A DNA stretch of 64,000 bases from Mucilaginibacter sp. JRF (GTDB lineage: Bacteria > Bacteroidota > Bacteroidia > Sphingobacteriales > Sphingobacteriaceae), in NCBI RefSeq assembly GCF_015223065.1, contig NZ_JADFBY010000003.1, forward strand, positions 1 to 64,000. The letters run 5' to 3'. How positions within the stretch are numbered: the first letter of the stretch is position 1; each line of letters starts with the position of its first letter. A program made the translations under genes and the position numbers. The notes beneath the pieces were generated by a model that saw nothing but the letters and a program-made list of their open reading frames with translations, did no database searches and was not told where the DNA came from. Below, piece after piece: positions 1 to 64,000 of this stretch.

Positions 1-35
1 AAAAATCCATTAAATTTAATTATGCTAATCTAAAG

Positions 36-101
36 GAGGTACGAAGCAATCTCTTTAGGACATTCTCCAAGATAAGTCGCTCGGGGATTGCTTCGTGCCT
101 C
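36..101. repeat. Interspersed palindromic repeat (GAGGCACGAAGCAATC type)
   Basis: GAGGTACGAAGCAATC at 36-51 is the reverse complement of 86-101 with one mismatch, leaving a 34-nt centre. This word pair, often followed by CGCAATGACG (here CGCAAAGACG at 101-110), is a common intergenic repeat in Bacteroidetes and some other bacteria. It lies 3' of the GH3-family gene, and no coding capacity is seen in 1-141. Confidence 0.7.
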
Positions 102-141
102 GCAAAGACGTGGTTTTAATTGTACTGATTCAGGAGGGGTA

Positions 142-1659
142 TCACACCGGTTGCAACATCCTCAATATAGCATCAATATACTCACGGTCGTTAGCCAGGC
201 GTGGTACCTTGTTTTGGCCGCCGAGCTTGCCTTTTTCTTTGAGCCAGTTAAAGAAGGTGCCTTCAGCTACGCGGCGTACTATCGGGCGGCGCAGGGCCAT
301 GTCCTTGTAGCGCTTGGCATCATAGTCGGAATTGATCTGGCGCAGGGTTTCATCCAGTATATCAACAAAGCGCTCAAATTCCGACGGGGCTTTCACAAAC
401 TCTATCAGCCACTCGTGCGCGCCGCTTTGCTTGCCGTCAAAATAAACCGGGGCGGCGGTATAATCACGAATAATTGCGCCGGTATTTTTGCAGGCTTCCT
501 CAAGGGCACGCTCGGCATTGTCAATAATTACTTCCTCGCCAAAGGTGTTGATGTAGTGTTTTGTACGACCCGATATTTGTATACGATATGGCGACAAGCT
601 GGTGAACTTAATGGTATCACCTATCATGTATCGCCATAAGCCTGCATTGGTGGTGATGATAAGCGCGTAGTTCTTGCCCAATTCCACCTCATCAAGCGTG
701 AGGGTTTTGGGGTCATCATCGTGCATGTGCTCCATCGGCAAAAACTCGTAAAAAATGCCGTAATCCAGCATCAGCAGCATATCACCATGCTCTACCCTAT
801 CCTGTATACCAAAATACCCTTCGGAGGCATTGTAGTTCTCCAGGTAATACATCTTATCGGTAGGGATCAGTTTTTTGAACTGCTCTCGATATGGTGAAAA
901 GCTCACCCCGCCATGAAAGCAAAACTCCAGATTGGGCCATATTTCCAGCATGTTGTTCTTCCCGGTGATCTCGAGGATGCGATTGAACAGCACAATATTC
1001 CAGGTAGGCACACCGCCAATACCGGTAACGTTTACATCGAGCGTGGTTTTGGCTATCTTTTCTATTTTTTCCTCAAAATTATCCAGCAGGGCAATATCCA
1101 GGTTTGGTGTACGGCCAAACTCCGCCCAAATGGGCAGATTCTTCATAATAACGGCCGAAAGATCACCAAATGAAGTTTCGGGACTGAACTGGCTTACCTG
1201 CTGGCTGCCGCCGATAGTGAGTGATTTACCGCTGAACAGCTTGGCATCAGGGCGATTGTTATAGTAGATGGTGAGCGCATCCTTACCGCCTTTAAAATGG
1301 CATTCTTCGAGCGCTTCCTCGCTTACGGGGATAAACTTGCTCCTGTCGCTGGTAGTGCCCGATGATTTGGCGAACCAACGCACCTCCGACTGCCACAGCA
1401 CATTTTGCTCGCCTTTGAGCATACGCTCGATGTAAGGCTTCAGGCTATCGTACGTTTGTATAGGTACGCGTTCGCGATAATCGTTAAGATTTTCAATGGA
1501 TTTGTAATGATGCTTTTTACCCCACTCGGTGTTTTCGGCACCCATTATCAGGTTTTCAAACCACTCCTCCTGCACTTCGTTTGGATATTTCATAAAAAGC
1601 TCTATCTGGTGGATACGCTTTTTCATGAACCAGGAGATAACAGAATTAAAAATGGACAT
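142..1659 (-). CDS. GH3-family acyl-adenylating / acyl-acid amide synthetase-like protein
   Basis: A 505-residue protein of the GH3 auxin-responsive promoter family, a branch of the ANL adenylating enzymes that in plants conjugates acyl acids to amino acids. The three nucleotide-binding motifs are visible: SSGTT at 99-103, NYNASE at 275-280 and LWRYMIGD at 341-348. The length is normal for bacterial members. No signal peptide is seen, so it should be cytosolic. It starts 15 nt after lptB on the same strand and is probably co-transcribed with it. The substrate of bacterial GH3 proteins is not known to me and is not assigned here. Confidence 0.85.
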   Translation of the reverse strand: MSIFNSVISWFMKKRIHQIELFMKYPNEVQEEWFENLIMGAENTEWGKKHHYKSIENLNDYRERVPIQTYDSLKPYIERMLKGEQNVLWQSEVRWFAKSSGTTSDRSKFIPVSEEALEECHFKGGKDALTIYYNNRPDAKLFSGKSLTIGGSQQVSQFSPETSFGDLSAVIMKNLPIWAEFGRTPNLDIALLDNFEEKIEKIAKTTLDVNVTGIGGVPTWNIVLFNRILEITGKNNMLEIWPNLEFCFHGGVSFSPYREQFKKLIPTDKMYYLENYNASEGYFGIQDRVEHGDMLLMLDYGIFYEFLPMEHMHDDDPKTLTLDEVELGKNYALIITTNAGLWRYMIGDTIKFTSLSPYRIQISGRTKHYINTFGEEVIIDNAERALEEACKNTGAIIRDYTAAPVYFDGKQSGAHEWLIEFVKAPSEFERFVDILDETLRQINSDYDAKRYKDMALRRPIVRRVAEGTFFNWLKEKGKLGGQNKVPRLANDREYIDAILRMLQPV

Positions 1660-1674
1660 GTGTACTCACTTAGG

Positions 1675-2415
1675 TTAAATTGCAAAACTTTTGCGCTTAA
1701 GCACAAAGTTTGCCCCAAGATACACTTTTCTTACCATTTCATTTTCAGCTAAAACTTCGGGTACGCCCGACTCTAATATTTTTCCCTCGAACAACAGGTA
1801 GGCCCTGTCAGTGATGGATAATGTTTCCTGCACGTTGTGGTCGGTGATCAGGATACCAATGTTGCGGTGTTTCAGTTTGTACACCATGGCCTGAATCTCC
1901 TCAACCGCGATAGGGTCAACACCGGCAAAGGGTTCATCAAGCAAAATAAAGTTAGGCTCGGCAGCCAGGGCACGGGCAATTTCGGTACGGCGGCGTTCAC
2001 CACCCGATAGCAGGTCGCCACGATTTTTACGCACCTTGTGCAAACTGAATTCATCTATCAGTTCTTCCAGCTTATCGCGCTGCTGCTCCTTGCTCATCTG
2101 CCCCATTTCGAGCACGGCCTTAATATTATCCTCAACAGACAGCTTACGGAATACCGATGCCTCCTGCGCCAGGTAACCAATACCTTTTTGCGCTCGGCGG
2201 TACATCGGGTCGCCGGTTATTTCTTTATCATCCAGAATGATGCGGCCCTCGTTAGGCTTTATCAAACCCACTATCATATAAAACGATGTGGTTTTACCAG
2301 CGCCATTAGGCCCCAGCAAACCCACAATTTCGCCCTGCGCCACATTGAACGATACATCATTTACAACAGTACGCTGCTTATATTTCTTTATTAAATGCTC
2401 TGCTTGCAGGATCAT
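1675..2415 (-). CDS. lptB: LPS export ABC transporter ATP-binding protein LptB
   Basis: A 246-residue ABC ATPase that powers lipopolysaccharide extraction from the inner membrane with LptF/LptG. Walker A GPNGAGKT is at 35-42, the signature LSGGE at 136-140 and Walker B FILLDEP at 156-162, with the LptB-type SFYMIVGLI following Walker A. Length and motif spacing match LptB (about 240 residues). It is followed 15 nt later by the GH3-family gene. Upstream lies a 7-bp-period repeat array that separates it from gltX, so whether it is read from the gltX promoter is uncertain. Confidence 0.93.
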
Positions 2416-2427
2416 AGTGGAAGGATA

Positions 2428-2566
2428 CTCTAAATTCTAAACGCTAAAATCTAAATTCTAAACTTAAGCTTGAAACTCTAAATTCTAATTTCTGAACTCT
2501 AAAATTTAGGGCTAAGCTATGAAATAGAAAGTTCTAAAAAGCTAAATGTTAATACCTAACTCTAAC
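2428..2566. repeat. Heptad repeat array, CTAAA family
   Basis: CTAAA or a one-base variant starts at 2430, 2437, 2444, 2451, 2458, then (after a 6-nt slip) 2478, 2485, 2492 and 2499. This is a strict 7-bp period with two variable bases per unit; looser copies follow to about 2566. It fills the gap between gltX and lptB. The same family recurs at 6507-6592. No open frame uses it. Confidence 0.85.
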
Positions 2567-2610
2567 AAGGATGATTTATTGCGATTTGTTTTACAATTAT
2601 GCTTTTCAAA

Positions 2611-2643
2611 GCCCTCCCCTCCGGAGAGGGTTGGGAGGGGTCT
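2611..2643. repeat. G/C-rich palindromic repeat (CCCTCCCC / GGGAGGGG)
   Basis: A C-rich half (CCCTCCCC) followed by GGAGAGGG and GGGAGGGG forms nested palindromes. A second copy is at 59475-59507. The end of the element overlaps the gltX stop codon: the TAG of gltX (2642-2644) is formed with the repeat edge. This is a widespread Bacteroidetes intergenic repeat and may act as a 3' mRNA hairpin. Confidence 0.75.
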
Positions 2644-4162
2644 ACGCCGTAAATGCCTCCAAAGCCTTTTCTATCCTCACCACCGTTTCATCCTTGCCCA
2701 ACATCTCGGCAATATCAAAAACATGCGGGCCAAACTTGCCGCCCACCAGCATAATGCGGAAAGGCAGCATTACATCGCCTATCTTAAAGCCCTTCTCGGT
2801 AGTAAACTCTTTAAACTGAGTTTCAAGATCGGCAGCTTGCCAGGCATCGGCAGTAGTATATTTGGCTTTTAATTCGTTAAAAAAGTCGGTTTTGGCATCG
2901 GTCCATTTTGGTTTAACGGCGTTGATGTCGTACTCCGCAGGCTGCTCAAAAAAGTAAGCCCCCTGGGTGTAAAAGTCGGTTAGCAGCACGCAACGGTCTT
3001 TAACCAGTTCAATAACTTTCAGCAGTTTGGCATCATCACTAACAGTGACTCCTTTATCGGCGAATACCTGAGCAACGTATGGCTTCAATCCTTCAACGCT
3101 CAGCCTTTTTATCCATTCGGCATTGAACCACTTGGCTTTTTCAAAATCGAACTTAGCGCCAGCCTTGCTTACACGCTCCATGCTGAATTTTTCAACCAGT
3201 TCATCCAGCGAGAATACTTCCTGATCGGTGCCATCATTCCAGCCTAACATAGCCAGCAGGTTCAGGAATGCTTCAGGCAAAAAGCCTAACTCGCGGAAAC
3301 CGGGCGTAAGTTCGCCGGTCTTTTTATCTTCCCAATTCATGGCATATACCGGGAAGCCTAAACGCGCGCCATCGCGCTTGCTTAGCTTGCCGTGTCCGTC
3401 GGGTTTTAATATCAATGGCAGGTGCGCCCATTGCGGCATGCTATCCTTCCATCCCAAATACTCCCACAGCAGCAGGTGTACCGGTGCCGATGGCAGCCAC
3501 TCCTCGCCGCGCAGGGCATGGGTTATCTTCATCAGGTAATCATCAACCACTACAGCCAGGTGGTATGTTGGCATACCATCGGCCTTTAGCAGTACCTTAT
3601 CATCAACCTGGTTGGTTTCAAAACTTACGTAGCCGCGTATCATATCCTTAAAGCTGATGCTGTCATCTTCGGGCATTTTTATGCGGATAACGTGCGGCGT
3701 ACCATTGTGCAGCAACTGCTCAACCTCGTGCAGGGGCAAATTCAGCGAGTTACGCATATCATAACGGTGCCCATGCCCGTATTGAAAGTTGGGTACATCC
3801 TTACGTTTTTGCTCCAGTTCTTCGGGGGTATCAAAGGCATAATAAGCATGGCCTTCGGCAACCAGTTTTTCGGCATACTCGCGGTACAGCGGCTTGCGCT
3901 CGCTTTGGCGATATGGCGAGTACGGGCCACCCACAACCGGGCTTTCATCGGGCGTTAAGCCACACCATTGCAGGCAGTTAAGTATGTATGCTTCAGCTCC
4001 CTCAACATAGCGGTTCTGGTCGGTATCCTCAATACGTAATATAAACTCGCCGCCATGTTTTTTGGCGAAAAGGTAGTTGAACAATACGGTACGTACACCG
4101 CCTAAATGCAAACCGCCCGTTGGACTGGGCGCGAATCTTACTCTTACTTTATTGTCAGCCAT
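2642..4162 (-). CDS. gltX: Glutamate--tRNA ligase
   Basis: A 506-residue class I aminoacyl-tRNA synthetase charging tRNA-Glu. The HIGH-class motif GLHLGG is at 17-22 after PSPTG, and KLSKR at 259-263. The C-terminal anticodon-binding region is complete. The ATG at 4162 is the only start that keeps the N-terminal strand before PSPTG. A TATCTTTG box ends 7 nt before this ATG, which predicts a nearly leaderless mRNA. The stop codon lies at the edge of a G/C-rich repeat. Confidence 0.97.
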   Translation of the reverse strand: MADNKVRVRFAPSPTGGLHLGGVRTVLFNYLFAKKHGGEFILRIEDTDQNRYVEGAEAYILNCLQWCGLTPDESPVVGGPYSPYRQSERKPLYREYAEKLVAEGHAYYAFDTPEELEQKRKDVPNFQYGHGHRYDMRNSLNLPLHEVEQLLHNGTPHVIRIKMPEDDSISFKDMIRGYVSFETNQVDDKVLLKADGMPTYHLAVVVDDYLMKITHALRGEEWLPSAPVHLLLWEYLGWKDSMPQWAHLPLILKPDGHGKLSKRDGARLGFPVYAMNWEDKKTGELTPGFRELGFLPEAFLNLLAMLGWNDGTDQEVFSLDELVEKFSMERVSKAGAKFDFEKAKWFNAEWIKRLSVEGLKPYVAQVFADKGVTVSDDAKLLKVIELVKDRCVLLTDFYTQGAYFFEQPAEYDINAVKPKWTDAKTDFFNELKAKYTTADAWQAADLETQFKEFTTEKGFKIGDVMLPFRIMLVGGKFGPHVFDIAEMLGKDETVVRIEKALEAFTA

Positions 4163-4169
4163 GATGCCG

Positions 4170-4200
4170 CAAAGATAATTTTAATGAGCGATTAAGCGAA
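4170..4200 (-). promoter_or_regulatory. gltX promoter, Bacteroidetes type
   Basis: On the minus strand TTCG (4197-4200) is followed after 19 nt by TATCTTTG (4170-4177), an exact TAnnTTTG -7 box. Its last base is 7 nt from the gltX ATG, so transcription should start at or within about 2 nt of the start codon. Confidence 0.65.
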
Positions 4201-4316
4201 CTGTTTGGCCAACAGCCCGGTTTATTATGGCGGTTGGCTGACTTGTTACCAACTTGAGCATACCAAAATATTGCCTTTTACGTTTCAACCCAATTGTGTA
4301 CTTTGTGCACCTTAAT

Positions 4317-5525
4317 ATGAATCCGTATCAACAAAAACGCCGCTGGAAATACCTGTTACTCGCCTTTGCTGTGGTTATAGCCAGCGGATCGTTATTATAC
4401 ACCAACTATCTTGTTAAAAACATTGCCCAAAGCGAGCGTACCCGCGCGCAGGTATGGGCGCTAAGCATGCGCCAGATTTTTTTGAGTGACGATAACGATT
4501 TTTTGAACTACGTTTTTGCCGTGCGCGACAGCCTTACCGTACCCGCGCTTGTGGTTGATGACAAGGGCGAATTCAAATACAAAAAAGGCCTGGACAGCAC
4601 CAAAACCTTTATTAAGCTTGAAGCCGAAGAAAACAAGAACATACAATACGATACCGCTTACTTTAGGAGTGAGCTGAACTATATGAAGGAACAGCACGAC
4701 CCCATAAGGCTCGAGGTGTTCGGCTCGCAGTGGCTGGTATATTATAAGGATTCGGCATTGCTTACGCAGCTTAAATTCTTTCCGTACGTGCAGTTGTCGG
4801 TTATCGCTATATTTTTGCTCACGGCGTATACAGCATTCAGCTCCTCCCGTAAATCAGAACAGAACCAGGTTTGGGTAGGTTTGGCTAAGGAAACGGCGCA
4901 TCAGCTGGGTACGCCTATATCATCGCTAATGGCGTGGATAGAGCTGATCAAGGATAAATTTAACGCCGAGAACGATCAGTTGATAGCCGAGATGGAGAAC
5001 GACGTGAAGCGACTGGAAATTGTGGCCGACAGGTTCTCAAAAATAGGCTCGCGCCCGGTGCTTGAGCGCCATGTGGTGTTTGATGTAGTGAAGGATTTTA
5101 TGGACTACTTTAGGGTGCGCGTAAGCGATCGTATCACTTTTAACATGAGTGGTAATACCGATGTGGAGGCCGGCCTTAACATTCCGCTGTTTGATTGGGT
5201 ATTGGAAAACCTGTTGAAAAACGCCGTTAACGCCATTACCGATAAAGGCACCATCAGCATTGAAATAAGCGAAAGCAAAAAGCAGGTATTTATTGATGTT
5301 ACCGATACCGGTAAGGGCATTCCCCGTTCAAAATTCGATACTGTTTTTCAGCCCGGCTATACAACACGTAAGCGCGGCTGGGGTTTAGGCCTCTCGTTAA
5401 CCAAGCGTATGGTGGAGAATTACCATAACGGGCATATCTACGTAAAGGATTCGGAAGTGGGCAAGGGCACTACTTTCAGGATAGTTTTAAAAGCCATAAA
5501 AAATGATCAGCAAGCCACAGCCTAA
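4317..5525 (+). CDS. Membrane sensor histidine kinase
   Basis: A 402-residue kinase from the ATG at 4317. A longer frame from TTG at 4254 would add an unlikely 21-residue tail overlapping promoter-like DNA (TACTTTG, 4299-4305). It has a membrane segment at about 11-28, an extracytoplasmic domain of about 125 residues, a second membrane segment at about 156-175, then HisKA with phospho-acceptor His195 in TAHQLGTP. The ATPase domain follows with N-box NLLKNAVNAI, DTGKGIP and GWGLGLSL. No response regulator is adjacent. The downstream DinB-like gene starts inside its 3' end (23-nt overlap), so the two are translationally linked. Confidence 0.88.
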   Translation: MNPYQQKRRWKYLLLAFAVVIASGSLLYTNYLVKNIAQSERTRAQVWALSMRQIFLSDDNDFLNYVFAVRDSLTVPALVVDDKGEFKYKKGLDSTKTFIKLEAEENKNIQYDTAYFRSELNYMKEQHDPIRLEVFGSQWLVYYKDSALLTQLKFFPYVQLSVIAIFLLTAYTAFSSSRKSEQNQVWVGLAKETAHQLGTPISSLMAWIELIKDKFNAENDQLIAEMENDVKRLEIVADRFSKIGSRPVLERHVVFDVVKDFMDYFRVRVSDRITFNMSGNTDVEAGLNIPLFDWVLENLLKNAVNAITDKGTISIEISESKKQVFIDVTDTGKGIPRSKFDTVFQPGYTTRKRGWGLGLSLTKRMVENYHNGHIYVKDSEVGKGTTFRIVLKAIKNDQQATA

Positions 5526-6021
5526 CGAGTACGCCCCACAACCGGGCGGCTACATTAAGCTTATTAATGATGATGAAAATGTGCTTGAAGTACTGCAAGC
5601 GCAGACAGACATTATACATAAGCTATTTTACAATCTTACACATGAGCAAGCCATGTACGCTTATGCCGAGGGTAAATGGACATTAAAACAAGTGCTTGGC
5701 CACTTAACCGATACCGACCGGGTGTTTGGGTTCAGGGCATTTTGCTTTTCACGCGGGCAGGCTGAACTGCCGGGCTTTGATCAGGATGTATATGTGAATA
5801 ATGCCGCCTATAACGAACGCGACATTCAGGAGCTTACCGATGAATTTATAGCCGTGCGTGAGGCTAACCTATACTTTTTCCGCTCGGTTACTGATGAGCA
5901 GCAAACCCGGCATGGTATAGCCAGTGGCTACCTTATAACAGTACGTGCCCTGGCTTATGCAGCGGCAGGGCACGTAAGGTATCATTTAAACCTACTCAGC
6001 GAGAGGTATAATTTAGACTGA
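5503..6021 (+). CDS. DinB-superfamily protein (DinB_2 type)
   Basis: A 172-residue four-helix-bundle protein of the DinB/YfiT superfamily, usually metal-binding proteins with thiol-transferase or unknown activity. Three candidate metal-binding histidines are visible: one in GHLTDTD near residue 66, and two in GHVRYHL near the C-terminus. It begins 23 nt inside the histidine kinase gene and is likely co-translated with it. No signal peptide is present. The exact reaction cannot be told from sequence. Confidence 0.8.
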   Translation: MISKPQPNEYAPQPGGYIKLINDDENVLEVLQAQTDIIHKLFYNLTHEQAMYAYAEGKWTLKQVLGHLTDTDRVFGFRAFCFSRGQAELPGFDQDVYVNNAAYNERDIQELTDEFIAVREANLYFFRSVTDEQQTRHGIASGYLITVRALAYAAAGHVRYHLNLLSERYNLD

Positions 6022-6024
6022 TAG

Positions 6025-6381
6025 TTATTCTTTATCCAGCACTTCCTTTTTTTCGATGCGGTATGATTGGAACAAACCTAAACCACCGAAGAAAAATATA
6101 AGGCCGAAATAGATGGCTACGTTCTCGTCCTCGCCACCAGCCAATGCTGTACGTTCCAACACTCGTGTTAATACGTTTGCTAAAAACAATCCAAAACCGG
6201 CTCCTATAAAAAGCAAACCCCATTTTAGTGTTTGGTATGGTGCCGATTGAGGCTTAATATGCGGGTTCATCCCTCTCTCAATCATGGCCATACGCTCGCG
6301 GTTACGTATATAAATTATTCCGAATATTAAGGCAAACAGTCCCAGTGGTACTAAAATGGGGACTAAAATTCCAGCGTTCAT
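6025..6381 (-). CDS. DUF6249-type small membrane protein
   Basis: A 118-residue protein with three hydrophobic segments (about 5-25, 53-73 and 87-105) and the motif RERMAMIERGMNP between the first two, typical of DUF6249 proteins found near ECF sigma genes in Bacteroidetes. It is divergent from the sigma factor gene at 6679. A TGTAACCT box followed by GGTC lies upstream, nearly the same promoter as in front of the sigma gene, suggesting membership in the same regulon. Function unknown. Confidence 0.75.
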   Translation of the reverse strand: MNAGILVPILVPLGLFALIFGIIYIRNRERMAMIERGMNPHIKPQSAPYQTLKWGLLFIGAGFGLFLANVLTRVLERTALAGGEDENVAIYFGLIFFFGGLGLFQSYRIEKKEVLDKE

Positions 6382-6454
6382 AATGTTAATTGTTATAATG
6401 TGTTATAAATTATTGTTACTTAAAAACCACCTGTACAGTGTATTTGCAAGCTAT

Positions 6455-6481
6455 GACCACATCACTTTAAAAGAGGTTACA
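6455..6481 (-). promoter_or_regulatory. Candidate ECF-type promoter for the DUF6249 gene
   Basis: Minus strand TGTAACCT (6474-6481) with GGTC (6455-6458) 17 nt after TGTAAC. The same first box, with the same spacing to CGTC, lies before the divergent sigma gene. The start point would be about 70 nt upstream of the gene. Confidence 0.45.
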
Positions 6482-6506
6482 CACATTTCTGAAAAAATTT
6501 AAAATT

Positions 6507-6592
6507 CTAATTTCTAAACTCTAAATAGATTAAATACTAAACCATAAACTCTAAATTCTAATATCTGAATACTATAAACTTATCACTGAATT
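6507..6592. repeat. Heptad repeat array, CTAAA family
   Basis: CTAAA-like words begin at 6507, 6514 and 6521, then (after a 9-nt and a 7-nt step) at 6537, 6544, 6551, 6558, 6565, 6572, 6579 and 6586, giving the same 7-bp period as 2428-2566. The array occupies the space between the two ECF-type promoters. Confidence 0.85.
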
Positions 6593-6635
6593 AAATTCGG
6601 AATTAGCTGACGATTTACGAAATTTAAAAAATGCT

Positions 6636-6662
6636 TGTAACCTGATTGTGCTAAGCCGCGTC
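6636..6662 (+). promoter_or_regulatory. Candidate autoregulatory ECF promoter
   Basis: TGTAAC (6636-6641, extended TGTAACCT) and CGTC (6659-6662) are separated by 17 nt, close to the TGTAAC/CGTC form used by several ECF sigma factors (for example the B. subtilis SigX/SigM class). It lies 16 nt before the sigma factor ATG. Confidence 0.55.
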
Positions 6663-6678
6663 AGATAGGGTGTTATAC

Positions 6679-7260
6679 ATGCAACACAAGCCAACCGATA
6701 TTGAACTTATTGAGCAAAGCCTCGCCGGCGATCAATCGGCCTATGCCGAACTGATCAGGCGGAATCAGCGCTTTGTATTTACCCTGGCCCTGCGCTTCGC
6801 CAAAAACCGCGAGGATGCCGAGGAAATTGCGCAGGATTGCTTTGTAAAGGCTTACCGTAACTTGCAAAGCTTTCAGGGGCAATCAAAGTTCAGTACGTGG
6901 CTTTATAGTATTGTATATACTACCGCCATGACGCATCTGCGTAAAAAGCGCGTAGCAACCGACTCGATTGACGATGAGGACACTTTTATACAGATAGAGA
7001 ACAAGCCATCTGGCTATGATGTAAATAATGTAGAGAATCGGTCGCGGTCGTACTACCTTAACCTGGCCATAGGGCAGCTTTTGCCTGATGATGCCGCCGT
7101 TATAACCTTGTTTTACAAGGGCGAGCAATCATTAGATGAAATAGCCCAGGCATTAAATATGGAAGCCAATACGGTAAAGGTTAAACTATTTAGGGCGAGG
7201 CAGCGTTTGAAAGAAAAGTTGGAGCGCCTGTTAAAACATGAAGCAAAGGAATTGATATGA
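6679..7260 (+). CDS. ECF-family RNA polymerase sigma factor
   Basis: A 193-residue sigma factor from the ATG at 6679; a GTG three codons earlier would sit at the predicted transcript start. Region 2 (YAELIRRNQRFVFTLAL, then DAEEIAQDCFVKAYRNL) and region 4 (LDEIAQALNMEANTVKVKL helix-turn-helix) are both present with no extra domains, as in the extracytoplasmic-function class. Its stop overlaps the start of the next gene (ATGA). The upstream TGTAAC-N17-CGTC box suggests it transcribes its own gene. Confidence 0.92.
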   Translation: MQHKPTDIELIEQSLAGDQSAYAELIRRNQRFVFTLALRFAKNREDAEEIAQDCFVKAYRNLQSFQGQSKFSTWLYSIVYTTAMTHLRKKRVATDSIDDEDTFIQIENKPSGYDVNNVENRSRSYYLNLAIGQLLPDDAAVITLFYKGEQSLDEIAQALNMEANTVKVKLFRARQRLKEKLERLLKHEAKELI

Positions 7261-7751
7261 ACAGCATTGAAGAAAAACTCTGGAATTATATTGACGGCAC
7301 CTGCACACCTGCGGAGCATGCCGCCATTGCTTCGCTTATTGAGCAGGATGCAATATATCGTAATAAGTATAACGAATTGCTGGCTTTGAATGCCGAGTTT
7401 GCCGGTATGGAGCTCGACGAGCCGCCAATGGCATTTACCTACAATGTAATGGAGCAGGTGCGTGCCGAGCATGCATTGAAACCGCTTAAGGCCACTATTG
7501 ATGCCCGGATTATTAAAGGCATAGGCGCATTCTTCATCCTCACTATATTGGCATTGGTAGTTTACGCGCTGTTTAGCGTTAACTGGCACATGGGTAACAT
7601 GGAGTGGAAAATGCCTAAGCTAAATATGCCACAACTATCGGGCTTGTTGAGTAGTGGCGTAATTAAGGCCTTTTTATTTTTTGATGCTGTGCTGTGTTTG
7701 TACCTGGCCGACCATGTTTTGCGCCGCAAGAAAACGGCCAAAGCGGCATAA
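7257..7751 (+). CDS. Probable membrane anti-sigma factor
   Basis: A 164-residue protein overlapping the sigma gene by 4 nt. Residues 1-75 form a helical cytoplasmic domain (EEKLWNYIDGTC, then helices) resembling the sigma-binding part of Bacteroidetes anti-sigma factors, but without the HxxxCxxC zinc motif. Membrane segments lie at about 85-107 and 134-154, with a basic tail RRKKTAK. Translational coupling to an ECF sigma gene is the main argument for the role. The released signal is unknown. Confidence 0.72.
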   Translation: MNSIEEKLWNYIDGTCTPAEHAAIASLIEQDAIYRNKYNELLALNAEFAGMELDEPPMAFTYNVMEQVRAEHALKPLKATIDARIIKGIGAFFILTILALVVYALFSVNWHMGNMEWKMPKLNMPQLSGLLSSGVIKAFLFFDAVLCLYLADHVLRRKKTAKAA

Positions 7752-7936
7752 CGGCACACAGGTGTACAAAAATGCTGACACTTTGTGCAAACCAATACAC
7801 ATTTTGTGGGCGGCACGCGGCAAATTCAACTTACACCAGGCAAAATTTAAGTTCAATATACTTTGGTATAGTAATTGTATTACCTTATACGAACTGGTAA
7901 ACTTACCGGTTTAATTGTGATAAGGTTTAGGTTGAA

Positions 7937-7974
7937 AGTCCCCCGGAGCAAGTCTGGGGGGCTTTTTATTTTTA
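7937..7974 (+). terminator. Rho-independent terminator
   Basis: AGTCCCCC (7937-7944) pairs with GGGGGGCT (7956-7963), followed by a run of T to 7974. It lies 185 nt after the anti-sigma gene, with a second hairpin (AACTGGTAA/TTACCGGTT, 7889-7908 region) just upstream. It may end a long 3' UTR or a separate short RNA. Confidence 0.8.
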
Positions 7975-8022
7975 GGAGAGTTTTCATTAACTTCATAGCC
8001 AAAACACAACCTTACACAACTG

Positions 8023-8916
8023 ATGAAATATCTTCTTATTGTTTGCCTGCTATTCTCTGCCACTTATTGCTTCGCACAAACTGATCTTTCAAAAAAAGAC
8101 TTTGATAATTTGGTGGCGCTTGCTCAATTACATTCAAAAAATAATATGGCAAGAGGCGAAGCCTTTAAAAAAAGTGCCGACTCGTTACGTACGCCTGTAC
8201 TTGATGGGGTTATTGAAACGCTTATTACACTTGGCCGCGGCGACACCACGGTGTTACAACAACGCGTCCTGAAAAGACCGTCAAACGATGAATTGAAACT
8301 TTGGTATGTTTTACGGGATGTGCATTACAATAACATCGACAAAAACAAAGTAAAGTCGGCAGAGGAGGTAGCTCGCGAAACACTCAAAGCCAATATAAAC
8401 GAGAAATGGCTGGTTGATAATTATTACCGTAATTTGGCAGGTGGCCTGGCTACTATGTTTAATGAAGCTGACATAAGTAAGCGTAACATTGACGTTAACC
8501 AGTTAGGATTAAAGGATGATACCGAAAAATCCATAGCGTTTTTAGATATAGCGGATGCCTTGTTAAGAGGCCGTTTAAGAGTTTTGTCACACTTGAAAAA
8601 CGTTGAGCGATTAAACATGTACATAAGCCACATCCCTACCTTTAATGGCAAACCTTATTATTATTTTACTCCGGTTATTTTTAACCCGGCCGAATGGGAG
8701 GGCTATACAAAAGAAGTACCTTTTGATACTCAACGCATAGGTGGTTTGCTTGAAATACTACTCATCCATTTAAACACTAAAATGAATGCTGAGAACGCAG
8801 ATATCGCCAAAGACATTTATTGGAACTCTATGCTATCTAAGCCTGAATATTTTAAACACTCTAATCAAAGCAAAGTGCTTCAGGATGTTTACGATAAATC
8901 AGGCAAAGGCAAATAA
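8023..8916 (+). CDS. Secreted protein of unknown function
   Basis: A 297-residue protein with a clear signal peptide (MKYLLIVCLLFSATYCFAQ, cleavage after about residue 19). The mature part is helix-rich and polar with no motif I recognise. It contains regular stretches such as LKLWYVLRDVHYNN and a Tyr/Phe-rich patch GKPYYYFTP near residue 212. It stands alone between a terminator at 7974 and the DUF2911 gene. Probably periplasmic; it is not a lipoprotein because no lipobox is present. Confidence 0.75.
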   Translation: MKYLLIVCLLFSATYCFAQTDLSKKDFDNLVALAQLHSKNNMARGEAFKKSADSLRTPVLDGVIETLITLGRGDTTVLQQRVLKRPSNDELKLWYVLRDVHYNNIDKNKVKSAEEVARETLKANINEKWLVDNYYRNLAGGLATMFNEADISKRNIDVNQLGLKDDTEKSIAFLDIADALLRGRLRVLSHLKNVERLNMYISHIPTFNGKPYYYFTPVIFNPAEWEGYTKEVPFDTQRIGGLLEILLIHLNTKMNAENADIAKDIYWNSMLSKPEYFKHSNQSKVLQDVYDKSGKGK

Positions 8917-9013
8917 TAGCAAGAATTAAACCTTCATGTACTTTTCATTTCTAATACATACCTTAGTCGGCAACTTTGCGTTTATCACAAAGCATATTTA
9001 TTAATTCACCACC

Positions 9014-9871
9014 ATGAAATTTATATCAGCTTGTATAGCTACACTTGCACTAATTACGTGTTTTAACATCAATACCCAAGCTCAAACACAACCGCCCCGT
9101 ATACCCGAAGCCAGCTCAACGCAAACCATTATTCAGGATTTTGGCCTGGGTAAGATCACCCTTACCTACTCGCGCCCTAATGTTAAGGATCGTAAAATAT
9201 TTGGCGGCATACAGCCCTTTGGCGATGTGTGGCGCACCGGTGCTAACTGGGCAACCACCATTACCTTTAGCGAAGAAGTTATAGTTGAGGGCAACAAAGT
9301 ACCTGCCGGTACTTACTCACTGTTTACCATTCCCGGCGAAAAGGAATGGACCGTGATTTTAAATAAAACCGTTAGGCAATGGGGCGCTTATGATTACAAA
9401 AAGGAAGATGACCTGCTCCGCGTAAAAGTGCCCATGATTCCGCTGAAAGAAAAACGTGAAACATTCACCGTTGCCTTCGCTAACGTTACTACTAAAAATG
9501 CCGATCTGTATTTGTTGTGGGATTATACTGCCATCGCCATAAAAATGCAAACCAATGATAACGCACAGATTTTGGCCAATATTGATGAGTTGATGAAGGC
9601 GCCTAAAAAGCCTTACTTTAACGCCATACAATATTATTACGAAAACGATCAGGACTTGAATAAAGCCCTGAAATGGGTTTACGAGGCACAAAAAACTGAG
9701 CCTAAAGCCCCCTGGTTTAAATTATGGGAGGCCCGTGTACTTTTAAAGCAAGGCAAAAAAGCCGAGGCCATCAAAGCCGCCAAACAAGGTATCGCACTGG
9801 CTGACAGCTCGAACGATGATGAGTATGTGCGCCTTAACCAGGGCGTGGTGGATCAGGCCAGTAAGCAATAA
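9014..9871 (+). CDS. DUF2911 secreted protein with C-terminal TPR-like repeat
   Basis: A 285-residue exported protein. Residues 1-23 are a signal peptide. About 35-180 is a DUF2911 domain with its typical phrases SRPNVKDRKIFGG, WRTGANWATTITFS and VPAGTYSLFTIPG. About 195-280 looks like tetratricopeptide helices (LNKALKWVYEAQ, then GKKAEAIKAAKQGIALA). DUF2911 is widespread in Bacteroidetes and of unknown function. A CAACTTTG box at 8971-8978 may be its -7 element. It ends 115 nt before ahpC, which has its own promoter. Confidence 0.85.
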   Translation: MKFISACIATLALITCFNINTQAQTQPPRIPEASSTQTIIQDFGLGKITLTYSRPNVKDRKIFGGIQPFGDVWRTGANWATTITFSEEVIVEGNKVPAGTYSLFTIPGEKEWTVILNKTVRQWGAYDYKKEDDLLRVKVPMIPLKEKRETFTVAFANVTTKNADLYLLWDYTAIAIKMQTNDNAQILANIDELMKAPKKPYFNAIQYYYENDQDLNKALKWVYEAQKTEPKAPWFKLWEARVLLKQGKKAEAIKAAKQGIALADSSNDDEYVRLNQGVVDQASKQ

Positions 9872-9933
9872 TTGAAATCTATTATCTCGATAGTTAATAT
9901 AAATAAAATCTATAACCTATAAATTATTCATAT

Positions 9934-9964
9934 TTTGATGGGCAGCCGTTTTGGGGTACATTTG
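9934..9964 (+). promoter_or_regulatory. ahpC promoter, Bacteroidetes type
   Basis: TTTG (9934-9937), 19 nt, then TACATTTG (9957-9964), a full match to TTTG-N19-TAnnTTTG. It lies inside the longest open frame (from 9935), so the real start is the ATG at 9986. Confidence 0.8.
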
Positions 9965-9985
9965 CATCAAAACAAAAACATCAAT

Positions 9986-10531
9986 ATGATTACTATAGGA
10001 CAGAAATTCCCTGCATTTTCAAAGACAGCGGTGGTTAGCCTTGAAAAAGGTAAAGAGTTTGAAACATTAACTTCTGACTACCTTGTTAACGATGATAACG
10101 TTTGGACTACGATTTTTTGGTGGCCAAAAGACTTTACTTTTGTTTGCCCTACCGAGATCGCTGAGTTCAACAAAAACTTCAGTGAATTCCGTGACCGCGA
10201 CACTCGTTTGATCGGTGCTTCAACCGACTCTGAGTTTGTTCACCTGGCATGGAGAAACAACCACGATGACCTGCGCGACCTTAAATTCCCGATGCTGGCC
10301 GATACTTCAAAATCATTAGCTGAAGACCTGGGTATTTTAGAGCCTAACGAAAAGATCGCTTATCGCGCTACTTTCATCATCGACCCTACCGGTATTGTAC
10401 GTTGGGTATCAGTAAACGACCTGAGCGTTGGCCGTAACGTTAAAGAAGTACTGCGCGTGCTTGACGGCTTACAAACTGACGAGCTTTGCCCATGTAACTG
10501 GGAAAAAGGTCAGGAAACTCTTACCGCTTAA
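9986..10531 (+). CDS. ahpC: AhpC/Prx1-type peroxiredoxin
   Basis: A 181-residue 2-Cys peroxiredoxin reducing hydrogen and organic peroxides in the cytosol. The peroxidatic Cys54 lies in DFTFVCPTE, and the candidate resolving Cys in ELCPCNW (168 and 170). Start chosen at ATG 9986 because the promoter at 9934-9964 lies inside the longer frame. A terminator-like hairpin separates it from the AhpD-like gene, suggesting a high-level monocistronic ahpC message with partial read-through into its likely partner. Confidence 0.92.
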   Translation: MITIGQKFPAFSKTAVVSLEKGKEFETLTSDYLVNDDNVWTTIFWWPKDFTFVCPTEIAEFNKNFSEFRDRDTRLIGASTDSEFVHLAWRNNHDDLRDLKFPMLADTSKSLAEDLGILEPNEKIAYRATFIIDPTGIVRWVSVNDLSVGRNVKEVLRVLDGLQTDELCPCNWEKGQETLTA

Positions 10532-10549
10532 TACTGACACTTACATATG

Positions 10550-10588
10550 TCCCCGCACTATCATTAGGAATAATGCGGGGATTTTTTT
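10550..10588 (+). terminator. Rho-independent terminator between ahpC and the AhpD-like gene
   Basis: TCCCCGCA (10550-10557) pairs with TGCGGGGA (10574-10581), followed by seven T. The next gene begins at 10610, so this is an end or an attenuator within a two-gene unit. Confidence 0.85.
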
Positions 10589-10609
10589 GACCCTATAATT
10601 CATAATACC

Positions 10610-11194
10610 ATGAGCGAAAGCACCGAAATAATAAACGAATTATTGCAAGTAGTAGGCCTTGAAAACGATTACCGTACCGAGAGCCTTACACTGCTTGAAA
10701 AAGGCGAATCGCGCTACCTGCGTGACTTGAAGCTTAACTTTACCAGCACCCTTACCAGCGAGCATTTAAGCGCTAAGGAGTGTGGTTTAATAGGCCTGAG
10801 CATTGCCGCCAATAATAACAACACCCCGCTAACAAAATACTACACACAATACAGCGAAGCACAGGGCGCAACAGCGGCAGATGTTGCCGAGTCTGTTGGT
10901 TGTGCATCATTATTAGCATCAAACAACGTGTTTTACCGTTTCAGGCACTTTACCCAAAAGGAAAAGTACACCCAAATACCTGCCCGCATACGCATGCAGC
11001 TGATGATGAAGCCTGTAACCGGTAAAGAATTTTTTGAATTGCTGAGCCTTGCCGTATCGGCAGTTAATGGTTGCGAGATGTGTGTTAACGCACACGAGGA
11101 TTCATTGATAAAACTTGGCACTACCGAGGAACGCATTTTTGATGCCGTACGCATAGCATCATTAGTTACCGCTACCGGCAAACTGATATTCTAA
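10610..11194 (+). CDS. AhpD-like carboxymuconolactone decarboxylase family protein
   Basis: A 194-residue alkylhydroperoxidase of the CMD/AhpD fold. The redox motif NGCEMCVNAH places Cys155, Cys158 and His162 as in AhpD, with a conserved Glu56 in an SAKECGL helix. AhpD proteins either reduce AhpC-type peroxiredoxins or act as weak peroxidases. The position 79 nt after ahpC supports a partnership. No signal peptide is seen. A strong terminator follows at 11226. Confidence 0.88.
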   Translation: MSESTEIINELLQVVGLENDYRTESLTLLEKGESRYLRDLKLNFTSTLTSEHLSAKECGLIGLSIAANNNNTPLTKYYTQYSEAQGATAADVAESVGCASLLASNNVFYRFRHFTQKEKYTQIPARIRMQLMMKPVTGKEFFELLSLAVSAVNGCEMCVNAHEDSLIKLGTTEERIFDAVRIASLVTATGKLIF

Positions 11195-11225
11195 GTAGTA
11201 TTTCCCCCTATATTTTTATACTATA

Positions 11226-11258
11226 ATGCCCCGGACTTAAAAAGCCGGGGCATTTTTT
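11226..11258 (+). terminator. Rho-independent terminator after the AhpD-like gene
   Basis: ATGCCCCGG (11226-11234) pairs perfectly with CCGGGGCAT (11245-11253), and a T run follows. Confidence 0.88.
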
Positions 11259-11285
11259 GTAAATGTGTCAGCAACCAAAATAAAG

Positions 11286-11316
11286 TTTGTTTTTAAGGCA
11301 AATAAAAGTAACTTTA
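11286..11316 (+). promoter_or_regulatory. Orphan Bacteroidetes-type promoter
   Basis: TTTG (11286-11289), 19 nt, then TAACTTTA (11309-11316; 7 of 8 to consensus allowing two N). No plus-strand gene follows; instead a strong terminator lies 90 nt further on. Confidence 0.6.
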
Positions 11317-11322
11317 TAGCAA

Positions 11323-11442
11323 GATTAAACTAACCTCGGTTTCATATATATACTTGCGACTGTGCTGCTGGGGTGAAATTAATTTAATTGTTAATTTTTT
11401 GGGGAAGCCGTTCCGTATTCAGTACTGGAACGGCTTTTATTT
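11323..11442 (+). ncRNA. Candidate small RNA of about 115-120 nt
   Basis: This stretch lies between an orphan promoter (11286-11316) and a strong plus-strand terminator (11405-11442). It has no open frame of note and no gene downstream on the same strand (the MFS gene ends at 11482 on the other strand). TTTCA/TGAAA words around 11340 and 11381 could pair to enclose the middle. I do not recognise a known RNA family (not SRP, RNase P or tmRNA). Confidence 0.45.
11405..11442 (+). terminator. Strong rho-independent terminator
   Basis: AAGCCGTTCC (11405-11414) pairs with GGAACGGCTT (11427-11436), then TTATTTT. Only the plus strand has the T run, so it ends a plus-strand transcript and not the MFS operon. 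Confidence 0.85.
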
Positions 11443-11481
11443 TATAACAAATTCTTCAATTCTGCCCTTTGCAGGCTCAAT

Positions 11482-13023
11482 TTAGTGAGCGTCGGTCACT
11501 GCCTTCAACTTCTTGAATGGTTGCAGGTAAAGCAACGGTATTGAGAACAGCATGATCAGGCCTGATATCCAGTACGCATCATCATAAGTTAGCAACATAG
11601 TTTGCCTTACAATAGTACCTTCAATAGCCCGGTAAGCCATCTCGGTAGCATCAAGCACTGATTTACCTTTGGCTACAAACCCTTGCGTAAGCATTTGCAA
11701 ACGCTCGTTAAACTGCGGGTTATATGGGTTAACATGCTCTATCAGCACACTGCGGTGAAAACCCTGCCTGATGTGTATAATGGTTGTTAAGGCCGCTATA
11801 CCAAATGAACCACCTAACTGGCGCATCATGTTGTTCAAGCCCGATCCCTGGCCAATTTCCGGGCCTTTCAAATCGGCCATGGCAAGTGTGGTAAGCGGCA
11901 CAAATAGCAAAGCCATACCTACACCACGTATCAGCAGTGGTACCATTACATCCTTTTCGCCTGTGGCGAGGGTAGAGTTGCTCAACATCCATGTAAATAC
12001 AAAGAACAGGAACATACCCGCCGTAGCCATAAACTGTGCCGGCACGCCTTTGTTAAGCATTTTACCGATGAATGGCATCATAACAATGGTACACACCCCA
12101 CCAGGGAACAGCAGCTCGCCCGTTTGCTGCGCATTAAAGCCCAACAAATTTTGACAGAACACCGGGAACACGAATACCGAACCATACAACCCGAAACCCA
12201 ATATAAAGGAGGTGAACATACCCACGGCAAAACTTCGATGCCGCATAATGTTAAAGTTCACCACCGGGTGGTCAGTACTCAGCTCTCGCCATATAAACAG
12301 TATAGCTCCTAATATCGCGGTAACGGTTAATACGGTAATGTATGTGGTAGCAAACCAATCCTCACTCTCACCTTTCTCCAAAATGGTTTGCAAGCTACCT
12401 ACTGATATGGCCAGGAGTAATATACCCCACCAATCCACGGGCTTGCCCTCCACCTTGGGCGTTTCCTTGATAAACGTTATCGTGAGGAATGCGGCTAATA
12501 AACCCACCGGAATATTCACGTAAAATATCCATGGCCATGAGTAGTTCTCGGTTATCCAGCCACCAATAGTAGGGCCTACAGTTGGGCCTACTACCGCGCC
12601 CAAACCAAACAAGGCTGTAGCGGTACCTATTTGCTCGCGTGGCCAGGTTTCAAGCAATATGGCTTGCGCTGTTGATATTAAACCACCACCGGCAATACCT
12701 TGCAGTATACGGAATACGATCAGCTCCTCGAGCGTGGTTGCATTACCACATAAAAATGAGGCAATGGTAAATACTATAATAGATGTTAAGAAGTAGTTTT
12801 TACGGCCAAACTTATCGCCCAGCCAGCCCGACATGGGCAGTATAATTACGTTGGCCACCGCATAGCCGGTTACAACCCAGGCTATGTCCTCGAGCGTTGC
12901 ACCCAGGTTACCCTGTATGTGCGGGATAGCCACGTTAACTATCGTGGTATCTATCAGCTCAAGCAGCGAGGCCATAATTACCGTGATGGTAATTATCCAT
13001 TTTTTAAAGCCTGTTTCAGCCAT
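11482..13023 (-). CDS. DHA2-family multidrug efflux MFS transporter (EmrB/QacA type)
   Basis: A 513-residue inner-membrane drug:proton antiporter with about 14 membrane segments, as in the DHA2 group. Family phrases include the first helix LIDTTIVNVAIPHIQG, GWLGDKFGRK (motif A) and the antiporter motif C VVGPTVGPTIGGWI. It is the last gene of a tetR-tolC-hlyD-mfs operon, 6 nt after the adaptor gene. The three proteins should form an EmrAB-TolC-like pump through both membranes. Substrate unknown. Confidence 0.93.
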   Translation of the reverse strand: MAETGFKKWIITITVIMASLLELIDTTIVNVAIPHIQGNLGATLEDIAWVVTGYAVANVIILPMSGWLGDKFGRKNYFLTSIIVFTIASFLCGNATTLEELIVFRILQGIAGGGLISTAQAILLETWPREQIGTATALFGLGAVVGPTVGPTIGGWITENYSWPWIFYVNIPVGLLAAFLTITFIKETPKVEGKPVDWWGILLLAISVGSLQTILEKGESEDWFATTYITVLTVTAILGAILFIWRELSTDHPVVNFNIMRHRSFAVGMFTSFILGFGLYGSVFVFPVFCQNLLGFNAQQTGELLFPGGVCTIVMMPFIGKMLNKGVPAQFMATAGMFLFFVFTWMLSNSTLATGEKDVMVPLLIRGVGMALLFVPLTTLAMADLKGPEIGQGSGLNNMMRQLGGSFGIAALTTIIHIRQGFHRSVLIEHVNPYNPQFNERLQMLTQGFVAKGKSVLDATEMAYRAIEGTIVRQTMLLTYDDAYWISGLIMLFSIPLLYLQPFKKLKAVTDAH

Positions 13024-13029
13024 TGTTTA

Positions 13030-14082
13030 TTATTTTATATTAACCGAAGCGTTCACGCTCATACCAGGGCGAAGTTTGGCTAATTGTTCAGCAGTAGCGT
13101 TAATTTTGATCTTAACAGGTATGCGTTGTACAACTTTTACAAAGTTACCTGTAGCGTTATCCGGCGGCAGCAGCGAGAATTTAGCGCCTGTAGCAGGCGA
13201 GAAATTGTATACTGTACCTTCCAACTCCATATCAGGGTAAGCATCAACTTCAATGTTTACTTTCTGGCCGTTGCGTATCTCGTTCAGCTGGGTTTCTTTA
13301 AAGTTTGCGGTAACATACAGGCTGTTATCATTAACCACAGCGAACAGGGTTTGACCCGGCTGTACCAGCTGACCTACCTGAACATTCTTTTTACCTACGG
13401 TACCACTTGCCGGCGATTTTACCTGCGCATAGCTCAGTTGTAAGTTAGCGTAGTCAATATCAACCTTACGCTGATCAACACCGGTATTGGTAACCTTTAA
13501 CTGGTTGCGGGTTGTACCCACTTGTTGTGATGCGGCTTTGTATTGCTCCTGCGCGGCACGGTATGATGCACGTGCTACATCCAGATCAGATTTTGCCTGA
13601 TCAAATTGTTGCTGGGTTACTGAACCATCTTTTACCAGATTGGCATAACGCTCGTAATCTTTCTCTACCTTCTCTAACCTTGCAGCGGCTGATGTTACTT
13701 CGGCCTTAGCGCTGGCTGAGTTAGCGGCGGTTGAGTATATCTGCGATTCGCTTACGCCGATGCCTGCGCTTGCACCCTTTTGTGCTGCCTGGGCCTGCTC
13801 TAAACGTACCTTAAGGTCGCGGTCATCAATCTTAACTAACAACTGGTTTTTGTTAACGTGGGTGTTTTCTTCAAACAAAATGCTGTCAACATAACCGCCA
13901 ACGCGTGCCACAACCGGGCTTATGTCGGCATCTATCTGCGCGTCATCAGTATCCTCGTGCGCGCTGAAATAGATATATTCTTTGATACCGAAGATGATAC
14001 CGCCAAGCAATACGATGCCTAATATAATGGGTACTACTTTCGATTTCTTTTTTGGTTCCTGTGTGTCTGTATTCTGTGCCAT
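13030..14082 (-). CDS. HlyD/EmrA-type membrane fusion protein
   Basis: A 350-residue periplasmic adaptor with a single N-terminal membrane anchor (about 16-36). A lipoyl-like half-motif (VARVGGYVDSILFEENTHV) comes first, then a long coiled-coil hairpin of about 110 residues, a second half-motif (SPASGTVGKKNVQVGQ), and a beta-barrel (YVTANFKETQLNEI). It links the MFS pump with the TolC-like channel. It is 18 nt downstream of the tolC-like gene and 6 nt upstream of the MFS gene. Confidence 0.93.
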   Translation of the reverse strand: MAQNTDTQEPKKKSKVVPIILGIVLLGGIIFGIKEYIYFSAHEDTDDAQIDADISPVVARVGGYVDSILFEENTHVNKNQLLVKIDDRDLKVRLEQAQAAQKGASAGIGVSESQIYSTAANSASAKAEVTSAAARLEKVEKDYERYANLVKDGSVTQQQFDQAKSDLDVARASYRAAQEQYKAASQQVGTTRNQLKVTNTGVDQRKVDIDYANLQLSYAQVKSPASGTVGKKNVQVGQLVQPGQTLFAVVNDNSLYVTANFKETQLNEIRNGQKVNIEVDAYPDMELEGTVYNFSPATGAKFSLLPPDNATGNFVKVVQRIPVKIKINATAEQLAKLRPGMSVNASVNIK

Positions 14083-14100
14083 TTCTTTGGTGATATTATA

Positions 14101-15459
14101 TTATTTGTTTAGTGTTCCGGTTGATTTTAATAGGGTGTAGTATGCAAGGCCTGCATCAGCTTTAGCCAGCTCCAAATTAATTTGTGCCTGGTAAAGCAAG
14201 GTTTGCGCATCGGCACGGTCAACAGCTGATGCTATGTTGCTGCGGTATTTTGATTGCAATATCTTATTGTTCTCACCCGCCTGGGCTATTGATGTTTGCA
14301 GCAGCTTAATTTTTGATAGTGCCGCTACATAACCCTGGTAGCTTTGGTTAACCTCGTTCTTGATACGATCGGCCTCGATGCCTTTATTTATATCAACCTG
14401 TGTGCGCTGTATCTTCGCTTCGGCTACCTTGTGCTTGTTTGTCCATAGGGCACCAAAATTCCATGATGCGGTAAGGCCGATAGATATTGGCGTAATAAAG
14501 TTGCCTGAGCGTGGCAGCGGGTTAGCGGCTACGTCAACATAATACGCGCTCGCGGCGGCATTAAGGTTTGGCAACAGGTTACCTTTTACAGTACCAATGT
14601 TTTTATCAGCTACCTGTGCCTGCAAATCCGCCTGTTTTAATTCAGGGCGATTGGTCATGGCGGTATCAATATAGCTGGCCAGTATGTTTACGGCGCGGTT
14701 GGTAGTATCTATCTGATCGATACTGATCTCGGTTGATTCGGGCAAACCAAGCAATATGTCAAGGTTATAATTAACAATCTTACGGTTGTTCTCCAGGTCG
14801 ATGCCGTTCAGTTCAATGTTTGAGCGTTGCAGTTGAAATTGCAATACATCATTCTTGGTAACCAAACCTTGCTCAAAAAAGCGTTGCGATTGTTTAATTT
14901 GCTGATCAACAGTGGCTAAATTTTGCTCCACTACTTTTTTGCCCTGCAATACCTTATACAAATTGTAGTATGAGTTAATGATGCTGTACACGATCTGATC
15001 CTTATCGTTAACCTCATCCAAACGGGCTATCTGGCTTAACAACTCAGTTGATTCGCGGGCGTATTTTAGTTTATTGCCCGAAAATATGGCTTGGTTAAGC
15101 GATGCTGTACCCAACCATGCATCGGCGTGCTTTGGCAGTGAAAGGCTTTCCTCGCCAAATTGCAGCCTGTTGGCCGGTATTTGCGCGCGGTTGTAGCCAA
15201 AGCTAACGCTACCGGTTGGCAGCGATCTGTCTTTAGCCTGGTTGTATTGCTCAACCGCCTGATCGATCTTTGATTTTGATAATTTTAATTGTTTACTGTT
15301 GGCTACGCCCATGTTTATGGCTTCGTCAAGGCTTAAAGCCTTATCCTGCGCATTGGCCGCTGTTGTTAGCAACATGGCCAGTAACGCCGCGAAGATGGCA
15401 TAAACAAAAAGCTGCCGGTGTAAAAAGTGCGGGTTCGTGGTGTTATTATGTGTTGTCAT
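14101..15459 (-). CDS. TolC-family outer-membrane efflux channel
   Basis: A 452-residue outer-membrane efflux protein with two OEP repeats. The N-terminal hydrophobic run ending TAANAQ is the signal peptide, preceded by a basic 17-residue n-region. The duplicated helix-barrel pattern is visible (LSLDEAINMGVANSKQLKL, and the second repeat starting NRPELKQADLQ). Its ATG overlaps the stop codon of the tetR gene (ATGA), which couples channel synthesis to the regulator. It forms the exit duct of the pump encoded downstream. Confidence 0.93.
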   Translation of the reverse strand: MTTHNNTTNPHFLHRQLFVYAIFAALLAMLLTTAANAQDKALSLDEAINMGVANSKQLKLSKSKIDQAVEQYNQAKDRSLPTGSVSFGYNRAQIPANRLQFGEESLSLPKHADAWLGTASLNQAIFSGNKLKYARESTELLSQIARLDEVNDKDQIVYSIINSYYNLYKVLQGKKVVEQNLATVDQQIKQSQRFFEQGLVTKNDVLQFQLQRSNIELNGIDLENNRKIVNYNLDILLGLPESTEISIDQIDTTNRAVNILASYIDTAMTNRPELKQADLQAQVADKNIGTVKGNLLPNLNAAASAYYVDVAANPLPRSGNFITPISIGLTASWNFGALWTNKHKVAEAKIQRTQVDINKGIEADRIKNEVNQSYQGYVAALSKIKLLQTSIAQAGENNKILQSKYRSNIASAVDRADAQTLLYQAQINLELAKADAGLAYYTLLKSTGTLNK

Positions 15460-16088
15460 TTTACAAGTAAGTAGGCTTTTAGTAATTGTTTGAGGTATGT
15501 TTTAATGCGTGGTTTTAGTTGTTGCTCCATGTAGTCGGCATCGCTTATATCATGCTTAAGCAATTTTGATGCTACAAAGGGGCTGTTGCTAATGTAATTC
15601 TTTGTACCAAAGATGGTTGCGATAGCCATTTCGACATCGGTATCCTTGCTGAACAGGCCCGATGATATGCCCTCCTCAAAAATGCGTTTGAACTCGTTAA
15701 CGTTGTTCATGATGATGTCGCTCAGCTTATCGGTCAGTTCGCCACGGCGGCCCAGCCACAGCTCGCGGTTCATCAGCCTTGAAAAGCAGCTGTTCACTAC
15801 TACCTTATCAATAAAGCTGTCTATACATTTTTCAAGCTTATCCCAGGCGTTCATGCTGCTATCATTACCAATGTTGGTTAACAGCGTACGGAACACTTCG
15901 ATCTTACGCTCGAACACGGCCAGGAACAAGCCTTCCTTTGAGCCGAAGTAATAGTTGAGCATGGCCATGTTAACCCCTGCCTCACCGGATATCATCCGGG
16001 TTGATGCAGCATCATAACCCACGTCCGAAAAAACTTTTTCGGCAACGTCGAGTATATGATCTTTCTTATCGGTTTTTTCCTTTTCCAT
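15456..16088 (-). CDS. TetR/AcrR-family transcriptional regulator
   Basis: A 210-residue regulator from the ATG at 16088. A longer frame from TTG at 16115 would start inside the operator palindrome. The N-terminal helix-turn-helix reads ILDVAEKVFSDVGYDAAST, then MISGEAGVNMAMLNYYFGSK. The C-terminal ligand/dimer domain is unassigned. First gene of the efflux operon (ATGA overlap with the tolC-like gene), so it probably represses its own operon until a pump substrate binds. Two AT-rich palindromes upstream are operator candidates. Confidence 0.92.
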   Translation of the reverse strand: MEKEKTDKKDHILDVAEKVFSDVGYDAASTRMISGEAGVNMAMLNYYFGSKEGLFLAVFERKIEVFRTLLTNIGNDSSMNAWDKLEKCIDSFIDKVVVNSCFSRLMNRELWLGRRGELTDKLSDIIMNNVNEFKRIFEEGISSGLFSKDTDVEMAIATIFGTKNYISNSPFVASKLLKHDISDADYMEQQLKPRIKTYLKQLLKAYLLVK

Positions 16089-16105
16089 TTTCTTTGATGG
16101 CACAA

Positions 16106-16129
16106 AATTAATCAAGCGATTGATTAATT
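16106..16129. promoter_or_regulatory. Candidate TetR operator 1
   Basis: Perfect inverted repeat: AATTAATCAA (16106-16115) and its complement TTGATTAATT (16120-16129), 4-nt spacer. It lies 18 nt upstream of the regulator ATG. Confidence 0.7.
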
Positions 16130-16181
16130 AGTGTAATCAAATTGTAAACTATATTTAAATAACTGATTATCAATGTATAAA

Positions 16182-16201
16182 AATTAATCAATCGATTAAT
16201 T
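16182..16201. promoter_or_regulatory. Candidate TetR operator 2
   Basis: AATTAATC (16182-16189) and GATTAATT (16194-16201), the same half-site as operator 1 with the same 4-nt spacer. The pair in one 168-nt intergenic region could also affect the divergent PIG-L gene. Confidence 0.65.
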
Positions 16202-16283
16202 AAATAAAATTTGACACATTTTTTAACACGATTGTTATGTTGATAAATAGAAAAACTGTACATCTTTCTATATTTTTACCGCC

Positions 16284-18791
16284 ATGAAGAGAATTCTTTT
16301 ATCTGCCTCATTACTATTACTATCCATATATAGCTATTCGCAATCGGCCCCGGCGGCTGATGTTGCTTCTATTGAGCAGGACCTGCAAGGCCTGAATACC
16401 CTGGGCAGCGTGCTGTACGTAGCCGCCCACCCCGATGATGAGAATACCCGCCTTTTAGCCTGGCTGGCGCGCGAAAAACATTACCGAACGGGTTACTTGT
16501 CGCTAACCCGTGGCGATGGCGGCCAAAACCTGATAGGTACTGAGCAGGGCGAACTGTTAGGTTTGGTGCGTACGCAGGAACTGCTTGCCGCCCGCCGATA
16601 TGATGGCGCTGAACAATTTTTTACCCGCGCTAACGATTTCGGCTTCTCAAAAACACCCGAAGAAACCCTGAAGATATGGGATAAGGAAAAGGTACTTGGC
16701 GATGTGGTTTGGGTGATACGTAAATTCAGGCCCGATGTTATGATATGCCGTTTCCCTACTACCGGCGAGGGCGGCCACGGGCACCACACCACTTCGGCCA
16801 TATTGGCGCAGGAGGCATTCGCCGCCGCTGCCGACCCAAAACGCTTTCCGGAACAATTGAAATATGTACAGGTTTGGCAAGCCAAACGCCTGTTGTGGAA
16901 CACCTTTAACTTTGGCGGCACAAACACCACCAACCCTAACCAGTTTAAGGTTGATGTTGGCGGCTATAATGTATTTATGGGTAAAAGCTATGGCGAAATA
17001 GCCGCGCAAAGTCGCTCCAACCATAAATCGCAGGGTTTTGGGGCCGCCGCTCAGCGTGGTGAGTGGTTCGAGTATTTCAAGACCATTGCCGGTGATGCCC
17101 CTAAAAAGAATTTATTGGATGGTATTGATACCACCTGGACACGCGCTAAAGCCCCTGCCGATATTACTACTGCCATTACCAACATACAAAAAGCCTTTAA
17201 CCCCGTACATCCTGAACTATCGGTGAACGCGCTGGTTGATCTGCTAACAAAGGTTGAGGGCATAAGCGATGGTTACTGGCGCGCTTTGAAGGTAAAGCAG
17301 GTAAAAGATTTGATAGCCGCCTGCGCCGGCCTTTGGTTTGAAAGCTACGCTACCGACCCAACCTACGCCGTTGGCGACAGTATGGGCGTGATCAATCAAT
17401 TTATTATACGCAACCCGGTACAGGTAACATCAGTAGGTATTGATAACGGGCGCATGCGCAGCGTGATAACCGGAATCCGCACACCTAATGTACCTACTAA
17501 TGAGTTCCGCACAGTGGCGTTTGATGCGGTGAAGAACCGTATACCTTTTAAAAGCACCTCGCAGCCTTACTGGCTGAGTACCGATCATGGTATCGGCATG
17601 TACAGCTTGCAGGCCGATACTTTAGCCGGTTATCCTGAAACACCAAATTCATCGCCGGTAACATTTGAATTCACCATCAACAACAAAAAAATACGTTACG
17701 AGGTGCCAATATGGTACAAGTATACCGACCCTGTACGTGGCGAGGTGTACCAGCCTGTTGAGGTAGTGCCGCCGGTTACCGCTAATATCGAAAATCCGGT
17801 TTACCTGTTTAGTGGGCAACAGCCACAGCAGGTACGCATCAAACTCAAAAACTTTACGCCTGATGGCAAAGGCTCTGTAACCTTGAAACCAATCAATGGC
17901 TGGACCATCAGCCCCGAAAAAATTGATTTCGCTAATAAAAAGATGAATGATGAGTGGACGGAAACCTTCACCATCACCCCATCAAGCGCTAACCCCGAAG
18001 TAACCAGGCTGCAAGCTGTGGTAACTACAGGCGGTAAACAATGGTCGCTTGGCTTGCAGCGAATTAAGTACGATCATATACCCAACATCACGCTTTTCCC
18101 TAAAGCCGAGGCGCGTTTGGTTAACCTGGATATTAAGATAGCCGGTAAAAACATTGGCTACCTGCCTGGCGCGGGCGATAAGATACCCGAAGCCTTAAGG
18201 CAATTGGGCTACAACGTGCGTATACTAAGCGAGGATGATATTATGAACAGCGACCTGGCTATTTATGATGCCATTATAACCGGCGTACGCTCATTCAACG
18301 TTAACCCTCGCCTGGTGTTTGAGCAACCCCGTTTGCTTGATTATGTAAACAATGGCGGTAACCTGGTGGTGCAATACAACACAGCCGGTCGTATGGTGAC
18401 CGATAGCATAGGCCCATACCCGTTTGAGGTAGTTAACCAGCGTGTTACCGAGGAGGATGCCAAGGTAACCATTACCGATCAGGCCAGTCCGCTGCTGAAC
18501 TATCCTAACAAGATAACCACTGCCGATTTTGATGGCTGGATACAGGAACGTGGCCTGTACTTTGCCACTGCTATTGATAAGCATTACAGCGCGCCACTGT
18601 TAATGAATGATACCAGGATGGCGCCCAACAAAGGCTCGCTGATCAGTACCGATTATGGCAAGGGCAGGTTTGTGTACACATCGCTATCATTCTTTAGGGA
18701 ATTACCGGCAGGTGTACCGGGCGCGTACCGGCTGTTTATCAATCTGTTAAGCAAGCCTCACCCACCGGCATCATCACAATTGCCACAATAA
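16284..18791 (+). CDS. Secreted PIG-L/LmbE-family deacetylase with long C-terminal region
   Basis: An 835-residue exported protein. Residues 1-20 are a signal peptide (MKRILLSASLLLLSIYSYSQ). The PIG-L domain spans about 40-280 with zinc motif AHPDDE at 48-53 and HGHH at 165-168; such domains remove acetyl groups from N-acetylglucosaminyl substrates. The rest (about 290-835) contains beta-rich stretches and a Rossmann-like segment near 620-800 (AIITGVRSFN, NNGGNLVVQYN). Its upstream region is shared with the TetR operators. The substrate is unknown; an outer carbohydrate or glycoconjugate is likely. Confidence 0.88.
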   Translation: MKRILLSASLLLLSIYSYSQSAPAADVASIEQDLQGLNTLGSVLYVAAHPDDENTRLLAWLAREKHYRTGYLSLTRGDGGQNLIGTEQGELLGLVRTQELLAARRYDGAEQFFTRANDFGFSKTPEETLKIWDKEKVLGDVVWVIRKFRPDVMICRFPTTGEGGHGHHTTSAILAQEAFAAAADPKRFPEQLKYVQVWQAKRLLWNTFNFGGTNTTNPNQFKVDVGGYNVFMGKSYGEIAAQSRSNHKSQGFGAAAQRGEWFEYFKTIAGDAPKKNLLDGIDTTWTRAKAPADITTAITNIQKAFNPVHPELSVNALVDLLTKVEGISDGYWRALKVKQVKDLIAACAGLWFESYATDPTYAVGDSMGVINQFIIRNPVQVTSVGIDNGRMRSVITGIRTPNVPTNEFRTVAFDAVKNRIPFKSTSQPYWLSTDHGIGMYSLQADTLAGYPETPNSSPVTFEFTINNKKIRYEVPIWYKYTDPVRGEVYQPVEVVPPVTANIENPVYLFSGQQPQQVRIKLKNFTPDGKGSVTLKPINGWTISPEKIDFANKKMNDEWTETFTITPSSANPEVTRLQAVVTTGGKQWSLGLQRIKYDHIPNITLFPKAEARLVNLDIKIAGKNIGYLPGAGDKIPEALRQLGYNVRILSEDDIMNSDLAIYDAIITGVRSFNVNPRLVFEQPRLLDYVNNGGNLVVQYNTAGRMVTDSIGPYPFEVVNQRVTEEDAKVTITDQASPLLNYPNKITTADFDGWIQERGLYFATAIDKHYSAPLLMNDTRMAPNKGSLISTDYGKGRFVYTSLSFFRELPAGVPGAYRLFINLLSKPHPPASSQLPQ

Positions 18792-18936
18792 TAAGTTGTA
18801 TCAAAACCGAACAATTATTGTACGTAAGCGAACGATTAGCGAACGACAAAACCATCACAACAAATTGAATATCAAATAGATAAACAAAAGGCATAGCGTA
18901 TGTAGTTTTAAAATAGCCTCTTAACCGATCATCAAC

Positions 18937-21342
18937 ATGATAAAAAGCTATTTTAAAACCGCATGGCGCAACCTCTGGAAAAGTAAGTTCTTTTCAGTAA
19001 TAAATATTATTGGCTTATCAATTGGCATGGCAGCGTGTATCGTTATCATGCTTTTTGTTTTTTATGAAAAGAGCTTTGATAATTTCCATACCAAAAACAT
19101 TTACCGAATAAGCGAGGTTCAAAAATTCCCGGGTATGAACGCGTCGCAAAAGGTGGCGCTTTCTATGGCTCCCATGGGGCAAAATCTGAAAAACGATTAT
19201 CCGGAGATAAAGAATTACACCCGTGTAAGGCGTACGGATAAGTATCAGCTTACCAATCAAAACAAGCGCTTGTTTTTGCAGGAAACCCTTTTTGTGGATT
19301 CCACGTTTTTGGAGATGTTTAATTTTCCGTTGGTAAGGGGTGATAAACGTACCGCGCTGCAAAAGCCCAATAGCGTACTGCTCACCCAGCAAGCCGCTCA
19401 AAAACTATTTGGCGATGCCGACCCGATCGGCAAAACCATTACCCATTACGGTGCCGATACCATAAGCTACGCCGTTACCGGTATACTGGCCGATGTGCCT
19501 CAAAACTCGCACCTGCAATTTGAGGGGCTGTTTACCCTAAGCACCATGTACCAAAAGTGGCAGGGCCGATTTAACAGCTGGGGAGGCAACTGGCTTACTA
19601 CTTATTTTGAGCTTGCCCCAAATACCGATATAGCCCGCCTTGAAAGTAAGATGCCCGCCTTTTTAAAAAAATATATGGGCGATGGCGATAACTGGAAATT
19701 TTACGAACTGTTTTACACGCCACTAAAAGACGTACACGCTGCCACTACCGATGTGGGCTTAGATCATATCAATTACCAAAAATTTGATGGCAGCTCAACC
19801 AACCTGTTCAGCTTAATTGCGGTTGTGGTTTTGGTTATAGCCTGCGTAAACTTCATGAACCTTACTACCGCCCGCTCGGCCGAGCGATCAAAAGAGGTGG
19901 GCATACGTAAATCCATTGGCGCGCAGCGCAACCAGCTTGCCGCGCAGTTTTTAGGCGAAACGGTAATGCTGGCCTTATTAGCGTTGGTGTTGGCCATTAT
20001 AATGGTAAAGCTGAGCCTGCCATTTGTAAATCAGCTCAGCCAGCGCAGTTTGGAGCTATCAGTATTCACTAACCCGATGTTGCTGTTAGGCATTACAGGC
20101 CTGGCCGTGGTGGTTGGTTTACTTTCGGGCTTGTACCCGGCGCTGTTTTTGTCATCATTTCAACCGGTTAAGGTATTGAAGGGCGCACTATCATCAACCG
20201 GACAAGGCAAGGCTGGCTTACGCAATGTGCTGGTGGTTGGTCAGTTTTGTAGCGCGGTATTTTTAATGATAGCTACCGTTTTTGTTGTTAAGCAACTACG
20301 CTACATGCAGCACCGCGATCCGGGCTTTAACCGCGAGCAAATAGTGACCATTCCGTTGGATAACATTACCGGCCGCAAGTACGATCTGCTAAAACAGGAG
20401 CTATCAGGCAATACCCTGATCTCGGGCGTTACCGGAGCGCAGGATGTACTGGGCAGCCACCTCGATCAATCGGGCGTGGGTTATAAACCGGCTAATGGCC
20501 CGCTGCGTAACCTGGCCAGCACAAGGTTAATAGTTGATAACAACTTCCTCACCCTGTATAATATTAAGATGGTGGCCGGTAAAAACTTTACAACAGAAGG
20601 TTATGGCCGCGAATATATTATTAACGAGGCTTTGGCTAAGGAGTTGTTAAAAGATACGCCAAAGGCCAAGCTAAGCTCACTGTTGGGTCAGTCGTTCGGG
20701 TTTGATTCGGTGGGTGTGATAACAGGCATAGCTAAGGATTTCAACTTTAACTCGATGCACCACAAGATAGAAACCATGTTTATGTTCAACGTAAAGGATT
20801 GGGGCTACAGCCAGATGTCGGTTAAGATAAACCCCGGCAAAACCGCCGAAGCCTTGGCGCTGATGAAAACAAAATGGGCAAGCACCTTCCCCGATTATCC
20901 ATTTGAATACCAGTTTGTGGATGATCACTTTAAAGAAGTTTACCAAGCCGATAACCAGGTAAGCCAGGTGATCAGCATACTTACGGGGCTGGCCATATTT
21001 ATATCCTGCCTTGGTTTGCTGGGCCTTGCCTCCTACTCTGCCGAAAAACGTATTAAGGAAATAGGCGTACGTAAGGTTCTTGGCGCATCGGTACAAAATA
21101 TTGTGCTGCTGTTATCGGGCCATTTCCTGAAGCTGGTATTGTTAGCCAACCTGATAGCCTGGCCATTAGCCTGGTATACCATGCACAACTGGCTCAATAA
21201 CTTTGCCTTCCGTATAAATATTGAGTGGTATGTGTTTGTAATGGTGGCGGCGTTATCGGTAATTATAGCGCTGTTTACCATCAGCTTTCAATCGGTTAGG
21301 GCGGCGGTTGCCAACCCTATAAAAAGCCTGCGTACCGAGTAA
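18937..21342 (+). CDS. FtsX/MacB-type ABC transporter permease
   Basis: An 801-residue permease with two MacB_PCD plus FtsX modules. A membrane segment lies at about 21-43 (FFSVINIIGLSIGMAACIV), followed by a periplasmic domain, a three-helix FtsX block (SAERSKEVGIRKSIGA), a second anchor, a second periplasmic domain, and the last FtsX block (SAEKRIKEIGVRKVLGA). These Bacteroidetes proteins act in mechanotransmission or lipoprotein/peptide export with a separate ATPase, and none is encoded here. The 145-nt upstream gap shows no clear promoter. Confidence 0.9.
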   Translation: MIKSYFKTAWRNLWKSKFFSVINIIGLSIGMAACIVIMLFVFYEKSFDNFHTKNIYRISEVQKFPGMNASQKVALSMAPMGQNLKNDYPEIKNYTRVRRTDKYQLTNQNKRLFLQETLFVDSTFLEMFNFPLVRGDKRTALQKPNSVLLTQQAAQKLFGDADPIGKTITHYGADTISYAVTGILADVPQNSHLQFEGLFTLSTMYQKWQGRFNSWGGNWLTTYFELAPNTDIARLESKMPAFLKKYMGDGDNWKFYELFYTPLKDVHAATTDVGLDHINYQKFDGSSTNLFSLIAVVVLVIACVNFMNLTTARSAERSKEVGIRKSIGAQRNQLAAQFLGETVMLALLALVLAIIMVKLSLPFVNQLSQRSLELSVFTNPMLLLGITGLAVVVGLLSGLYPALFLSSFQPVKVLKGALSSTGQGKAGLRNVLVVGQFCSAVFLMIATVFVVKQLRYMQHRDPGFNREQIVTIPLDNITGRKYDLLKQELSGNTLISGVTGAQDVLGSHLDQSGVGYKPANGPLRNLASTRLIVDNNFLTLYNIKMVAGKNFTTEGYGREYIINEALAKELLKDTPKAKLSSLLGQSFGFDSVGVITGIAKDFNFNSMHHKIETMFMFNVKDWGYSQMSVKINPGKTAEALALMKTKWASTFPDYPFEYQFVDDHFKEVYQADNQVSQVISILTGLAIFISCLGLLGLASYSAEKRIKEIGVRKVLGASVQNIVLLLSGHFLKLVLLANLIAWPLAWYTMHNWLNNFAFRINIEWYVFVMVAALSVIIALFTISFQSVRAAVANPIKSLRTE

Positions 21343-21397
21343 GCCGGGCAGCTTTGTAACATATTGCTGTTTAAGAGATGGTAATGCTTAATTAATG

Positions 21398-21427
21398 TTG
21401 CCAATGAAAATATAATCGATATTTTTG
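21398..21427 (+). promoter_or_regulatory. Promoter of the symporter operon
   Basis: TTG (21398-21400), 19 nt, TATTTTTG (21420-21427): an exact TAnnTTTG -7 box 27 nt before the ATG at 21455. Confidence 0.75.
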
Positions 21428-21454
21428 CTGCAAAACAAACGGAGATAAAATATT

Positions 21455-21661
21455 ATGTCACATAATCACCATTCACATAAACAAGAGGAAGAAGCTAAAA
21501 AACACGATTACATCTTTTTTATAGTAGCATTGATAAGCGGTATGTTTGTTGGCGCTATTGTTGACAGAGGCCTGATCTACATACCTGTTGGTGGTGTATT
21601 CGGTTTATTAACTGCCGCGGTATTTATTAAATTCCTGGTTAGAGGCCGTGAAAACGTCTGA
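21455..21661 (+). CDS. Small membrane protein, His-rich N-terminus
   Basis: A 68-residue protein with a His-rich start (MSHNHHSHKQEEEAKKHDY) and two membrane segments at about 19-36 and 42-62. Family not recognised. It directly follows a well-formed promoter and overlaps the 42-residue ORF by 14 nt, so three genes (68 aa, 42 aa, symporter) form one tight unit. It may be an accessory or assembly factor of the symporter; the histidines could bind metal. Confidence 0.75.
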   Translation: MSHNHHSHKQEEEAKKHDYIFFIVALISGMFVGAIVDRGLIYIPVGGVFGLLTAAVFIKFLVRGRENV

Positions 21662-21776
21662 TAATAACGGACTACCATCATTTATACGTAACTGGAACCA
21701 GTTTTACATCCTTGTGGGTGTTTGGCTGGTTCTTCTTATTTCTGTATTTTGGCTCACCACCAAAATATTTGAATGA
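21648..21776 (+). CDS. 42-residue single-span membrane protein (symporter partner candidate)
   Basis: A GTG-started frame of 42 codons. It begins 14 nt inside the preceding gene and its TGA overlaps the ATG of the symporter (ATGA at 21773). The product has a polar N-terminal half ending in FIRNWNQFYI and one strongly hydrophobic segment (LVGVWLVLLISVFWL). Overlaps at both ends make chance unlikely. Other symporters of this superfamily are encoded beside small membrane proteins (YjcH with ActP in E. coli), so an accessory role is inferred. Too short for usual gene callers. Confidence 0.6.
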   Translation: MKTSDNNGLPSFIRNWNQFYILVGVWLVLLISVFWLTTKIFE

Positions 21777-23482
21777 GCTTAACCGACTGGATAGTACTTG
21801 CCGTTACCCTGATTGCCATAATTGGCTATGGCCTGTGGAAAAGCGGCAGTAACAAAAACGTCGATCAATTTTTAGTAGGCAGCCGCTCGCTGCCCTGGTA
21901 CGCTGTAGGGCTTTCGGTAATGGCTACACAGGCCAGCGCTATCACCTTTCTTTCCGCTCCCGGCCAGGCTTATAGCGATGGAATGCGCTTTGTACAGTTC
22001 TATTTCGGGCTGCCCCTGGCCATGATTGTGCTGTGCATCACCTTTGTACCCATATTTCACCGGCTTAAGGTTTATACCGCGTACGAGTACCTGGAGCAAC
22101 GCTTTGATCTGAAAACACGGGTGCTTACCTCGTTCCTGTTTTTGATACAGCGCGGACTTTCAACGGGTATTACCATCTATGCGCCATCCATCATCCTGTC
22201 AACCATTTTACATATTGATATTACCTACACCACCCTTTTTATAGGCGGATTGGTAATTTTTTACACCGTTTACGGTGGCACCAAAGCGGTATCGTACACC
22301 CAAATGCTGCAAATGAGCATCATATTTTTAGGGATGTTTTTTGCCGGGGTTATGGTGGTAAGGTTATTGCCCGACAACGTTGGCTTTGTTGACGCGCTTA
22401 AGCTAAGCGGTAAGCTCGGCCGCATGAATGTGATAGACTGGAAGTTTGACCCCGACAACAGCTACAATGTTTGGAGCGGATTAATTGGCGGTTTCTTTTT
22501 ACAGTTATCCTATTTCGGTACCGATCAAAGTCAGGTAGGCAGATATTTGACCGGCAGCTCGGTAGCGCAAAGCCGCATGGGGCTAATCATGAACGGACTG
22601 ATCAAAATACCGATGCAGTTTTTGATATTGCTTATCGGGGTGCTGGTGTTCGCTTTTTATCAGTTTAATAAACCACCGGTATTTTTTAACAGTTACGAGG
22701 TTGACCAGGTAAAGAACAGCAGCTACGCACCACAATACAAAGCTATTGAGCAAAACCATGCCAGGGTATTTGAGCAGCGTAAGGTAGCGGCGCAAAACCT
22801 GTTATCGGCATTTGAGAGTGATGACGCGGATAAAATATCCTCAGCAAAAACCGAATTGAAAAAGGCTGATGCCGATGCCCTGCAACTTCGCCAACAGGCG
22901 GTAGACCTGATGAAGAAGAACAACGCCAAAGCTGATACCAACGATACCAACTACGTTTTTTTAAGCTTTGTTACCCAATACCTGCCGCATGGGCTGATAG
23001 GCTTGCTGATAGCCATTGTGTTTTTAGCATCGATGGGGTCGACAGCCAGCGCGCTTAACTCCCTGGCATCAACCAGTGTGGTTGATATTTACAAACGCGT
23101 AATAAACCCCAAGGTAAGCGACAAAGGCTACTTCAACGCTTCGCGATGGGCAACCGTGATTTGGGGTGTGGCCAGCATTGGCATGGCGCTGTACGCCGGC
23201 AAACTGGGTAACCTGCTTGAAGCGGTCAATCAGCTGGGATCATATTTATACGGTACCATATTAGGTGTATTTGTGGTGGCATTTTACCTTAAACGCATTA
23301 GCGGCACATCGGTATTTTGGGCAGCCATTATTACCGAAGCCATCATTTGCCTGATGGGATATTATGAGGTAGTGGCATACTTATGGTTGAACGCTATTGG
23401 GTGTATAGCTGTGGTGATTATAGCGACTGTATTCAATATGTTCAGCAAAGATCGTTCAGCGGGAGCTCCGGGTTATGAATAA
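21773..23482 (+). CDS. Sodium:solute symporter (SSS/SLC5 family)
   Basis: A 569-residue inner-membrane symporter of the LeuT-fold SSS family, with about 13 membrane segments and the typical early phrase VDQFLVGSRSLPWYAVGLSV. GTKAVSYTQMLQ marks helix 5-6, and ASMGSTASALNSLAST carries the sodium-site Ser/Thr residues of helix 8. Between about residues 305 and 400 a charged, helical loop (EQRKVAAQNLL, AKTELKKADADAL) is inserted, as in the sugar/SGLT-like Bacteroidetes subgroup. The 3' end overlaps the M20 hydrolase gene on the other strand by 41 nt. Substrate unknown. Confidence 0.9.
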   Translation: MSLTDWIVLAVTLIAIIGYGLWKSGSNKNVDQFLVGSRSLPWYAVGLSVMATQASAITFLSAPGQAYSDGMRFVQFYFGLPLAMIVLCITFVPIFHRLKVYTAYEYLEQRFDLKTRVLTSFLFLIQRGLSTGITIYAPSIILSTILHIDITYTTLFIGGLVIFYTVYGGTKAVSYTQMLQMSIIFLGMFFAGVMVVRLLPDNVGFVDALKLSGKLGRMNVIDWKFDPDNSYNVWSGLIGGFFLQLSYFGTDQSQVGRYLTGSSVAQSRMGLIMNGLIKIPMQFLILLIGVLVFAFYQFNKPPVFFNSYEVDQVKNSSYAPQYKAIEQNHARVFEQRKVAAQNLLSAFESDDADKISSAKTELKKADADALQLRQQAVDLMKKNNAKADTNDTNYVFLSFVTQYLPHGLIGLLIAIVFLASMGSTASALNSLASTSVVDIYKRVINPKVSDKGYFNASRWATVIWGVASIGMALYAGKLGNLLEAVNQLGSYLYGTILGVFVVAFYLKRISGTSVFWAAIITEAIICLMGYYEVVAYLWLNAIGCIAVVIIATVFNMFSKDRSAGAPGYE

Positions 23483-24587
23483 GCCTGTACACCAGGTTAT
23501 CCAGCAGGCGTATATACAGGTCGATACCCTCACGTATCTCATCCACAAAAACGTATTCATCAGCCATGTGTGAGCGTGCCGAATCGCCGGGACCCATTTT
23601 CATGGAGGGCACAGTCAACCAACCCTGATCAGAACTGGTGGGTGATACATAGGTTTTACGCCCCAGATCAATACCCGAAAGTACCAACGGGTGTATGTGG
23701 CTGATTGATGATGGTTGCATTACGCCCGGCCTCACGGTTATCTCGCAGTCGGTGTAGCTTTTTATGGCATCCAACACTTCATCAGCTGTGTAGCAACTGT
23801 TCAGCCTTACATCAACCGTAAAACGGCATTCGTGCGGAATAATGTTATGCTGTATGCCCGCGTTTATTTGCGTAACACTCATTTTCACCGGCCACATAAA
23901 CGCCGGTTGCTTAGGGATCTGATAGGTACTGAACCATTGCACCGCTTTTAGCGCCTTGTACACCGCGTTATCGCCCTCGTTGCGGGCAGCATGGCCAGGT
24001 TTGCCATAACACACGCAATCCAACACCATGTTACCCATTTCGGCGGTGGCCATGTGCATTTGTGTAGGCTCGCCAACTATAGCGAAAGCAATGTTGCCCA
24101 AATAAGGCAACACCGCATTCAGGCCGTTATATCCTGAGTTCTCCTCCTCGCCCGTAGCTGCCATACACAGGTTGAACGGCAAATGCTCATCCTCATAAAA
24201 ATACGCGAATACCGCTAACAGCGATACCAAACATCCACCGGCATCATTGCTGCCTAAACCATATAATCGGCCGTCGGTAATTGTTGGTTCAAATGGGTCG
24301 AGCGTGTAGCCCGCGTTGGGTTTAACTGTATCGTGGTGCGAATTGAGCAGGATGGTAGGCTTTGCCGAATGGTAATGCTTGTTAAAGGCCCACAAATTAT
24401 TATAATTGCGGTGCACGGGTATGTGGTGCGCATCTAAAAACCCGGTGATGAGGGCGGCGGTACCATCTTCCTCGCCACTGAATGATGGGGTGGCTATCAG
24501 GTGAATGAGTAGTTGCAGGGCATCGGCAGCCAAAGCGTTTATTCTTTCAGCATCATCCACCGTGGGATGAATCAATACTTGTTCCAT
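23442..24587 (-). CDS. M20-family metallohydrolase, ArgE-like (acylornithine deacetylase)
   Basis: A 381-residue zinc-dependent deacylase. Metal-site motifs are SHHDTVKPN (His84/85, Asp86), GLGSNDAGG (Asp115) and ATGEEENSG (Glu147/148), followed by the dimerisation lid and a C-terminal His in GDSARSHMADEY. HHDTVKPN and the overall layout resemble the Bacteroidetes enzymes used for N-acetyl- or N-succinyl-ornithine in arginine synthesis. Co-directional with the GNAT gene 12 nt upstream. Its 3' end overlaps the convergent symporter gene by 41 nt. The arginine role is an inference. Confidence 0.82.
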   Translation of the reverse strand: MEQVLIHPTVDDAERINALAADALQLLIHLIATPSFSGEEDGTAALITGFLDAHHIPVHRNYNNLWAFNKHYHSAKPTILLNSHHDTVKPNAGYTLDPFEPTITDGRLYGLGSNDAGGCLVSLLAVFAYFYEDEHLPFNLCMAATGEEENSGYNGLNAVLPYLGNIAFAIVGEPTQMHMATAEMGNMVLDCVCYGKPGHAARNEGDNAVYKALKAVQWFSTYQIPKQPAFMWPVKMSVTQINAGIQHNIIPHECRFTVDVRLNSCYTADEVLDAIKSYTDCEITVRPGVMQPSSISHIHPLVLSGIDLGRKTYVSPTSSDQGWLTVPSMKMGPGDSARSHMADEYVFVDEIREGIDLYIRLLDNLVYRLIHNPELPLNDLC

Positions 24588-24599
24588 AATATGGGTTAT

Positions 24600-25145
24600 T
24601 TAATTTTTTGAAGGATTGAACAGCATGGCGGTACACAGGCAATTGCAGCGGCATTTACCCTCGAGTACGTTGTGGTTAACGCAGCTTTTGCAGCCTTGCC
24701 AAAAATGTTCGTCGGTAGTAATTTCGGAGTAGGTTACCGGTTCAAAGCCCAGGCGGGTATTGAGTTTCATGATAGCCAAACCGGAGGTGATGGAGAATAT
24801 TTGCGCTTCGGGATATTTCTCGCGCGAGAGGCGGAATATTTCTTCCTTAATGGCGGCTGCCACACCCAGCTGCCGGTATTCGGGCGATACGATGAGGCCG
24901 CTGTTTGATACGAATTTGCCGCTCTCCCACTCCTCAATGTACGAGAAGCCCGCCCAATGGCCATCGCCGCTTACGGCTACTACGGCTTTGCCATCGTGTA
25001 TCTTTTCAATTATGCTGCTTACGGGCCGTTTTGATATCCCCGAGCCACGCGCTATGGCGGAGCGTTCGGTTTCTTCGGAGATCTGTTGCGCATAAATATC
25101 ATCATCGGGTGTTGCCAGCCTTACAATGAAGGAGTCGTTTTCCAT
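24600..25145 (-). CDS. GNAT acetyltransferase with six-Cys C-terminal tail
   Basis: A 181-residue GNAT enzyme: the acetyl-CoA loop is near RQLGVAAA (91-98), preceded by LIVSPEY. After the domain, residues 150-171 hold six cysteines (152, 155, 165, 167, 169, 171; CKSC and CRCNCLC), a pattern suited to metal binding. It is followed by the ArgE-like gene, and in Bacteroidetes a similar GNAT is often found with arginine genes, so a role in N-acylation of glutamate or ornithine is possible. A nested palindrome lies in its leader. Confidence 0.78.
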   Translation of the reverse strand: MENDSFIVRLATPDDDIYAQQISEETERSAIARGSGISKRPVSSIIEKIHDGKAVVAVSGDGHWAGFSYIEEWESGKFVSNSGLIVSPEYRQLGVAAAIKEEIFRLSREKYPEAQIFSITSGLAIMKLNTRLGFEPVTYSEITTDEHFWQGCKSCVNHNVLEGKCRCNCLCTAMLFNPSKN

Positions 25146-25150
25146 GGTTA

Positions 25151-25209
25151 TTTAGTTTATTAAGTCGTGATCATTATGTTATTTGATCACACATCTGCCA
25201 TAAACTAAA
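25151..25209. promoter_or_regulatory. Nested palindrome upstream of the GNAT-M20 operon
   Basis: Outer arms TTTAGTTTAT (25151-25160) and ATAAACTAAA (25200-25209) are exact complements. Inside them GTGATCA (25167-25173) and TGATCAC (25184-25190) are also exact complements. The structure starts 5 nt upstream of the GNAT ATG. It could be a repressor site or an mRNA leader hairpin covering the start. Confidence 0.55.
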
Positions 25210-25337
25210 TGCCAATGTAGCCACAACCTGCCTTCGCCCATCCAATGAGCTATATCACAATCAATTATATTTCAACTTTATCGGGACAGCACTCTATCTA
25301 TCCTTTCAAAATGGAAAGCCTTTTATCAAATCGGCAT

Positions 25338-25371
25338 AAAAAAAGCGCCTGTACCAATGGCACAGGCGCTT
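25338..25371 (-). terminator. Terminator of the second symporter gene
   Basis: AAGCGCCTGT (25343-25352) pairs with ACAGGCGCTT (25362-25371). Seven A before the stem give the T run on the minus strand. Confidence 0.88.
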
Positions 25372-25393
25372 AAAATATTGTATAAAGTATTTA

Positions 25394-27079
25394 TTACCAG
25401 AACATGCTGTACAACGCAACCAATATACCGCCGATAAGCAGCGCACCCGCGGTAAAGGCCCTTGAGGTACGGAACATTGACGATTCGATCTCCAGTCCGT
25501 TGGTTTTTACACCTTTGGACTCATCAATTTTTGAGATGATGTACATACCCGTAACACATATCAGGAATACGAAACCCATACGATCAAGGAACGGTATTTC
25601 GTAAACGCCGGTACCGTTATCCTTTGCGAAACCGTAAGGCGCCATAAACGACAGGTCGGCCCAATAAGGCAGGAATTTGAATATTACCGAGAACACAAAG
25701 CCACCGATGGTTGAGAACAAGGCCGCGTTTGATGTAGTTTTTTTCCAGAAGAAACCCAGGATGAACATGGCGAAGATACCCGGAGATACAAAGCCTGTGT
25801 ACTCCTGTATGTATTGAAAACCTTGCTTACCCTCACCCATCAGCGCATCGCCAATTAACAGTGAAAGTATTACACCCAATACCATTGATACCACTACCGA
25901 CCATTTACCTAATGATACCAATTGCTTATCGGTAGCATCGGGCTTAATGGCTTTTTTGTAGATATCGAGCGTAAATATGGTTGCTATACTATTGGCCTTA
26001 CCCGCTAACGAGGCCACAATAGCTGCCGTTAATGCCGCGAACGACAAACCTTTTAAGCCCGAAGGCAGCAGGTTTAATAATGATGGATAAGCTTTATTAA
26101 CATCAACCACGCCTTTAGCGCTCAGCATCTCCTGCTGAAACATACCTTTTTGGTACAGGTAGTAAGCCGCAATACCCGGTAATACCACAATAACCGGCAT
26201 TAACAGCTTTAAAAACGCAGCGAACAATATACCGCCACGAGCCGTATTCAGGTTAGCACCCAGGGCACGCTGGGTAATGTATTGGTTACAACCCCAATAG
26301 TTAAGGTTGGTGATCCACATACCGCCTATCAGTACTGAAAGGCCCGGCAAATCCATATAGTTTGAATTCTCTTTGTTAAATATCATGTGGAAGTGATCAT
26401 TCACCTCGGTATGTAACACCTTCAATCCACCTAAAATACCGGTACTGCCTGATATGCTGTTGATTTGGCCGATAGCGAGGTAAGTAGCTACCAAACCTCC
26501 TAATATCAATACAAACACCTGTATAACATCGGTATAACCAATTACCTTCATACCACCCAGGGTAATGATTATAGAGAACGCTGCCAGCAAACCGATACAC
26601 AATTCCAGGTTTAAGCCTGATATACCGCTTACCGCCAATGCACCCAGGTACAGGATCGACATCAGGTTAACCACAATATACAGCAACAACCAAAACACCG
26701 CCATAATCATGGCTACGGTGCTGTTATACCGCTGGTGCAAAAACTGCGGCATGGTAAATATTTTATTGCGCAGGTATACCGGGATAAAAAATATAGCCAC
26801 AATTACCAGCGTGGCGGCGGCCATCCACTCGTAAGTTGAAATAGCCAAACCCATTTTAAAGCCCGAACCACTCATACCGATGAACTGCTCGGCCGAAATA
26901 TTTGAGGCGATCAATGAAGCGCCAATTGCCCACCATGTTAGTGATCCTTCGGCCAAAAAATAGTCTTTTGAAGTAGCGTCAGCGTTGTGTTTGCGTTTGT
27001 ACACCCAAAATCCGTATAGCGACACGACGATCAGGTACACAAAAAACACGGTGTAGTCACCGGTAGAAAGTGTTTTCAT
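25394..27079 (-). CDS. Sodium/sugar-type SSS symporter (vSGLT-like)
   Basis: A 561-residue symporter with about 14 membrane segments. Family marks are DYFLAEGSLTWWAIGASLIASNISAEQFIG split over helix 1-2 (the GSGFKMG phrase follows) and WGCNQYITQRALGA. The helix-8 sodium site reads AALTAAIVASLAGKANSIAT. The WWAIGASLIASNISAEQ region is typical of the vSGLT/SLC5 sugar group. Monocistronic: a terminator follows and 200 nt of AT-rich DNA precedes it. The transported sugar cannot be told. Confidence 0.9.
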   Translation of the reverse strand: MKTLSTGDYTVFFVYLIVVSLYGFWVYKRKHNADATSKDYFLAEGSLTWWAIGASLIASNISAEQFIGMSGSGFKMGLAISTYEWMAAATLVIVAIFFIPVYLRNKIFTMPQFLHQRYNSTVAMIMAVFWLLLYIVVNLMSILYLGALAVSGISGLNLELCIGLLAAFSIIITLGGMKVIGYTDVIQVFVLILGGLVATYLAIGQINSISGSTGILGGLKVLHTEVNDHFHMIFNKENSNYMDLPGLSVLIGGMWITNLNYWGCNQYITQRALGANLNTARGGILFAAFLKLLMPVIVVLPGIAAYYLYQKGMFQQEMLSAKGVVDVNKAYPSLLNLLPSGLKGLSFAALTAAIVASLAGKANSIATIFTLDIYKKAIKPDATDKQLVSLGKWSVVVSMVLGVILSLLIGDALMGEGKQGFQYIQEYTGFVSPGIFAMFILGFFWKKTTSNAALFSTIGGFVFSVIFKFLPYWADLSFMAPYGFAKDNGTGVYEIPFLDRMGFVFLICVTGMYIISKIDESKGVKTNGLEIESSMFRTSRAFTAGALLIGGILVALYSMFW

Positions 27080-27230
27080 TATTTGTTTTTAGGTTTAATA
27101 TGTCTGTTTGACAATTATAGTTTTTAATTGTTGGTTTAGCAATAGCCTTAACATTTTGTTGAGCAAAATTTTCAACTTTCTAAATATAAGCGTGCAACGT
27201 TAACAAAACCGTCAATAACAGATTAATTAC

Positions 27231-27261
27231 AAAAAAAGCCTCCGTGTGTAGCGGAGGCTTT
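27231..27261 (-). terminator. Terminator of the GapN-like gene
   Basis: AAAGCCTCCG (27235-27244) pairs with CGGAGGCTTT (27252-27261). The A run at 27231-27237 gives the minus-strand T run. The rest of 27080-27230 is AT-rich with no feature seen. Confidence 0.87.
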
Positions 27262-27284
27262 GCATAATGTAAGTGTTTAAGTAC

Positions 27285-28907
27285 TTACAGGATGAATTTT
27301 GTGCTGAGAAAATTCGAGTCGTTATCGTGTACTATTTCGTTGATAATTTGTTTATTCACATCATTCAGTTTGGTAGCTACCAGCGAGCGGATGGAGAATG
27401 ACCGCAACGCGTCATGAACTGATAATGTGCCCTCGGCGCTATCCTTACGACCGGTGAACGGAAAAACATCCGGCCCGCGCTGGCATTGGGCATTGATGTT
27501 CACGCGGCTAACCAAGTTAACAAAGGGATCGATAAGTGATGATATCTCCTTGGCATCGTTACTAAAAATACTTACCTGCATGCCATGCGGCGAGTCTATC
27601 TGGTAGGCTATCGGCTCCTCGATGGATTCATAAGGTACAACCGGTATCACGGGGCCAAACTGCTCCTCGCGGTACAGCTTCATCTTATCATTAACCGGGT
27701 ACACCACCGCCGGGAACACGAATGATTCGGCTGTTACGCCGCCATTTTCGTTCACCACATGGGCGCCATTGGCTGCCGCGTCATCAATGCACTCCTTCAA
27801 ATAATCGGGCTTATGTGGTTCGGGCAGCGGGGTTATCTTTACATCTTTTTCCCACGGAAGGCCAATTTTTAGTTTGGATATACTTTCGCTCAGCAGGGTT
27901 AAAAACTCATCGGCTACTTCCTTATGCACAAATATCATTTTAATGGCTGTACAGCGTTGTCCGTTGAAAGACAGGGCGCCTAATATACATTCGCTCACAG
28001 CCAGTTTAAGGTCGGCATTTTTGGTTACTATGGCCGCGTTCTTGGCATCCAAACTTAACACTGCGCGAAGGCGGTTAACCTTGGGGTGGCTCTTTTTTAA
28101 ACCATTGGCAACCTTGCTCGAGCCAATAAAGGCCAGCACGTTGATCTTGCCGGTTTGCATCAAGCCCGGGGTAACATCGGCACCACGACCGTAAATGGTG
28201 TTCACTACCCCTTTCGGGAAGGCCTCCTGAAAAGCCCTTAATAATGGGTAATGCAAAAGCGTGCCATGCTTAGGTGGTTTAAACAGCAGGGTGTTGCCCA
28301 TAATAATGGCGGGGATGAGTGTGGTAAAGGTTTCGTTAAGCGGATAGTTGAACGGCCCCATGCACAGCACCACCCCTATCGGCGATCGGCGTATCTGGGC
28401 TATGATACCCTCTGCCATTTCAAAGCGCGACGATTGGCGGTCAATATCCTTCAAACCATCAATAGTGGCGTTGATGTACTCCACCGTACGGTCGAACTCC
28501 TTCGCCGAGTCGGCGTATGATTTACCGATCTCCCACATCAGCAGCTTAACCACAAGGCTACGCTGCTCTATCATCTTGTACACAAACTTTTCCATGCACT
28601 TAATGCGCTGGTCGAGGCTCATGGTGGGCCATTCACCGCGGCCGTTATCATAGGCGGCAATAGCGGCATCAAGGGCTTCAGTAGCTTCCTTTTCGGTACA
28701 AACCGGGTAGGTGCCAATTAATTTGCGTTTAAGTCCGTTGGGGGTAGGGAGGCAAACGGGCGAGTAAACTTCGGTAACATCGCCATCCCAGGGCTTCATT
28801 TCGCCGTTGCTGAGGTATTCACGCTGATGAACTTCATCTATCCTGTACTCGTCAGGTATCTGGCTTTCATCAACAAAAAGTGAACGGATCTGGTCTTGAA
28901 AACTCAT
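27285..28907 (-). CDS. GapN-like NADP-dependent aldehyde dehydrogenase
   Basis: A 540-residue ALDH-superfamily enzyme resembling non-phosphorylating glyceraldehyde-3-phosphate dehydrogenase (glyceraldehyde-3-P to 3-phosphoglycerate, making NADPH). The catalytic Cys319 is in FNGQRCTAIK. The Asn of GPFNYPL (187) and the KPPKHG cofactor loop (210-215) are present. Odd: the segment that normally reads LELGGKDA is LSLDAKNA (284-291), so the usual general-base Glu is Ser285. About 40 extra N-terminal residues precede the ALDH core. Monocistronic with its own terminator. Confidence 0.78.
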   Translation of the reverse strand: MSFQDQIRSLFVDESQIPDEYRIDEVHQREYLSNGEMKPWDGDVTEVYSPVCLPTPNGLKRKLIGTYPVCTEKEATEALDAAIAAYDNGRGEWPTMSLDQRIKCMEKFVYKMIEQRSLVVKLLMWEIGKSYADSAKEFDRTVEYINATIDGLKDIDRQSSRFEMAEGIIAQIRRSPIGVVLCMGPFNYPLNETFTTLIPAIIMGNTLLFKPPKHGTLLHYPLLRAFQEAFPKGVVNTIYGRGADVTPGLMQTGKINVLAFIGSSKVANGLKKSHPKVNRLRAVLSLDAKNAAIVTKNADLKLAVSECILGALSFNGQRCTAIKMIFVHKEVADEFLTLLSESISKLKIGLPWEKDVKITPLPEPHKPDYLKECIDDAAANGAHVVNENGGVTAESFVFPAVVYPVNDKMKLYREEQFGPVIPVVPYESIEEPIAYQIDSPHGMQVSIFSNDAKEISSLIDPFVNLVSRVNINAQCQRGPDVFPFTGRKDSAEGTLSVHDALRSFSIRSLVATKLNDVNKQIINEIVHDNDSNFLSTKFIL

Positions 28908-29029
28908 GGTGTATTGTTTAGTTGTTTTATAGGCTTTAGATTGACCAACCGCACAACATCGCTTTCACTTAACGCAAGTTAAACATTAATAAGCTTACAT
29001 TTACGCAACCTTTTCAACTTGATATTATA

Positions 29030-29635
29030 ATGATAAAAGCCATAATTTTCGACCTCGGCGGTGTGTTGATAGACTGGAACCCACGCCTTTTATACCGCAA
29101 AATATTTAGCAACGAGCAGCAGATAACCGACTTTTTAACGAACATTTGCACACCCGACTGGAACGAGGAGCAGGATGCCGGGCGCAGCCTTGCCGATGGT
29201 ACCGAGTTGCTGGTTAAACAACACCCCGACCATGAGGCCAACATACGCGCCTTTTACAGTCGCTGGACAGAAATGCTTGGCGGCGAAATAGCCGGAACTG
29301 TTAAGATATTTGATCGCCTTAAAAATGATGATCGCTTTAAGCTATACGCCCTCACCAACTGGAGCGCCGAAACCTTTGTGATAGCCGAGCAGGAATATCC
29401 GTTTTTAAAGGAGTTTGACGGCGTGGTAGTATCAGGCATTGAAAAAAACCGCAAGCCTCACCCCGAATTTTATAACATACTGCTTAACCGCTACAACCTA
29501 AAACCCGAAGAAACCATTTTTATTGATGATAACCTGCGTAACGTTAAAGCAGCTATTGAGCTGGGAATTGATGGTATAGCCTTTACTTCGGCAGCTGAGC
29601 TGGAGAATGAGTTACAAAAAAGGGGCATACTTTAA
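29030..29635 (+). CDS. HAD-family hydrolase (YihX-like)
   Basis: A 201-residue haloacid dehalogenase-superfamily phosphatase. Motif I is IIFDLGGVLIDWNP (Asp8), motif II is LYALTNWS and motif III the Lys of GIEKNRKPHPEFY. Motif IV reads FIDDNLRNV. The DLGG form of motif I and the four-helix cap match the YihX/HAD-IA-3 group acting on sugar phosphates such as glucose-1-phosphate. The substrate here is an inference. Divergent from the GapN-like gene; a weak terminator hairpin overlaps its stop codon. Confidence 0.85.
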   Translation: MIKAIIFDLGGVLIDWNPRLLYRKIFSNEQQITDFLTNICTPDWNEEQDAGRSLADGTELLVKQHPDHEANIRAFYSRWTEMLGGEIAGTVKIFDRLKNDDRFKLYALTNWSAETFVIAEQEYPFLKEFDGVVVSGIEKNRKPHPEFYNILLNRYNLKPEETIFIDDNLRNVKAAIELGIDGIAFTSAAELENELQKRGIL

Positions 29636-29648
29636 AGCATGTCCCTTT
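29619..29648 (+). terminator. Possible terminator overlapping the HAD gene stop
   Basis: AAAGGGGCAT (29619-29628) pairs with ATGTCCCTTT (29639-29648) with one G-U pair. The stop codon is in the loop and the T tract is short. Confidence 0.45.
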
Positions 29649-29672
29649 ATATAAATTTGAGTACGGTATATT

Positions 29673-30929
29673 TTAATTGATAAAATAACGGAATGTTACA
29701 TTAAATGAAGATGCTGATACTTTATAGTCAGCCTCAGTATTTATATAAGCAGGCATTGTATAGCCAATTGCTCCCTCAAACCGGTTATTAAACTGAATAC
29801 CCAGTTGCACCGGCAACGCGATGGTCAGGGTGCCCATATCATATGTTTCATAATAAAAGCCGCTGCCATCACCCAGCTTTTCGCCACCAACTATTTTGTT
29901 TGATGAATATTTGTTATAAACAAGGCTTAACCCTGCACCCGCATGAACCTTTAGGCCAGGTTTGCTGTAAAAATTGAACAACAGGTTTGGCGTTATAAAA
30001 AACGCGTTACGCTTTATCTGGTAGTACTGGGTAGTTTTATCATCAATGGAATTGATCACATCGGCACTGTTACTTGTGCTTGAGAACTCGGCACCAAGCT
30101 CAGCCCTGAAAACTAAACGCTGTATAGATGTATTGCCGAACACATCAAAACCCGCAGCTAATTTTAATCCTGGTTTGCTATCAGCATTCCCACTGGCAAA
30201 ACGTGTTTGCCCGCTAAAACTTGTAAAGGGCATAAGCAGGCCAGCGCCAACGTAAAATCTGCTACCAATTGTACTCACACTTTTTGCCTTGCTGCCATTC
30301 AGTTTATATATCATCTTTTCCAGATCAGGCTGGCGGTATTTCAGCCATTGAAAATCGCGTATGGTAAAGGTACCCCATTCAGGATGTTGGCGGGCAATAT
30401 TGAATAGCTGTTGAACAAAGAATTTCTCCTCGCGCAGCATACTCTCATCAACTAATCCCCCACCCGTGGGCTGATAGTAATAATTGTACATGATCAGCTC
30501 AACAGGCTGCTCGTTTTTATAGCTGTAAAAATATCGCGGTTTAAGAGCATCGTTCACAGCGAACAGCGATAGCTGATCGGGCGCGTCAACTACCTTGCGT
30601 AAAAAGATGGTATCAATATGGGTGGTGGTATCACGCAGTTTATCAACATCCGGAAACTTGTTGTGGTTGTTGCTGATGCTGCCCGTGTAGCTTACATAGT
30701 TGTAGTTGGGCTCAGCAAAGAAAGCCTTAATGGTTTTAGGCGAATATTGTTCAGCACCGTTCCCGCTATTAAAATGGATGGTTTTTGGCGTAATGGCCCA
30801 CTCTTGCAAGTCAACCTTACCGCGAATAGTATCGCCATTATTTTTTACGATATAGCCATCCTTATAATTTGATTGCGCAATGGCAGTAAAGGGCAAAGCT
30901 ATGCCCAGCAAGAAAGCGTACAGTTTCAT
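29673..30929 (-). CDS. Outer-membrane beta-barrel protein of unknown function
   Basis: A 418-residue exported protein. Residues 1-18 are a signal peptide (MKLYAFLLGIALPFTAIA). About 20-200 is a soluble domain starting YKDGYIVKNNGDTIRGKV, often seen in Bacteroidetes envelope proteins. From about 225 to the end, alternating hydrophobic beta strands ending in FNVTFRYFIN form a predicted small barrel with a terminal aromatic residue pattern. It lies 43 nt after metF but no link to methionine metabolism is visible. Confidence 0.72.
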   Translation of the reverse strand: MKLYAFLLGIALPFTAIAQSNYKDGYIVKNNGDTIRGKVDLQEWAITPKTIHFNSGNGAEQYSPKTIKAFFAEPNYNYVSYTGSISNNHNKFPDVDKLRDTTTHIDTIFLRKVVDAPDQLSLFAVNDALKPRYFYSYKNEQPVELIMYNYYYQPTGGGLVDESMLREEKFFVQQLFNIARQHPEWGTFTIRDFQWLKYRQPDLEKMIYKLNGSKAKSVSTIGSRFYVGAGLLMPFTSFSGQTRFASGNADSKPGLKLAAGFDVFGNTSIQRLVFRAELGAEFSSTSNSADVINSIDDKTTQYYQIKRNAFFITPNLLFNFYSKPGLKVHAGAGLSLVYNKYSSNKIVGGEKLGDGSGFYYETYDMGTLTIALPVQLGIQFNNRFEGAIGYTMPAYINTEADYKVSASSFNVTFRYFIN

Positions 30930-30972
30930 ATAATTGTGTAAGGTTTAGATCAAATAGTATAATATATGTTAG

Positions 30973-31929
30973 TTAAAATATAGCCTCGGCAATGCGCTTT
31001 GTTGGGCCAGGGTTACCCATGGTATAAAAGTGCAGCACCGGCGCTCCGAATTTAACTAATTCCTTGCATTGGTTTATCATCCATTCTATACCAACATCTT
31101 TTACATCCTTCTCGTTTTTACAGCCTTGTATGGCATCTACCAAATTCTCTGGCATATCAATAAAAAATGTTTTTGACAGGCTAACCAGTTGCTTTGACGC
31201 GGTGATAGGCTTTAACCCCGGAATAATTGGCACGTTGATGCCATGCTCGCGACATTTGTTCACAAAGTCAAAATACTTTTGGTTGTCGAAAAACATCTGC
31301 GTTACGATAAACTCAGCGCCCATATCAACCTTTTGCTTGAGGTATTGGAAATCAGATTTCAGGTTTGGCGCCTCAAAGTGTTTTTCAGGATAACCTGCCA
31401 CACCTACGCAAAAATCGGTACGCGTCATGTCGCCATAATCTTCGTGCAGGTATTTGCCATTGTTCATGTCAACCACCTGTTGCAACAAATCGGTAGCATA
31501 GCAGTGTCCGTTAGGTGTTGGGATAAACGTAGCATCACCACGGCGGGCATCGCCACGCAGCACCAGCACGTTATCAATACCCAAAAATTGCAGATCAACC
31601 AGCGCATTCTCGGTTTCATCCTTAGTAAAACCACCACAAAGCATATGCGGCACAGTATCCACCTTATACTTGTTCATGATAGCCGCGCAGATGGCTATAG
31701 TACCCGGGCGCTTACGATAGCTCAGCTTTTCGAGCAGGCCGTTATCATGCTGCTTATAAATATAATCCTCGCGCAGCGAGGTAACATCAATAAACGGCGG
31801 ATTAAACTCCATCAACGGATCGATAGCGTTATAAATACCCTGTATGCTTTGCCCCTTTAAAGGTGGTATCAATTCAAATGAAAAAAGTGTTTTGCCGTTG
31901 GCGTTTTGGATATGTTCGGTGATCTTCAT
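30973..31929 (-). CDS. metF: Methylenetetrahydrofolate reductase
   Basis: A 318-residue FAD enzyme reducing 5,10-methylene-THF to 5-methyl-THF, the methyl donor for MetH. Family phrases include FSFELIPPLKG at the N-terminus (the catalytic Glu lies in FELIPP), LVLRGD near residue 125, and FIVTQMFFD (FAD-site region). It lies downstream of metH on the same strand with an inverted repeat between them, so both probably answer to the SAM riboswitch upstream of metH. Confidence 0.95.
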   Translation of the reverse strand: MKITEHIQNANGKTLFSFELIPPLKGQSIQGIYNAIDPLMEFNPPFIDVTSLREDYIYKQHDNGLLEKLSYRKRPGTIAICAAIMNKYKVDTVPHMLCGGFTKDETENALVDLQFLGIDNVLVLRGDARRGDATFIPTPNGHCYATDLLQQVVDMNNGKYLHEDYGDMTRTDFCVGVAGYPEKHFEAPNLKSDFQYLKQKVDMGAEFIVTQMFFDNQKYFDFVNKCREHGINVPIIPGLKPITASKQLVSLSKTFFIDMPENLVDAIQGCKNEKDVKDVGIEWMINQCKELVKFGAPVLHFYTMGNPGPTKRIAEAIF

Positions 31930-31930
31930 T

Positions 31931-32024
31931 AGCCCCTAACCCCTAAAGGGGGATTTTTTGGATATAGATTAGCGTTAGTTGTCAAATATAATATAATACT
32001 CCCCCTTTAGGGGGCCGGGGGGCT
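31931..32024. repeat. Inverted pair of CCCCTAAAGGGGGA elements between metH and metF
   Basis: Left copy 31931-31953 begins AGCCCCTAACCCCT; the right copy 32000-32024 is its near reverse complement (AGCCCCCCGGCCCCCT on the minus strand). Each copy has an internal CCCCTAAAGGGG palindrome, and about 46 nt of AT-rich DNA lies between them. This is a known style of Bacteroidetes intergenic repeat. Confidence 0.78.
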
Positions 32025-32025
32025 C

Positions 32026-35000
32026 CTAATAGTTAAGGTTCGGCCCCAGCCATTTTTCGGCGTCTTCAATGGTCATGCCTTTGCGGTGGGCGTAGTCAGT
32101 AACCTGATCCTTGCCTATTTTACCCAAACCAAAGTACCTTGCCTGCGGATGCGCGAAGTAGAACCCGCTTACTGACGCGGCAGGCATCATGGCCAGGCTT
32201 TCGGTAAGGTACATATGGGCATTGTCCTCGGCTTTTAACAGCTCGAACAAAGTAGTTTTCTCGGTATGATCCGGACAGGCCGGATAACCCGGTGCCGGGC
32301 GGATACCCTGGTATTGCTCCTTGATCAGGTCGACATTATCCAGGTGTTCATCTTTAGCATAGCCCCAGTAATCCTTACGCACCAGCTCGTGCATTTTTTC
32401 GGCAAAGGCCTCGGCCAAACGGTCAGCAAGGGCTTTGGCCATAATGCTGTTGTAATCGTCGTGGTCTTTTTCAAACTCGGCTACCAATTCATCGCAACCC
32501 AAACCGGCGGTTACGGCGAAGCCGCCCCAGTAATCGGGCACGCCGCTTTCTTTTGGCGCGATGAAGTCGGACAATGCGTAGTATGGCTCGTCCTTAGCTT
32601 TTTCAGCTTGCTGGCGTAGGGTATGTATTTTGGTGATGACGTGCCGGCGGGTTTCATCAGTGTATAGTTCAATATCATCGCCCACGCTGTTGGCCGGCCA
32701 AAAACCGATAACACCGTTGGCATGCAGCAGCTTCTCGTCAACAATACGTTTAAGCAGCACCTGCGCGTCGTCAAACAGTTTTTGCGCTTCCTGGCCCACA
32801 AACTTGTCGTTAAATATTTTCGGATAACTGCCGCGCAGCTCCCAGGTATGGAAAAACGGTGTCCAGTCGATATAAGGCAGCAATTGCTCCAGCGGGAAAG
32901 ATTCAATAACCTTTACCCCGGTAAACGTTGGCTTGTTAGGTATCGACCCATTCAGGTTAATGTTGCACTTCATGCGGCGGGCATCATCAATGCTTACAAA
33001 GCGCTTATCGTTACGCTTATTTAAATGCGCTTCGCGGGCTTTAGCGTATTCCTCTTTAATGCCGTCAACATAATTATCGCGCACGGTGGGGTTCATCAGG
33101 TTACTGCAAACAGTTACACTGCGCGATGCATCCAGTACGTGTATGGCAGGGCCCGAATAATTTGGCGCTACCTTTACCGCGGCATGTATACGTGAGGTGG
33201 TTGCCCCGCCAAGCAATAGCGGCATGGTGAAACCTTCACGCTCCATCTCTTTTGCGAAATGAACCATTTCATCCAACGATGGGGTGATAAGGCCACTCAG
33301 GCCGATAATATCTACCTCTTGTTTTTTAGCTTCTTCAATTATTTTTTGGGCGGGCACCATCACACCAAGGTCAATAACCTCGAAGTTGTTACAGGCTAAT
33401 ACCACACCTACAATGTTCTTACCAATATCGTGCACGTCGCCTTTTACAGTGGCCATAAGCACCTTGCCTGCGCTGCTGCGTTGGCTACCTGTAGCGTTCC
33501 TGGCCTTTTCAGCTTCTATAAATGGCAGCAGGTAAGCCACCGCTTTTTTCATTACACGGGCTGATTTTACCACCTGGGGCAAAAACATCTTCCCCGAGCC
33601 GAACAGATCGCCTACTATGTTCATGCCATCCATCAGCGGCCCTTCAATTACCTCAAGCGGACGGGCATATTGCTGGCGTGCTTCCTCAACATCGGCATCC
33701 AGGTATTCAACAATACCTTTTACCAGCGCATGCGATAGGCGTTTCTCAACCGGATCTTTTCGCCATTCCTCATCACGAACTATCTCTTTGCCTTTGCTTT
33801 TTATGGTATCGGCAAATTCAACCAAACGCTCGGTAGCATCCTGGCGACGGTTAAGCAATACATCCTCAACCAGTACCAGCAGGTCTTTAGGTATTTCCTC
33901 ATACACCTCAAGCATACCGGCGTTAACAATGCCCATATCCAGCCCGGCCTTAATGGCATGGTAAAGAAATGCCGAGTGCATAGCCTCGCGCACCACGTTA
34001 TTACCACGGAACGAGAACGATATATTACTTACACCACCACTCACCTTAGCGTGTGGCAGGTTTTGCTTTATCCAGCGGGTGGCTTCAATAAAATCGACAG
34101 CATAGTTGTTATGCTCCTCCAAACCGGTAGCCACGGTAAGTATATTCGGGTCAAAGATGATATCCTGCGGAGGGAAACCAACCTCGTTAACCAATATATT
34201 GTATGAGCGCCCGCATATCTCTTTACGGCGTTCCAATGAGTCGGCCTGGCCGGTTTCATCAAACGCCATTACCACTACGGCGGCGCCATAGCTTTGTACC
34301 TTGCGCGCGTATTCTTTAAATTTTTCTTCGCCCTCTTTTAGCGAGATGGAGTTTACAATGCCTTTGCCCTGCAAACACTTCAATCCCGATTCTATCACTG
34401 TCCACTTAGAGGAGTCGATCATGATGGGCAGTTTGGCAATATCAGGTTCAGAAGCAACCAGGTTCAGAAATTTAACCATCACCGCTTCCGAATCGATCAT
34501 GCCCTCGTCCATATTAATGTCGATCACCTGGGCACCACCTTCAACCTGCTGACGAGCAACCGTCAGGGCAGCCTCATAATCCTCGGCCAAAATAAGCTTC
34601 GAGAATTTTGGCGAACCGGTGATGTTGGTACGCTCACCCACGTTCACAAAGTTGGTTTCGGGAGTAAGTGTTACCGCCTCTAAACCACTCAGGCGTAAAT
34701 ACGGATCAATTTGCGGCAGCTGGCGCGGAGCGAATTTTTCGGCACGCTCGGCAATGCAGCTGATGTGATCAGGCGTAGTGCCACAACAACCACCTACTAT
34801 ATTTACCAATCCGGCCTTTATAAAATCATCAACCTGATGGGCGGTTTCGTGCGGGGTTTCATCATAAGCGCCAAACTCGTTGGGCAGGCCCGCGTTAGGA
34901 TATGCCGATATAAATACGTCAGCCTTGTTTGAAAGTTCTTCCAGATAAGGGCGCATCTCACGGGCACCCAAAGCACAATTCAACCCTACCGACAATAAAT

Positions 35001-35700
35001 TAGCATGACGGATAGAATTCCAGAACGCCTCGACCGTTTGCCCCGAAAGAGTACGGCCCGAAGCATCAGTAATAGTACCCGATATCATGATAGGCAGATG
35101 CTTGCCGCTTTCCTCCGCATAGCGCTGGATGGCAAACAACGCAGCCTTGGCGTTCAGGGTATCAAATATGGTTTCGACCAGTAGCAAGTCCGAGCCACCA
35201 TCAACCAAGCCGCGTACCTGCTCATAGTAAGCTTCGGCCAAATCGTCAAAGCTAACGGCACGGTAACCCGGGTCGTTCACATCCGGCGATATGGAAGCCG
35301 TACGGTTTGTAGGGCCAACGGCACCGGCTACAAAGCGGGGCTTTTCGGGTGTTTTCTGGTTGTACTCGTCGGCTACCTCGCGGGCAATGCGGGCACCTTC
35401 GTAGCTCAGCTCATAGCCCAGCTCCTCCATGTGGTAATCAGCCAGCGATATACGCTGGGTGCTGAAGGTGTTGGTTTCAATAATATCGGCACCTGCATCC
35501 AGGTACTCGGCATGTATAGCCTTAATAATATCAGGGCGCGTAAGGTTAAGCAGGTCGTTATTACCCTTTAAGTCCGATGGGTGCGCGGCAAAACGCTCGC
35601 CACGAAAATCGGCCTCGGTAAGCTGGTACCGCTGTATCATGGTACCCATCGCCCCGTCAATAACCAGTATGCGTTTTTTCAGTTCTTCTCTAATGTCCAT
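32026..35700 (-). CDS. metH: Cobalamin-dependent methionine synthase
   Basis: A 1224-residue, full-length MetH (E. coli 1227). The homocysteine domain has zinc ligands Cys242 (GLNCALG) and Cys305/306 (GGCCGTTP). The folate (pterin) domain starts near 345 with [11 protein letters not shown]. The cobalamin domain has the axial-ligand motif DVHDIGKN near residue 750, followed by SGLITPS. The reactivation domain contains [12 protein letters not shown] and the C-terminal FGLGKIG. It transfers the methyl of 5-methyl-THF to homocysteine. A SAM-I riboswitch lies in its leader. Confidence 0.97.
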
Positions 35701-35704
35701 TGCT

Positions 35705-35808
35705 CAGTTTACAGTTTGCGGTGGGCAGTTACCACCGGCAATAGCATACAAGTAAAGTTTTGATATGCATAACTGCATACTGCCAACTACTAACTGCATA
35801 CTATACTA
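35705..35808. repeat. Heptad repeat, CAGT/ACTG family, inverted arms
   Basis: CAGT-type words start at 35705, 35712, 35719 and 35726. ACTG-type words (the complement) start at 35772, 35779, 35786, 35793 and 35800, all at 7-bp steps. The two arms face each other around a core of about 40 nt. The element lies between the SAM riboswitch and the metH start codon, so it is part of the metH leader. Confidence 0.82.
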
Positions 35809-35846
35809 AAGCTTATCTCGAAAAGTCGGGTATTCTATCTGACTTT

Positions 35847-35957
35847 CGCTTATCTGTCTTAACTGCTTAGTTTGCAGCTAAGTAGAATGTAGCACCTTGT
35901 AAGCACAGGTTGCTAAGACATCGCAGGGTCTAATCCCTCCGTCTTTCTCCATAAGCG
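35847..35957 (-). promoter_or_regulatory. SAM-I (S-box) riboswitch upstream of metH
   Basis: On the minus strand P1 is formed by CGCTTAT (35951-35957) and ATAAGCG (35847-35853), 7 bp perfect. Inside are the S-box core words GACGGAGGGATTAGACCC and CTTAGCAACC, and a P4 hairpin CTTAG/CTAAG. Downstream, GCGAAAGTC can pair with GACTTTTCG, overlapping the 3' side of P1. That would give alternative folds, although no clear T run is seen. It should reduce metH expression when S-adenosylmethionine is high. Confidence 0.9.
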
Positions 35958-35997
35958 TTGTAAAATTGCACAATAAGTTTATAATGTGCAACTGTTT

Positions 35998-37602
35998 TTA
36001 CCTGATAGCCGTCAGCGCTTTGTTAAAAGTGCTATCGTTGTTATTTACGGCACGGTAATAAGCGCTATCGCCCCATTTAAAACGGGCGGCATAGGCCTTT
36101 AATAATGTTTTTATGGCTGGGGCATTGGCCAGTACATCGGTTTTGCTAACAGGTTTTATTAAGTTTGATGCGTACTGCATAAAGCTATCCAGCTCGGCAT
36201 CGGTAATGGTATAGGTATTAACAAACTTATCGGCCACGGTATGCATGCGCAGCATGGGCTGCATTTTATCTAACACGTACGATGTAAAGGCCTGCGCATC
36301 TGTCAATGATATTATTAGCGGAGTGCTCTGCGTAGTATCAGCCGGAACAAAAATATCGGGCATAATGCCGCCGCCGCTAAATACCTTTTTGCCGCTGCTG
36401 GTGCGGTATGGCGAGCGCTTGTTCATGGCGCTATCGTTCACACTCATATCGGCAGAGAAAAGCTCACCCTTGCGCATCCTATCAGCCAGTTCATTACGAT
36501 AGCTGGTAATGCCACGGCTGTACGATTTTTGTATCGATCTACCCGATGGAGTATAATACCGGGCAACGGTTAAGTTTACTGCCGAACCATCATCAAAAGG
36601 GAATTGCTGTTGTACCAGACCCTTACCGAATGATCGGCGACCAACTATAACCGCACGATCCAGATCCTGCAAAGCACCTGATAATATCTCGCTGGCCGAG
36701 GCCGAATATTCATCTATCAGCACGGCCATGCTACCTTCCTCAAAACTACCTGAGTCGGTAGCAAAGTAGTCGGTACGGGGTTCGTGCACGCCTTTGGTGT
36801 AAACAATCAGGTCGCCTTTGGGTAAAAACTCGTCGGCCATTTCAGTAGCCGCGGTAAGGTAACCGCCTCCATTGCCACGCAGATCGAGCACCAGTTTTTT
36901 AACGCCCTCGGCCTTTAGCTTGGCTATCGCCTTTTTAAAGTCGGCATTAGTGGTTGCAGCGAATTTACTGATCTTGATATAGCCCACCTCATTACCGGCT
37001 ACATAAGCGGCATCAAGACTGCTTAATGGCACACGGCCGGGCTTTAGGGTAAATGTTTTAGGAGTTATAATATTATCAGGCAATAAGGCGCTTATGGTGA
37101 TGGCATTAACCTGCTTACCTTTTTGCAACAATGTTTTAGTTACAACACTATCGGTAATACCAATACCTGCGAATTGTTTACCGTTAACGGTGATCACCTT
37201 AGTGCCGCCGGTTATGCCCGCCTTAGCAGCCGGGCCACCTGGATATACCTGCGTAATAACCAAGGTATCGCGCAGCAAACTGTATTCAATACCTAAACCT
37301 GTGAAACCACCCTCTAAACGTTCGTTAACGGCGGTGGCCTGCCTTGGCGGCAGGTATAGCGAATGCGGATCAAGCTTTTGCAGCAATTCGTTCACCGTGG
37401 CACCCTCAATGCTATCCACATTTACCGAGTCGACATAGTTATACTGAACCAGCTCCAACACTTTCGACATTTTGTCGCTACGGTTTAACGACAGGCCGAA
37501 CGGCTGGCCATCCATATCACCGCCACCCAGGTACATACCCAAAACCACCCCTATCAAAATAAGAAAGGCAGATCTGAATATTATGGAAGCGGTCCGTTTC
37601 AT
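35998..37602 (-). CDS. S41-family C-terminal processing protease (CtpA type)
   Basis: A 534-residue periplasmic serine protease. The N-terminal segment 7-25 is a signal anchor. PDZ lies at about 95-180 (GGFTGLGIEY, VYPGGPAAKAGI) and the S41 domain at about 200-375. The catalytic dyad is Ser302 in YSASASEIL and Lys327 in SFGKG, spaced 25 residues apart as in Prc/CtpA. A C-terminal helical region ends at 534. Transcribed away from murQ, and the TATCTTTG at 37619-37626 on the minus strand may be its -7 box. Confidence 0.92.
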   Translation of the reverse strand: MKRTASIIFRSAFLILIGVVLGMYLGGGDMDGQPFGLSLNRSDKMSKVLELVQYNYVDSVNVDSIEGATVNELLQKLDPHSLYLPPRQATAVNERLEGGFTGLGIEYSLLRDTLVITQVYPGGPAAKAGITGGTKVITVNGKQFAGIGITDSVVTKTLLQKGKQVNAITISALLPDNIITPKTFTLKPGRVPLSSLDAAYVAGNEVGYIKISKFAATTNADFKKAIAKLKAEGVKKLVLDLRGNGGGYLTAATEMADEFLPKGDLIVYTKGVHEPRTDYFATDSGSFEEGSMAVLIDEYSASASEILSGALQDLDRAVIVGRRSFGKGLVQQQFPFDDGSAVNLTVARYYTPSGRSIQKSYSRGITSYRNELADRMRKGELFSADMSVNDSAMNKRSPYRTSSGKKVFSGGGIMPDIFVPADTTQSTPLIISLTDAQAFTSYVLDKMQPMLRMHTVADKFVNTYTITDAELDSFMQYASNLIKPVSKTDVLANAPAIKTLLKAYAARFKWGDSAYYRAVNNNDSTFNKALTAIR

Positions 37603-37710
37603 TAGTATTATATTAACACAAAGATAATTAAATTAAGTTGTGCGTATAATTTGCGCATTACACTATTTGATGAATTTTACCGAATTTTGTTAATCTAAAA
37701 TATACTATAA

Positions 37711-38523
37711 ATGGAAGCTACTACCGAGCAAAGCTCATACTATAACGATCTGGAAAAGATGAGTGTGGGCCAGCTGCTGCAAAATATCAACCAGGAAGAT
37801 AAAACCGTACCCTTAGCCGTTGAAAAAGCTCTGCCCCAAATTGAGGCACTTGTTACAGGCGTTGCGGAGCGTATGCGCAATGGTGGCCGCCTGTTTTATA
37901 TTGGCGCGGGCACAAGCGGCCGTTTGGGTGTTGTTGACGCATCAGAATGCCCGCCTACTTACGGCGTACCCTTTGATATGGTGATAGGCATTATTGCCGG
38001 TGGCGATGGCGCGATACGCAAGGCCGTAGAATTTGCCGAGGATGACGACCAACAAGCCTGGCAGGATATGCTGGCCTATAATATTACCGATAAGGACGCG
38101 GTGGTTGGCATAGCGGCATCGGGCAAAACCCCTTACGTTATTGGCGGCTTGAACACGGCAAATGCCAATGGCTGCCTTACCGGCTGCATAGTTTGCAACA
38201 GCGGCAGCCCGGTTGCTGCCGAGGCGCAGTACCCGGTTGAGGTGGTAACAGGCCCCGAGTTTGTAACCGGATCAACCCGCATGAAGGCCGGCACTGCCCA
38301 AAAGTTGGTTTTGAACATGCTTACCACCAGTGTTATGATACAATTAGGACACGTTAAGGGTAATAAGATGGTGGATATGCAGTTATCAAACAATAAACTG
38401 ATTGACCGTGGCACCCGCATGGTAATGGCCGAAACGGGGCTGGATGAAGCTACCGCTGCCGATCTGCTAAAGGAGCATGGCAGCGTGCGTAAGGCGGTTG
38501 AGGCTGCCGGGTTAAAACAATAA
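37711..38523 (+). CDS. murQ: N-acetylmuramic acid 6-phosphate etherase
   Basis: A 270-residue SIS-domain enzyme that splits the lactyl ether of MurNAc-6-P during cell-wall recycling. The family signature GAGTSGRLGVVDASECPPTYG spans about 68-88 (Glu84 in SECPP is the expected catalytic residue), and VTGSTRMKAGTAQK lies near 186-199. Shorter than the E. coli enzyme (298) mainly at the C-terminus. A 39-nt gap leads to the next gene on the same strand. Confidence 0.95.
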   Translation: MEATTEQSSYYNDLEKMSVGQLLQNINQEDKTVPLAVEKALPQIEALVTGVAERMRNGGRLFYIGAGTSGRLGVVDASECPPTYGVPFDMVIGIIAGGDGAIRKAVEFAEDDDQQAWQDMLAYNITDKDAVVGIAASGKTPYVIGGLNTANANGCLTGCIVCNSGSPVAAEAQYPVEVVTGPEFVTGSTRMKAGTAQKLVLNMLTTSVMIQLGHVKGNKMVDMQLSNNKLIDRGTRMVMAETGLDEATAADLLKEHGSVRKAVEAAGLKQ

Positions 38524-38562
38524 TGTTAAAAAGGCCACCTGTGGCCATATTACAACAGGCAA

Positions 38563-39129
38563 ATGCACGAAATAGAACCATATTACAAATGGCGCGATGA
38601 TTATGTAGCCTCGGAGGATGAACAATCGCCTTTTTACGCTACCGAATACAGCGAATTTGAGTTTGATAAACAGATATATAACTACCTGTTGCACCCCCAA
38701 TGGGATACCTTTGGCTCGAACACACTGTACCTTAAGGTAATTTTTGTTGATTACGATAAAGGCTACGCCATCATTGAGTTTATTGGCGAATGGAACGATG
38801 CCATAAACAATGATGTTATGATGCTTAAGCGCGAGCTGATCGAGCTGATGATGGATGAGGGCATCAATAAATTTATACTGATAGGCGAAAATGTGCTGAA
38901 CTTCCACTCGTCTGACGATTGTTATTACGAGGAGTGGTTTCAGGAGGTGGAAGATGGCTGGATAGCGGGCATCAACTTCAGGGAGCATGTGATAGAGGAG
39001 TTCAGACGCAACAACATCGACTATTACATTAACTTTGGTGGCGAGCTGGACGAAATGGTTTGGCGCGGCCTTAAGCCCGTACAGGTATTTAAAAAGGTAG
39101 AAGAACAGCTTATTAAGAGGTTAAACTAA
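38563..39129 (+). CDS. Conserved hypothetical cytosolic protein
   Basis: A 188-residue acidic protein without signal or membrane segments. The N-terminal part has YYKWRDDYVASEDE and YSEFEFDKQIYNYLLHPQWD. The middle is hydrophobic beta (LYLKVIFVDYDKGYAIIEFIGEW) with helices after. Family not recognised, but it looks like a conserved Bacteroidetes protein. It follows murQ by 39 nt and probably shares its transcript. No catalytic motif is apparent. Confidence 0.72.
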   Translation: MHEIEPYYKWRDDYVASEDEQSPFYATEYSEFEFDKQIYNYLLHPQWDTFGSNTLYLKVIFVDYDKGYAIIEFIGEWNDAINNDVMMLKRELIELMMDEGINKFILIGENVLNFHSSDDCYYEEWFQEVEDGWIAGINFREHVIEEFRRNNIDYYINFGGELDEMVWRGLKPVQVFKKVEEQLIKRLN

Positions 39130-39180
39130 ATAGGTTTGATCTTGTCTAAATTCATAAACAACCTAAAAATTTAAAATATA

Positions 39181-39918
39181 ATGCAGGATAACACCCAACC
39201 TTACGTTTACAACAACGTAATTGAAATTGAAAATGCTGATGCATCGCGCAGATTCATCGCTAACGTATTTATGTGGATGTTCGTTGCCCTTGGCCTTTCA
39301 GCAGGCTTGGCATGGATATTTGGCCACGATATAACTTTATTCAAGTTATTAGTAGATTTTGAAACCGGGCAACGTACCGGCTTTGGCACCGTAGTAATGT
39401 TTTCACCGCTGGCCTTCGTGTTAGTGATGTCGTTCGGTATAAATAGAATTGCTTACCCGCTGCTTATTGTACTGTTCTTTGCTTTTGCATTGGCCATGGG
39501 CTTAAGCTTAAGTTTCATATTTGCTGTTTACGCACAATCAACTATTGCAAGTGTATTTATCACTACGTCGGTAGTGTTTGGTGTAATGGCCATTGCGGGT
39601 TATACTACCAAACAAGATTTGACCAAATTTGGCGCTATACTTACCATGCTGCTTGTGGGCATAATAGTAGCCTCATTGGTTAACTATTTTATGCACAGCG
39701 AGGGCCTGAGCCAAATTATCACCTACGTTGGTGTGGCTGTATTTGTTGGCCTTACCGCTTATGATGTTCAAAAACTTAAACGCATAGGTTCGGGCATGGA
39801 ATATGGCGAGGCTTCAACCAAAAAGATGGCCGTTATGGGCGCTTTAACCTTATACCTTGACTTTATTAACCTGTTTCTGTTATTGCTTCGCCTGTTTGGC
39901 GGCAAACGCGGCAACTAA
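39181..39918 (+). CDS. Bax inhibitor-1/YccA-family membrane protein
   Basis: A 245-residue protein with seven membrane segments of the BI-1 (TMBIM) family. Marks are the first-helix block FIANVFMWMFVALGLSAGLAW, the GYTTKQDLTKFGAILTM loop, and FVGLTAYDVQKLK in which Asp may take part in the pH-sensing/calcium site known for bacterial BI-1 (BsYetJ). Members are ion-leak channels or FtsH partners. It ends 18 nt before a very strong bidirectional terminator. Confidence 0.92.
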   Translation: MQDNTQPYVYNNVIEIENADASRRFIANVFMWMFVALGLSAGLAWIFGHDITLFKLLVDFETGQRTGFGTVVMFSPLAFVLVMSFGINRIAYPLLIVLFFAFALAMGLSLSFIFAVYAQSTIASVFITTSVVFGVMAIAGYTTKQDLTKFGAILTMLLVGIIVASLVNYFMHSEGLSQIITYVGVAVFVGLTAYDVQKLKRIGSGMEYGEASTKKMAVMGALTLYLDFINLFLLLLRLFGGKRGN

Positions 39919-39936
39919 TATTAAATAATTTTATAT

Positions 39937-39980
39937 AAAAAGGAAAAGGCGGCAAGATAACTTGCCGCCTTTTCCTTTTT
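39937..39980. terminator. Bidirectional terminator, 20-bp perfect stem
   Basis: 39937-39956 is the exact reverse complement of 39961-39980, with loop ATAA. The stem ends in A5/T5, so it works both for the BI-1 gene (plus) and the YfhO gene (minus). Confidence 0.93.
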
Positions 39981-39999
39981 ATTGAATCTGATATTGCTA

Positions 40000-42468
40000 T
40001 CAGGCTACCTTTTTCTTGCGTACTTCGGTGAATATGGCACCGCCAAGTATCAGTACTAATAATACCGAACCTGCAAGTGATATGTTCTCGCCCACGTAGT
40101 ATGATGTTGGGTGGAATATGAATTCTATTTTGTGGTTACCTACCGGTATCTGCGCGGCACGCAGCAGGTAGTCGGCACGGAAGTATGGAGTTTCTTCGCC
40201 ATCTATCAGCATCTTCCAGCCTTTATCGTAATATATCTCAGAGAATACCGCTATCTGCGATGTGGTTGAACCACTCTCGTAAACCAAATGCTCCGGGCTA
40301 TAGCTTACCAGTTTAATTTCGGCTTTCGGGTCGATGTTAAGATTCTTCTCGTTAATTAGCGATTTGTATTGCTTGTCAACAATGGCTTCCTCTTTAGGGT
40401 TAAAGCTGGTGATGGCCTGCATTTCCTGATCGGCATTATCAGCATATTTAACACTCTTTACAAACCAGGCGTTGCCGCAAGCGCCATCATTATGCTGCAT
40501 ACCTGTTTGGCCTGTTTTAGGGTCGGCAGTGATAATGTATTTGGTGTTCAGCATATCCAGCACATCAGAGTTGATGCCTTTTGAAAGCTGGTTTTCCATC
40601 AACTCATCAAAACGACGCAGACGTGCCGAGTGGAAACCACCCACGGTTTTGTGGAAGTATGATGTGTACGAATCGCGGAACGGATCGCCCAAACTCAGAT
40701 CCATCACACGGTAATAAGTAGTGTCGCGCGAAATGATGTTATCAACCTCACGGGCCTTATAAATATTCTGATAGTCTGATTTATCAACAAAGTTGCTGTC
40801 TTTCAGGTAGCGTTTGTCAACTGTCCACATATCGGCTAACACCAGGGCAACAAATACAAAGGCCAGTAAACCTGCTTTAAATTTGCCGTTAATGTAAGCC
40901 CAAAGTATACCGAAAGTGATCAACACAAATATCAATGAACGGATAGCATCGGCTTTAGCCAGCGATATTCTATCCTGCACCAGGGCGGACGCTACAGTGT
41001 TGGCCACGCCGGTGTCGCCGTTAAAGGCTTGGGTCAGGTTGTTTACAATACTTTCCTGATTAGCGCCCTTAAAGCTGTAGAATATATCGGGAGCTATAGC
41101 CATGATCAGCAATAAACCACCGGTTATGTATAACGATATTTTAAGTTTATTGAACAATGGTTTTTTGTCCTGAGCGGTAACCACCTCGTTAATGGCCAAA
41201 AATGCCAGTGTCGGGAAGCAAAGGCTCGCGATGGCCAGTATTGATTCTACCGCGCGGAATTTGTTGTACAGCGGGAAGTAATCAAAGAAGATATCAGAGA
41301 ATACAATAAAGTTTTTACCGTACGATAGCAGGATGCTTAGTAAGGTAGCACCCACTATCCACCATTTAAGGCGGTTTTTAACTACGATTAATCCAAACAC
41401 GAACAAAAAGCACACTACAGCGCCGAAATACCATGGGCCAGCTGTTCCCGGCTTATCACCCCAGTAAGTAAATTGCTGTAAAAAGCCCTGCGCCTGGCCG
41501 GCGTCGACACCTTTTTCGGTAAGTACTTTAACCGCTTTTGAATCATCGCCAAGTGCAGTGTGGTCGCCGCCGCCGTAAGCGTTAGGTACCAGGAAGGTGA
41601 TAATCTCACCCACACCCTCGCTCCAGTTATAGGCATAGCTTTTATCCAGACCCTGACTTGTTTCGCCCCCATCGGCTTTGGCGGTAAGGTTAGCCTTACC
41701 ACGTATGGTATAGTGGCTGTATTCGTAGGTTGTCCACAACGTACCGGCATTGATCAATATAGCCAGCACAAACGATGCTGCCAAAGTGCCTATCGACTTA
41801 AGGAAAGCCGCCGTTTGTTTTGACTTGATAGCATGATAAGCCTCAATTGCAACCAAAATAACAAGCGATAGCATAAGGTAGTACGTCATTTGCACGTGGT
41901 TCGAGCGTACTTCCATCGCCATAAAAAACGCGGTGATAACGCCACCCCAGAGGTATTGGCCACGCAGCGTTAGCAATATACCTGCCAGCAACGGTGCAAA
42001 AAATGCTATGGCATAGGCCTGGTTGGCGTGCCCGGCCATTATATAAATAAAGTTGTATGATGAAAACGCGAAAGCGACGGCACCCGCGGCGGCCATAATC
42101 GGCTTAAAGCGCAATACGCTGAATAGCAGGTAACCACCTAACAGGTACAGCAACACGGTATCAACCGGGTTAGGGAACACGGTTTTAAGCACATCAATTA
42201 CGTGCGTTGTAATGTTTGACGCGTATGGTGCCCATATTTGGTATGATGGCATACCGCCAAACATTTGGTTGGTCCATAACGGGGCATGGCCTGTTTTTTC
42301 CTTAACAGTCATTATCTCGCGCTGCATAGCCTGCGCCTGCGAAACATCGCCCTGGTAAAGCATTTTGCCTTGCACCAGCGGACTAAAGAAATAGGCAAAT
42401 GAGATAACTAAAAAAGCTGCTATTACAGCTAAATGCACGCCATTGCGCTTAAACCAGTTGTTCATCAA
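40000..42468 (-). CDS. YfhO-family membrane protein
   Basis: An 822-residue inner-membrane protein with a dozen or more membrane segments in the first 500 residues, a periplasmic beta-rich region (about 545-780) and a last membrane segment near 790-810. Family phrases are QMFGGMPSYQIWAP near residue 64, and FSEIYYDKGWKMLIDGE with LRAAQIPVGNHKIEFIFHP near the C-terminus. YfhO proteins are GT-C-like and linked to lipoteichoic acid or glycolipid glycosylation in Gram-positives. The role in Bacteroidetes is unknown. It has its own promoter. Confidence 0.88.
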   Translation of the reverse strand: MMNNWFKRNGVHLAVIAAFLVISFAYFFSPLVQGKMLYQGDVSQAQAMQREIMTVKEKTGHAPLWTNQMFGGMPSYQIWAPYASNITTHVIDVLKTVFPNPVDTVLLYLLGGYLLFSVLRFKPIMAAAGAVAFAFSSYNFIYIMAGHANQAYAIAFFAPLLAGILLTLRGQYLWGGVITAFFMAMEVRSNHVQMTYYLMLSLVILVAIEAYHAIKSKQTAAFLKSIGTLAASFVLAILINAGTLWTTYEYSHYTIRGKANLTAKADGGETSQGLDKSYAYNWSEGVGEIITFLVPNAYGGGDHTALGDDSKAVKVLTEKGVDAGQAQGFLQQFTYWGDKPGTAGPWYFGAVVCFLFVFGLIVVKNRLKWWIVGATLLSILLSYGKNFIVFSDIFFDYFPLYNKFRAVESILAIASLCFPTLAFLAINEVVTAQDKKPLFNKLKISLYITGGLLLIMAIAPDIFYSFKGANQESIVNNLTQAFNGDTGVANTVASALVQDRISLAKADAIRSLIFVLITFGILWAYINGKFKAGLLAFVFVALVLADMWTVDKRYLKDSNFVDKSDYQNIYKAREVDNIISRDTTYYRVMDLSLGDPFRDSYTSYFHKTVGGFHSARLRRFDELMENQLSKGINSDVLDMLNTKYIITADPKTGQTGMQHNDGACGNAWFVKSVKYADNADQEMQAITSFNPKEEAIVDKQYKSLINEKNLNIDPKAEIKLVSYSPEHLVYESGSTTSQIAVFSEIYYDKGWKMLIDGEETPYFRADYLLRAAQIPVGNHKIEFIFHPTSYYVGENISLAGSVLLVLILGGAIFTEVRKKKVA

Positions 42469-42494
42469 TATAGTTTAAAATGAATATTAATGCT

Positions 42495-42524
42495 CAAAAA
42501 TAGAAATTTGACCCGGATTGTAAA
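42495..42524 (-). promoter_or_regulatory. Promoter of the YfhO gene
   Basis: Minus strand TTT (42522-42524), 19 nt, then TATTTTTG (42495-42502), an exact TAnnTTTG box about 26 nt from the ATG. Confidence 0.6.
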
Positions 42525-42543
42525 TTAAAGTTAAAACGAATGT

Positions 42544-42840
42544 TTAACAAGGGGTTGCCCTGCTGCGGAATAAGAAAAACATGGCCACCATACCCAGCAA
42601 GCTCAAAACATAAGCTATGATACGTATACGGTCAAGCTCCTCGCGGTTGCGGCGGATGATGTAGAAATTGTACAGGGCAAGGCAGCCAAGCACAACCCAA
42701 AAAAATGAATTTATTTTGGTGCACATAGCTAACATTTGTGTAGCTATAGCGAACACCACATAGTTAACGATGATAAGCATAACCGTTTCGGGAGTGTTGT
42801 TATGCTGGGGGCGACGCCTAAAAACCTGCTCGGGTACCAT
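42544..42840 (-). CDS. Small membrane protein of unknown function
   Basis: A 98-residue protein with three membrane segments at about 18-36, 45-62 and 74-90, separated by a basic loop (RRNREELDR). The N-terminus is basic (VFRRRPQHNN). Family not recognised. It starts 3 nt after the DUF4834 gene and is clearly in the same unit. The YfhO gene downstream has its own promoter 75 nt later. Confidence 0.68.
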   Translation of the reverse strand: MVPEQVFRRRPQHNNTPETVMLIIVNYVVFAIATQMLAMCTKINSFFWVVLGCLALYNFYIIRRNREELDRIRIIAYVLSLLGMVAMFFLFRSRATPC

Positions 42841-42843
42841 AGG

Positions 42844-43098
42844 CTATTTAACTTCCTCGTAGCTTACGTACTCGCCTTCGCTGTCGGGTACTGATGAACG
42901 CTTTTCGTGCGGAACATAGTCAACACGTATACTTCCCTCGGGCTTACGCGGAGGTTGCTGCTGACGGTATTGGTTATTAGCCTGTTGTTGTGCTTTGTTA
43001 ACAATTTTTTGAAAAAACATAGGCAGCAGCAAACGTGCTATTATACGCACGATGTATAAAACCGCTATCGCTATGAATAAAAAACGTAATAATCCCAT
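42844..43098 (-). CDS. DUF4834-family small protein
   Basis: An 84-residue protein: one N-terminal membrane segment (LLRFLFIAIAVLYIVRIIARLL) followed by a Gln/Asn-rich helix (NKAQQQANNQYRQQQ). The C-terminal tail ends in GEYVSYEEVK and contains the DUF4834 phrase GSIRVDYVP. Function unknown. First gene of a two-gene unit with the 98-residue membrane protein. Confidence 0.8.
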   Translation of the reverse strand: MGLLRFLFIAIAVLYIVRIIARLLLPMFFQKIVNKAQQQANNQYRQQQPPRKPEGSIRVDYVPHEKRSSVPDSEGEYVSYEEVK

Positions 43099-43192
43099 GC
43101 GAATTAATATTGTGCCTGCAAATATAAGTTAATAACGCTAAAAATGTTTGCTTATGATGCACAGTTGGTTTTTGACATTATTCTGAAAGATG

Positions 43193-43690
43193 TTATGCTC
43201 TATTCTTCTTATACCACATTCTGTGCTTTTTTCCATCCAAGCCTATGCCTTTAGGTTTTATAAGGCGACCGTCCACTGCAACAATATACAAACGGCCTCT
43301 TTTGAAATATAATGCTGGCAATTTAGATGTAATTTGATTTGAACCCAAAGCAGTCATCCCCAAATGTTCTTTTAAGATCACATCACGTTTGGTATCATTA
43401 GATTCTATCAGATAATACTCGCTGGCGGATGTTTTTACGGTATCATAAATTATAGTTTGATTTAAGTACACAGTATCACTTACTGTTTTCCATGTACCAA
43501 TAGCCCAGCTTTTTGAACCATGCACCTGTGATGAATACCCAAACGTATTATCTCCACGCAGAGTGATGCTTTGACCTGACTCATCTGAATAATTTCCAAC
43601 ATATTTATCATGTGTCTGCGCGAAGCTGCTGACATAAATGAGCATTACAGATGCCAGAACACTGACCAATGACCAACGCCTAATGACCAC
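43193..43690 (-). CDS. Secreted protein of unknown function, repeat-derived N-terminus
   Basis: A 165-residue protein. With the GTG at 43690 it has a good signal peptide (two Arg, then a hydrophobic run ending SSFAQ). The next ATG (43645) would leave only nine residues before the cleavage site. The n-region is encoded by the TGACC heptad repeat at 43661-43695. The mature part is beta-rich (YVGNYSDESGQSITLRGDN, then YLIESNDTKRDVIL) with a basic C-terminus, family not recognised. It begins 3 nt after uvrB and is probably co-transcribed. Confidence 0.62.
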   Translation of the reverse strand: MVIRRWSLVSVLASVMLIYVSSFAQTHDKYVGNYSDESGQSITLRGDNTFGYSSQVHGSKSWAIGTWKTVSDTVYLNQTIIYDTVKTSASEYYLIESNDTKRDVILKEHLGMTALGSNQITSKLPALYFKRGRLYIVAVDGRLIKPKGIGLDGKKHRMWYKKNRA

Positions 43691-43695
43691 CGACT
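43661..43695. repeat. Heptad repeat, TGACC family
   Basis: TGACC or a variant begins at 43663, 43670, 43677, 43684 and 43691, in exact 7-bp steps. It spans the uvrB stop codon and the start codon and signal-peptide n-region of the next gene. Confidence 0.78.
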
Positions 43696-45727
43696 ACTTA
43701 CCCCCAAACCTTTCTTCCATCATTTTTTCCAGCGCGAACATTTCGTCGCGCAGCTTGGCGGCCAGCAGGAAATCCATGTTCTTGGCGGCGGCAAGCATAT
43801 CCTTGCGGGTATTGTCGATAGATTTTTTCAGATCAGGCTTGCTCATGTATTGCACTATCGGGTCGGCAGCCAGGCTAACGCTGTCCTGCTCTACGTATGC
43901 CTTTTGTACGCCACCCTTAAAGTCGACCACCGAGGTTTGCTCAATAATGGCTTCTTTTGATTTACCTACCGTGCGCGGTGTAATACCATGCTCGGTGTTA
44001 TAGGCTATCTGCTTTTCGCGGCGGCGGTTAGTTTCGTCCATCGTGATCTGCATTGAATCGGTAATGGTATCGGCATACATAATTACCCGCCCCCGATCAT
44101 TACGCGCGGCACGGCCAATAGTTTGTATCAGCGAACGCTCCGACCGCAGGAAACCCTCCTTATCGGCATCCAATATGGCTACCAGCGATACTTCGGGCAA
44201 GTCCAAACCCTCTCGCAATAAGTTAATACCTATCAGCACATCAAACTCACCCAGGCGTAAACCGCGCAGTATCTCCACACGTTCCAGGGTTTTTACTTCG
44301 GAGTGTATGTAGCGGCATTTAATTCCCAGCTTATCCATGTACTTGGCCAGCTCCTCGGCCATACGTTTGGTTAAAGTGGTAACCAATATACGGTCGCCCT
44401 TTTTTATCGTTTGATCCACTTCTTCCAGCAGATCATCTACCTGATTAATTATCGGGCGTATATCAATAACCGGATCAAGCAGACCGGTTGGACGTATCAC
44501 CTGCTCAACCACCACACCTTCTGATTTTTCGAGCTCATAGTCGCCCGGTGTAGCGCTAACGTAAACCGTTTGCGGTGCCAGCCTTTCAAACTCCTGAAAA
44601 TTAAGCGGACGGTTATCCATAGCGGCAGGCAGGCGGAAACCATAATCAACCAATGATATCTTACGCGAACGGTCGCCACCATACATGGCGCGTATTTGCG
44701 GTACGGTAACATGGCTCTCATCAATCACCATCAGGTAATCATCCGGAAAATAATCCAGTAAACAGAATGGCCTTGCACCGGGTTGACGGCCATCAAAAAA
44801 CCGCGAATAGTTCTCGATGCCCGAGCAATAGCCCAGTTCGCGTATCATTTCCAGATCGTAATTCACTCGTTCTTCCAGTCGCTTGGCTTCTAAAAAGCGA
44901 CTATCATCTATAAACTGTTTCTTACGGGTTTCCAGTTCTTCCTGTATAGCCCATACCGATTGCTGGAAACGCTCGCGCGGGGCAACGTACAGGTTAGCCG
45001 GATACAGCACCATGTGCGTCATCTTCTCGATGGTTTTACCCGTCGTGATATCAAACGTGCTTAACTCCTCAATATCATCACCGAAAAAGGATACGCGATA
45101 GGCATGATCCATATAGGCCGGGAAAATATCAACCACATCGCCTTTAACCCTGAAGGTACCACGCTTAAAATCGGCCGTGGTGCGGGCGTACAATATCTCT
45201 ACCAAACGATGCAAAAAAGCGTTACGACTAATGCGTGTACCTACCGCAAACTTGAATACCGAATTAGCGAAATCCTCGGGGTTACCCATACCATAAATAC
45301 ACGATATGGACGACACCACGATAACATCCCTCCTGCCCGACATTAAGGCTGATGTGGTGCGCAGGCGCAGCTTCTCGATCTCGTCGTTTATTTGCAGATC
45401 CTTTTCTATATAGGTATTTGTGGTAGGGATGAAAGCCTCGGGCTGATAGTAATCGTAATAGGACACAAAGTAGTTCACCGCGTTTTCGGGGAAGAACTGC
45501 TTGAACTCACCGTACAATTGAGCGGCAAGGGTTTTATTGTGACTTAGTATCAGTGTGGGGCGTTGTGTTTGGGCGATAAGGTTGGCCACCGTAAAGGTTT
45601 TACCCGAGCCGGTAACCCCCAGCAGGGTTTGATACTGATCGCCATTATTAACGCCCTCAACCAGTTGCTTTATAGCGCCGGGCTGATCGCCTGTGGGTTG
45701 ATATTCAGAGGTAAGTTTAAAATCCAT
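43694..45727 (-). CDS. uvrB: Excinuclease ABC subunit B
   Basis: A 677-residue UvrB: DNA helicase-like damage verifier of nucleotide excision repair, loaded by UvrA and recruiting UvrC. Walker A GVTGSGKT is at 37-44, the damage-probing beta hairpin YYDYYQPEA at 90-98, helicase motif VDESHVTVPQ is in the middle, and QTIGRAARN is motif VI. The C-terminal UVR helix pair (LKKSIDNTRKDMLAAAKNMD) is present. An exact TAnnTTTG box ends 6 nt before the ATG, predicting a leaderless mRNA. Confidence 0.97.
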   Translation of the reverse strand: MDFKLTSEYQPTGDQPGAIKQLVEGVNNGDQYQTLLGVTGSGKTFTVANLIAQTQRPTLILSHNKTLAAQLYGEFKQFFPENAVNYFVSYYDYYQPEAFIPTTNTYIEKDLQINDEIEKLRLRTTSALMSGRRDVIVVSSISCIYGMGNPEDFANSVFKFAVGTRISRNAFLHRLVEILYARTTADFKRGTFRVKGDVVDIFPAYMDHAYRVSFFGDDIEELSTFDITTGKTIEKMTHMVLYPANLYVAPRERFQQSVWAIQEELETRKKQFIDDSRFLEAKRLEERVNYDLEMIRELGYCSGIENYSRFFDGRQPGARPFCLLDYFPDDYLMVIDESHVTVPQIRAMYGGDRSRKISLVDYGFRLPAAMDNRPLNFQEFERLAPQTVYVSATPGDYELEKSEGVVVEQVIRPTGLLDPVIDIRPIINQVDDLLEEVDQTIKKGDRILVTTLTKRMAEELAKYMDKLGIKCRYIHSEVKTLERVEILRGLRLGEFDVLIGINLLREGLDLPEVSLVAILDADKEGFLRSERSLIQTIGRAARNDRGRVIMYADTITDSMQITMDETNRRREKQIAYNTEHGITPRTVGKSKEAIIEQTSVVDFKGGVQKAYVEQDSVSLAADPIVQYMSKPDLKKSIDNTRKDMLAAAKNMDFLLAAKLRDEMFALEKMMEERFGGK

Positions 45728-45733
45728 CTATAA

Positions 45734-45764
45734 CAAAAATACGAATAACTTATAACAGCAGAAA
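45734..45764 (-). promoter_or_regulatory. uvrB promoter, leaderless configuration
   Basis: Minus strand TTTC (45761-45764), 19 nt, TATTTTTG (45734-45741). Only six bases lie between the -7 box and the ATG. Confidence 0.68.
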
Positions 45765-45942
45765 GGTGAGGATGTTGTGATGAAACATAACAATTGAAAA
45801 GCTGACATAAACACCACACTTTTACACCGGTGCACCAACGCATCAAACCTACTCCACCAACAAAAAACACAACCTACTGAAACAGAATACTCAATCGCAC
45901 CGTTTAACCATCAACCAATTTTATTAACTATACCTATCTATC

Positions 45943-47463
45943 ATGAAAAAACTTTCAGGACTTAGGCTCATGCTGTGGGCTATTGTAATTATTTTATTTG
46001 CGAGTTGTAAAAAGCAGGAGGCGCCGGCAGATAACCCTGCCGATACCGACACTATCAAAAAAGAAACTGCTGCATCGCCCATTTTTACCAATGCTCTGCC
46101 ATCTATTGATAACGGCAGTTATTACGACCCATGGGTTATTCACGTTGGCGGCTTTTATTACTATTGCGGATCAGACGGTGGGCGGTTGTACATCACCAAA
46201 TCGGCCACGTTGCAAAACCTGATACAGCAAACCAAAACCTACATCTTTACCCCACCGGCAGGCACCATGTATTCATCAAACCTGTGGGCGCCCGAATTGC
46301 ATTATCGTGGCGGCCGATGGTACGTTTACTTTGCCGCTGATAATGGCAATAACGACAATCACCGCATGTTCGCGCTTGAAGGCGGCACCAACTCCGGCGA
46401 CCCGCTTGCGGGGGCTTACAACTACAAAGCCAAACTTACCCCCACTACTGATCGCTGGGCTATTGACGGGCATCCGTTCGATTTTAATGGCGAACAGTAT
46501 TTTGTATGGTCGGGATGGGAAGGCACCACCAACGTTTCGCAATATCTGTACATCGCTAAAATGAGCAACCCGTACACCATTACCGGCGAGCGTGTTGAAA
46601 TATCTCGCCCGGATTATGCCTGGGAAAAGGTGGGCACACCAACCGTTAACGAAGGGCCAACATCACTCATCAGCGGCAGCACAGTGAATATCATTTACTC
46701 AGCCAGCGGCAGCTGGACAAATGATTATTGCCTGGGTCGACTTACCTGTACTAACAGTAATTTGATGGCTAAATCATCGTGGGTAAAACAATCAACCGCC
46801 GCATTCTCTAAGTTTGGCAATGTTTACGGGCCGGGGCATGCCTCATTTGTAAAATCGCCCGACGGTATACAGTGGTGGATAGTTTACCACGCCGCCAATA
46901 CCAATGGCTCGGGCTGGGACAGGCGCCTGATGATGCAGCAATTTGCCTGGGATGGCAACATACCTTACTTCGGCATACCGATAGAAAAGGGCATACCTAT
47001 ACCATCGCCATCTGTAGGCGCGGCTTATGCCATGCCTGTGGCCAATGGCACGTATCGCATCAAATCAAAGGTAACCTCGCAATGTGTTGATGTACCCAGC
47101 GGCAGCACCACGCCCGGCGAGCAGATACAGCAATACACAGACAACGGCAACATCGCTCAAAAATGGGTGTTCACCAGTTTGGGGAATGGTTATTACAAGA
47201 TCACATCGGCGGCATCAAACCTGTGCCTTGATAACGCGGGCGGATCGCTCACGGCCGGTAACATTTTAATACAGTGGACAGATAACAACAACATAGCCCA
47301 GCAATGGCGTGTGCAGGATATGGGCAACGGCTACTTTAAACTCATTAACCGCCGCAGCCTGTTCGCACTCAACGTACCGCAAAGCAACCAAACGCCCGGC
47401 ACCAAGCTGGAGCAATGGTATGAAAACCAATACGACGCGGAACTGTGGCAGATAATACCGTAG
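45943..47463 (+). CDS. GH43-family lipoprotein with C-terminal ricin-type (CBM13) domain
   Basis: A 506-residue surface or periplasmic glycoside hydrolase. The lipobox LFASC places the lipidated Cys at 22. The five-bladed GH43 domain spans about 48-360, with Asp62 of SYYDPWVIHVGGFYYY as candidate base, Asp in WAIDGHPF, and Glu in TVNEGPTS as candidate acid. About 365-506 is a ricin-like lectin with three QxW-type words (AQKW, AQQW, ELW). GH43 enzymes cut arabinan or xylan side chains; the specificity here is not assigned. It stands alone, outside any SusCD locus. Confidence 0.86.
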   Translation: MKKLSGLRLMLWAIVIILFASCKKQEAPADNPADTDTIKKETAASPIFTNALPSIDNGSYYDPWVIHVGGFYYYCGSDGGRLYITKSATLQNLIQQTKTYIFTPPAGTMYSSNLWAPELHYRGGRWYVYFAADNGNNDNHRMFALEGGTNSGDPLAGAYNYKAKLTPTTDRWAIDGHPFDFNGEQYFVWSGWEGTTNVSQYLYIAKMSNPYTITGERVEISRPDYAWEKVGTPTVNEGPTSLISGSTVNIIYSASGSWTNDYCLGRLTCTNSNLMAKSSWVKQSTAAFSKFGNVYGPGHASFVKSPDGIQWWIVYHAANTNGSGWDRRLMMQQFAWDGNIPYFGIPIEKGIPIPSPSVGAAYAMPVANGTYRIKSKVTSQCVDVPSGSTTPGEQIQQYTDNGNIAQKWVFTSLGNGYYKITSAASNLCLDNAGGSLTAGNILIQWTDNNNIAQQWRVQDMGNGYFKLINRRSLFALNVPQSNQTPGTKLEQWYENQYDAELWQIIP

Positions 47464-47481
47464 ATATTACTTAGTTTATTT

Positions 47482-47520
47482 AAAAGCCTCTCTGAATTAA
47501 TTTGGAGAGGCTTTTAATTT
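47482..47520 (+). terminator. Terminator of the GH43 gene
   Basis: AAAAGCCTCTC (47482-47492) pairs with GAGAGGCTTTT (47505-47515), followed by AATTTTT. Confidence 0.85.
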
Positions 47521-47625
47521 TTCAAGACATTTTACAAGCTTGTTATACATAAAAACAATAATCATTCAAGCACAAAAAACATTTTTGATTTATTTGCGTG
47601 TTGATTCATTACCCGATCTACTTAA

Positions 47626-48669
47626 ATGAAGCATCTATCAAACCTGTTAAATATCACTCACCCCATAGTACAAGCCCCCATGCTGGGCATTACCACTCCG
47701 GCTATGGTAGCTGCAGTGAGTAATGCAGGGGCTTTAGGCTCATTACCTGTTGGTGGCCTGTCGCCTGAGCGTACCCGGGAATTGATAAGAGCTACTAAGT
47801 CCTTAACAAACAGACCATTCGCAGTTAACTTGTTTGCCCACGAACCGGCACCTGAGATAAATAAAGCAGAAATTGAATTGATGCAGGATTTTTTGGCCGG
47901 GATATGTGCGGAGTACAGCATACCCTACCAGCGACAGGATGCGGACGCGTTTAAATTTTACTATTATGAGGATTTGATAGACGTGCTGTTAGAAGAAAAC
48001 ATCCCCATTGTAAGTGTTACTTTCGGGCAGTTAAAGCCTGATGTTATCTCGGCACTAAAACAAAACAATGTTAAACTCATCGGTACAGCAACCGGTGTTG
48101 CCGAGGCTAAGATTTTGGCACAAAGTGGTGTGGATGCTATAACCGTTCAGGGTATAGAAGCGGGTGGTCATCGTGGTAGTTTTTTACCTGAATCAGATTT
48201 ACCACAAGTGGGATTATTTTCACTATTACCGCAAGTGGCGGGCGAGGTTGACCTGCCTTTATTGGCGGCCGGAGGTATTTACGACGCTCGGACTGTAAAA
48301 GCGGCATTTGCGCTGGGCACGGCGGGTGTACAGGTAGGCAGTATATTTATTATTGCCGATGAGAGCGCCGCGAGCGAGGCGTACAAACAAGCTGTGCTTA
48401 ACTCCACCGACACATCAACGGCATTAACCCGCGCCTTTTCGGGCAAATGGGCCAGGGGTATACAAAACGAGTTTATGCAGCGTATGCAGGCCAGCGGTCT
48501 GCCCATCCCCTACTATACCATACAAAACCAACTGATGAGTTCGATAAGGGCACATGCTCAAAAGCATAACATTAAAGATTTTATAGCTTTATGGGCCGGG
48601 CAATCCGCCGGGAAAAGCGTGAGAGCCTCGACCCATCAAATTATTACCGCTTTAATAAATATGTTATAA
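47626..48669 (+). CDS. Nitronate monooxygenase family flavoprotein
   Basis: A 347-residue TIM-barrel FMN enzyme of the 2-nitropropane dioxygenase/NMO family, which oxidises alkyl nitronates such as propionate 3-nitronate. Visible features are PIVQAPMLGITTPAMVAAVSN at the N-terminus, the DAITVQGIEAGGHRGS loop that carries the catalytic His of the class, and the phosphate-binding AAGGIYDARTVKAAF. No signal peptide. Monocistronic; converges on a lipoprotein gene 20 nt away. Confidence 0.88.
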   Translation: MKHLSNLLNITHPIVQAPMLGITTPAMVAAVSNAGALGSLPVGGLSPERTRELIRATKSLTNRPFAVNLFAHEPAPEINKAEIELMQDFLAGICAEYSIPYQRQDADAFKFYYYEDLIDVLLEENIPIVSVTFGQLKPDVISALKQNNVKLIGTATGVAEAKILAQSGVDAITVQGIEAGGHRGSFLPESDLPQVGLFSLLPQVAGEVDLPLLAAGGIYDARTVKAAFALGTAGVQVGSIFIIADESAASEAYKQAVLNSTDTSTALTRAFSGKWARGIQNEFMQRMQASGLPIPYYTIQNQLMSSIRAHAQKHNIKDFIALWAGQSAGKSVRASTHQIITALINML

Positions 48670-48688
48670 ATCAGACAACCGACGCAGG

Positions 48689-49714
48689 TCAGTCTTTCTT
48701 CATCACCCTCCTGATCACATTAAAATGATTATCCATGATGTACATCCGGTTATCATTGATACAAATACCTGATGCTCCGGCAAACAAAGCTGTATCAATC
48801 GGTCCATCATAAACAGCGAATACCGAATGTCTGGATATTGGTGTTTCTACTCCCGTAGTTGTCATGTGGGTTAGCTTGGCAATGCCGTAAGCTAAAAACA
48901 GCGATTCAACCGGTGATCTGTTAAAATTCTTATCTCGTTTTGCCACAGCCAGATCTGTAATAGACGTGTTTTGAATTTCATCATTACCATACACAAACGG
49001 AATAAGCTTAACTGTAGTAACGGCACCTTGTAATGTTACGCGGCGTACGCTTTTAAAGCGCCGTGGGCCATTGCCATCAATAACCCATAAATAACCATCG
49101 GCAGACAGCTTAATTGTAGTTACGTTATTAAATTTAGCTTTATTACCTACGCCATCCTCAAGTCCGGTAACGCCATTGCCTGCCAAAACCGATGCTGTGC
49201 CATCCGGGGTAACCTTAACAATTCTGTTATTTCCGGTATCGGCAATGTAGAGTGTATTATCAGGTGCTATGGCCAGATCGTAAGGCAAATACAACCCGTA
49301 AATTACATTTACCTCTATAGGTGTAAATACTCCGCTTTGCGATATCTTAGCTATCTTATTACCACCAACGGTTGTATATATGTCGCCATTTTTAGCGGCC
49401 TTTAGGGCAAAAAACGGCAACTTAGCCAAATAAAAAGGCTTTACAACCCCACCCGGACTAATTTTGTAAATACCCTCATAAGGAACGGTAACATATATAT
49501 TTCCTGTACCATCACTACAAATTCTGTTTCCGGCTATGCTTCGTACATAGGTGCTTACCATTATGGGGTTGGTGGCGGCAAGTTTAGCGAGGGCATCATT
49601 GCTTGCCGATGTAGCTTGTGGGGTAATTGGCTCATCTTTTTTACAACCGGTGTAAACCAATAATGTGGCAATGAGCAAACATAGGGTGCTGATTTTGTAA
49701 AAAACACCTTTCAT
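48689..49714 (-). CDS. NHL-repeat lipoprotein
   Basis: A 341-residue lipoprotein (lipobox LVYTGC, Cys24). After a Ser/Ala/Pro linker, four to six NHL-type beta-propeller blades can be seen (NRICSDGTGNIYVTVPYEG, then LAIAPDNTLYIADTGNNRIVKV near residue 150). A blade-like GYLWVIDGNGPRR and a C-terminal ICINDNRMYIMDNHFNVIRRV complete it. Such propellers are mostly binding scaffolds. No partner gene is seen. Convergent with the NMO gene. Confidence 0.82.
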   Translation of the reverse strand: MKGVFYKISTLCLLIATLLVYTGCKKDEPITPQATSASNDALAKLAATNPIMVSTYVRSIAGNRICSDGTGNIYVTVPYEGIYKISPGGVVKPFYLAKLPFFALKAAKNGDIYTTVGGNKIAKISQSGVFTPIEVNVIYGLYLPYDLAIAPDNTLYIADTGNNRIVKVTPDGTASVLAGNGVTGLEDGVGNKAKFNNVTTIKLSADGYLWVIDGNGPRRFKSVRRVTLQGAVTTVKLIPFVYGNDEIQNTSITDLAVAKRDKNFNRSPVESLFLAYGIAKLTHMTTTGVETPISRHSVFAVYDGPIDTALFAGASGICINDNRMYIMDNHFNVIRRVMKKD

Positions 49715-50022
49715 GGCATGTGTTTTTTCTTAGTTACAATTAATAACGGGGGAAGAAAAAGCACCAAGCAATTTTACGGCGTATCTAATTTATTGTACTC
49801 ATAATATAAATACATCCACCTAAATATTATTGTACCATAATATGCGTATCGTCAACTTATTTGCATCACTAAAAAAATATTATCAACTGATATTACTTTC
49901 ACTATATTAGCCCTTTATACGCTAAAATTACTATGATCAACAAGGCTGAAAGGCGCTTATTTTGAGCCGATAACGTTAGCGAGATAATTTGTATTAAAGT
50001 TTGGTGCGACGGATTGTTTTCC
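49715..50022. other. Intergenic region, AT-rich, promoter only
   Basis: About 300 nt between divergent genes. Apart from the promoter-like pair at 49961-49991 I see no RNA, repeat or credible small gene. Confidence 0.5.
49961..49991 (+). promoter_or_regulatory. Possible promoter of sensor kinase
   Basis: TTTG (49961-49964), 20 nt, then TAATTTG (49985-49991), one base shorter than TAnnTTTG. Confidence 0.4.
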
Positions 50023-51357
50023 ATGTTTAAAAGGTTAAATGAGGTTTGGTTTAAGCTGATCGGCAATTCGTCGGTATTTTCGTTAGAGAGCCGGATATTC
50101 CATTCCATTAGCATTGGTTTAATTATCATGTCTGTCGCGTATATTCCCTACAACTTTTTTGTAGGCATGTATGTGGCCTGCGCATCTAACTTATTGGTGG
50201 AGCTATTCTTTTTATACCAGTACTATAATTCCCGTTTTCGTTACAAATCGCACAGCACGGTAGTGTTTGCCATAACCGGGTTGCTTATTTTTTCGGTTAA
50301 TTACTTTGCCAACTCGGGCATTGATGGCTCAACCGATCTGATCTGGCCGGCGTTCCTGTTACTACTGTTCGCTATTTCGCCTTACCGGTATCATTTTACC
50401 TGGCTTGTTATCTACCTCATATTTTTCACCATACTTCATATCGCGGCCTACTATCACCCCGAACTGGTTGACCACCCGTTTACCGCGGGCAAAGGCGAAC
50501 TGATAGACCGCATTACCATTATACCCATACCAATAGTAGTAACCTATTTGGTAATTAAATACATACGCCGCAGTTACGATAAAGAGCGCGCCTCGGTTAC
50601 CGAAAAGGCACTTGCCATTGAGGAGCAAAACCACCAGATACTTTTACAAAAAGACCAGCTTGAACAAAGCGACGCCGAAAAGAACAAGCTCATGTCCATC
50701 ATATCGCACGATATGCGGGCCCCCCTCATTAACATACAAGGCTACCTGGAACTACTTAGCGAGAATGAGTTGCAAATAAGCGACCGCGCTTCTATTGAGC
50801 ACGACCTGTTAGTAGCCACCAACAGCACGCTGGATATGCTGACCAATTTGCTGCAATGGTCACGATCGCAAATGCAGGGCGCATCGGTTAATCTGGCAGC
50901 TGTAAATTTGCTCAGCACACTAAAAAACACGCTGGAAATAAGTGTTGCGCAAGCCCATAAAAAAAGCATTATAATAACGCACGATATAGCGCCCGGCATA
51001 ACCGTAATTGCCGATGCCGATATGCTGCAATTGGTGATACGTAACCTGATAAGCAACGCCATAAAATTCACCCCTAATAAGGGCACTATCAATATTACCA
51101 CGCAGGCACTACAGCACGAGTGCAAAATAACCGTTAGCGATAACGGCCAGGGCATTCCACTTGATAAGCAGGACAAAATATTCTCCATCAACACCCAACC
51201 GGGCATGGGCACCAATAACGAAAAAGGCGTTGGCCTGGGCTTACACCTATGTAAGGAGTTTATCGAGCGCCAGGGCGGCCGCATCAGCTTTGAAAGTACC
51301 GTGGGTAAAGGTTCCTGCTTTTTTGTTTTTATACCGATGGATGGTGGGGTAAGCTAA
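50023..51357 (+). CDS. Membrane-bound sensor histidine kinase
   Basis: A 444-residue kinase from ATG 50023 (a TTG three codons earlier is less likely). Residues 25-180 contain about six membrane segments with short loops, an integral-membrane sensor without a large external domain. Then a coiled coil (EEQNHQILLQKDQLEQSDAEK) leads into HisKA with His229 in SIISHDMRAPL. The ATPase domain follows with NLISNAIKFTP, DNGQGIP and GVGLGLHLCKEF. No response regulator is nearby, and converges on the RT cassette 30 nt away. Confidence 0.88.
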   Translation: MFKRLNEVWFKLIGNSSVFSLESRIFHSISIGLIIMSVAYIPYNFFVGMYVACASNLLVELFFLYQYYNSRFRYKSHSTVVFAITGLLIFSVNYFANSGIDGSTDLIWPAFLLLLFAISPYRYHFTWLVIYLIFFTILHIAAYYHPELVDHPFTAGKGELIDRITIIPIPIVVTYLVIKYIRRSYDKERASVTEKALAIEEQNHQILLQKDQLEQSDAEKNKLMSIISHDMRAPLINIQGYLELLSENELQISDRASIEHDLLVATNSTLDMLTNLLQWSRSQMQGASVNLAAVNLLSTLKNTLEISVAQAHKKSIIITHDIAPGITVIADADMLQLVIRNLISNAIKFTPNKGTINITTQALQHECKITVSDNGQGIPLDKQDKIFSINTQPGMGTNNEKGVGLGLHLCKEFIERQGGRISFESTVGKGSCFFVFIPMDGGVS

Positions 51358-51386
51358 AAAGTCTATTAAACAATATACTTAAAGAG

Positions 51387-52175
51387 CTATTTATAATTTG
51401 CTATTGCTTTATAAGCATTATACTGCTTTAATACGGATTCTATATATTTATCAACACCAGGTTTATTCCGGTGAGATATTATTTCTTTAGGTAGAAATAG
51501 CTTTCCTTTTCTAATAATGATTCCGGTTACCTCACAAGAATGTTTTCTGTAATGTATTTTTCTGTGATTAACAAAGAATCCATTTTGCTTCAAAGTCTCA
51601 AGTATTTGATTAGTATGCTTTTTAAAACACTCTATCGAGGAAAAAGTAAGGTCATCAACAAATACAGTAAAGGTGATATTTCTTTCTTTGCAAAACGTTT
51701 CTAAAAATTCAGCTGTTGACGAAAACACCAGATTGGCCAAAGTAGTTGAAGTAGGTGCACCTTGCGGTAGCGACCCTTTATAGGTAGTAAGATTTGTTAT
51801 AGCTCTGGCTTCATTCCAAGTAAAACCTCTACTAATTAAGGTTTGATGAACTTGTGAATTAGTGATATTATTAAAGAATCCTTTTAAATCCACAGTAAAA
51901 AAGAATCTGCCGCTAATATGTTCTAAAGCATTTACTACGTTGTTCCTTTCCGTTATTCCACCATACATACAATCAGGTATTTCCAAGTTTTTGAGCTGAT
52001 CATTTAATCCTCTTTGCAATACCTTTATATAATATACTGGCTTTATTATGTCACGCTTTTTAAATGAACCATCACTATTTTCCTGGGGGGTACCAAATTT
52101 CATTTTAGGCTGAGTCGTTTCCTGATAAAATTTACCGGGTGACTGTTGTAAGTGAGTGAATGTGGAACCTGGCAT
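51387..52175 (-). CDS. Retron-type reverse transcriptase
   Basis: A 262-residue reverse transcriptase. RT motifs in order: RDIIKPVYYIKVLQ (41-54), YGGI (71-74), FTVDLKGFF with Asp96, LPQGAPTS (136-143), the catalytic FVDD (172-175), GFFVNHRKIH (199-208) and EVTGIII, where VTG (216-218) is a mark of retron RTs. No maturase or endonuclease domain. Shorter than most retron RTs (about 300), with a short N-terminus; it begins 1 nt after the 77-residue ORF. More A+T-rich than its neighbours, suggesting transfer. Retrons act in phage defence; that role is inferred. Confidence 0.82.
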   Translation of the reverse strand: MPGSTFTHLQQSPGKFYQETTQPKMKFGTPQENSDGSFKKRDIIKPVYYIKVLQRGLNDQLKNLEIPDCMYGGITERNNVVNALEHISGRFFFTVDLKGFFNNITNSQVHQTLISRGFTWNEARAITNLTTYKGSLPQGAPTSTTLANLVFSSTAEFLETFCKERNITFTVFVDDLTFSSIECFKKHTNQILETLKQNGFFVNHRKIHYRKHSCEVTGIIIRKGKLFLPKEIISHRNKPGVDKYIESVLKQYNAYKAIANYK

Positions 52176-52176
52176 A

Positions 52177-52410
52177 TTACACTTTCAAATTTGAAGAATA
52201 GAAAAATGAACCGGGGCGAGATTCAGTAAATATTAAGTCAATCAGTCGCTTGAGTAATTCAATAATCAAGATTACCAAAGTAATCTTTTTCATCTTACCC
52301 AGTTTGACAATCAGCAATTTAAACAAAAACTGATCCGCTTTTGAAAACTTTTCTCCGTTGTTTAAATAAATTTTTTCTAATTGCTTTCGAATTTGCTTAC
52401 GCTTTTTCAT
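52177..52410 (-). CDS. Small basic protein, candidate retron accessory/effector
   Basis: A 77-residue frame: a very basic N-terminus (MKKRKQIRKQLEKIYL) and a hydrophobic stretch KKITLVILIIELLKRLIDLIF (about 41-61) that could be a membrane helix or amphipathic helix. The tail ends in YSSNLKV. Its TAA lies 1 nt before the RT ATG, so the two are coupled. The DNA also contains a perfect 8-bp hairpin (52268-52275 with 52280-52287), so part of it might instead be structured RNA. Family not recognised. Confidence 0.55.
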   Translation of the reverse strand: MKKRKQIRKQLEKIYLNNGEKFSKADQFLFKLLIVKLGKMKKITLVILIIELLKRLIDLIFTESRPGSFFYSSNLKV

Positions 52411-52422
52411 GGCATTGGTTTT

Positions 52423-52535
52423 TTATTCGGAATTATTTCCGCCGCAAGTACCACCCATTACCATGTTTATGTTTCAAAAAACTTAGACCCGGTTTGTTAA
52501 AACTCATTATGGATTTTCCGCCGCAAAGCGAATAA
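52423..52535 (-). ncRNA. Candidate retron non-coding RNA (msr-msd) region
   Basis: Upstream of the RT unit, TTATTCG (52423-52429) and CGAATAA (52529-52535) are complementary and could be the a1/a2 ends. Just inside, the 12-bp word TTTCCGCCGCAA occurs as a direct repeat (52436-52447 and 52515-52526). No long msd stem is obvious to the eye, and the enclosed 100 nt is short for a retron RNA, so the boundaries are tentative. The upstream part 52536-52698 is AT-rich with one hairpin (52538-52552) and no gene. Confidence 0.35.
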
Positions 52536-52698
52536 GCCTTCTTAAAAAGAAGTATTAAATAATGGCAATGGACACAATTAGATTGTCAAAGAACTTATTT
52601 AAAGATAAGATACCAGAATAATATAGCTCAAGTCAATCTTATTAACATATTAACAATAAATGCTTTAATGCGAATTAATAAAATCTTGAGCACATAGC

Positions 52699-52730
52699 AA
52701 AAAAAGCCTCAAATCTTTCGACTTAAGGCC
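52699..52730 (-). terminator. Terminator of the tRNA-fMet transcript
   Basis: On the minus strand GCCTTAAGTC (52720-52729) pairs with GATTTGAGGC (52706-52715) allowing G-U pairs, loop GAAA, followed by seven T. Confidence 0.8.
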
Positions 52731-52744
52731 TTTTGATCGGTAGG

Positions 52745-52817
<73 letters not shown>

Positions 52818-52920
52818 CTGTATTTGGTATTGTACATAACGGGCATAACTCCGTAATGTTTGCTCCTTTATAAAAAAGAAGTCTTTTTGTTTTGCAGTCA
52901 GGCTGCTGTTTTGAAAGCAA

Positions 52921-52949
52921 AGGCCTTAAGTCGGTAAGACTTAAGGCCT
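52921..52949. terminator. Perfect 12-bp hairpin between the tRNA copies
   Basis: AGGCCTTAAGTC (52921-52932) pairs with GACTTAAGGCCT (52938-52949). It follows tRNA copy 2 on the minus strand, but only TTTGCTTTC follows, so termination may be partial. It may also mark the processing point between the two tRNAs. Confidence 0.55.
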
Positions 52950-52962
52950 CAAACTTTTTAGG

Positions 52963-53035
<73 letters not shown>

Positions 53036-53120
53036 CTATATTGTGCTTTTGTTTTCTTTCTCGTCATAACCTCGAAAAAGCCTTTTCAAATATCGAAATC
53101 GAAATTAAGATTTGTTTTGA

Positions 53121-53152
53121 ATTGGACTGCAAAGATATAATTCGTTTCTTTG
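53121..53152 (+). promoter_or_regulatory. era promoter overlapping the tRNA promoter
   Basis: ATTG (53121-53124), 20 nt, TTTCTTTG (53145-53152). The 13-bp perfect inverted repeat TTGGACTGCAAAG (53122-53134) with its complement (53148-53160) places the -33 of each promoter on the -7 region of the other. Confidence 0.6.
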
Positions 53153-53160
53153 CAGTCCAA
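53130..53160 (-). promoter_or_regulatory. tRNA-fMet promoter
   Basis: Minus strand TTG (53158-53160), 20 nt, TATCTTTG (53130-53137), an exact TAnnTTTG box about 95 nt from tRNA copy 2. It shares a palindrome with the era promoter. Confidence 0.75.
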
Positions 53161-53182
53161 AAATATTTTAAAAAAAGTTTTT

Positions 53183-54058
53183 ATGAGTCACAGGGCAGGT
53201 TTTGTTAGCATAATAGGTAAACCCAACGCAGGTAAATCAACGCTGATGAACCACCTCGTGGGCGAAAAAATGTCGGTAATTACGCCCAAGGCACAAACCA
53301 CCAGGCACCGTATTTTGGGTATTGTTAACGGCGATGATTACCAAATTGTATTTTCAGATACCCCGGGCATCATCAAACCACACTATGCCCTGCACGAGAG
53401 CATGATGCACCAGGTTGAAGGCTCCATTGTTGATGCCGACCTGATATTGCTGGTTACCGATATTAACGAAAAGCACGACGAGGACGATGTGATCAAAAAG
53501 CTGCAAGGCTCGTTAGCGCCGCTGGCCATATTGATCAACAAGATCGATCAGTCGGACGCCGAAGTTGTAAAACAAAAGGTTGAATACTGGCAGCAAAAGC
53601 TTAACCCGAAGGCGGTGTTCGCCATATCGGCCCTGCACGAGCATAACCTGAAAGCCATTATGGATTTTATAATGGAGCACTTGCCCGAGCATCCGGCGTA
53701 TTATGATAAGGACGCGCTGACAGACCGTAACGACCGCTTTTTCGCGTCGGAAATGATACGTGCCCAGGTATTCAAACAATACAAAAAGGAGATACCGTAC
53801 AGCACCGAGGTTATTGTTACCGCCTTTGTTGAGGGCGAAACCTTACACCGCATCAGCGCCGAAATAATTGTGGAGCGCGATTCGCAAAAAAACATCCTGA
53901 TAGGCAAAAACGGCGAAATGCTGAAAATAGTAGGCAAATATGCCCGTCTGGATATGGAGGAGTTCTTTCAGCGCAAGGTATTCCTGGAGATGTTCGTAAA
54001 AGTTATCCCCGACTGGCGCAGCAAAAAGAACTATTTAAAGAAGTTTGGATACGAGTAA
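53183..54058 (+). CDS. era: GTPase Era
   Basis: A 291-residue ribosome-assembly GTPase binding the 3' end of 16S rRNA. G1 is GKPNAGKST (12-20), G3 DTPGI, G4 NKID and G5 SAL. The C-terminal KH domain has ILIGKNGEMLKIVGKYAR. Start chosen at ATG 53183 (MSHRAGFVSIIGKPN), because the TTG at 53150 lies within the promoter. Followed by a repeat and then der, the second ribosome GTPase gene. Confidence 0.96.
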   Translation: MSHRAGFVSIIGKPNAGKSTLMNHLVGEKMSVITPKAQTTRHRILGIVNGDDYQIVFSDTPGIIKPHYALHESMMHQVEGSIVDADLILLVTDINEKHDEDDVIKKLQGSLAPLAILINKIDQSDAEVVKQKVEYWQQKLNPKAVFAISALHEHNLKAIMDFIMEHLPEHPAYYDKDALTDRNDRFFASEMIRAQVFKQYKKEIPYSTEVIVTAFVEGETLHRISAEIIVERDSQKNILIGKNGEMLKIVGKYARLDMEEFFQRKVFLEMFVKVIPDWRSKKNYLKKFGYE

Positions 54059-54064
54059 TATATA

Positions 54065-54187
54065 AGATATGAGATATTAGACGTGAGATTTGAGATAATC
54101 TTCCGTCCTTTGTCTTACAAATTTAGATGTAGTTAAGTATATATGTTGGCGTGCCATCTCATATCTTAAATCTCACATCTCAAATCT
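54065..54187. repeat. Heptad repeat, AGAT/ATCT family, inverted arms
   Basis: AGAT-type words start at 54065, 54072, 54079, 54086 and 54093. ATCT words start at 54156, 54163, 54170, 54177 and 54184, all 7 bp apart. The arms are reverse complements around a core of about 59 nt and could fold into a 33-bp hairpin. Lies between era and der. Confidence 0.85.
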
Positions 54188-54196
54188 AAAAACAGA

Positions 54197-55498
54197 ATGA
54201 GTAATATAGTAGCTATAGTAGGCAGGCCCAATGTTGGCAAGTCAACCCTTTACAACCGTTTAACAGAAACCCGCAAGGCCATTGTTGACGATTTTAGCGG
54301 CGTTACGCGCGACAGGCACTACGGTGTAGCTGAGTGGACCGACCGCACGTTCACCGTGATTGATACCGGTGGTTACGTAGCCCGGTCAGAAGATGTATTT
54401 GAAACCGCCATCCGCGAGCAGGTGGTTATAGCCATTGAGGAAGCCAGCGTTATCCTGTTCATGGTTGATGTTACCACCGGCATAACCGATCTGGATGATG
54501 AGATAGCCTCCCTGCTACGCAAGGGCAACAAGCCTGTATTTGTGGTGGTTAACAAGGTTGACAATACCATGCTACAGTCGGATGCTACCATATTCTACAG
54601 CCTTGGCCTGGGCGAGATCTACAACCTATCATCCATGACAGGTTCAGGCACCGGCGAATTGCTTGACGATGTGATAAAACACTTTGACGAGGAATTACCG
54701 GAGGAGAACGCACTGCCTAAATACGCCATAGTGGGCAGGCCTAACGTGGGTAAATCATCTATTATTAACGCGCTGCTTGGCCAGCAACGTAATATTGTTA
54801 CCCCGATAGCAGGCACCACGCGCGACTCTATCCATATACGCTACAACCAATACGGTCACGATTTTATGCTGATAGATACTGCCGGTTTGCGTAAAAAAAC
54901 CAAGGTTAAAGAGAATATCGAATTCTACTCGGTAATGCGTACCATCAAAGCGCTTGAGGAGGCCGATGTGGTTATACTGATGGTTGATGCTGTTGAAGGT
55001 TTGGAAGCACAGGATATCAACATTTTCCACCTGGCCGAAAAGAACAAGAAAGGCATCATGGTGGTAGTGAACAAGTGGGACCTGATCGAGAAGAACAGCA
55101 AAACCGTTAAGGTTTTTGAGGAACAGATAAAAGAAAAGATAGCGCCTTTTACTGATGTGCCTATCGTTTTCACTTCGGTTACCGAAAAGCAACGTGTATT
55201 AAAGGTGATAGATGTGGCTAATAAGGTTTACGAGAACCGCGCCCGCAAAATATCAACCTCAAAGCTGAATGATGTTATGCTGCCGATAATTGAGAACTAT
55301 CCGCCGCCGGCATTAAAAGGTAAACACGTTAAAATTAAGTATGCTACACAGATCAGTGGCACATCGCCCATGTTCGCGTTCTTTTGTAACCTGCCGCAAT
55401 ACATCAAAGAGCCTTACTATCGCTTTGTAGAGAACAAACTACGCGAGAACTTTGATTTCTCAGGCGCGCCAATCCAGGTTTGGTTCAGGCAGAAATAA
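54197..55498 (+). CDS. der: GTPase Der (EngA)
   Basis: A 433-residue tandem GTPase essential for 50S ribosome assembly. The first G domain has GRPNVGKST (9-17) with DTGGY, the second GRPNVGKSS near residue 180 with DTAGLRKK. The C-terminal KH-like domain ends in [11 protein letters not shown], typical of Der. It follows era with only the heptad repeat between. A strong bidirectional terminator follows. Confidence 0.97.
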
Positions 55499-55528
55499 TA
55501 TAAAAAATACTATTGTGATATAAAACGA

Positions 55529-55560
55529 GAAAGGGCGCTCAAATGAGCGCCCTTTCTTTA
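55529..55560. terminator. Bidirectional terminator between der and ispF
   Basis: GAAAGGGCGCTC (55529-55540) pairs perfectly with GAGCGCCCTTTC (55545-55556), loop AAAT. TTTA follows on the plus strand. Confidence 0.82.
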
Positions 55561-55579
55561 TGCTGTAATTTTTCTGAAT

Positions 55580-56062
55580 TTATATCTTTTCTATCAGGCA
55601 AACGGCGTAAGCGACTACACCTTCTTCGCGGCCAATAAAGCCAAGCTGTTCGTTAGTGGTGGCTTTGATGGATATGTCTTCCTCGCTGATGCCTGCCGCT
55701 TCGGCAATATTTTTTTGCATGACCGGTATATGTGGGTTTATTTTGGGTGCTTCAAGGCATACCATAGCGTCGATGTTACCTATCGTCCAACCCTTTTCGG
55801 CCAATAGTTTGATAACATGCTGTAACAGTACTAAGCTGCTGATACCTTTCCAGCGATCATCTTTGTTGGAGAAATGAAAACCTATATCGCGCAGATTAGC
55901 CGCGCCCAGTAGCGCATCGCAAATGGCATGCAGCATTACGTCGGCATCTGAGTGGCCGTACGCGCCCGAATGATGATCTAACTTTACTCCCCCTAAAACA
56001 AAGGGGTGATTTTCACGCAGCTGGTGAACATCAAACCCGAAACCTACACGTATTTTAGCCAC
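55580..56062 (-). CDS. ispF: 2-C-methyl-D-erythritol 2,4-cyclodiphosphate synthase
   Basis: A 160-residue zinc enzyme of the MEP isoprenoid pathway, forming MEcPP from CDP-ME-2-phosphate. Metal ligands are Asp11 and His13 (FDVHQ) and His45 (MLHAICDAL). The HSDADV loop and ATTNEQLGFIGR substrate segment are complete. Start is a GTG (56060-56062), 2 nt after the porV stop, so translation is coupled to porV. Confidence 0.96.
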   Translation of the reverse strand: MAKIRVGFGFDVHQLRENHPFVLGGVKLDHHSGAYGHSDADVMLHAICDALLGAANLRDIGFHFSNKDDRWKGISSLVLLQHVIKLLAEKGWTIGNIDAMVCLEAPKINPHIPVMQKNIAEAAGISEEDISIKATTNEQLGFIGREEGVVAYAVCLIEKI

Positions 56063-56064
56063 AA

Positions 56065-57216
56065 TTATTTTTTGCCGCCAAAGTTAGCAGATAATGTGAA
56101 ACGCAGGGTATTGGCCAGCGCGCTGTTTTGCTGATTGGCCGCCAGGTACGAAAAATCGAATGTAAAATCCTGATACTTGAAGCCTACACCCATGGTAAGA
56201 TATTTACGTCCGCCTTTTGAGGCAGCCTCGTAAAAATAACCTGTACGTAAAGCGAATTGTTGGTTATACCAATACTCCAAACCCGGTGATATGGTGATCT
56301 CCTTGATCTCCTCACTAAAACCTCCCGGCGCATCTGAGAATGATTGGAAGATACCTGCCGGCACCGATACATCATCGCCATTATTAATGCTGCCATCAGG
56401 GTTAACCGTGGTGGTTGGTACCAACAGCTTGTTAACATCAAAAGCGAAGGTAACCTGGTTGGTTTCATCTAAAAACCAGGTGTTGGCTATACCCAGCTTC
56501 ATGTTAGTAGGCAAAAAGTAACGGGGGCCGTTATCAGTATAACCTATTTTAGTACCGATGTTTGATATATTGGCACCAAACGCGAATATAGCATCCTTAC
56601 CGAACTGCTGCGTTGGGTTTTTATAGTACATGGAAACATCGGCCGCTACGGCATTGGCAGCACGCGCGGTTTGCGATGATCCCGAAACGAACGATATGTT
56701 TGATAGGTTAGAACGTATATAACGCAATGTTAAACCCAGCGACAAATTCTCGCCAAACTTACGCGCGAATGACCCATCCAGCGAGAACTCATTAGGCGTG
56801 TACGATCCCTGGCTTGTACCGCTTTCATCAGCCAAAGCGATGGAGCCGAGGTTGAAGTAACGCAGCGACAAACCCAAGCTGTTACGATCATCCAGCTTAT
56901 GGGCATAGCTCAGGTAAGCCAGGTTAACATCAGGCACTAATCGGCGCAGCCACGGGCTGTAGGATAGTGATAAAGTGTGGTTTTCTTCGAGGAAAGCCAG
57001 TTTTGACGGGTTCCAGTACGCCGCGTTCGCATCGGGCGAAATAGCTACCCCGGCATCACCCATAGCGCCTGAGCGCGAGTCGGGCGAAATGTTCAAAAAC
57101 GGCACCTCGGTACGTATGGCCGTTCCCGAGCTTCCGTTCAAATTGGTTTGCGCCATAGCAGCACCGGGCAGCATTATGGCCGCGTATATTGATGCTTTAA
57201 AAAAATCAAGCTTCAT
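56065..57216 (-). CDS. porV: Type IX secretion outer-membrane protein PorV (LptO)
   Basis: A 383-residue outer-membrane beta-barrel with an N-terminal signal peptide ending AAMAQ. The PorV phrase PFLNISPDSRSGAMGDAGVA lies at about 39-58, AAYWNPSKLAF follows, and the C-terminus is strand-rich (LANTLRFTLSANF). PorV shuttles T9SS cargo from the translocon to the attachment complex with PorU/Q/Z. It is divergent from gldJ, as in other members of the phylum, but porU, often in this cluster, is not in the window. TATATTTG at 57246-57253 on the minus strand is a possible -7 box. Confidence 0.9.
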   Translation of the reverse strand: MKLDFFKASIYAAIMLPGAAMAQTNLNGSSGTAIRTEVPFLNISPDSRSGAMGDAGVAISPDANAAYWNPSKLAFLEENHTLSLSYSPWLRRLVPDVNLAYLSYAHKLDDRNSLGLSLRYFNLGSIALADESGTSQGSYTPNEFSLDGSFARKFGENLSLGLTLRYIRSNLSNISFVSGSSQTARAANAVAADVSMYYKNPTQQFGKDAIFAFGANISNIGTKIGYTDNGPRYFLPTNMKLGIANTWFLDETNQVTFAFDVNKLLVPTTTVNPDGSINNGDDVSVPAGIFQSFSDAPGGFSEEIKEITISPGLEYWYNQQFALRTGYFYEAASKGGRKYLTMGVGFKYQDFTFDFSYLAANQQNSALANTLRFTLSANFGGKK

Positions 57217-57365
57217 TTAGCTGGTTGAGTAAGAGTTATACTCCAAATATATGAATTTAGATGACCGTCACATCTAATAAAACCACAATTGATGATTATG
57301 CATAATTATGTAACAAATTTCACCACATTTGCGTTAAAAAATCAGTAAACAAAACGCACCACACT

Positions 57366-57396
57366 ATTGTATTAAAGGTGGAAGTTGCTACTTTTA
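57366..57396 (+). promoter_or_regulatory. gldJ promoter
   Basis: ATTG (57366-57369), 19 nt, TACTTTTA (57389-57396; last base differs from TAnnTTTG). It lies inside a longer open frame and fixes the start at 57423. Confidence 0.6.
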
Positions 57397-57422
57397 CCAC
57401 TAATATATTGCTTGAAATAAAC

Positions 57423-59036
57423 ATGAAGATAACTTTTACAAGAACTGCTTTGGCGCTATTGATAGTTGGGATGGCCGTAACCGGCTGTTCTAAAAAACAG
57501 CGTTCGCAAAAAACAGGCCTTGTGTATAACGACAGATCTAACGGTGGTTATATGCGTTTCAGGCAAACGCACCCCAGTCCGGGGCCCGGGCTTGTGCCTA
57601 TTGAGGGCGGTACATTTGTAATGGGTGGCAGTGCCGATCAGGATATTACCTTTGATTATAATAACGTGCGCAGGCGTGTTACCGTACCATCTTTTTATAT
57701 GGACGAAACCGAGGTATCAAACCAGGATTGGCTTGATTACCTGCACTGGATCAATATCACTTTCCCTGATGATCGTGAAATGTACTACAACGCTACGCCT
57801 GATACACTGGTTTGGCGCAGGCCGTTATCATACAACGAACCTTACGTTGATAACTACTTAAGGCACCCTGCATTTCAGGATTACCCTGTAGTAGGTGTTA
57901 CCTGGGAGCAGGCGCAGGAGTATTGCGTTTGGCGTACCGACCGTACCAACGAGAACATTTTACGTGAAGGTGGTTACTTAGCCAACTGGAAAGATAATGC
58001 CGCACGTAAAGGCAAAGAGCCTTTCAATACCGATATTTATACCAACAACCAATACCGTGGTGAAGGCATCGATGGTAAAAAAATGATGCCCGATCTTAAC
58101 CCGAACGCTCAGGCCGGACAAGGCGGCAAAGCCGTTCGCCCGGTACGTATGGAAGATGGTATCATAAAACAAGGTTACCGCCTGCCATCAGAGGCTGAGT
58201 GGGAATACGCGGCGCTATCGCTTGTTGGTAATACCGAGTTTGAAAATATTAACGATGGCAAAATATACCCATGGAATGGCATGGGTGTACGCTCACCTAA
58301 AAAATCGACCCGTGGCTTAATGCTGGCCAACTTTAAACGTGGTGCTGGCGATAACGCCGGTGTTGGTGGTTACCTGAATGACAAGGCCGATATTACCGCG
58401 CCTGTACGTTCATACGAGCCTAACGATTTTGGCTTGTACAACATGGCCGGCAACGTAAACGAGTGGGTGGCTGATACCTATCGCCAAATGTCGTTCGAGG
58501 ATTTTGAGGACTTCAACCCTTTCCGTGGTAACGAATTCACAAACAAACGCATGGCCGACCCTGCTAAAGGTGTTTATGCGAAAGATAAATACGGTCGCCC
58601 TATAAAGGATGCCGCTAAAACAAATCGCAAAATGAAGTACAGCGAGTTTATTGCCACACAACAAGGCGGTGTTACACAAAACTCAACCGGCGATGTGCAG
58701 GCTCCTGCTTCAACAGATACTACAGGCATCAGAACAAATACTGTACCTGCCGCAATTGCAGGCAAGCCATACAATAACGATTTCCGCGGTTATGTTGATA
58801 CCGTTGATGCCAAGCTATACGGCACCACAACCTTGGTTAACAACCGCTCAAAGGTTTACAAAGGCGGCTCATGGAATGATATGGCCTACTGGTTAAATCC
58901 GGCCACCCGTCGTTTTATGGATCAGGATAACTCCAGCGCCGAAGTTGGTTTCCGCTGCGCCATGACGATGGTAGGTGCCCCCGAAATAAATCCACAAGGC
59001 AAACCCCACATCAGGGTTAAAAAGCCTTCAAGATAA
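57423..59036 (+). CDS. gldJ: Gliding motility / T9SS lipoprotein GldJ
   Basis: A 537-residue lipoprotein of the formylglycine-generating-enzyme (FGE) fold. From ATG 57423 the signal peptide ends in VTGC (lipid Cys near 22). FGE segments are PIEGGTFVMGG, DETEVSNQDW, GYRLPSEAEWEYAA, GNVNEWVADTY and KGGSWNDMAYWLNP. A Ser/Thr-rich insert lies near residues 405-460. GldJ is an outer-membrane ring component associated with the T9SS. Length (561 in Flavobacterium johnsoniae) and the porV neighbour favour GldJ over GldK. Confidence 0.85.
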   Translation: MKITFTRTALALLIVGMAVTGCSKKQRSQKTGLVYNDRSNGGYMRFRQTHPSPGPGLVPIEGGTFVMGGSADQDITFDYNNVRRRVTVPSFYMDETEVSNQDWLDYLHWINITFPDDREMYYNATPDTLVWRRPLSYNEPYVDNYLRHPAFQDYPVVGVTWEQAQEYCVWRTDRTNENILREGGYLANWKDNAARKGKEPFNTDIYTNNQYRGEGIDGKKMMPDLNPNAQAGQGGKAVRPVRMEDGIIKQGYRLPSEAEWEYAALSLVGNTEFENINDGKIYPWNGMGVRSPKKSTRGLMLANFKRGAGDNAGVGGYLNDKADITAPVRSYEPNDFGLYNMAGNVNEWVADTYRQMSFEDFEDFNPFRGNEFTNKRMADPAKGVYAKDKYGRPIKDAAKTNRKMKYSEFIATQQGGVTQNSTGDVQAPASTDTTGIRTNTVPAAIAGKPYNNDFRGYVDTVDAKLYGTTTLVNNRSKVYKGGSWNDMAYWLNPATRRFMDQDNSSAEVGFRCAMTMVGAPEINPQGKPHIRVKKPSR

Positions 59037-59050
59037 TATCTTACAGACAT

Positions 59051-59094
59051 AAAAAGGGAAAGCCGTGATCAGTTGATCGCGGCTTTCCCTTTTT
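59051..59094 (+). terminator. Strong terminator after gldJ
   Basis: 59051-59070 pairs with 59075-59094 (AAAAAGGGAAAGCCG with its complement, plus an inner GATC pair and one G-U), ending in five T. Confidence 0.92.
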
Positions 59095-59095
59095 A

Positions 59096-59627
59096 ATATA
59101 ATATCATCTATTTCAAACGAGCGTCGGCCTGGCAGAAAACCGGGCCAGGGAGTATGGCCTGTGGGTGGAAGGTTTTTTCTGCCTTGATGTTTGGTTACTT
59201 TGCATCTAAGGTAAAGTAACTGGGCTCTGCGCCCAAGAGCAGGCTGACGATGATAAAAGCACAACTTTTGAAATAAAGCATAAACATTCAATAAAGCAAA
59301 GTTCATTACCTGTCCTCAATTTCTTTTGAGCGATCAAAAGAAACAAAAATCGCCGGCTACGCCCTGCCCGGTGAAAGTTTCTGCTTTGGCAGAGCTTGTG
59401 CTACTCCGGGCATTTCTGATGCCGGTAAAAGAGGTTATTTACGGATTGTGCTTGGGTTTTATGGATAACATCAATTCCCTCCCCACGGGAGGGTTAGGGA
59501 GGGGTTTCGCAAATTATTACATTCTACAATCTTGTCATTCCGAACGAAGAAGAAATCTGCATGCGTTCAATAGCGTAGCTTCGATTTCTATAATAGAAGC
59601 AAATGCTGCCGATCACGGCCTCTATTT
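59096..59627. other. Repeat island, no gene
   Basis: About 530 nt holding several intergenic repeat types and no credible gene. GTTACTTT/AAAGTAAC hairpin at 59194-59220. TTTCTTTTG/CAAAAGAAA hairpin at 59320-59343. The G/C-rich repeat at 59475-59507. A GTCATTCCGAACGAAGA word at 59535-59551 with GAAATC/GATTTC arms (59554-59590 region). The two open frames across it (59028-59306 minus and 59326-59649 plus) look like repeat translation rather than genes. Confidence 0.7.
59475..59507. repeat. G/C-rich palindromic repeat, second copy
   Basis: CCCTCCCC followed by GGGAGGG and GGGAGGGG, the same layout as 2611-2643 with a different 3-nt centre. Confidence 0.75.
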
Positions 59628-60353
59628 TTATTCTGTTAAAGGATTATAATTTGTAAACCTTGTATATGAAGCATCCTCCATAATCTTCTTTTTAATTAGC
59701 TTTCGCCTTCCCAACTTATCCGTTTCGTATACGCTAACCTTGCCGTCTTCCTCGCAATCAACCCTTGCTATCTCCCTTAAACTATCCAACTCGATCTTTG
59801 CAAAAACAGTTGAGCAACTAACTCCGTAAAGGGCAAACGCGTCGATACAATTAAGGCCTGCATTATACTCCATATTAGGAAAGTCCTCTGAATTAGTAAT
59901 TGATATTAGCTTTTTGCTTTTATCGTCATAAATAAAAAGCCTACGTAGCTCATTTGCTCCCCTGCCTGCAGCATTTGATGTAACAGTAATATCATTAAGC
60001 TTATCATTACTAAAATCGGAAATATCCGGCTTCAAAGCTATCGCTGAATTGGTTTCAAAAAGATAATTATTTTGAAGGCTCCAGTTTACAGATTCTTTTT
60101 TATAGAACTTAACACTTAAATATATATCCTCTGAAATTTGGTATTTATTTATTTCGACCTTTGATCTTCCCTTCTCTCCAATACTGGCACTATCCACAAA
60201 CACTTCAAGAATCTCGGCTTTCTTATTTAGCGAATCTTTTATTGGTAATTTAGTCATATCGGTAACTTTTCCAACAGTATCAGCTACCTTTTTATCAGAG
60301 CTGCCCGAACACGAAGCAAACAGGAATAATAGTAATAAGATACAGGATTTCAT
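59628..60353 (-). CDS. Lipoprotein of unknown function
   Basis: A 241-residue protein with a lipobox LFASC (Cys15). A Lys/Ser linker follows, then a beta-rich region (ILEVFVDSASIG, DIYLSVKFYKKES, LRRLFIYDDKSKKLISI). Three further Cys lie in the second half (about 169, 180 and 200; CIDAFALYGVSC), unusual for this clade but with no motif I know. Last gene of the ppa-rsmE operon, 24 nt after the DUF4159 gene, and ending in the repeat island. Confidence 0.72.
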   Translation of the reverse strand: MKSCILLLLFLFASCSGSSDKKVADTVGKVTDMTKLPIKDSLNKKAEILEVFVDSASIGEKGRSKVEINKYQISEDIYLSVKFYKKESVNWSLQNNYLFETNSAIALKPDISDFSNDKLNDITVTSNAAGRGANELRRLFIYDDKSKKLISITNSEDFPNMEYNAGLNCIDAFALYGVSCSTVFAKIELDSLREIARVDCEEDGKVSVYETDKLGRRKLIKKKIMEDASYTRFTNYNPLTE

Positions 60354-60377
60354 GATTTAAAGGTAGAGAAATTACCC

Positions 60378-61040
60378 TTACCTCGTAAACACGTACTGCA
60401 TCAAATTAGCACCCATTTTAAGGGCCTTGAGGCGGGTTTCCTGGCTGTCGCCGGGGTAGGTGCCATAATCTTCCCAGCCGTTGCCTAAGTCGCTCTCGTA
60501 GGAGTAAAAACACACCAGTCTGCCTTTGTATATTAAACCGAAGGCCTGAGGGCGTTTGTCATCATGTTCGTGCACTTTGGGCAGACCGTTGGGCATATCG
60601 TACTTTTGGTGGAAAACGGGATGGTTAACCGGCAGCTCAACAAAGTCAAGTTCCGGGAATACCTTCTTCATTTGCGGACGGATAAATTTATCCAGCCCAT
60701 AGTTATCATCAATATGCAAAAAGCCGCCGCCTGTTAAATATTTGCGCAGATTTTGCGCTTCCTGTGCCGAGAAGATCACGTTTCCGTGGCCGGTCAGGAA
60801 TACAAAGGGATAATCAAATAGTTGCGAACTGCCTACCTCCACAATTTCTTCCTCAGCCTGAAAATTGGTTTTCAGGTTATCGTTACAAAACTTAATGAGG
60901 TTTTGCAGGGCCGTGCGGTCGCCGTACCAATCGCCGCCACCGTTGTACTTTACCCGCCCTATTTTGTACGTAGGCGCATTAAACCCGCTGAACAGCAAGA
61001 CCGCACTTATAATGGCCGACCAAAGCAATCCCTTTTTCAT
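60378..61040 (-). CDS. DUF4159 exported protein
   Basis: A 220-residue protein with an N-terminal signal sequence or anchor (about 5-20). The DUF4159 domain shows RVKYNGGGDWYGD, FLTGHGNVIFS, LTGGGFLHIDDNYG and a closing SDLGNGWEDYG. The fold is glutamine-amidotransferase-like without an obvious catalytic Cys. DUF4159 proteins in Bacteroidetes occur near MoxR/DUF58 gene sets, but here the gene overlaps rsmE by 4 nt (ATGA). Function unknown. Confidence 0.85.
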   Translation of the reverse strand: MKKGLLWSAIISAVLLFSGFNAPTYKIGRVKYNGGGDWYGDRTALQNLIKFCNDNLKTNFQAEEEIVEVGSSQLFDYPFVFLTGHGNVIFSAQEAQNLRKYLTGGGFLHIDDNYGLDKFIRPQMKKVFPELDFVELPVNHPVFHQKYDMPNGLPKVHEHDDKRPQAFGLIYKGRLVCFYSYESDLGNGWEDYGTYPGDSQETRLKALKMGANLMQYVFTR

Positions 61041-61747
61041 ATACGGTTTAAAAAGTTCACTTCAAAGCAAGCCTCTAATGCTGCTGTTTCGGTACGCAAG
61101 CGGCTTTCACCTAAAGTTATGGGTTTGTAACCGGCATTCAAAGCGGCAACCACTTCACTGTCGGTAAAATCGCCCTCGGGACCAATGAGCATGGTACTGG
61201 GGCCTCCGGGGGTTAAAACCGACTTTAATGCCTCTTTATCGCCGGGGCCGCAATGGGCTATAAAACCCTGACCGTTTAATCCAGCAGTTATAAACTTATT
61301 GAAAGCCACAGGCTCGTTCAATACCGGGTGATATGCTTTAATGGATTGTTTTACCGCCGAGGTGATGATACGATTCAGGCGATCAACACGGGCTTCCTTA
61401 CGTTCGGAGCGCTGGCAGATAACGAGCGATATCTCATCAATGCCTATCTCGGTGGCTTTTTCAAGAAACCACTCCAAACGCTCAATATTTTTTGTGGGCG
61501 CTACCGCGATGTGCAGGTAATGGTTGCGCTGCTGATAGCTTTCAGTTACCGATGTTATATCCAGTATGGTACGCTTGGGGTGGGCATCCTTAATGCGGGC
61601 AATATAAAAACCGCCGCGGCCATCAATAAGCTGCACTTCATCGCCAACATTAAGGCGCAATACGCGCACACAATGTTTGCTTTCCTCCTCGTTTAAAAAG
61701 TATTGCTGTACCGAAGGCTCAATATCGGGTGTATAGAACAGATGCAT
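61037..61747 (-). CDS. rsmE: 16S rRNA (uracil1498-N3)-methyltransferase
   Basis: A 236-residue SPOUT-class methyltransferase acting on 16S rRNA U1498 with SAM. The N-terminal PUA-like domain has HCVRVLRLNVGDEV, and the SPOUT knot shows MLIGPEGDFTDSEV and ITLGESRLRTETA, the SAM-binding trefoil. Length is normal. It overlaps the DUF4159 gene by 4 nt and follows the CorC-like gene by 9 nt. Confidence 0.95.
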   Translation of the reverse strand: MHLFYTPDIEPSVQQYFLNEEESKHCVRVLRLNVGDEVQLIDGRGGFYIARIKDAHPKRTILDITSVTESYQQRNHYLHIAVAPTKNIERLEWFLEKATEIGIDEISLVICQRSERKEARVDRLNRIITSAVKQSIKAYHPVLNEPVAFNKFITAGLNGQGFIAHCGPGDKEALKSVLTPGGPSTMLIGPEGDFTDSEVVAALNAGYKPITLGESRLRTETAALEACFEVNFLNRI

Positions 61748-61756
61748 AGATGCAAA

Positions 61757-63103
61757 TTAATGCAAATCTACGGTATCTTCATCATTTATCAGCAGTTCGA
61801 GTTTTACGGCCTCAATGTTTTGGTCTGATTTTTTGAGTACGGTGATGTTATATCCGTTAGCTTCCTTTTGCTCGCCAACGTCAGGTATCTTACCAAACAG
61901 ATCGCCCAGCCAACCCGAAACGGTATCATAATCGCCATCCTCAGGCAGATCGTGCGGCAGGTGCTCGTTAACATCGTAAATAGAAGCCAGCGCGTTCACA
62001 ATAAACTCACGCTCGTTCACTTCCTCTACAATAGGTTTTTCCTCGTCGTATTCGTCCTGTATCTCACCTACCAGTTCCTCAACAATATCTTCAAGGGTAA
62101 CCATACCGGCGGTGCCGCCAAACTCATCAAGCACAATAGCTATCTGTATGCGTTTTTGCTGCAACTCAGCCATCAGATCGTTGATCTTTTTGGTTTCAGG
62201 CACAAAGTATGGTTTACGGATAATGTCCTTCAGGTTGATCTCCTCGCCTTTTACCATTAACGGCAGGATGTCCTTAGTATGCACAATGCCTACTATCTTA
62301 TCAATAACCTCCTCATAAACCGGCATACGCGAGTAGCCTTCTTCGATCAGTGTTTCGAGCAACTCCTGTTTACCGGTATCAATATCAATACCCGATATTT
62401 TGGTACGCGGCACCATGATGTTTTTCACTACGCGCTCGTTAAACTCAAACACGTTCTGTATCAGTTCGTGCTCGTTACTATCCAGCGCGCCGCTTTCCTT
62501 ACCTTGTTCAAGCAGGTATTGCAATTCTTCGGAGCTGTGGTGGCTTTCAGAACCATGTACGCTGATCACGCCAAAAGTTCGCAATATAAAATTGGCGAAG
62601 CCATTAAGCGCCCAAATAAACGGCCTGAATACTACAAAGAACACCCGCAACGGCACCGAAACGGCCATTACCGTGCGTATTGATTTTTGAATAGCTATTG
62701 ATTTTGGCGCAAGCTCGCCGAATACGATGTGCATCACCGTAATAAACAGGAACGCTACCACGTGGCTGGCATTAATTGCCCAGCCGGAGTTGATAACCAC
62801 GCCAAGGGCCGAGAACAGCTTTAGCATGAGTGTGGTTACCACTTCTTCGCCCGCCCAGCCTAAACCAAGCGATGCAAGAGTGATACCCAGCTGTGTGGCA
62901 GCCAGGTATCCATCTAAATTATGCATTATGCCACGGGCCACCTTCGCGGTTTGACTGCCCGATTTGGCTTTAATTTCTATTTGCGAGCCGCGAACCCTCA
63001 CCATTGCAAATTCGGCTGCAACAAAGAAACCGTTGAGCAATACCAAAAAGAAGGTAAGGAATATCTGAAAACCGCTTATGTGTAGTTCGAGTCCGGGGTC
63101 CAT
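61757..63103 (-). CDS. CNNM/CorC-family (HlyC/CorC) membrane protein
   Basis: A 448-residue protein: DUF21/CNNM transmembrane domain (about 10-200, four helices, with FFVAAEFAMVRVRGSQIE early), then two CBS repeats at about 215-335. The C-terminal CorC_HlyC domain contains LDEFGGTAGMVTLEDIVEELVG split near 335-356. These act as magnesium exporters or regulators; the gliding protein GldE belongs to the same superfamily. It sits 7 nt after ppa in an operon. Confidence 0.9.
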   Translation of the reverse strand: MDPGLELHISGFQIFLTFFLVLLNGFFVAAEFAMVRVRGSQIEIKAKSGSQTAKVARGIMHNLDGYLAATQLGITLASLGLGWAGEEVVTTLMLKLFSALGVVINSGWAINASHVVAFLFITVMHIVFGELAPKSIAIQKSIRTVMAVSVPLRVFFVVFRPFIWALNGFANFILRTFGVISVHGSESHHSSEELQYLLEQGKESGALDSNEHELIQNVFEFNERVVKNIMVPRTKISGIDIDTGKQELLETLIEEGYSRMPVYEEVIDKIVGIVHTKDILPLMVKGEEINLKDIIRKPYFVPETKKINDLMAELQQKRIQIAIVLDEFGGTAGMVTLEDIVEELVGEIQDEYDEEKPIVEEVNEREFIVNALASIYDVNEHLPHDLPEDGDYDTVSGWLGDLFGKIPDVGEQKEANGYNITVLKKSDQNIEAVKLELLINDEDTVDLH

Positions 63104-63110
63104 GTATTAA

Positions 63111-63656
63111 TTATTGGTAAACGGGAAAGGTAGTTTGATAAAGCTCAAGGCTTTCTTCAATTACCTTGTGTGCGTAACTTACGCCAAGCCACTTTTCAAT
63201 GGTTACGTTTTTGCCTTCAAGGGTTTTGTAATCCTGGAAGAAACGAACAATCTCTTTCATGGTATGCGGCGGAAGCTCAGCAATGTCATTAATGTAGTTA
63301 ACAGACATGTCATTCTTGGCAACGGCAATAATCTTGTCGTCCTGCTCACCACCATCAACCATGTGCATAACGCCTATTACTTTAGCCTCGATGATAGACA
63401 TCGGGTAAACGTCAACTGAGCAAAGTACCAGAATGTCAAGCGGATCTTTATCATCGCAATAAGTTTGCGGGATAAAGCCGTAATTGGCCGGGTACATTAC
63501 TGATGAAAAAAGCACACGGTCAAGCTTTAACAAACCTGAGTCTTTATCTATCTCGTATTTTGCTTTCGAGCCTTTAGGGATCTCGATGATCGCGTTTACT
63601 GTTTCCGGAACATTTTTACCAGGTGATACCTGATGCCATGGGTGCTGAGTACTCAT
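63111..63656 (-). CDS. ppa: Inorganic pyrophosphatase, family I
   Basis: A 181-residue soluble pyrophosphatase. The signature [11 protein letters not shown] carries the metal-binding Asp residues, [15 protein letters not shown] is the N-terminal active-site Lys/Glu region, and [14 protein letters not shown] and the VTIEKW region complete the site. It drives biosynthetic reactions by removing PPi. Between a DedA-like gene (5 nt upstream) and the CorC-like gene (7 nt downstream). Confidence 0.96.
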
Positions 63657-63661
63657 TTATC

Positions 63662-64000
63662 TTATATATCTTTATTATCAATTTCGTTTTCTTTAACACT
63701 TTTACCGCTAATAAGTTTCTTTTTCAGGAAAGCAAATATCAGGGGGGCAGTTGTTATCACTAAGAATGCTAAAATAACATATTGCAGGTAATTTTCTATC
63801 TCCGGATAGCTCCTGCCTAAAAAATAACCCGCCAATGTAAGTACGCTCACCCATAAAACGCTGCCCGTTATATTGTAAATGGTGAACTTTTTAAAACTTA
63901 CCTTAACAACTCCTGCAAAGATAGGCGCAAAAGTCCTGATTATTGGAAAAAATCTGCCTAAAATAAGCGCTGTGCCCCCATATTTGTGATAAAATTCCTC
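63662..64000 (-). CDS. DedA-family membrane protein (5' part outside window)
   Basis: The last 112 codons of a DedA/SNARE-associated protein; the reading frame runs off the window end at 64000. The diagnostic GRFFPIIRTFAPIFAG (about 16-31 of the visible part) and FTIYNITGSVLWVSVLTLAG are present, with two further membrane segments and a charged C-terminus (KSVKENEID). DedA proteins flip undecaprenyl phosphate or phospholipids. First known gene of the ppa-rsmE operon. Confidence 0.88.
   Translation of the reverse strand, partial: EEFYHKYGGTALILGRFFPIIRTFAPIFAGVVKVSFKKFTIYNITGSVLWVSVLTLAGYFLGRSYPEIENYLQYVILAFLVITTAPLIFAFLKKKLISGKSVKENEIDNKDI

Follow-up and report, generated by a model that had tools for sequence, protein, structure and literature searches.

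The genes for a 68-residue protein and a sodium:solute symporter in Mucilaginibacter sp. JRF are bridged by a GTG-initiated frame encoding only 42 residues. This raises the question of whether so short a frame is a gene and, if it is, whether its product is a partner of the symporter. The window analyzed here is the whole 64,000-nt stretch of contig NZ_JADFBY010000003.1 (positions 1 to 64,000) that contains these genes. An earlier note on this DNA had described the frame as overlapping its neighbors by 14 and 4 nt and as encoding one membrane helix, and had suggested a new type of accessory subunit. The ORF coordinates agree with both overlaps, the first covering 21648-21661. Hydropathy and AlphaFold2 each give a single helix, the one hydrophobic stretch reaching a Kyte-Doolittle maximum of 2.58 (17-residue window). 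A hydrophobic ORF of 30 to 60 residues ending at the start of a long ORF was found for 2 of the 39 long ORFs in the window; by position alone the small frame is uncommon, not unique. The other case is a 49-residue hydrophobic frame on the minus strand at 52175, 1 base before a 263-codon ORF.

Features of the locus, with positions in the window
Feature	Position	Strand	Remarks
PIG-L-type deacetylase, 835 aa	16284-18791	+	2.7 kb before unit
MacB/FtsX-type permease, 801 aa	18937-21342	+	between PIG-L gene and unit
Candidate promoter	21398-21427	+	TTG at 21398, TAnnTTTG at 21420-21427
68-residue two-helix protein, first gene of unit	21455-21661	+	
Small single-helix membrane protein gene	21648-21776	+	GTG start, 42 aa; proposed accessory subunit
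Predicted TM helix of small protein, codons 16-40	21693-21767	+	W16 first, Y20 inside; AlphaFold2, pLDDT 83
ATGA, small-frame stop over symporter start	21773-21776	+	
Sodium:solute symporter (SSF), 569 aa	21773-23482	+	PF00474, TIGR00813
Symporter TM2, residues 72-98	21986-22066	+	72 couples to small-protein residue 38; 85 to 23/24
Symporter TM5-TM6 loop with short helix, residues 198-232	22364-22468	+	couplings to small protein: 206 with 41, 218 with 37, 220 with 38
Symporter helical hairpin between TM7 and TM8, residues 307-383	22691-22921	+	AlphaFold2

Selection on the frame was analyzed in 37 genomes of the same genus, JRF included, of which 28 carried the symporter ortholog (loci L001-L028). 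A broken frame beside a retained symporter in close relatives, which the earlier note had named as the contrary observation, was not seen. The small frame was kept, free of stops, in all 28 loci, whereas the other two forward frames contained stops in 26 and 28 of them. Differences at codon positions 1, 2, and 3 numbered 2469, 1897, and 4867, and the median dN/dS was 0.20 (334 pairs). In one locus (L026), the small frame ends with a TAA adjoining the ATG instead of in ATGA. Two loci from other families (L029 and L030) retain the small gene without the 68-residue gene. Judged by its sequence, the 42-residue frame is a real gene, because it is unbroken in 28 same-genus loci, has a dN/dS of 0.20, and has homologs at the symporter start.

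Of the proposed three-gene unit, the small frame and the symporter are the constant part, but the 68-residue gene is found almost only in the window's family: homologs occurred in 71 of 415 loci (E<1e-3), nearly all in that family, and three of the matches (L121, L308, and L314) seem to be unrelated to it. The 68-residue protein is His-rich and conserved within the window's family; as the second small gene of the unit, it likewise gave no match above cut-off in Pfam or NCBIfam. For the promoter, a sigma-70 scan returned 6 promoters against 7.0 expected, which is not above chance. The TAnnTTTG motif, which we take to be the Bacteroidota -7 element, lay within 75 nt of the 68-residue gene's start in 27 of the 27 same-genus loci with enough upstream DNA, compared with 78 of 2000 random stretches. 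Elsewhere, the commonest upstream neighbor is the PIG-L gene (54 of 80 loci from named hosts and 260 of 349 loci paired for the coupling analysis below). PF02585 matched two full-length PIG-L copies and did not match four terminal fragments. The PIG-L end lies only ~0.35 kb before the symporter start in several same-genus relatives, so the MacB/FtsX gene of the window looks like an insertion into an old cluster. Downstream of the symporter, 34 of the 80 named loci (L192, for example) share a convergent gene, always from one family, whose start resembles a secretion signal.

The earlier note had proposed looking for the same small frame before orthologous symporters. We did so with a profile seeded from the same-genus, L029, and L030 sequences and then iterated, using locus sets that partly overlap in their genomes. 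The profile matched in 149 of 169 loci, every time directly before the symporter, with no match elsewhere among 14,138 segments. It also matched in 78 of 80 named loci and in 161 of 166 family- and order-level loci, where 4 more fell just below threshold and none was off-position. The homologs are 30 to 57 residues long with one helix, and W16 and Y20 are kept in 98% and 99% of them. Among the 20 loci of the first set that the profile missed, 10 have a diverged one-helix frame recognized by eye (L144, L146, L148, L149, L151, L153, L154, L157, L158, and L161), 3 carry it at a different genomic site (L137, L164, and L168), and 7 lack it (L032, L038, L039, L103, and L141-L143). Named hosts include Mucilaginibacter, Pedobacter, Sphingobacterium, Chitinophaga, Dyadobacter, and Pontibacter. 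Hosts outside Bacteroidia are two Acidobacteriota bins (L222 and L249), a Calditrichia bin (L248), and a Melioribacteraceae bin (L232). Ten symporters had no detectable small partner: L032, L038, L039 (a 44% paralog), L103, L141-L143, L229 (an Aminicenantes bin), L233, and L379. The small protein is thus not absolutely required. In L141-L143, three genomes of one genus without the small gene, the PIG-L stop overlaps the symporter start by ATGA.

Co-occurrence was then analyzed in 395 Bacteroidota genomes (symporter, E<=1e-100; small protein, E<=1e-3). The symporter was present in 143 genomes, nearly always as a single copy, and the small protein matched in 131. Both occurred in 129 genomes, the symporter only in 14, the small protein only in 2, and neither in 250 (Fisher p 7e-85, a nominal value given that the genomes are related). 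Several of the 14 symporter-only genomes have a diverged small frame. One small-only match (G414) is a false positive, a different, two-helix protein that is presumably PLDc_N-like. The other small-only genome (G085, locus L256) has intact PIG-L and small genes and a fragmentary symporter, possibly a case of decay in progress. Four genomes of one genus (G084, G110, G096, and G156; loci L251-L254) carry an intact small gene ~15 kb from the symporter, and a fifth, G330, carries one ~108 kb away. The displaced gene in L251-L254 adjoins a gene that we take to be WbqC-like and a convergent transporter gene. The source genome has one copy of the small gene against nine SSF-type matches, and no such small frame precedes the start of the second SSF gene in the window (25394-27079). 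The small gene follows one symporter ortholog genome-wide, as a near-obligate companion. G349 holds a second small gene and symporter copy near a contig start (L133/L395; C1:21555), in which several stops interrupt the symporter, whereas its small gene is unbroken and matches the other copy exactly. No fusion of the small protein to the symporter was found; the sole long frame (G159, 885 aa) is a PIG-L gene whose TGA lies just before the small ATG.

The symporter scored 132.4 bits against PF00474 (cut-off 22.8) and 239.5 bits against TIGR00813 (cut-off 184). Its AlphaFold2 model (pLDDT 92.6, pTM 0.90) has 13 transmembrane helices by our count, TM0 to TM12, and no TM13. The best Foldseek match was SiaT (5nva; E 5e-20, TM-score 0.89 by target). 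The family profiles and the LeuT-type fold of the SSS kind place the protein in SSF/SSS (SLC5 fold), and its nearest solved relatives by sequence are the SLC5 iodide, monocarboxylate, multivitamin, and glucose transporters. The hairpin between TM7 and TM8 (77 residues) is predicted with high confidence and varies between relatives. From the neighboring gene, one might guess at a substrate such as an amino sugar or a related product of PIG-L.

Contact between the two proteins was addressed by mean-field direct coupling analysis of 349 small protein-symporter pairs (effective number 176). Symporters whose first 330 residues were identical were removed ahead of pairing, and loci that gave no small-protein hit within the threshold were omitted as well; the couplings thus describe loci having the gene. 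Symporter residues 304-388, the variable hairpin, and small-protein residues 1-8 were left out of the runs. The strongest couplings (small protein-symporter) were 37-218 (3.13), 38-220 (2.06), 23-85 (1.75), 41-206 (1.64), and 28-233 (1.42); by comparison, the pair ranked third inside the symporter scored 3.09. When partners were swapped between near neighbors, the best coupling was 1.14 to 1.29 over six runs, and swaps between the two nearest neighbors (mean identity 83%) gave 1.08 to 1.40 over five. The PIG-L C-terminus served as a control partner at the 261 loci with a PIG-L end, with its most variable columns used; it gave at most 1.43, compared with 2.92, 1.89, and 1.62 for the small protein at the same loci. 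The first four couplings exceeded all 11 swaps and the PIG-L control, and the fifth, 28-233, was no better than the controls. In four half-sets, 37-218 ranked first, first, third, and first and was the only coupling stable in every one, 38-220 being within the first eight in two and 23-85 in one. The letters at 37 and 218 trade size, F occurring with L, T, or A and I with M. Both 37-218 and 38-220 were common to the first run (218 pairs) and the 349-pair run; several other couplings of the first run (28-129, 42-416, and 14-125) vanished with more data, and only the larger run is drawn on here. From this covariation, the small protein probably touches the symporter.

The most conserved residues of the small protein (W16, Y20, I31, F34, T38, V23, and F41) lie on one face of the helix. 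The moment of this face points to 37 degrees, and none of 10,000 permutations was equally strong. The four coupled residues sit on this conserved face, at 4 degrees, and 3.4% of random four-residue sets were as clustered. Lysine plus arginine counts were higher before the helix in 255 of 331 homologs, lower in 4, and equal in 72, from which excess of positive charge an N-in/C-out orientation is predicted. The TM5-TM6 loop of SSS transporters is periplasmic by established topology. With the helix N-in/C-out, the C-terminal residues 37, 38, and 41 would meet this loop and residue 23 would meet TM2 residue 85. Residue 23 lies 15 positions deeper than 38, and symporter residue 85 lies 13 positions deeper than 72. 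Read this way, the couplings fit a helix standing beside TM2 and the TM5-TM6 loop.

We consider it likely, on this comparative evidence, that the small frame encodes an accessory subunit of the adjoining symporter. Phylum-wide co-occurrence, retention at a distance, and coevolution lend weight to the earlier idea of a new accessory subunit, the association itself being what we infer from these patterns. The same locus structure could be read as a translational coupler, in which ribosomes finishing the small frame start the symporter and the peptide is of little weight. The 4-nt overlap at 84 of 149 loci, with +4 also the most frequent spacing among the later loci (95 of 161), favors such a device, and cbrX-cbrA provides a precedent (PMC6591292). 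However, a coupler alone would not account for selection on the amino-acid sequence, for the conservation of W16 and Y20, or for the coevolution of small-protein residues with the symporter. The gap moreover exceeds 10 nt at 12 of 149 loci, and five genomes retain the gene 15 to 108 kb away, where coupling is impossible. We regard coupling as the whole explanation as unlikely; alongside a subunit role it may well operate.

An interaction with the symporter might instead serve to inhibit it or to promote its turnover. Like MgtR or MntS, the small protein would then bind the symporter and lower its activity or deliver it to a protease. Such a negative regulator or turnover adaptor would draw on the same computed binding evidence, and a review describes small transporter-binding proteins with such effects (PMC10710835). 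Yet joint production from an overlapping unit is more in keeping with a subunit than with a conditional inhibitor. Under this reading, symporters that have lost the small gene should be common, but they are rare; a regulator of this kind seems distinctly improbable. Finally, the small protein might serve the PIG-L enzyme, the 68-residue protein, or the membrane without contacting the symporter, as a mere operon neighbor. The frequency of PIG-L upstream fits this, but the small gene also occurs where PIG-L is lacking, stays with the symporter through changed surroundings, and couples to symporter residues where PIG-L does not. A linked function of this sort is very hard to credit.

As an accessory subunit, the small protein would be made in step with the symporter through the ATGA overlap and, going by its charges, would insert with its N-terminus in the cytoplasm and its C-terminus in the periplasm. 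The coevolving positions suggest that a face comprising W16, Y20, V23, L27, F34, T37, T38, and F41 would pack against TM2 and the periplasmic TM5-TM6 loop. By analogy with MAP17 and SGLT2, its most likely role is to help the symporter fold, assemble, or stay stable, support that would thereby sustain transport activity.

That SSS transporters can have small partners is already known: YjcH with ActP (DUF485), DUF3311, and DUF4212 are such partners in bacteria, and they are longer proteins with two helices. The acrZ gene, encoding a small partner of another transporter, is not adjacent to acrB. The family described here likewise consists of small membrane proteins encoded beside an SSS transporter, but it has one helix (residues 16-40) and no profile match to those families. 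In searches at E<=1 with 30 and with 75 members, DUF485/YjcH, DUF3311, and DUF4212 were absent among the families listed (in one of the 75-member searches, the first 25 of 45 weak ones), and 75 diverse members gave none above cut-off among the Pfam and NCBIfam families listed. Weak matches to DUF2976, TIGR03745, and YqfD were far under their cut-offs (TIGR03745/DUF2976, 13.6 bits against 52.5 for the window's member) and had only hydrophobic letters in common. A 30-member profile searched against PDB chains, SGLT-MAP17 entries included, at E<=10 returned no MAP17 and only FlaL2 (E 6.5). A search confined to open-licence papers found no description of the family. On these sequence comparisons, the one-helix family with its own predicted docking site is new, and neither Pfam nor NCBIfam includes it. 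SSS small partners have been known singly; here a one-helix partner accompanies a single symporter across much of the phylum, and its docking site is predicted at residue level. Assays or structures of the symporter should express it together with the small partner.

Known systems resemble this pair in part. In Sinorhizobium, DUF3311 adjoins MctP and is co-regulated with it, according to one study (PMC9100948). AcrZ is a 49-residue helix bound along AcrB, as a review outlines (PMC10710835); it is similarly a small helix protein on a transporter, which in that case is an RND pump whose substrate range is changed. The Pseudomonas putida cbrX is a small membrane ORF overlapping by 17 nt the start of cbrA, a gene with a 13-helix SLC5 domain; it differs in its 58 residues, its two predicted helices, its histidine kinase partner, and its role in translational coupling (PMC6591292). 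A likeness in form is offered by MAP17 (PDZK1IP1), a one-helix partner of SGLT2 and SGLT1 (SLC5) that is required for SGLT2 activity (PMC10803289, PMC9616851, PMC10203128). Those papers propose that it works via folding, stability, or surface expression, and it is described as moving little between states (PMC9616851, PMC10203128). Both helices are single-helix partners of transporters of the same superfamily and fold, whereas their sequences are unrelated and their kingdoms and gene organization differ. MAP17 docks on TM13 of SGLT2 (PMC10803289, PMC9616851), but the symporter model here lacks TM13, and it is TM2 and the TM5-TM6 loop that the couplings implicate; the small helix may thus occupy the place of TM13. 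A bolder and rather doubtful extension is that this SSS ortholog group forms a two-chain machine, a 13-helix symporter with a fourteenth helix in trans, filling the place of TM13 in SGLT-type transporters, the helix on which MAP17 acts in humans. It would extend over the Bacteroidota and into a small number of Acidobacteriota, Calditrichia, and Ignavibacteria genomes, with a helix gene of 30-57 residues. The pair would offer an easily manipulated bacterial counterpart to the question posed by SGLT2 and MAP17, how one helix makes an SLC5 transporter work.
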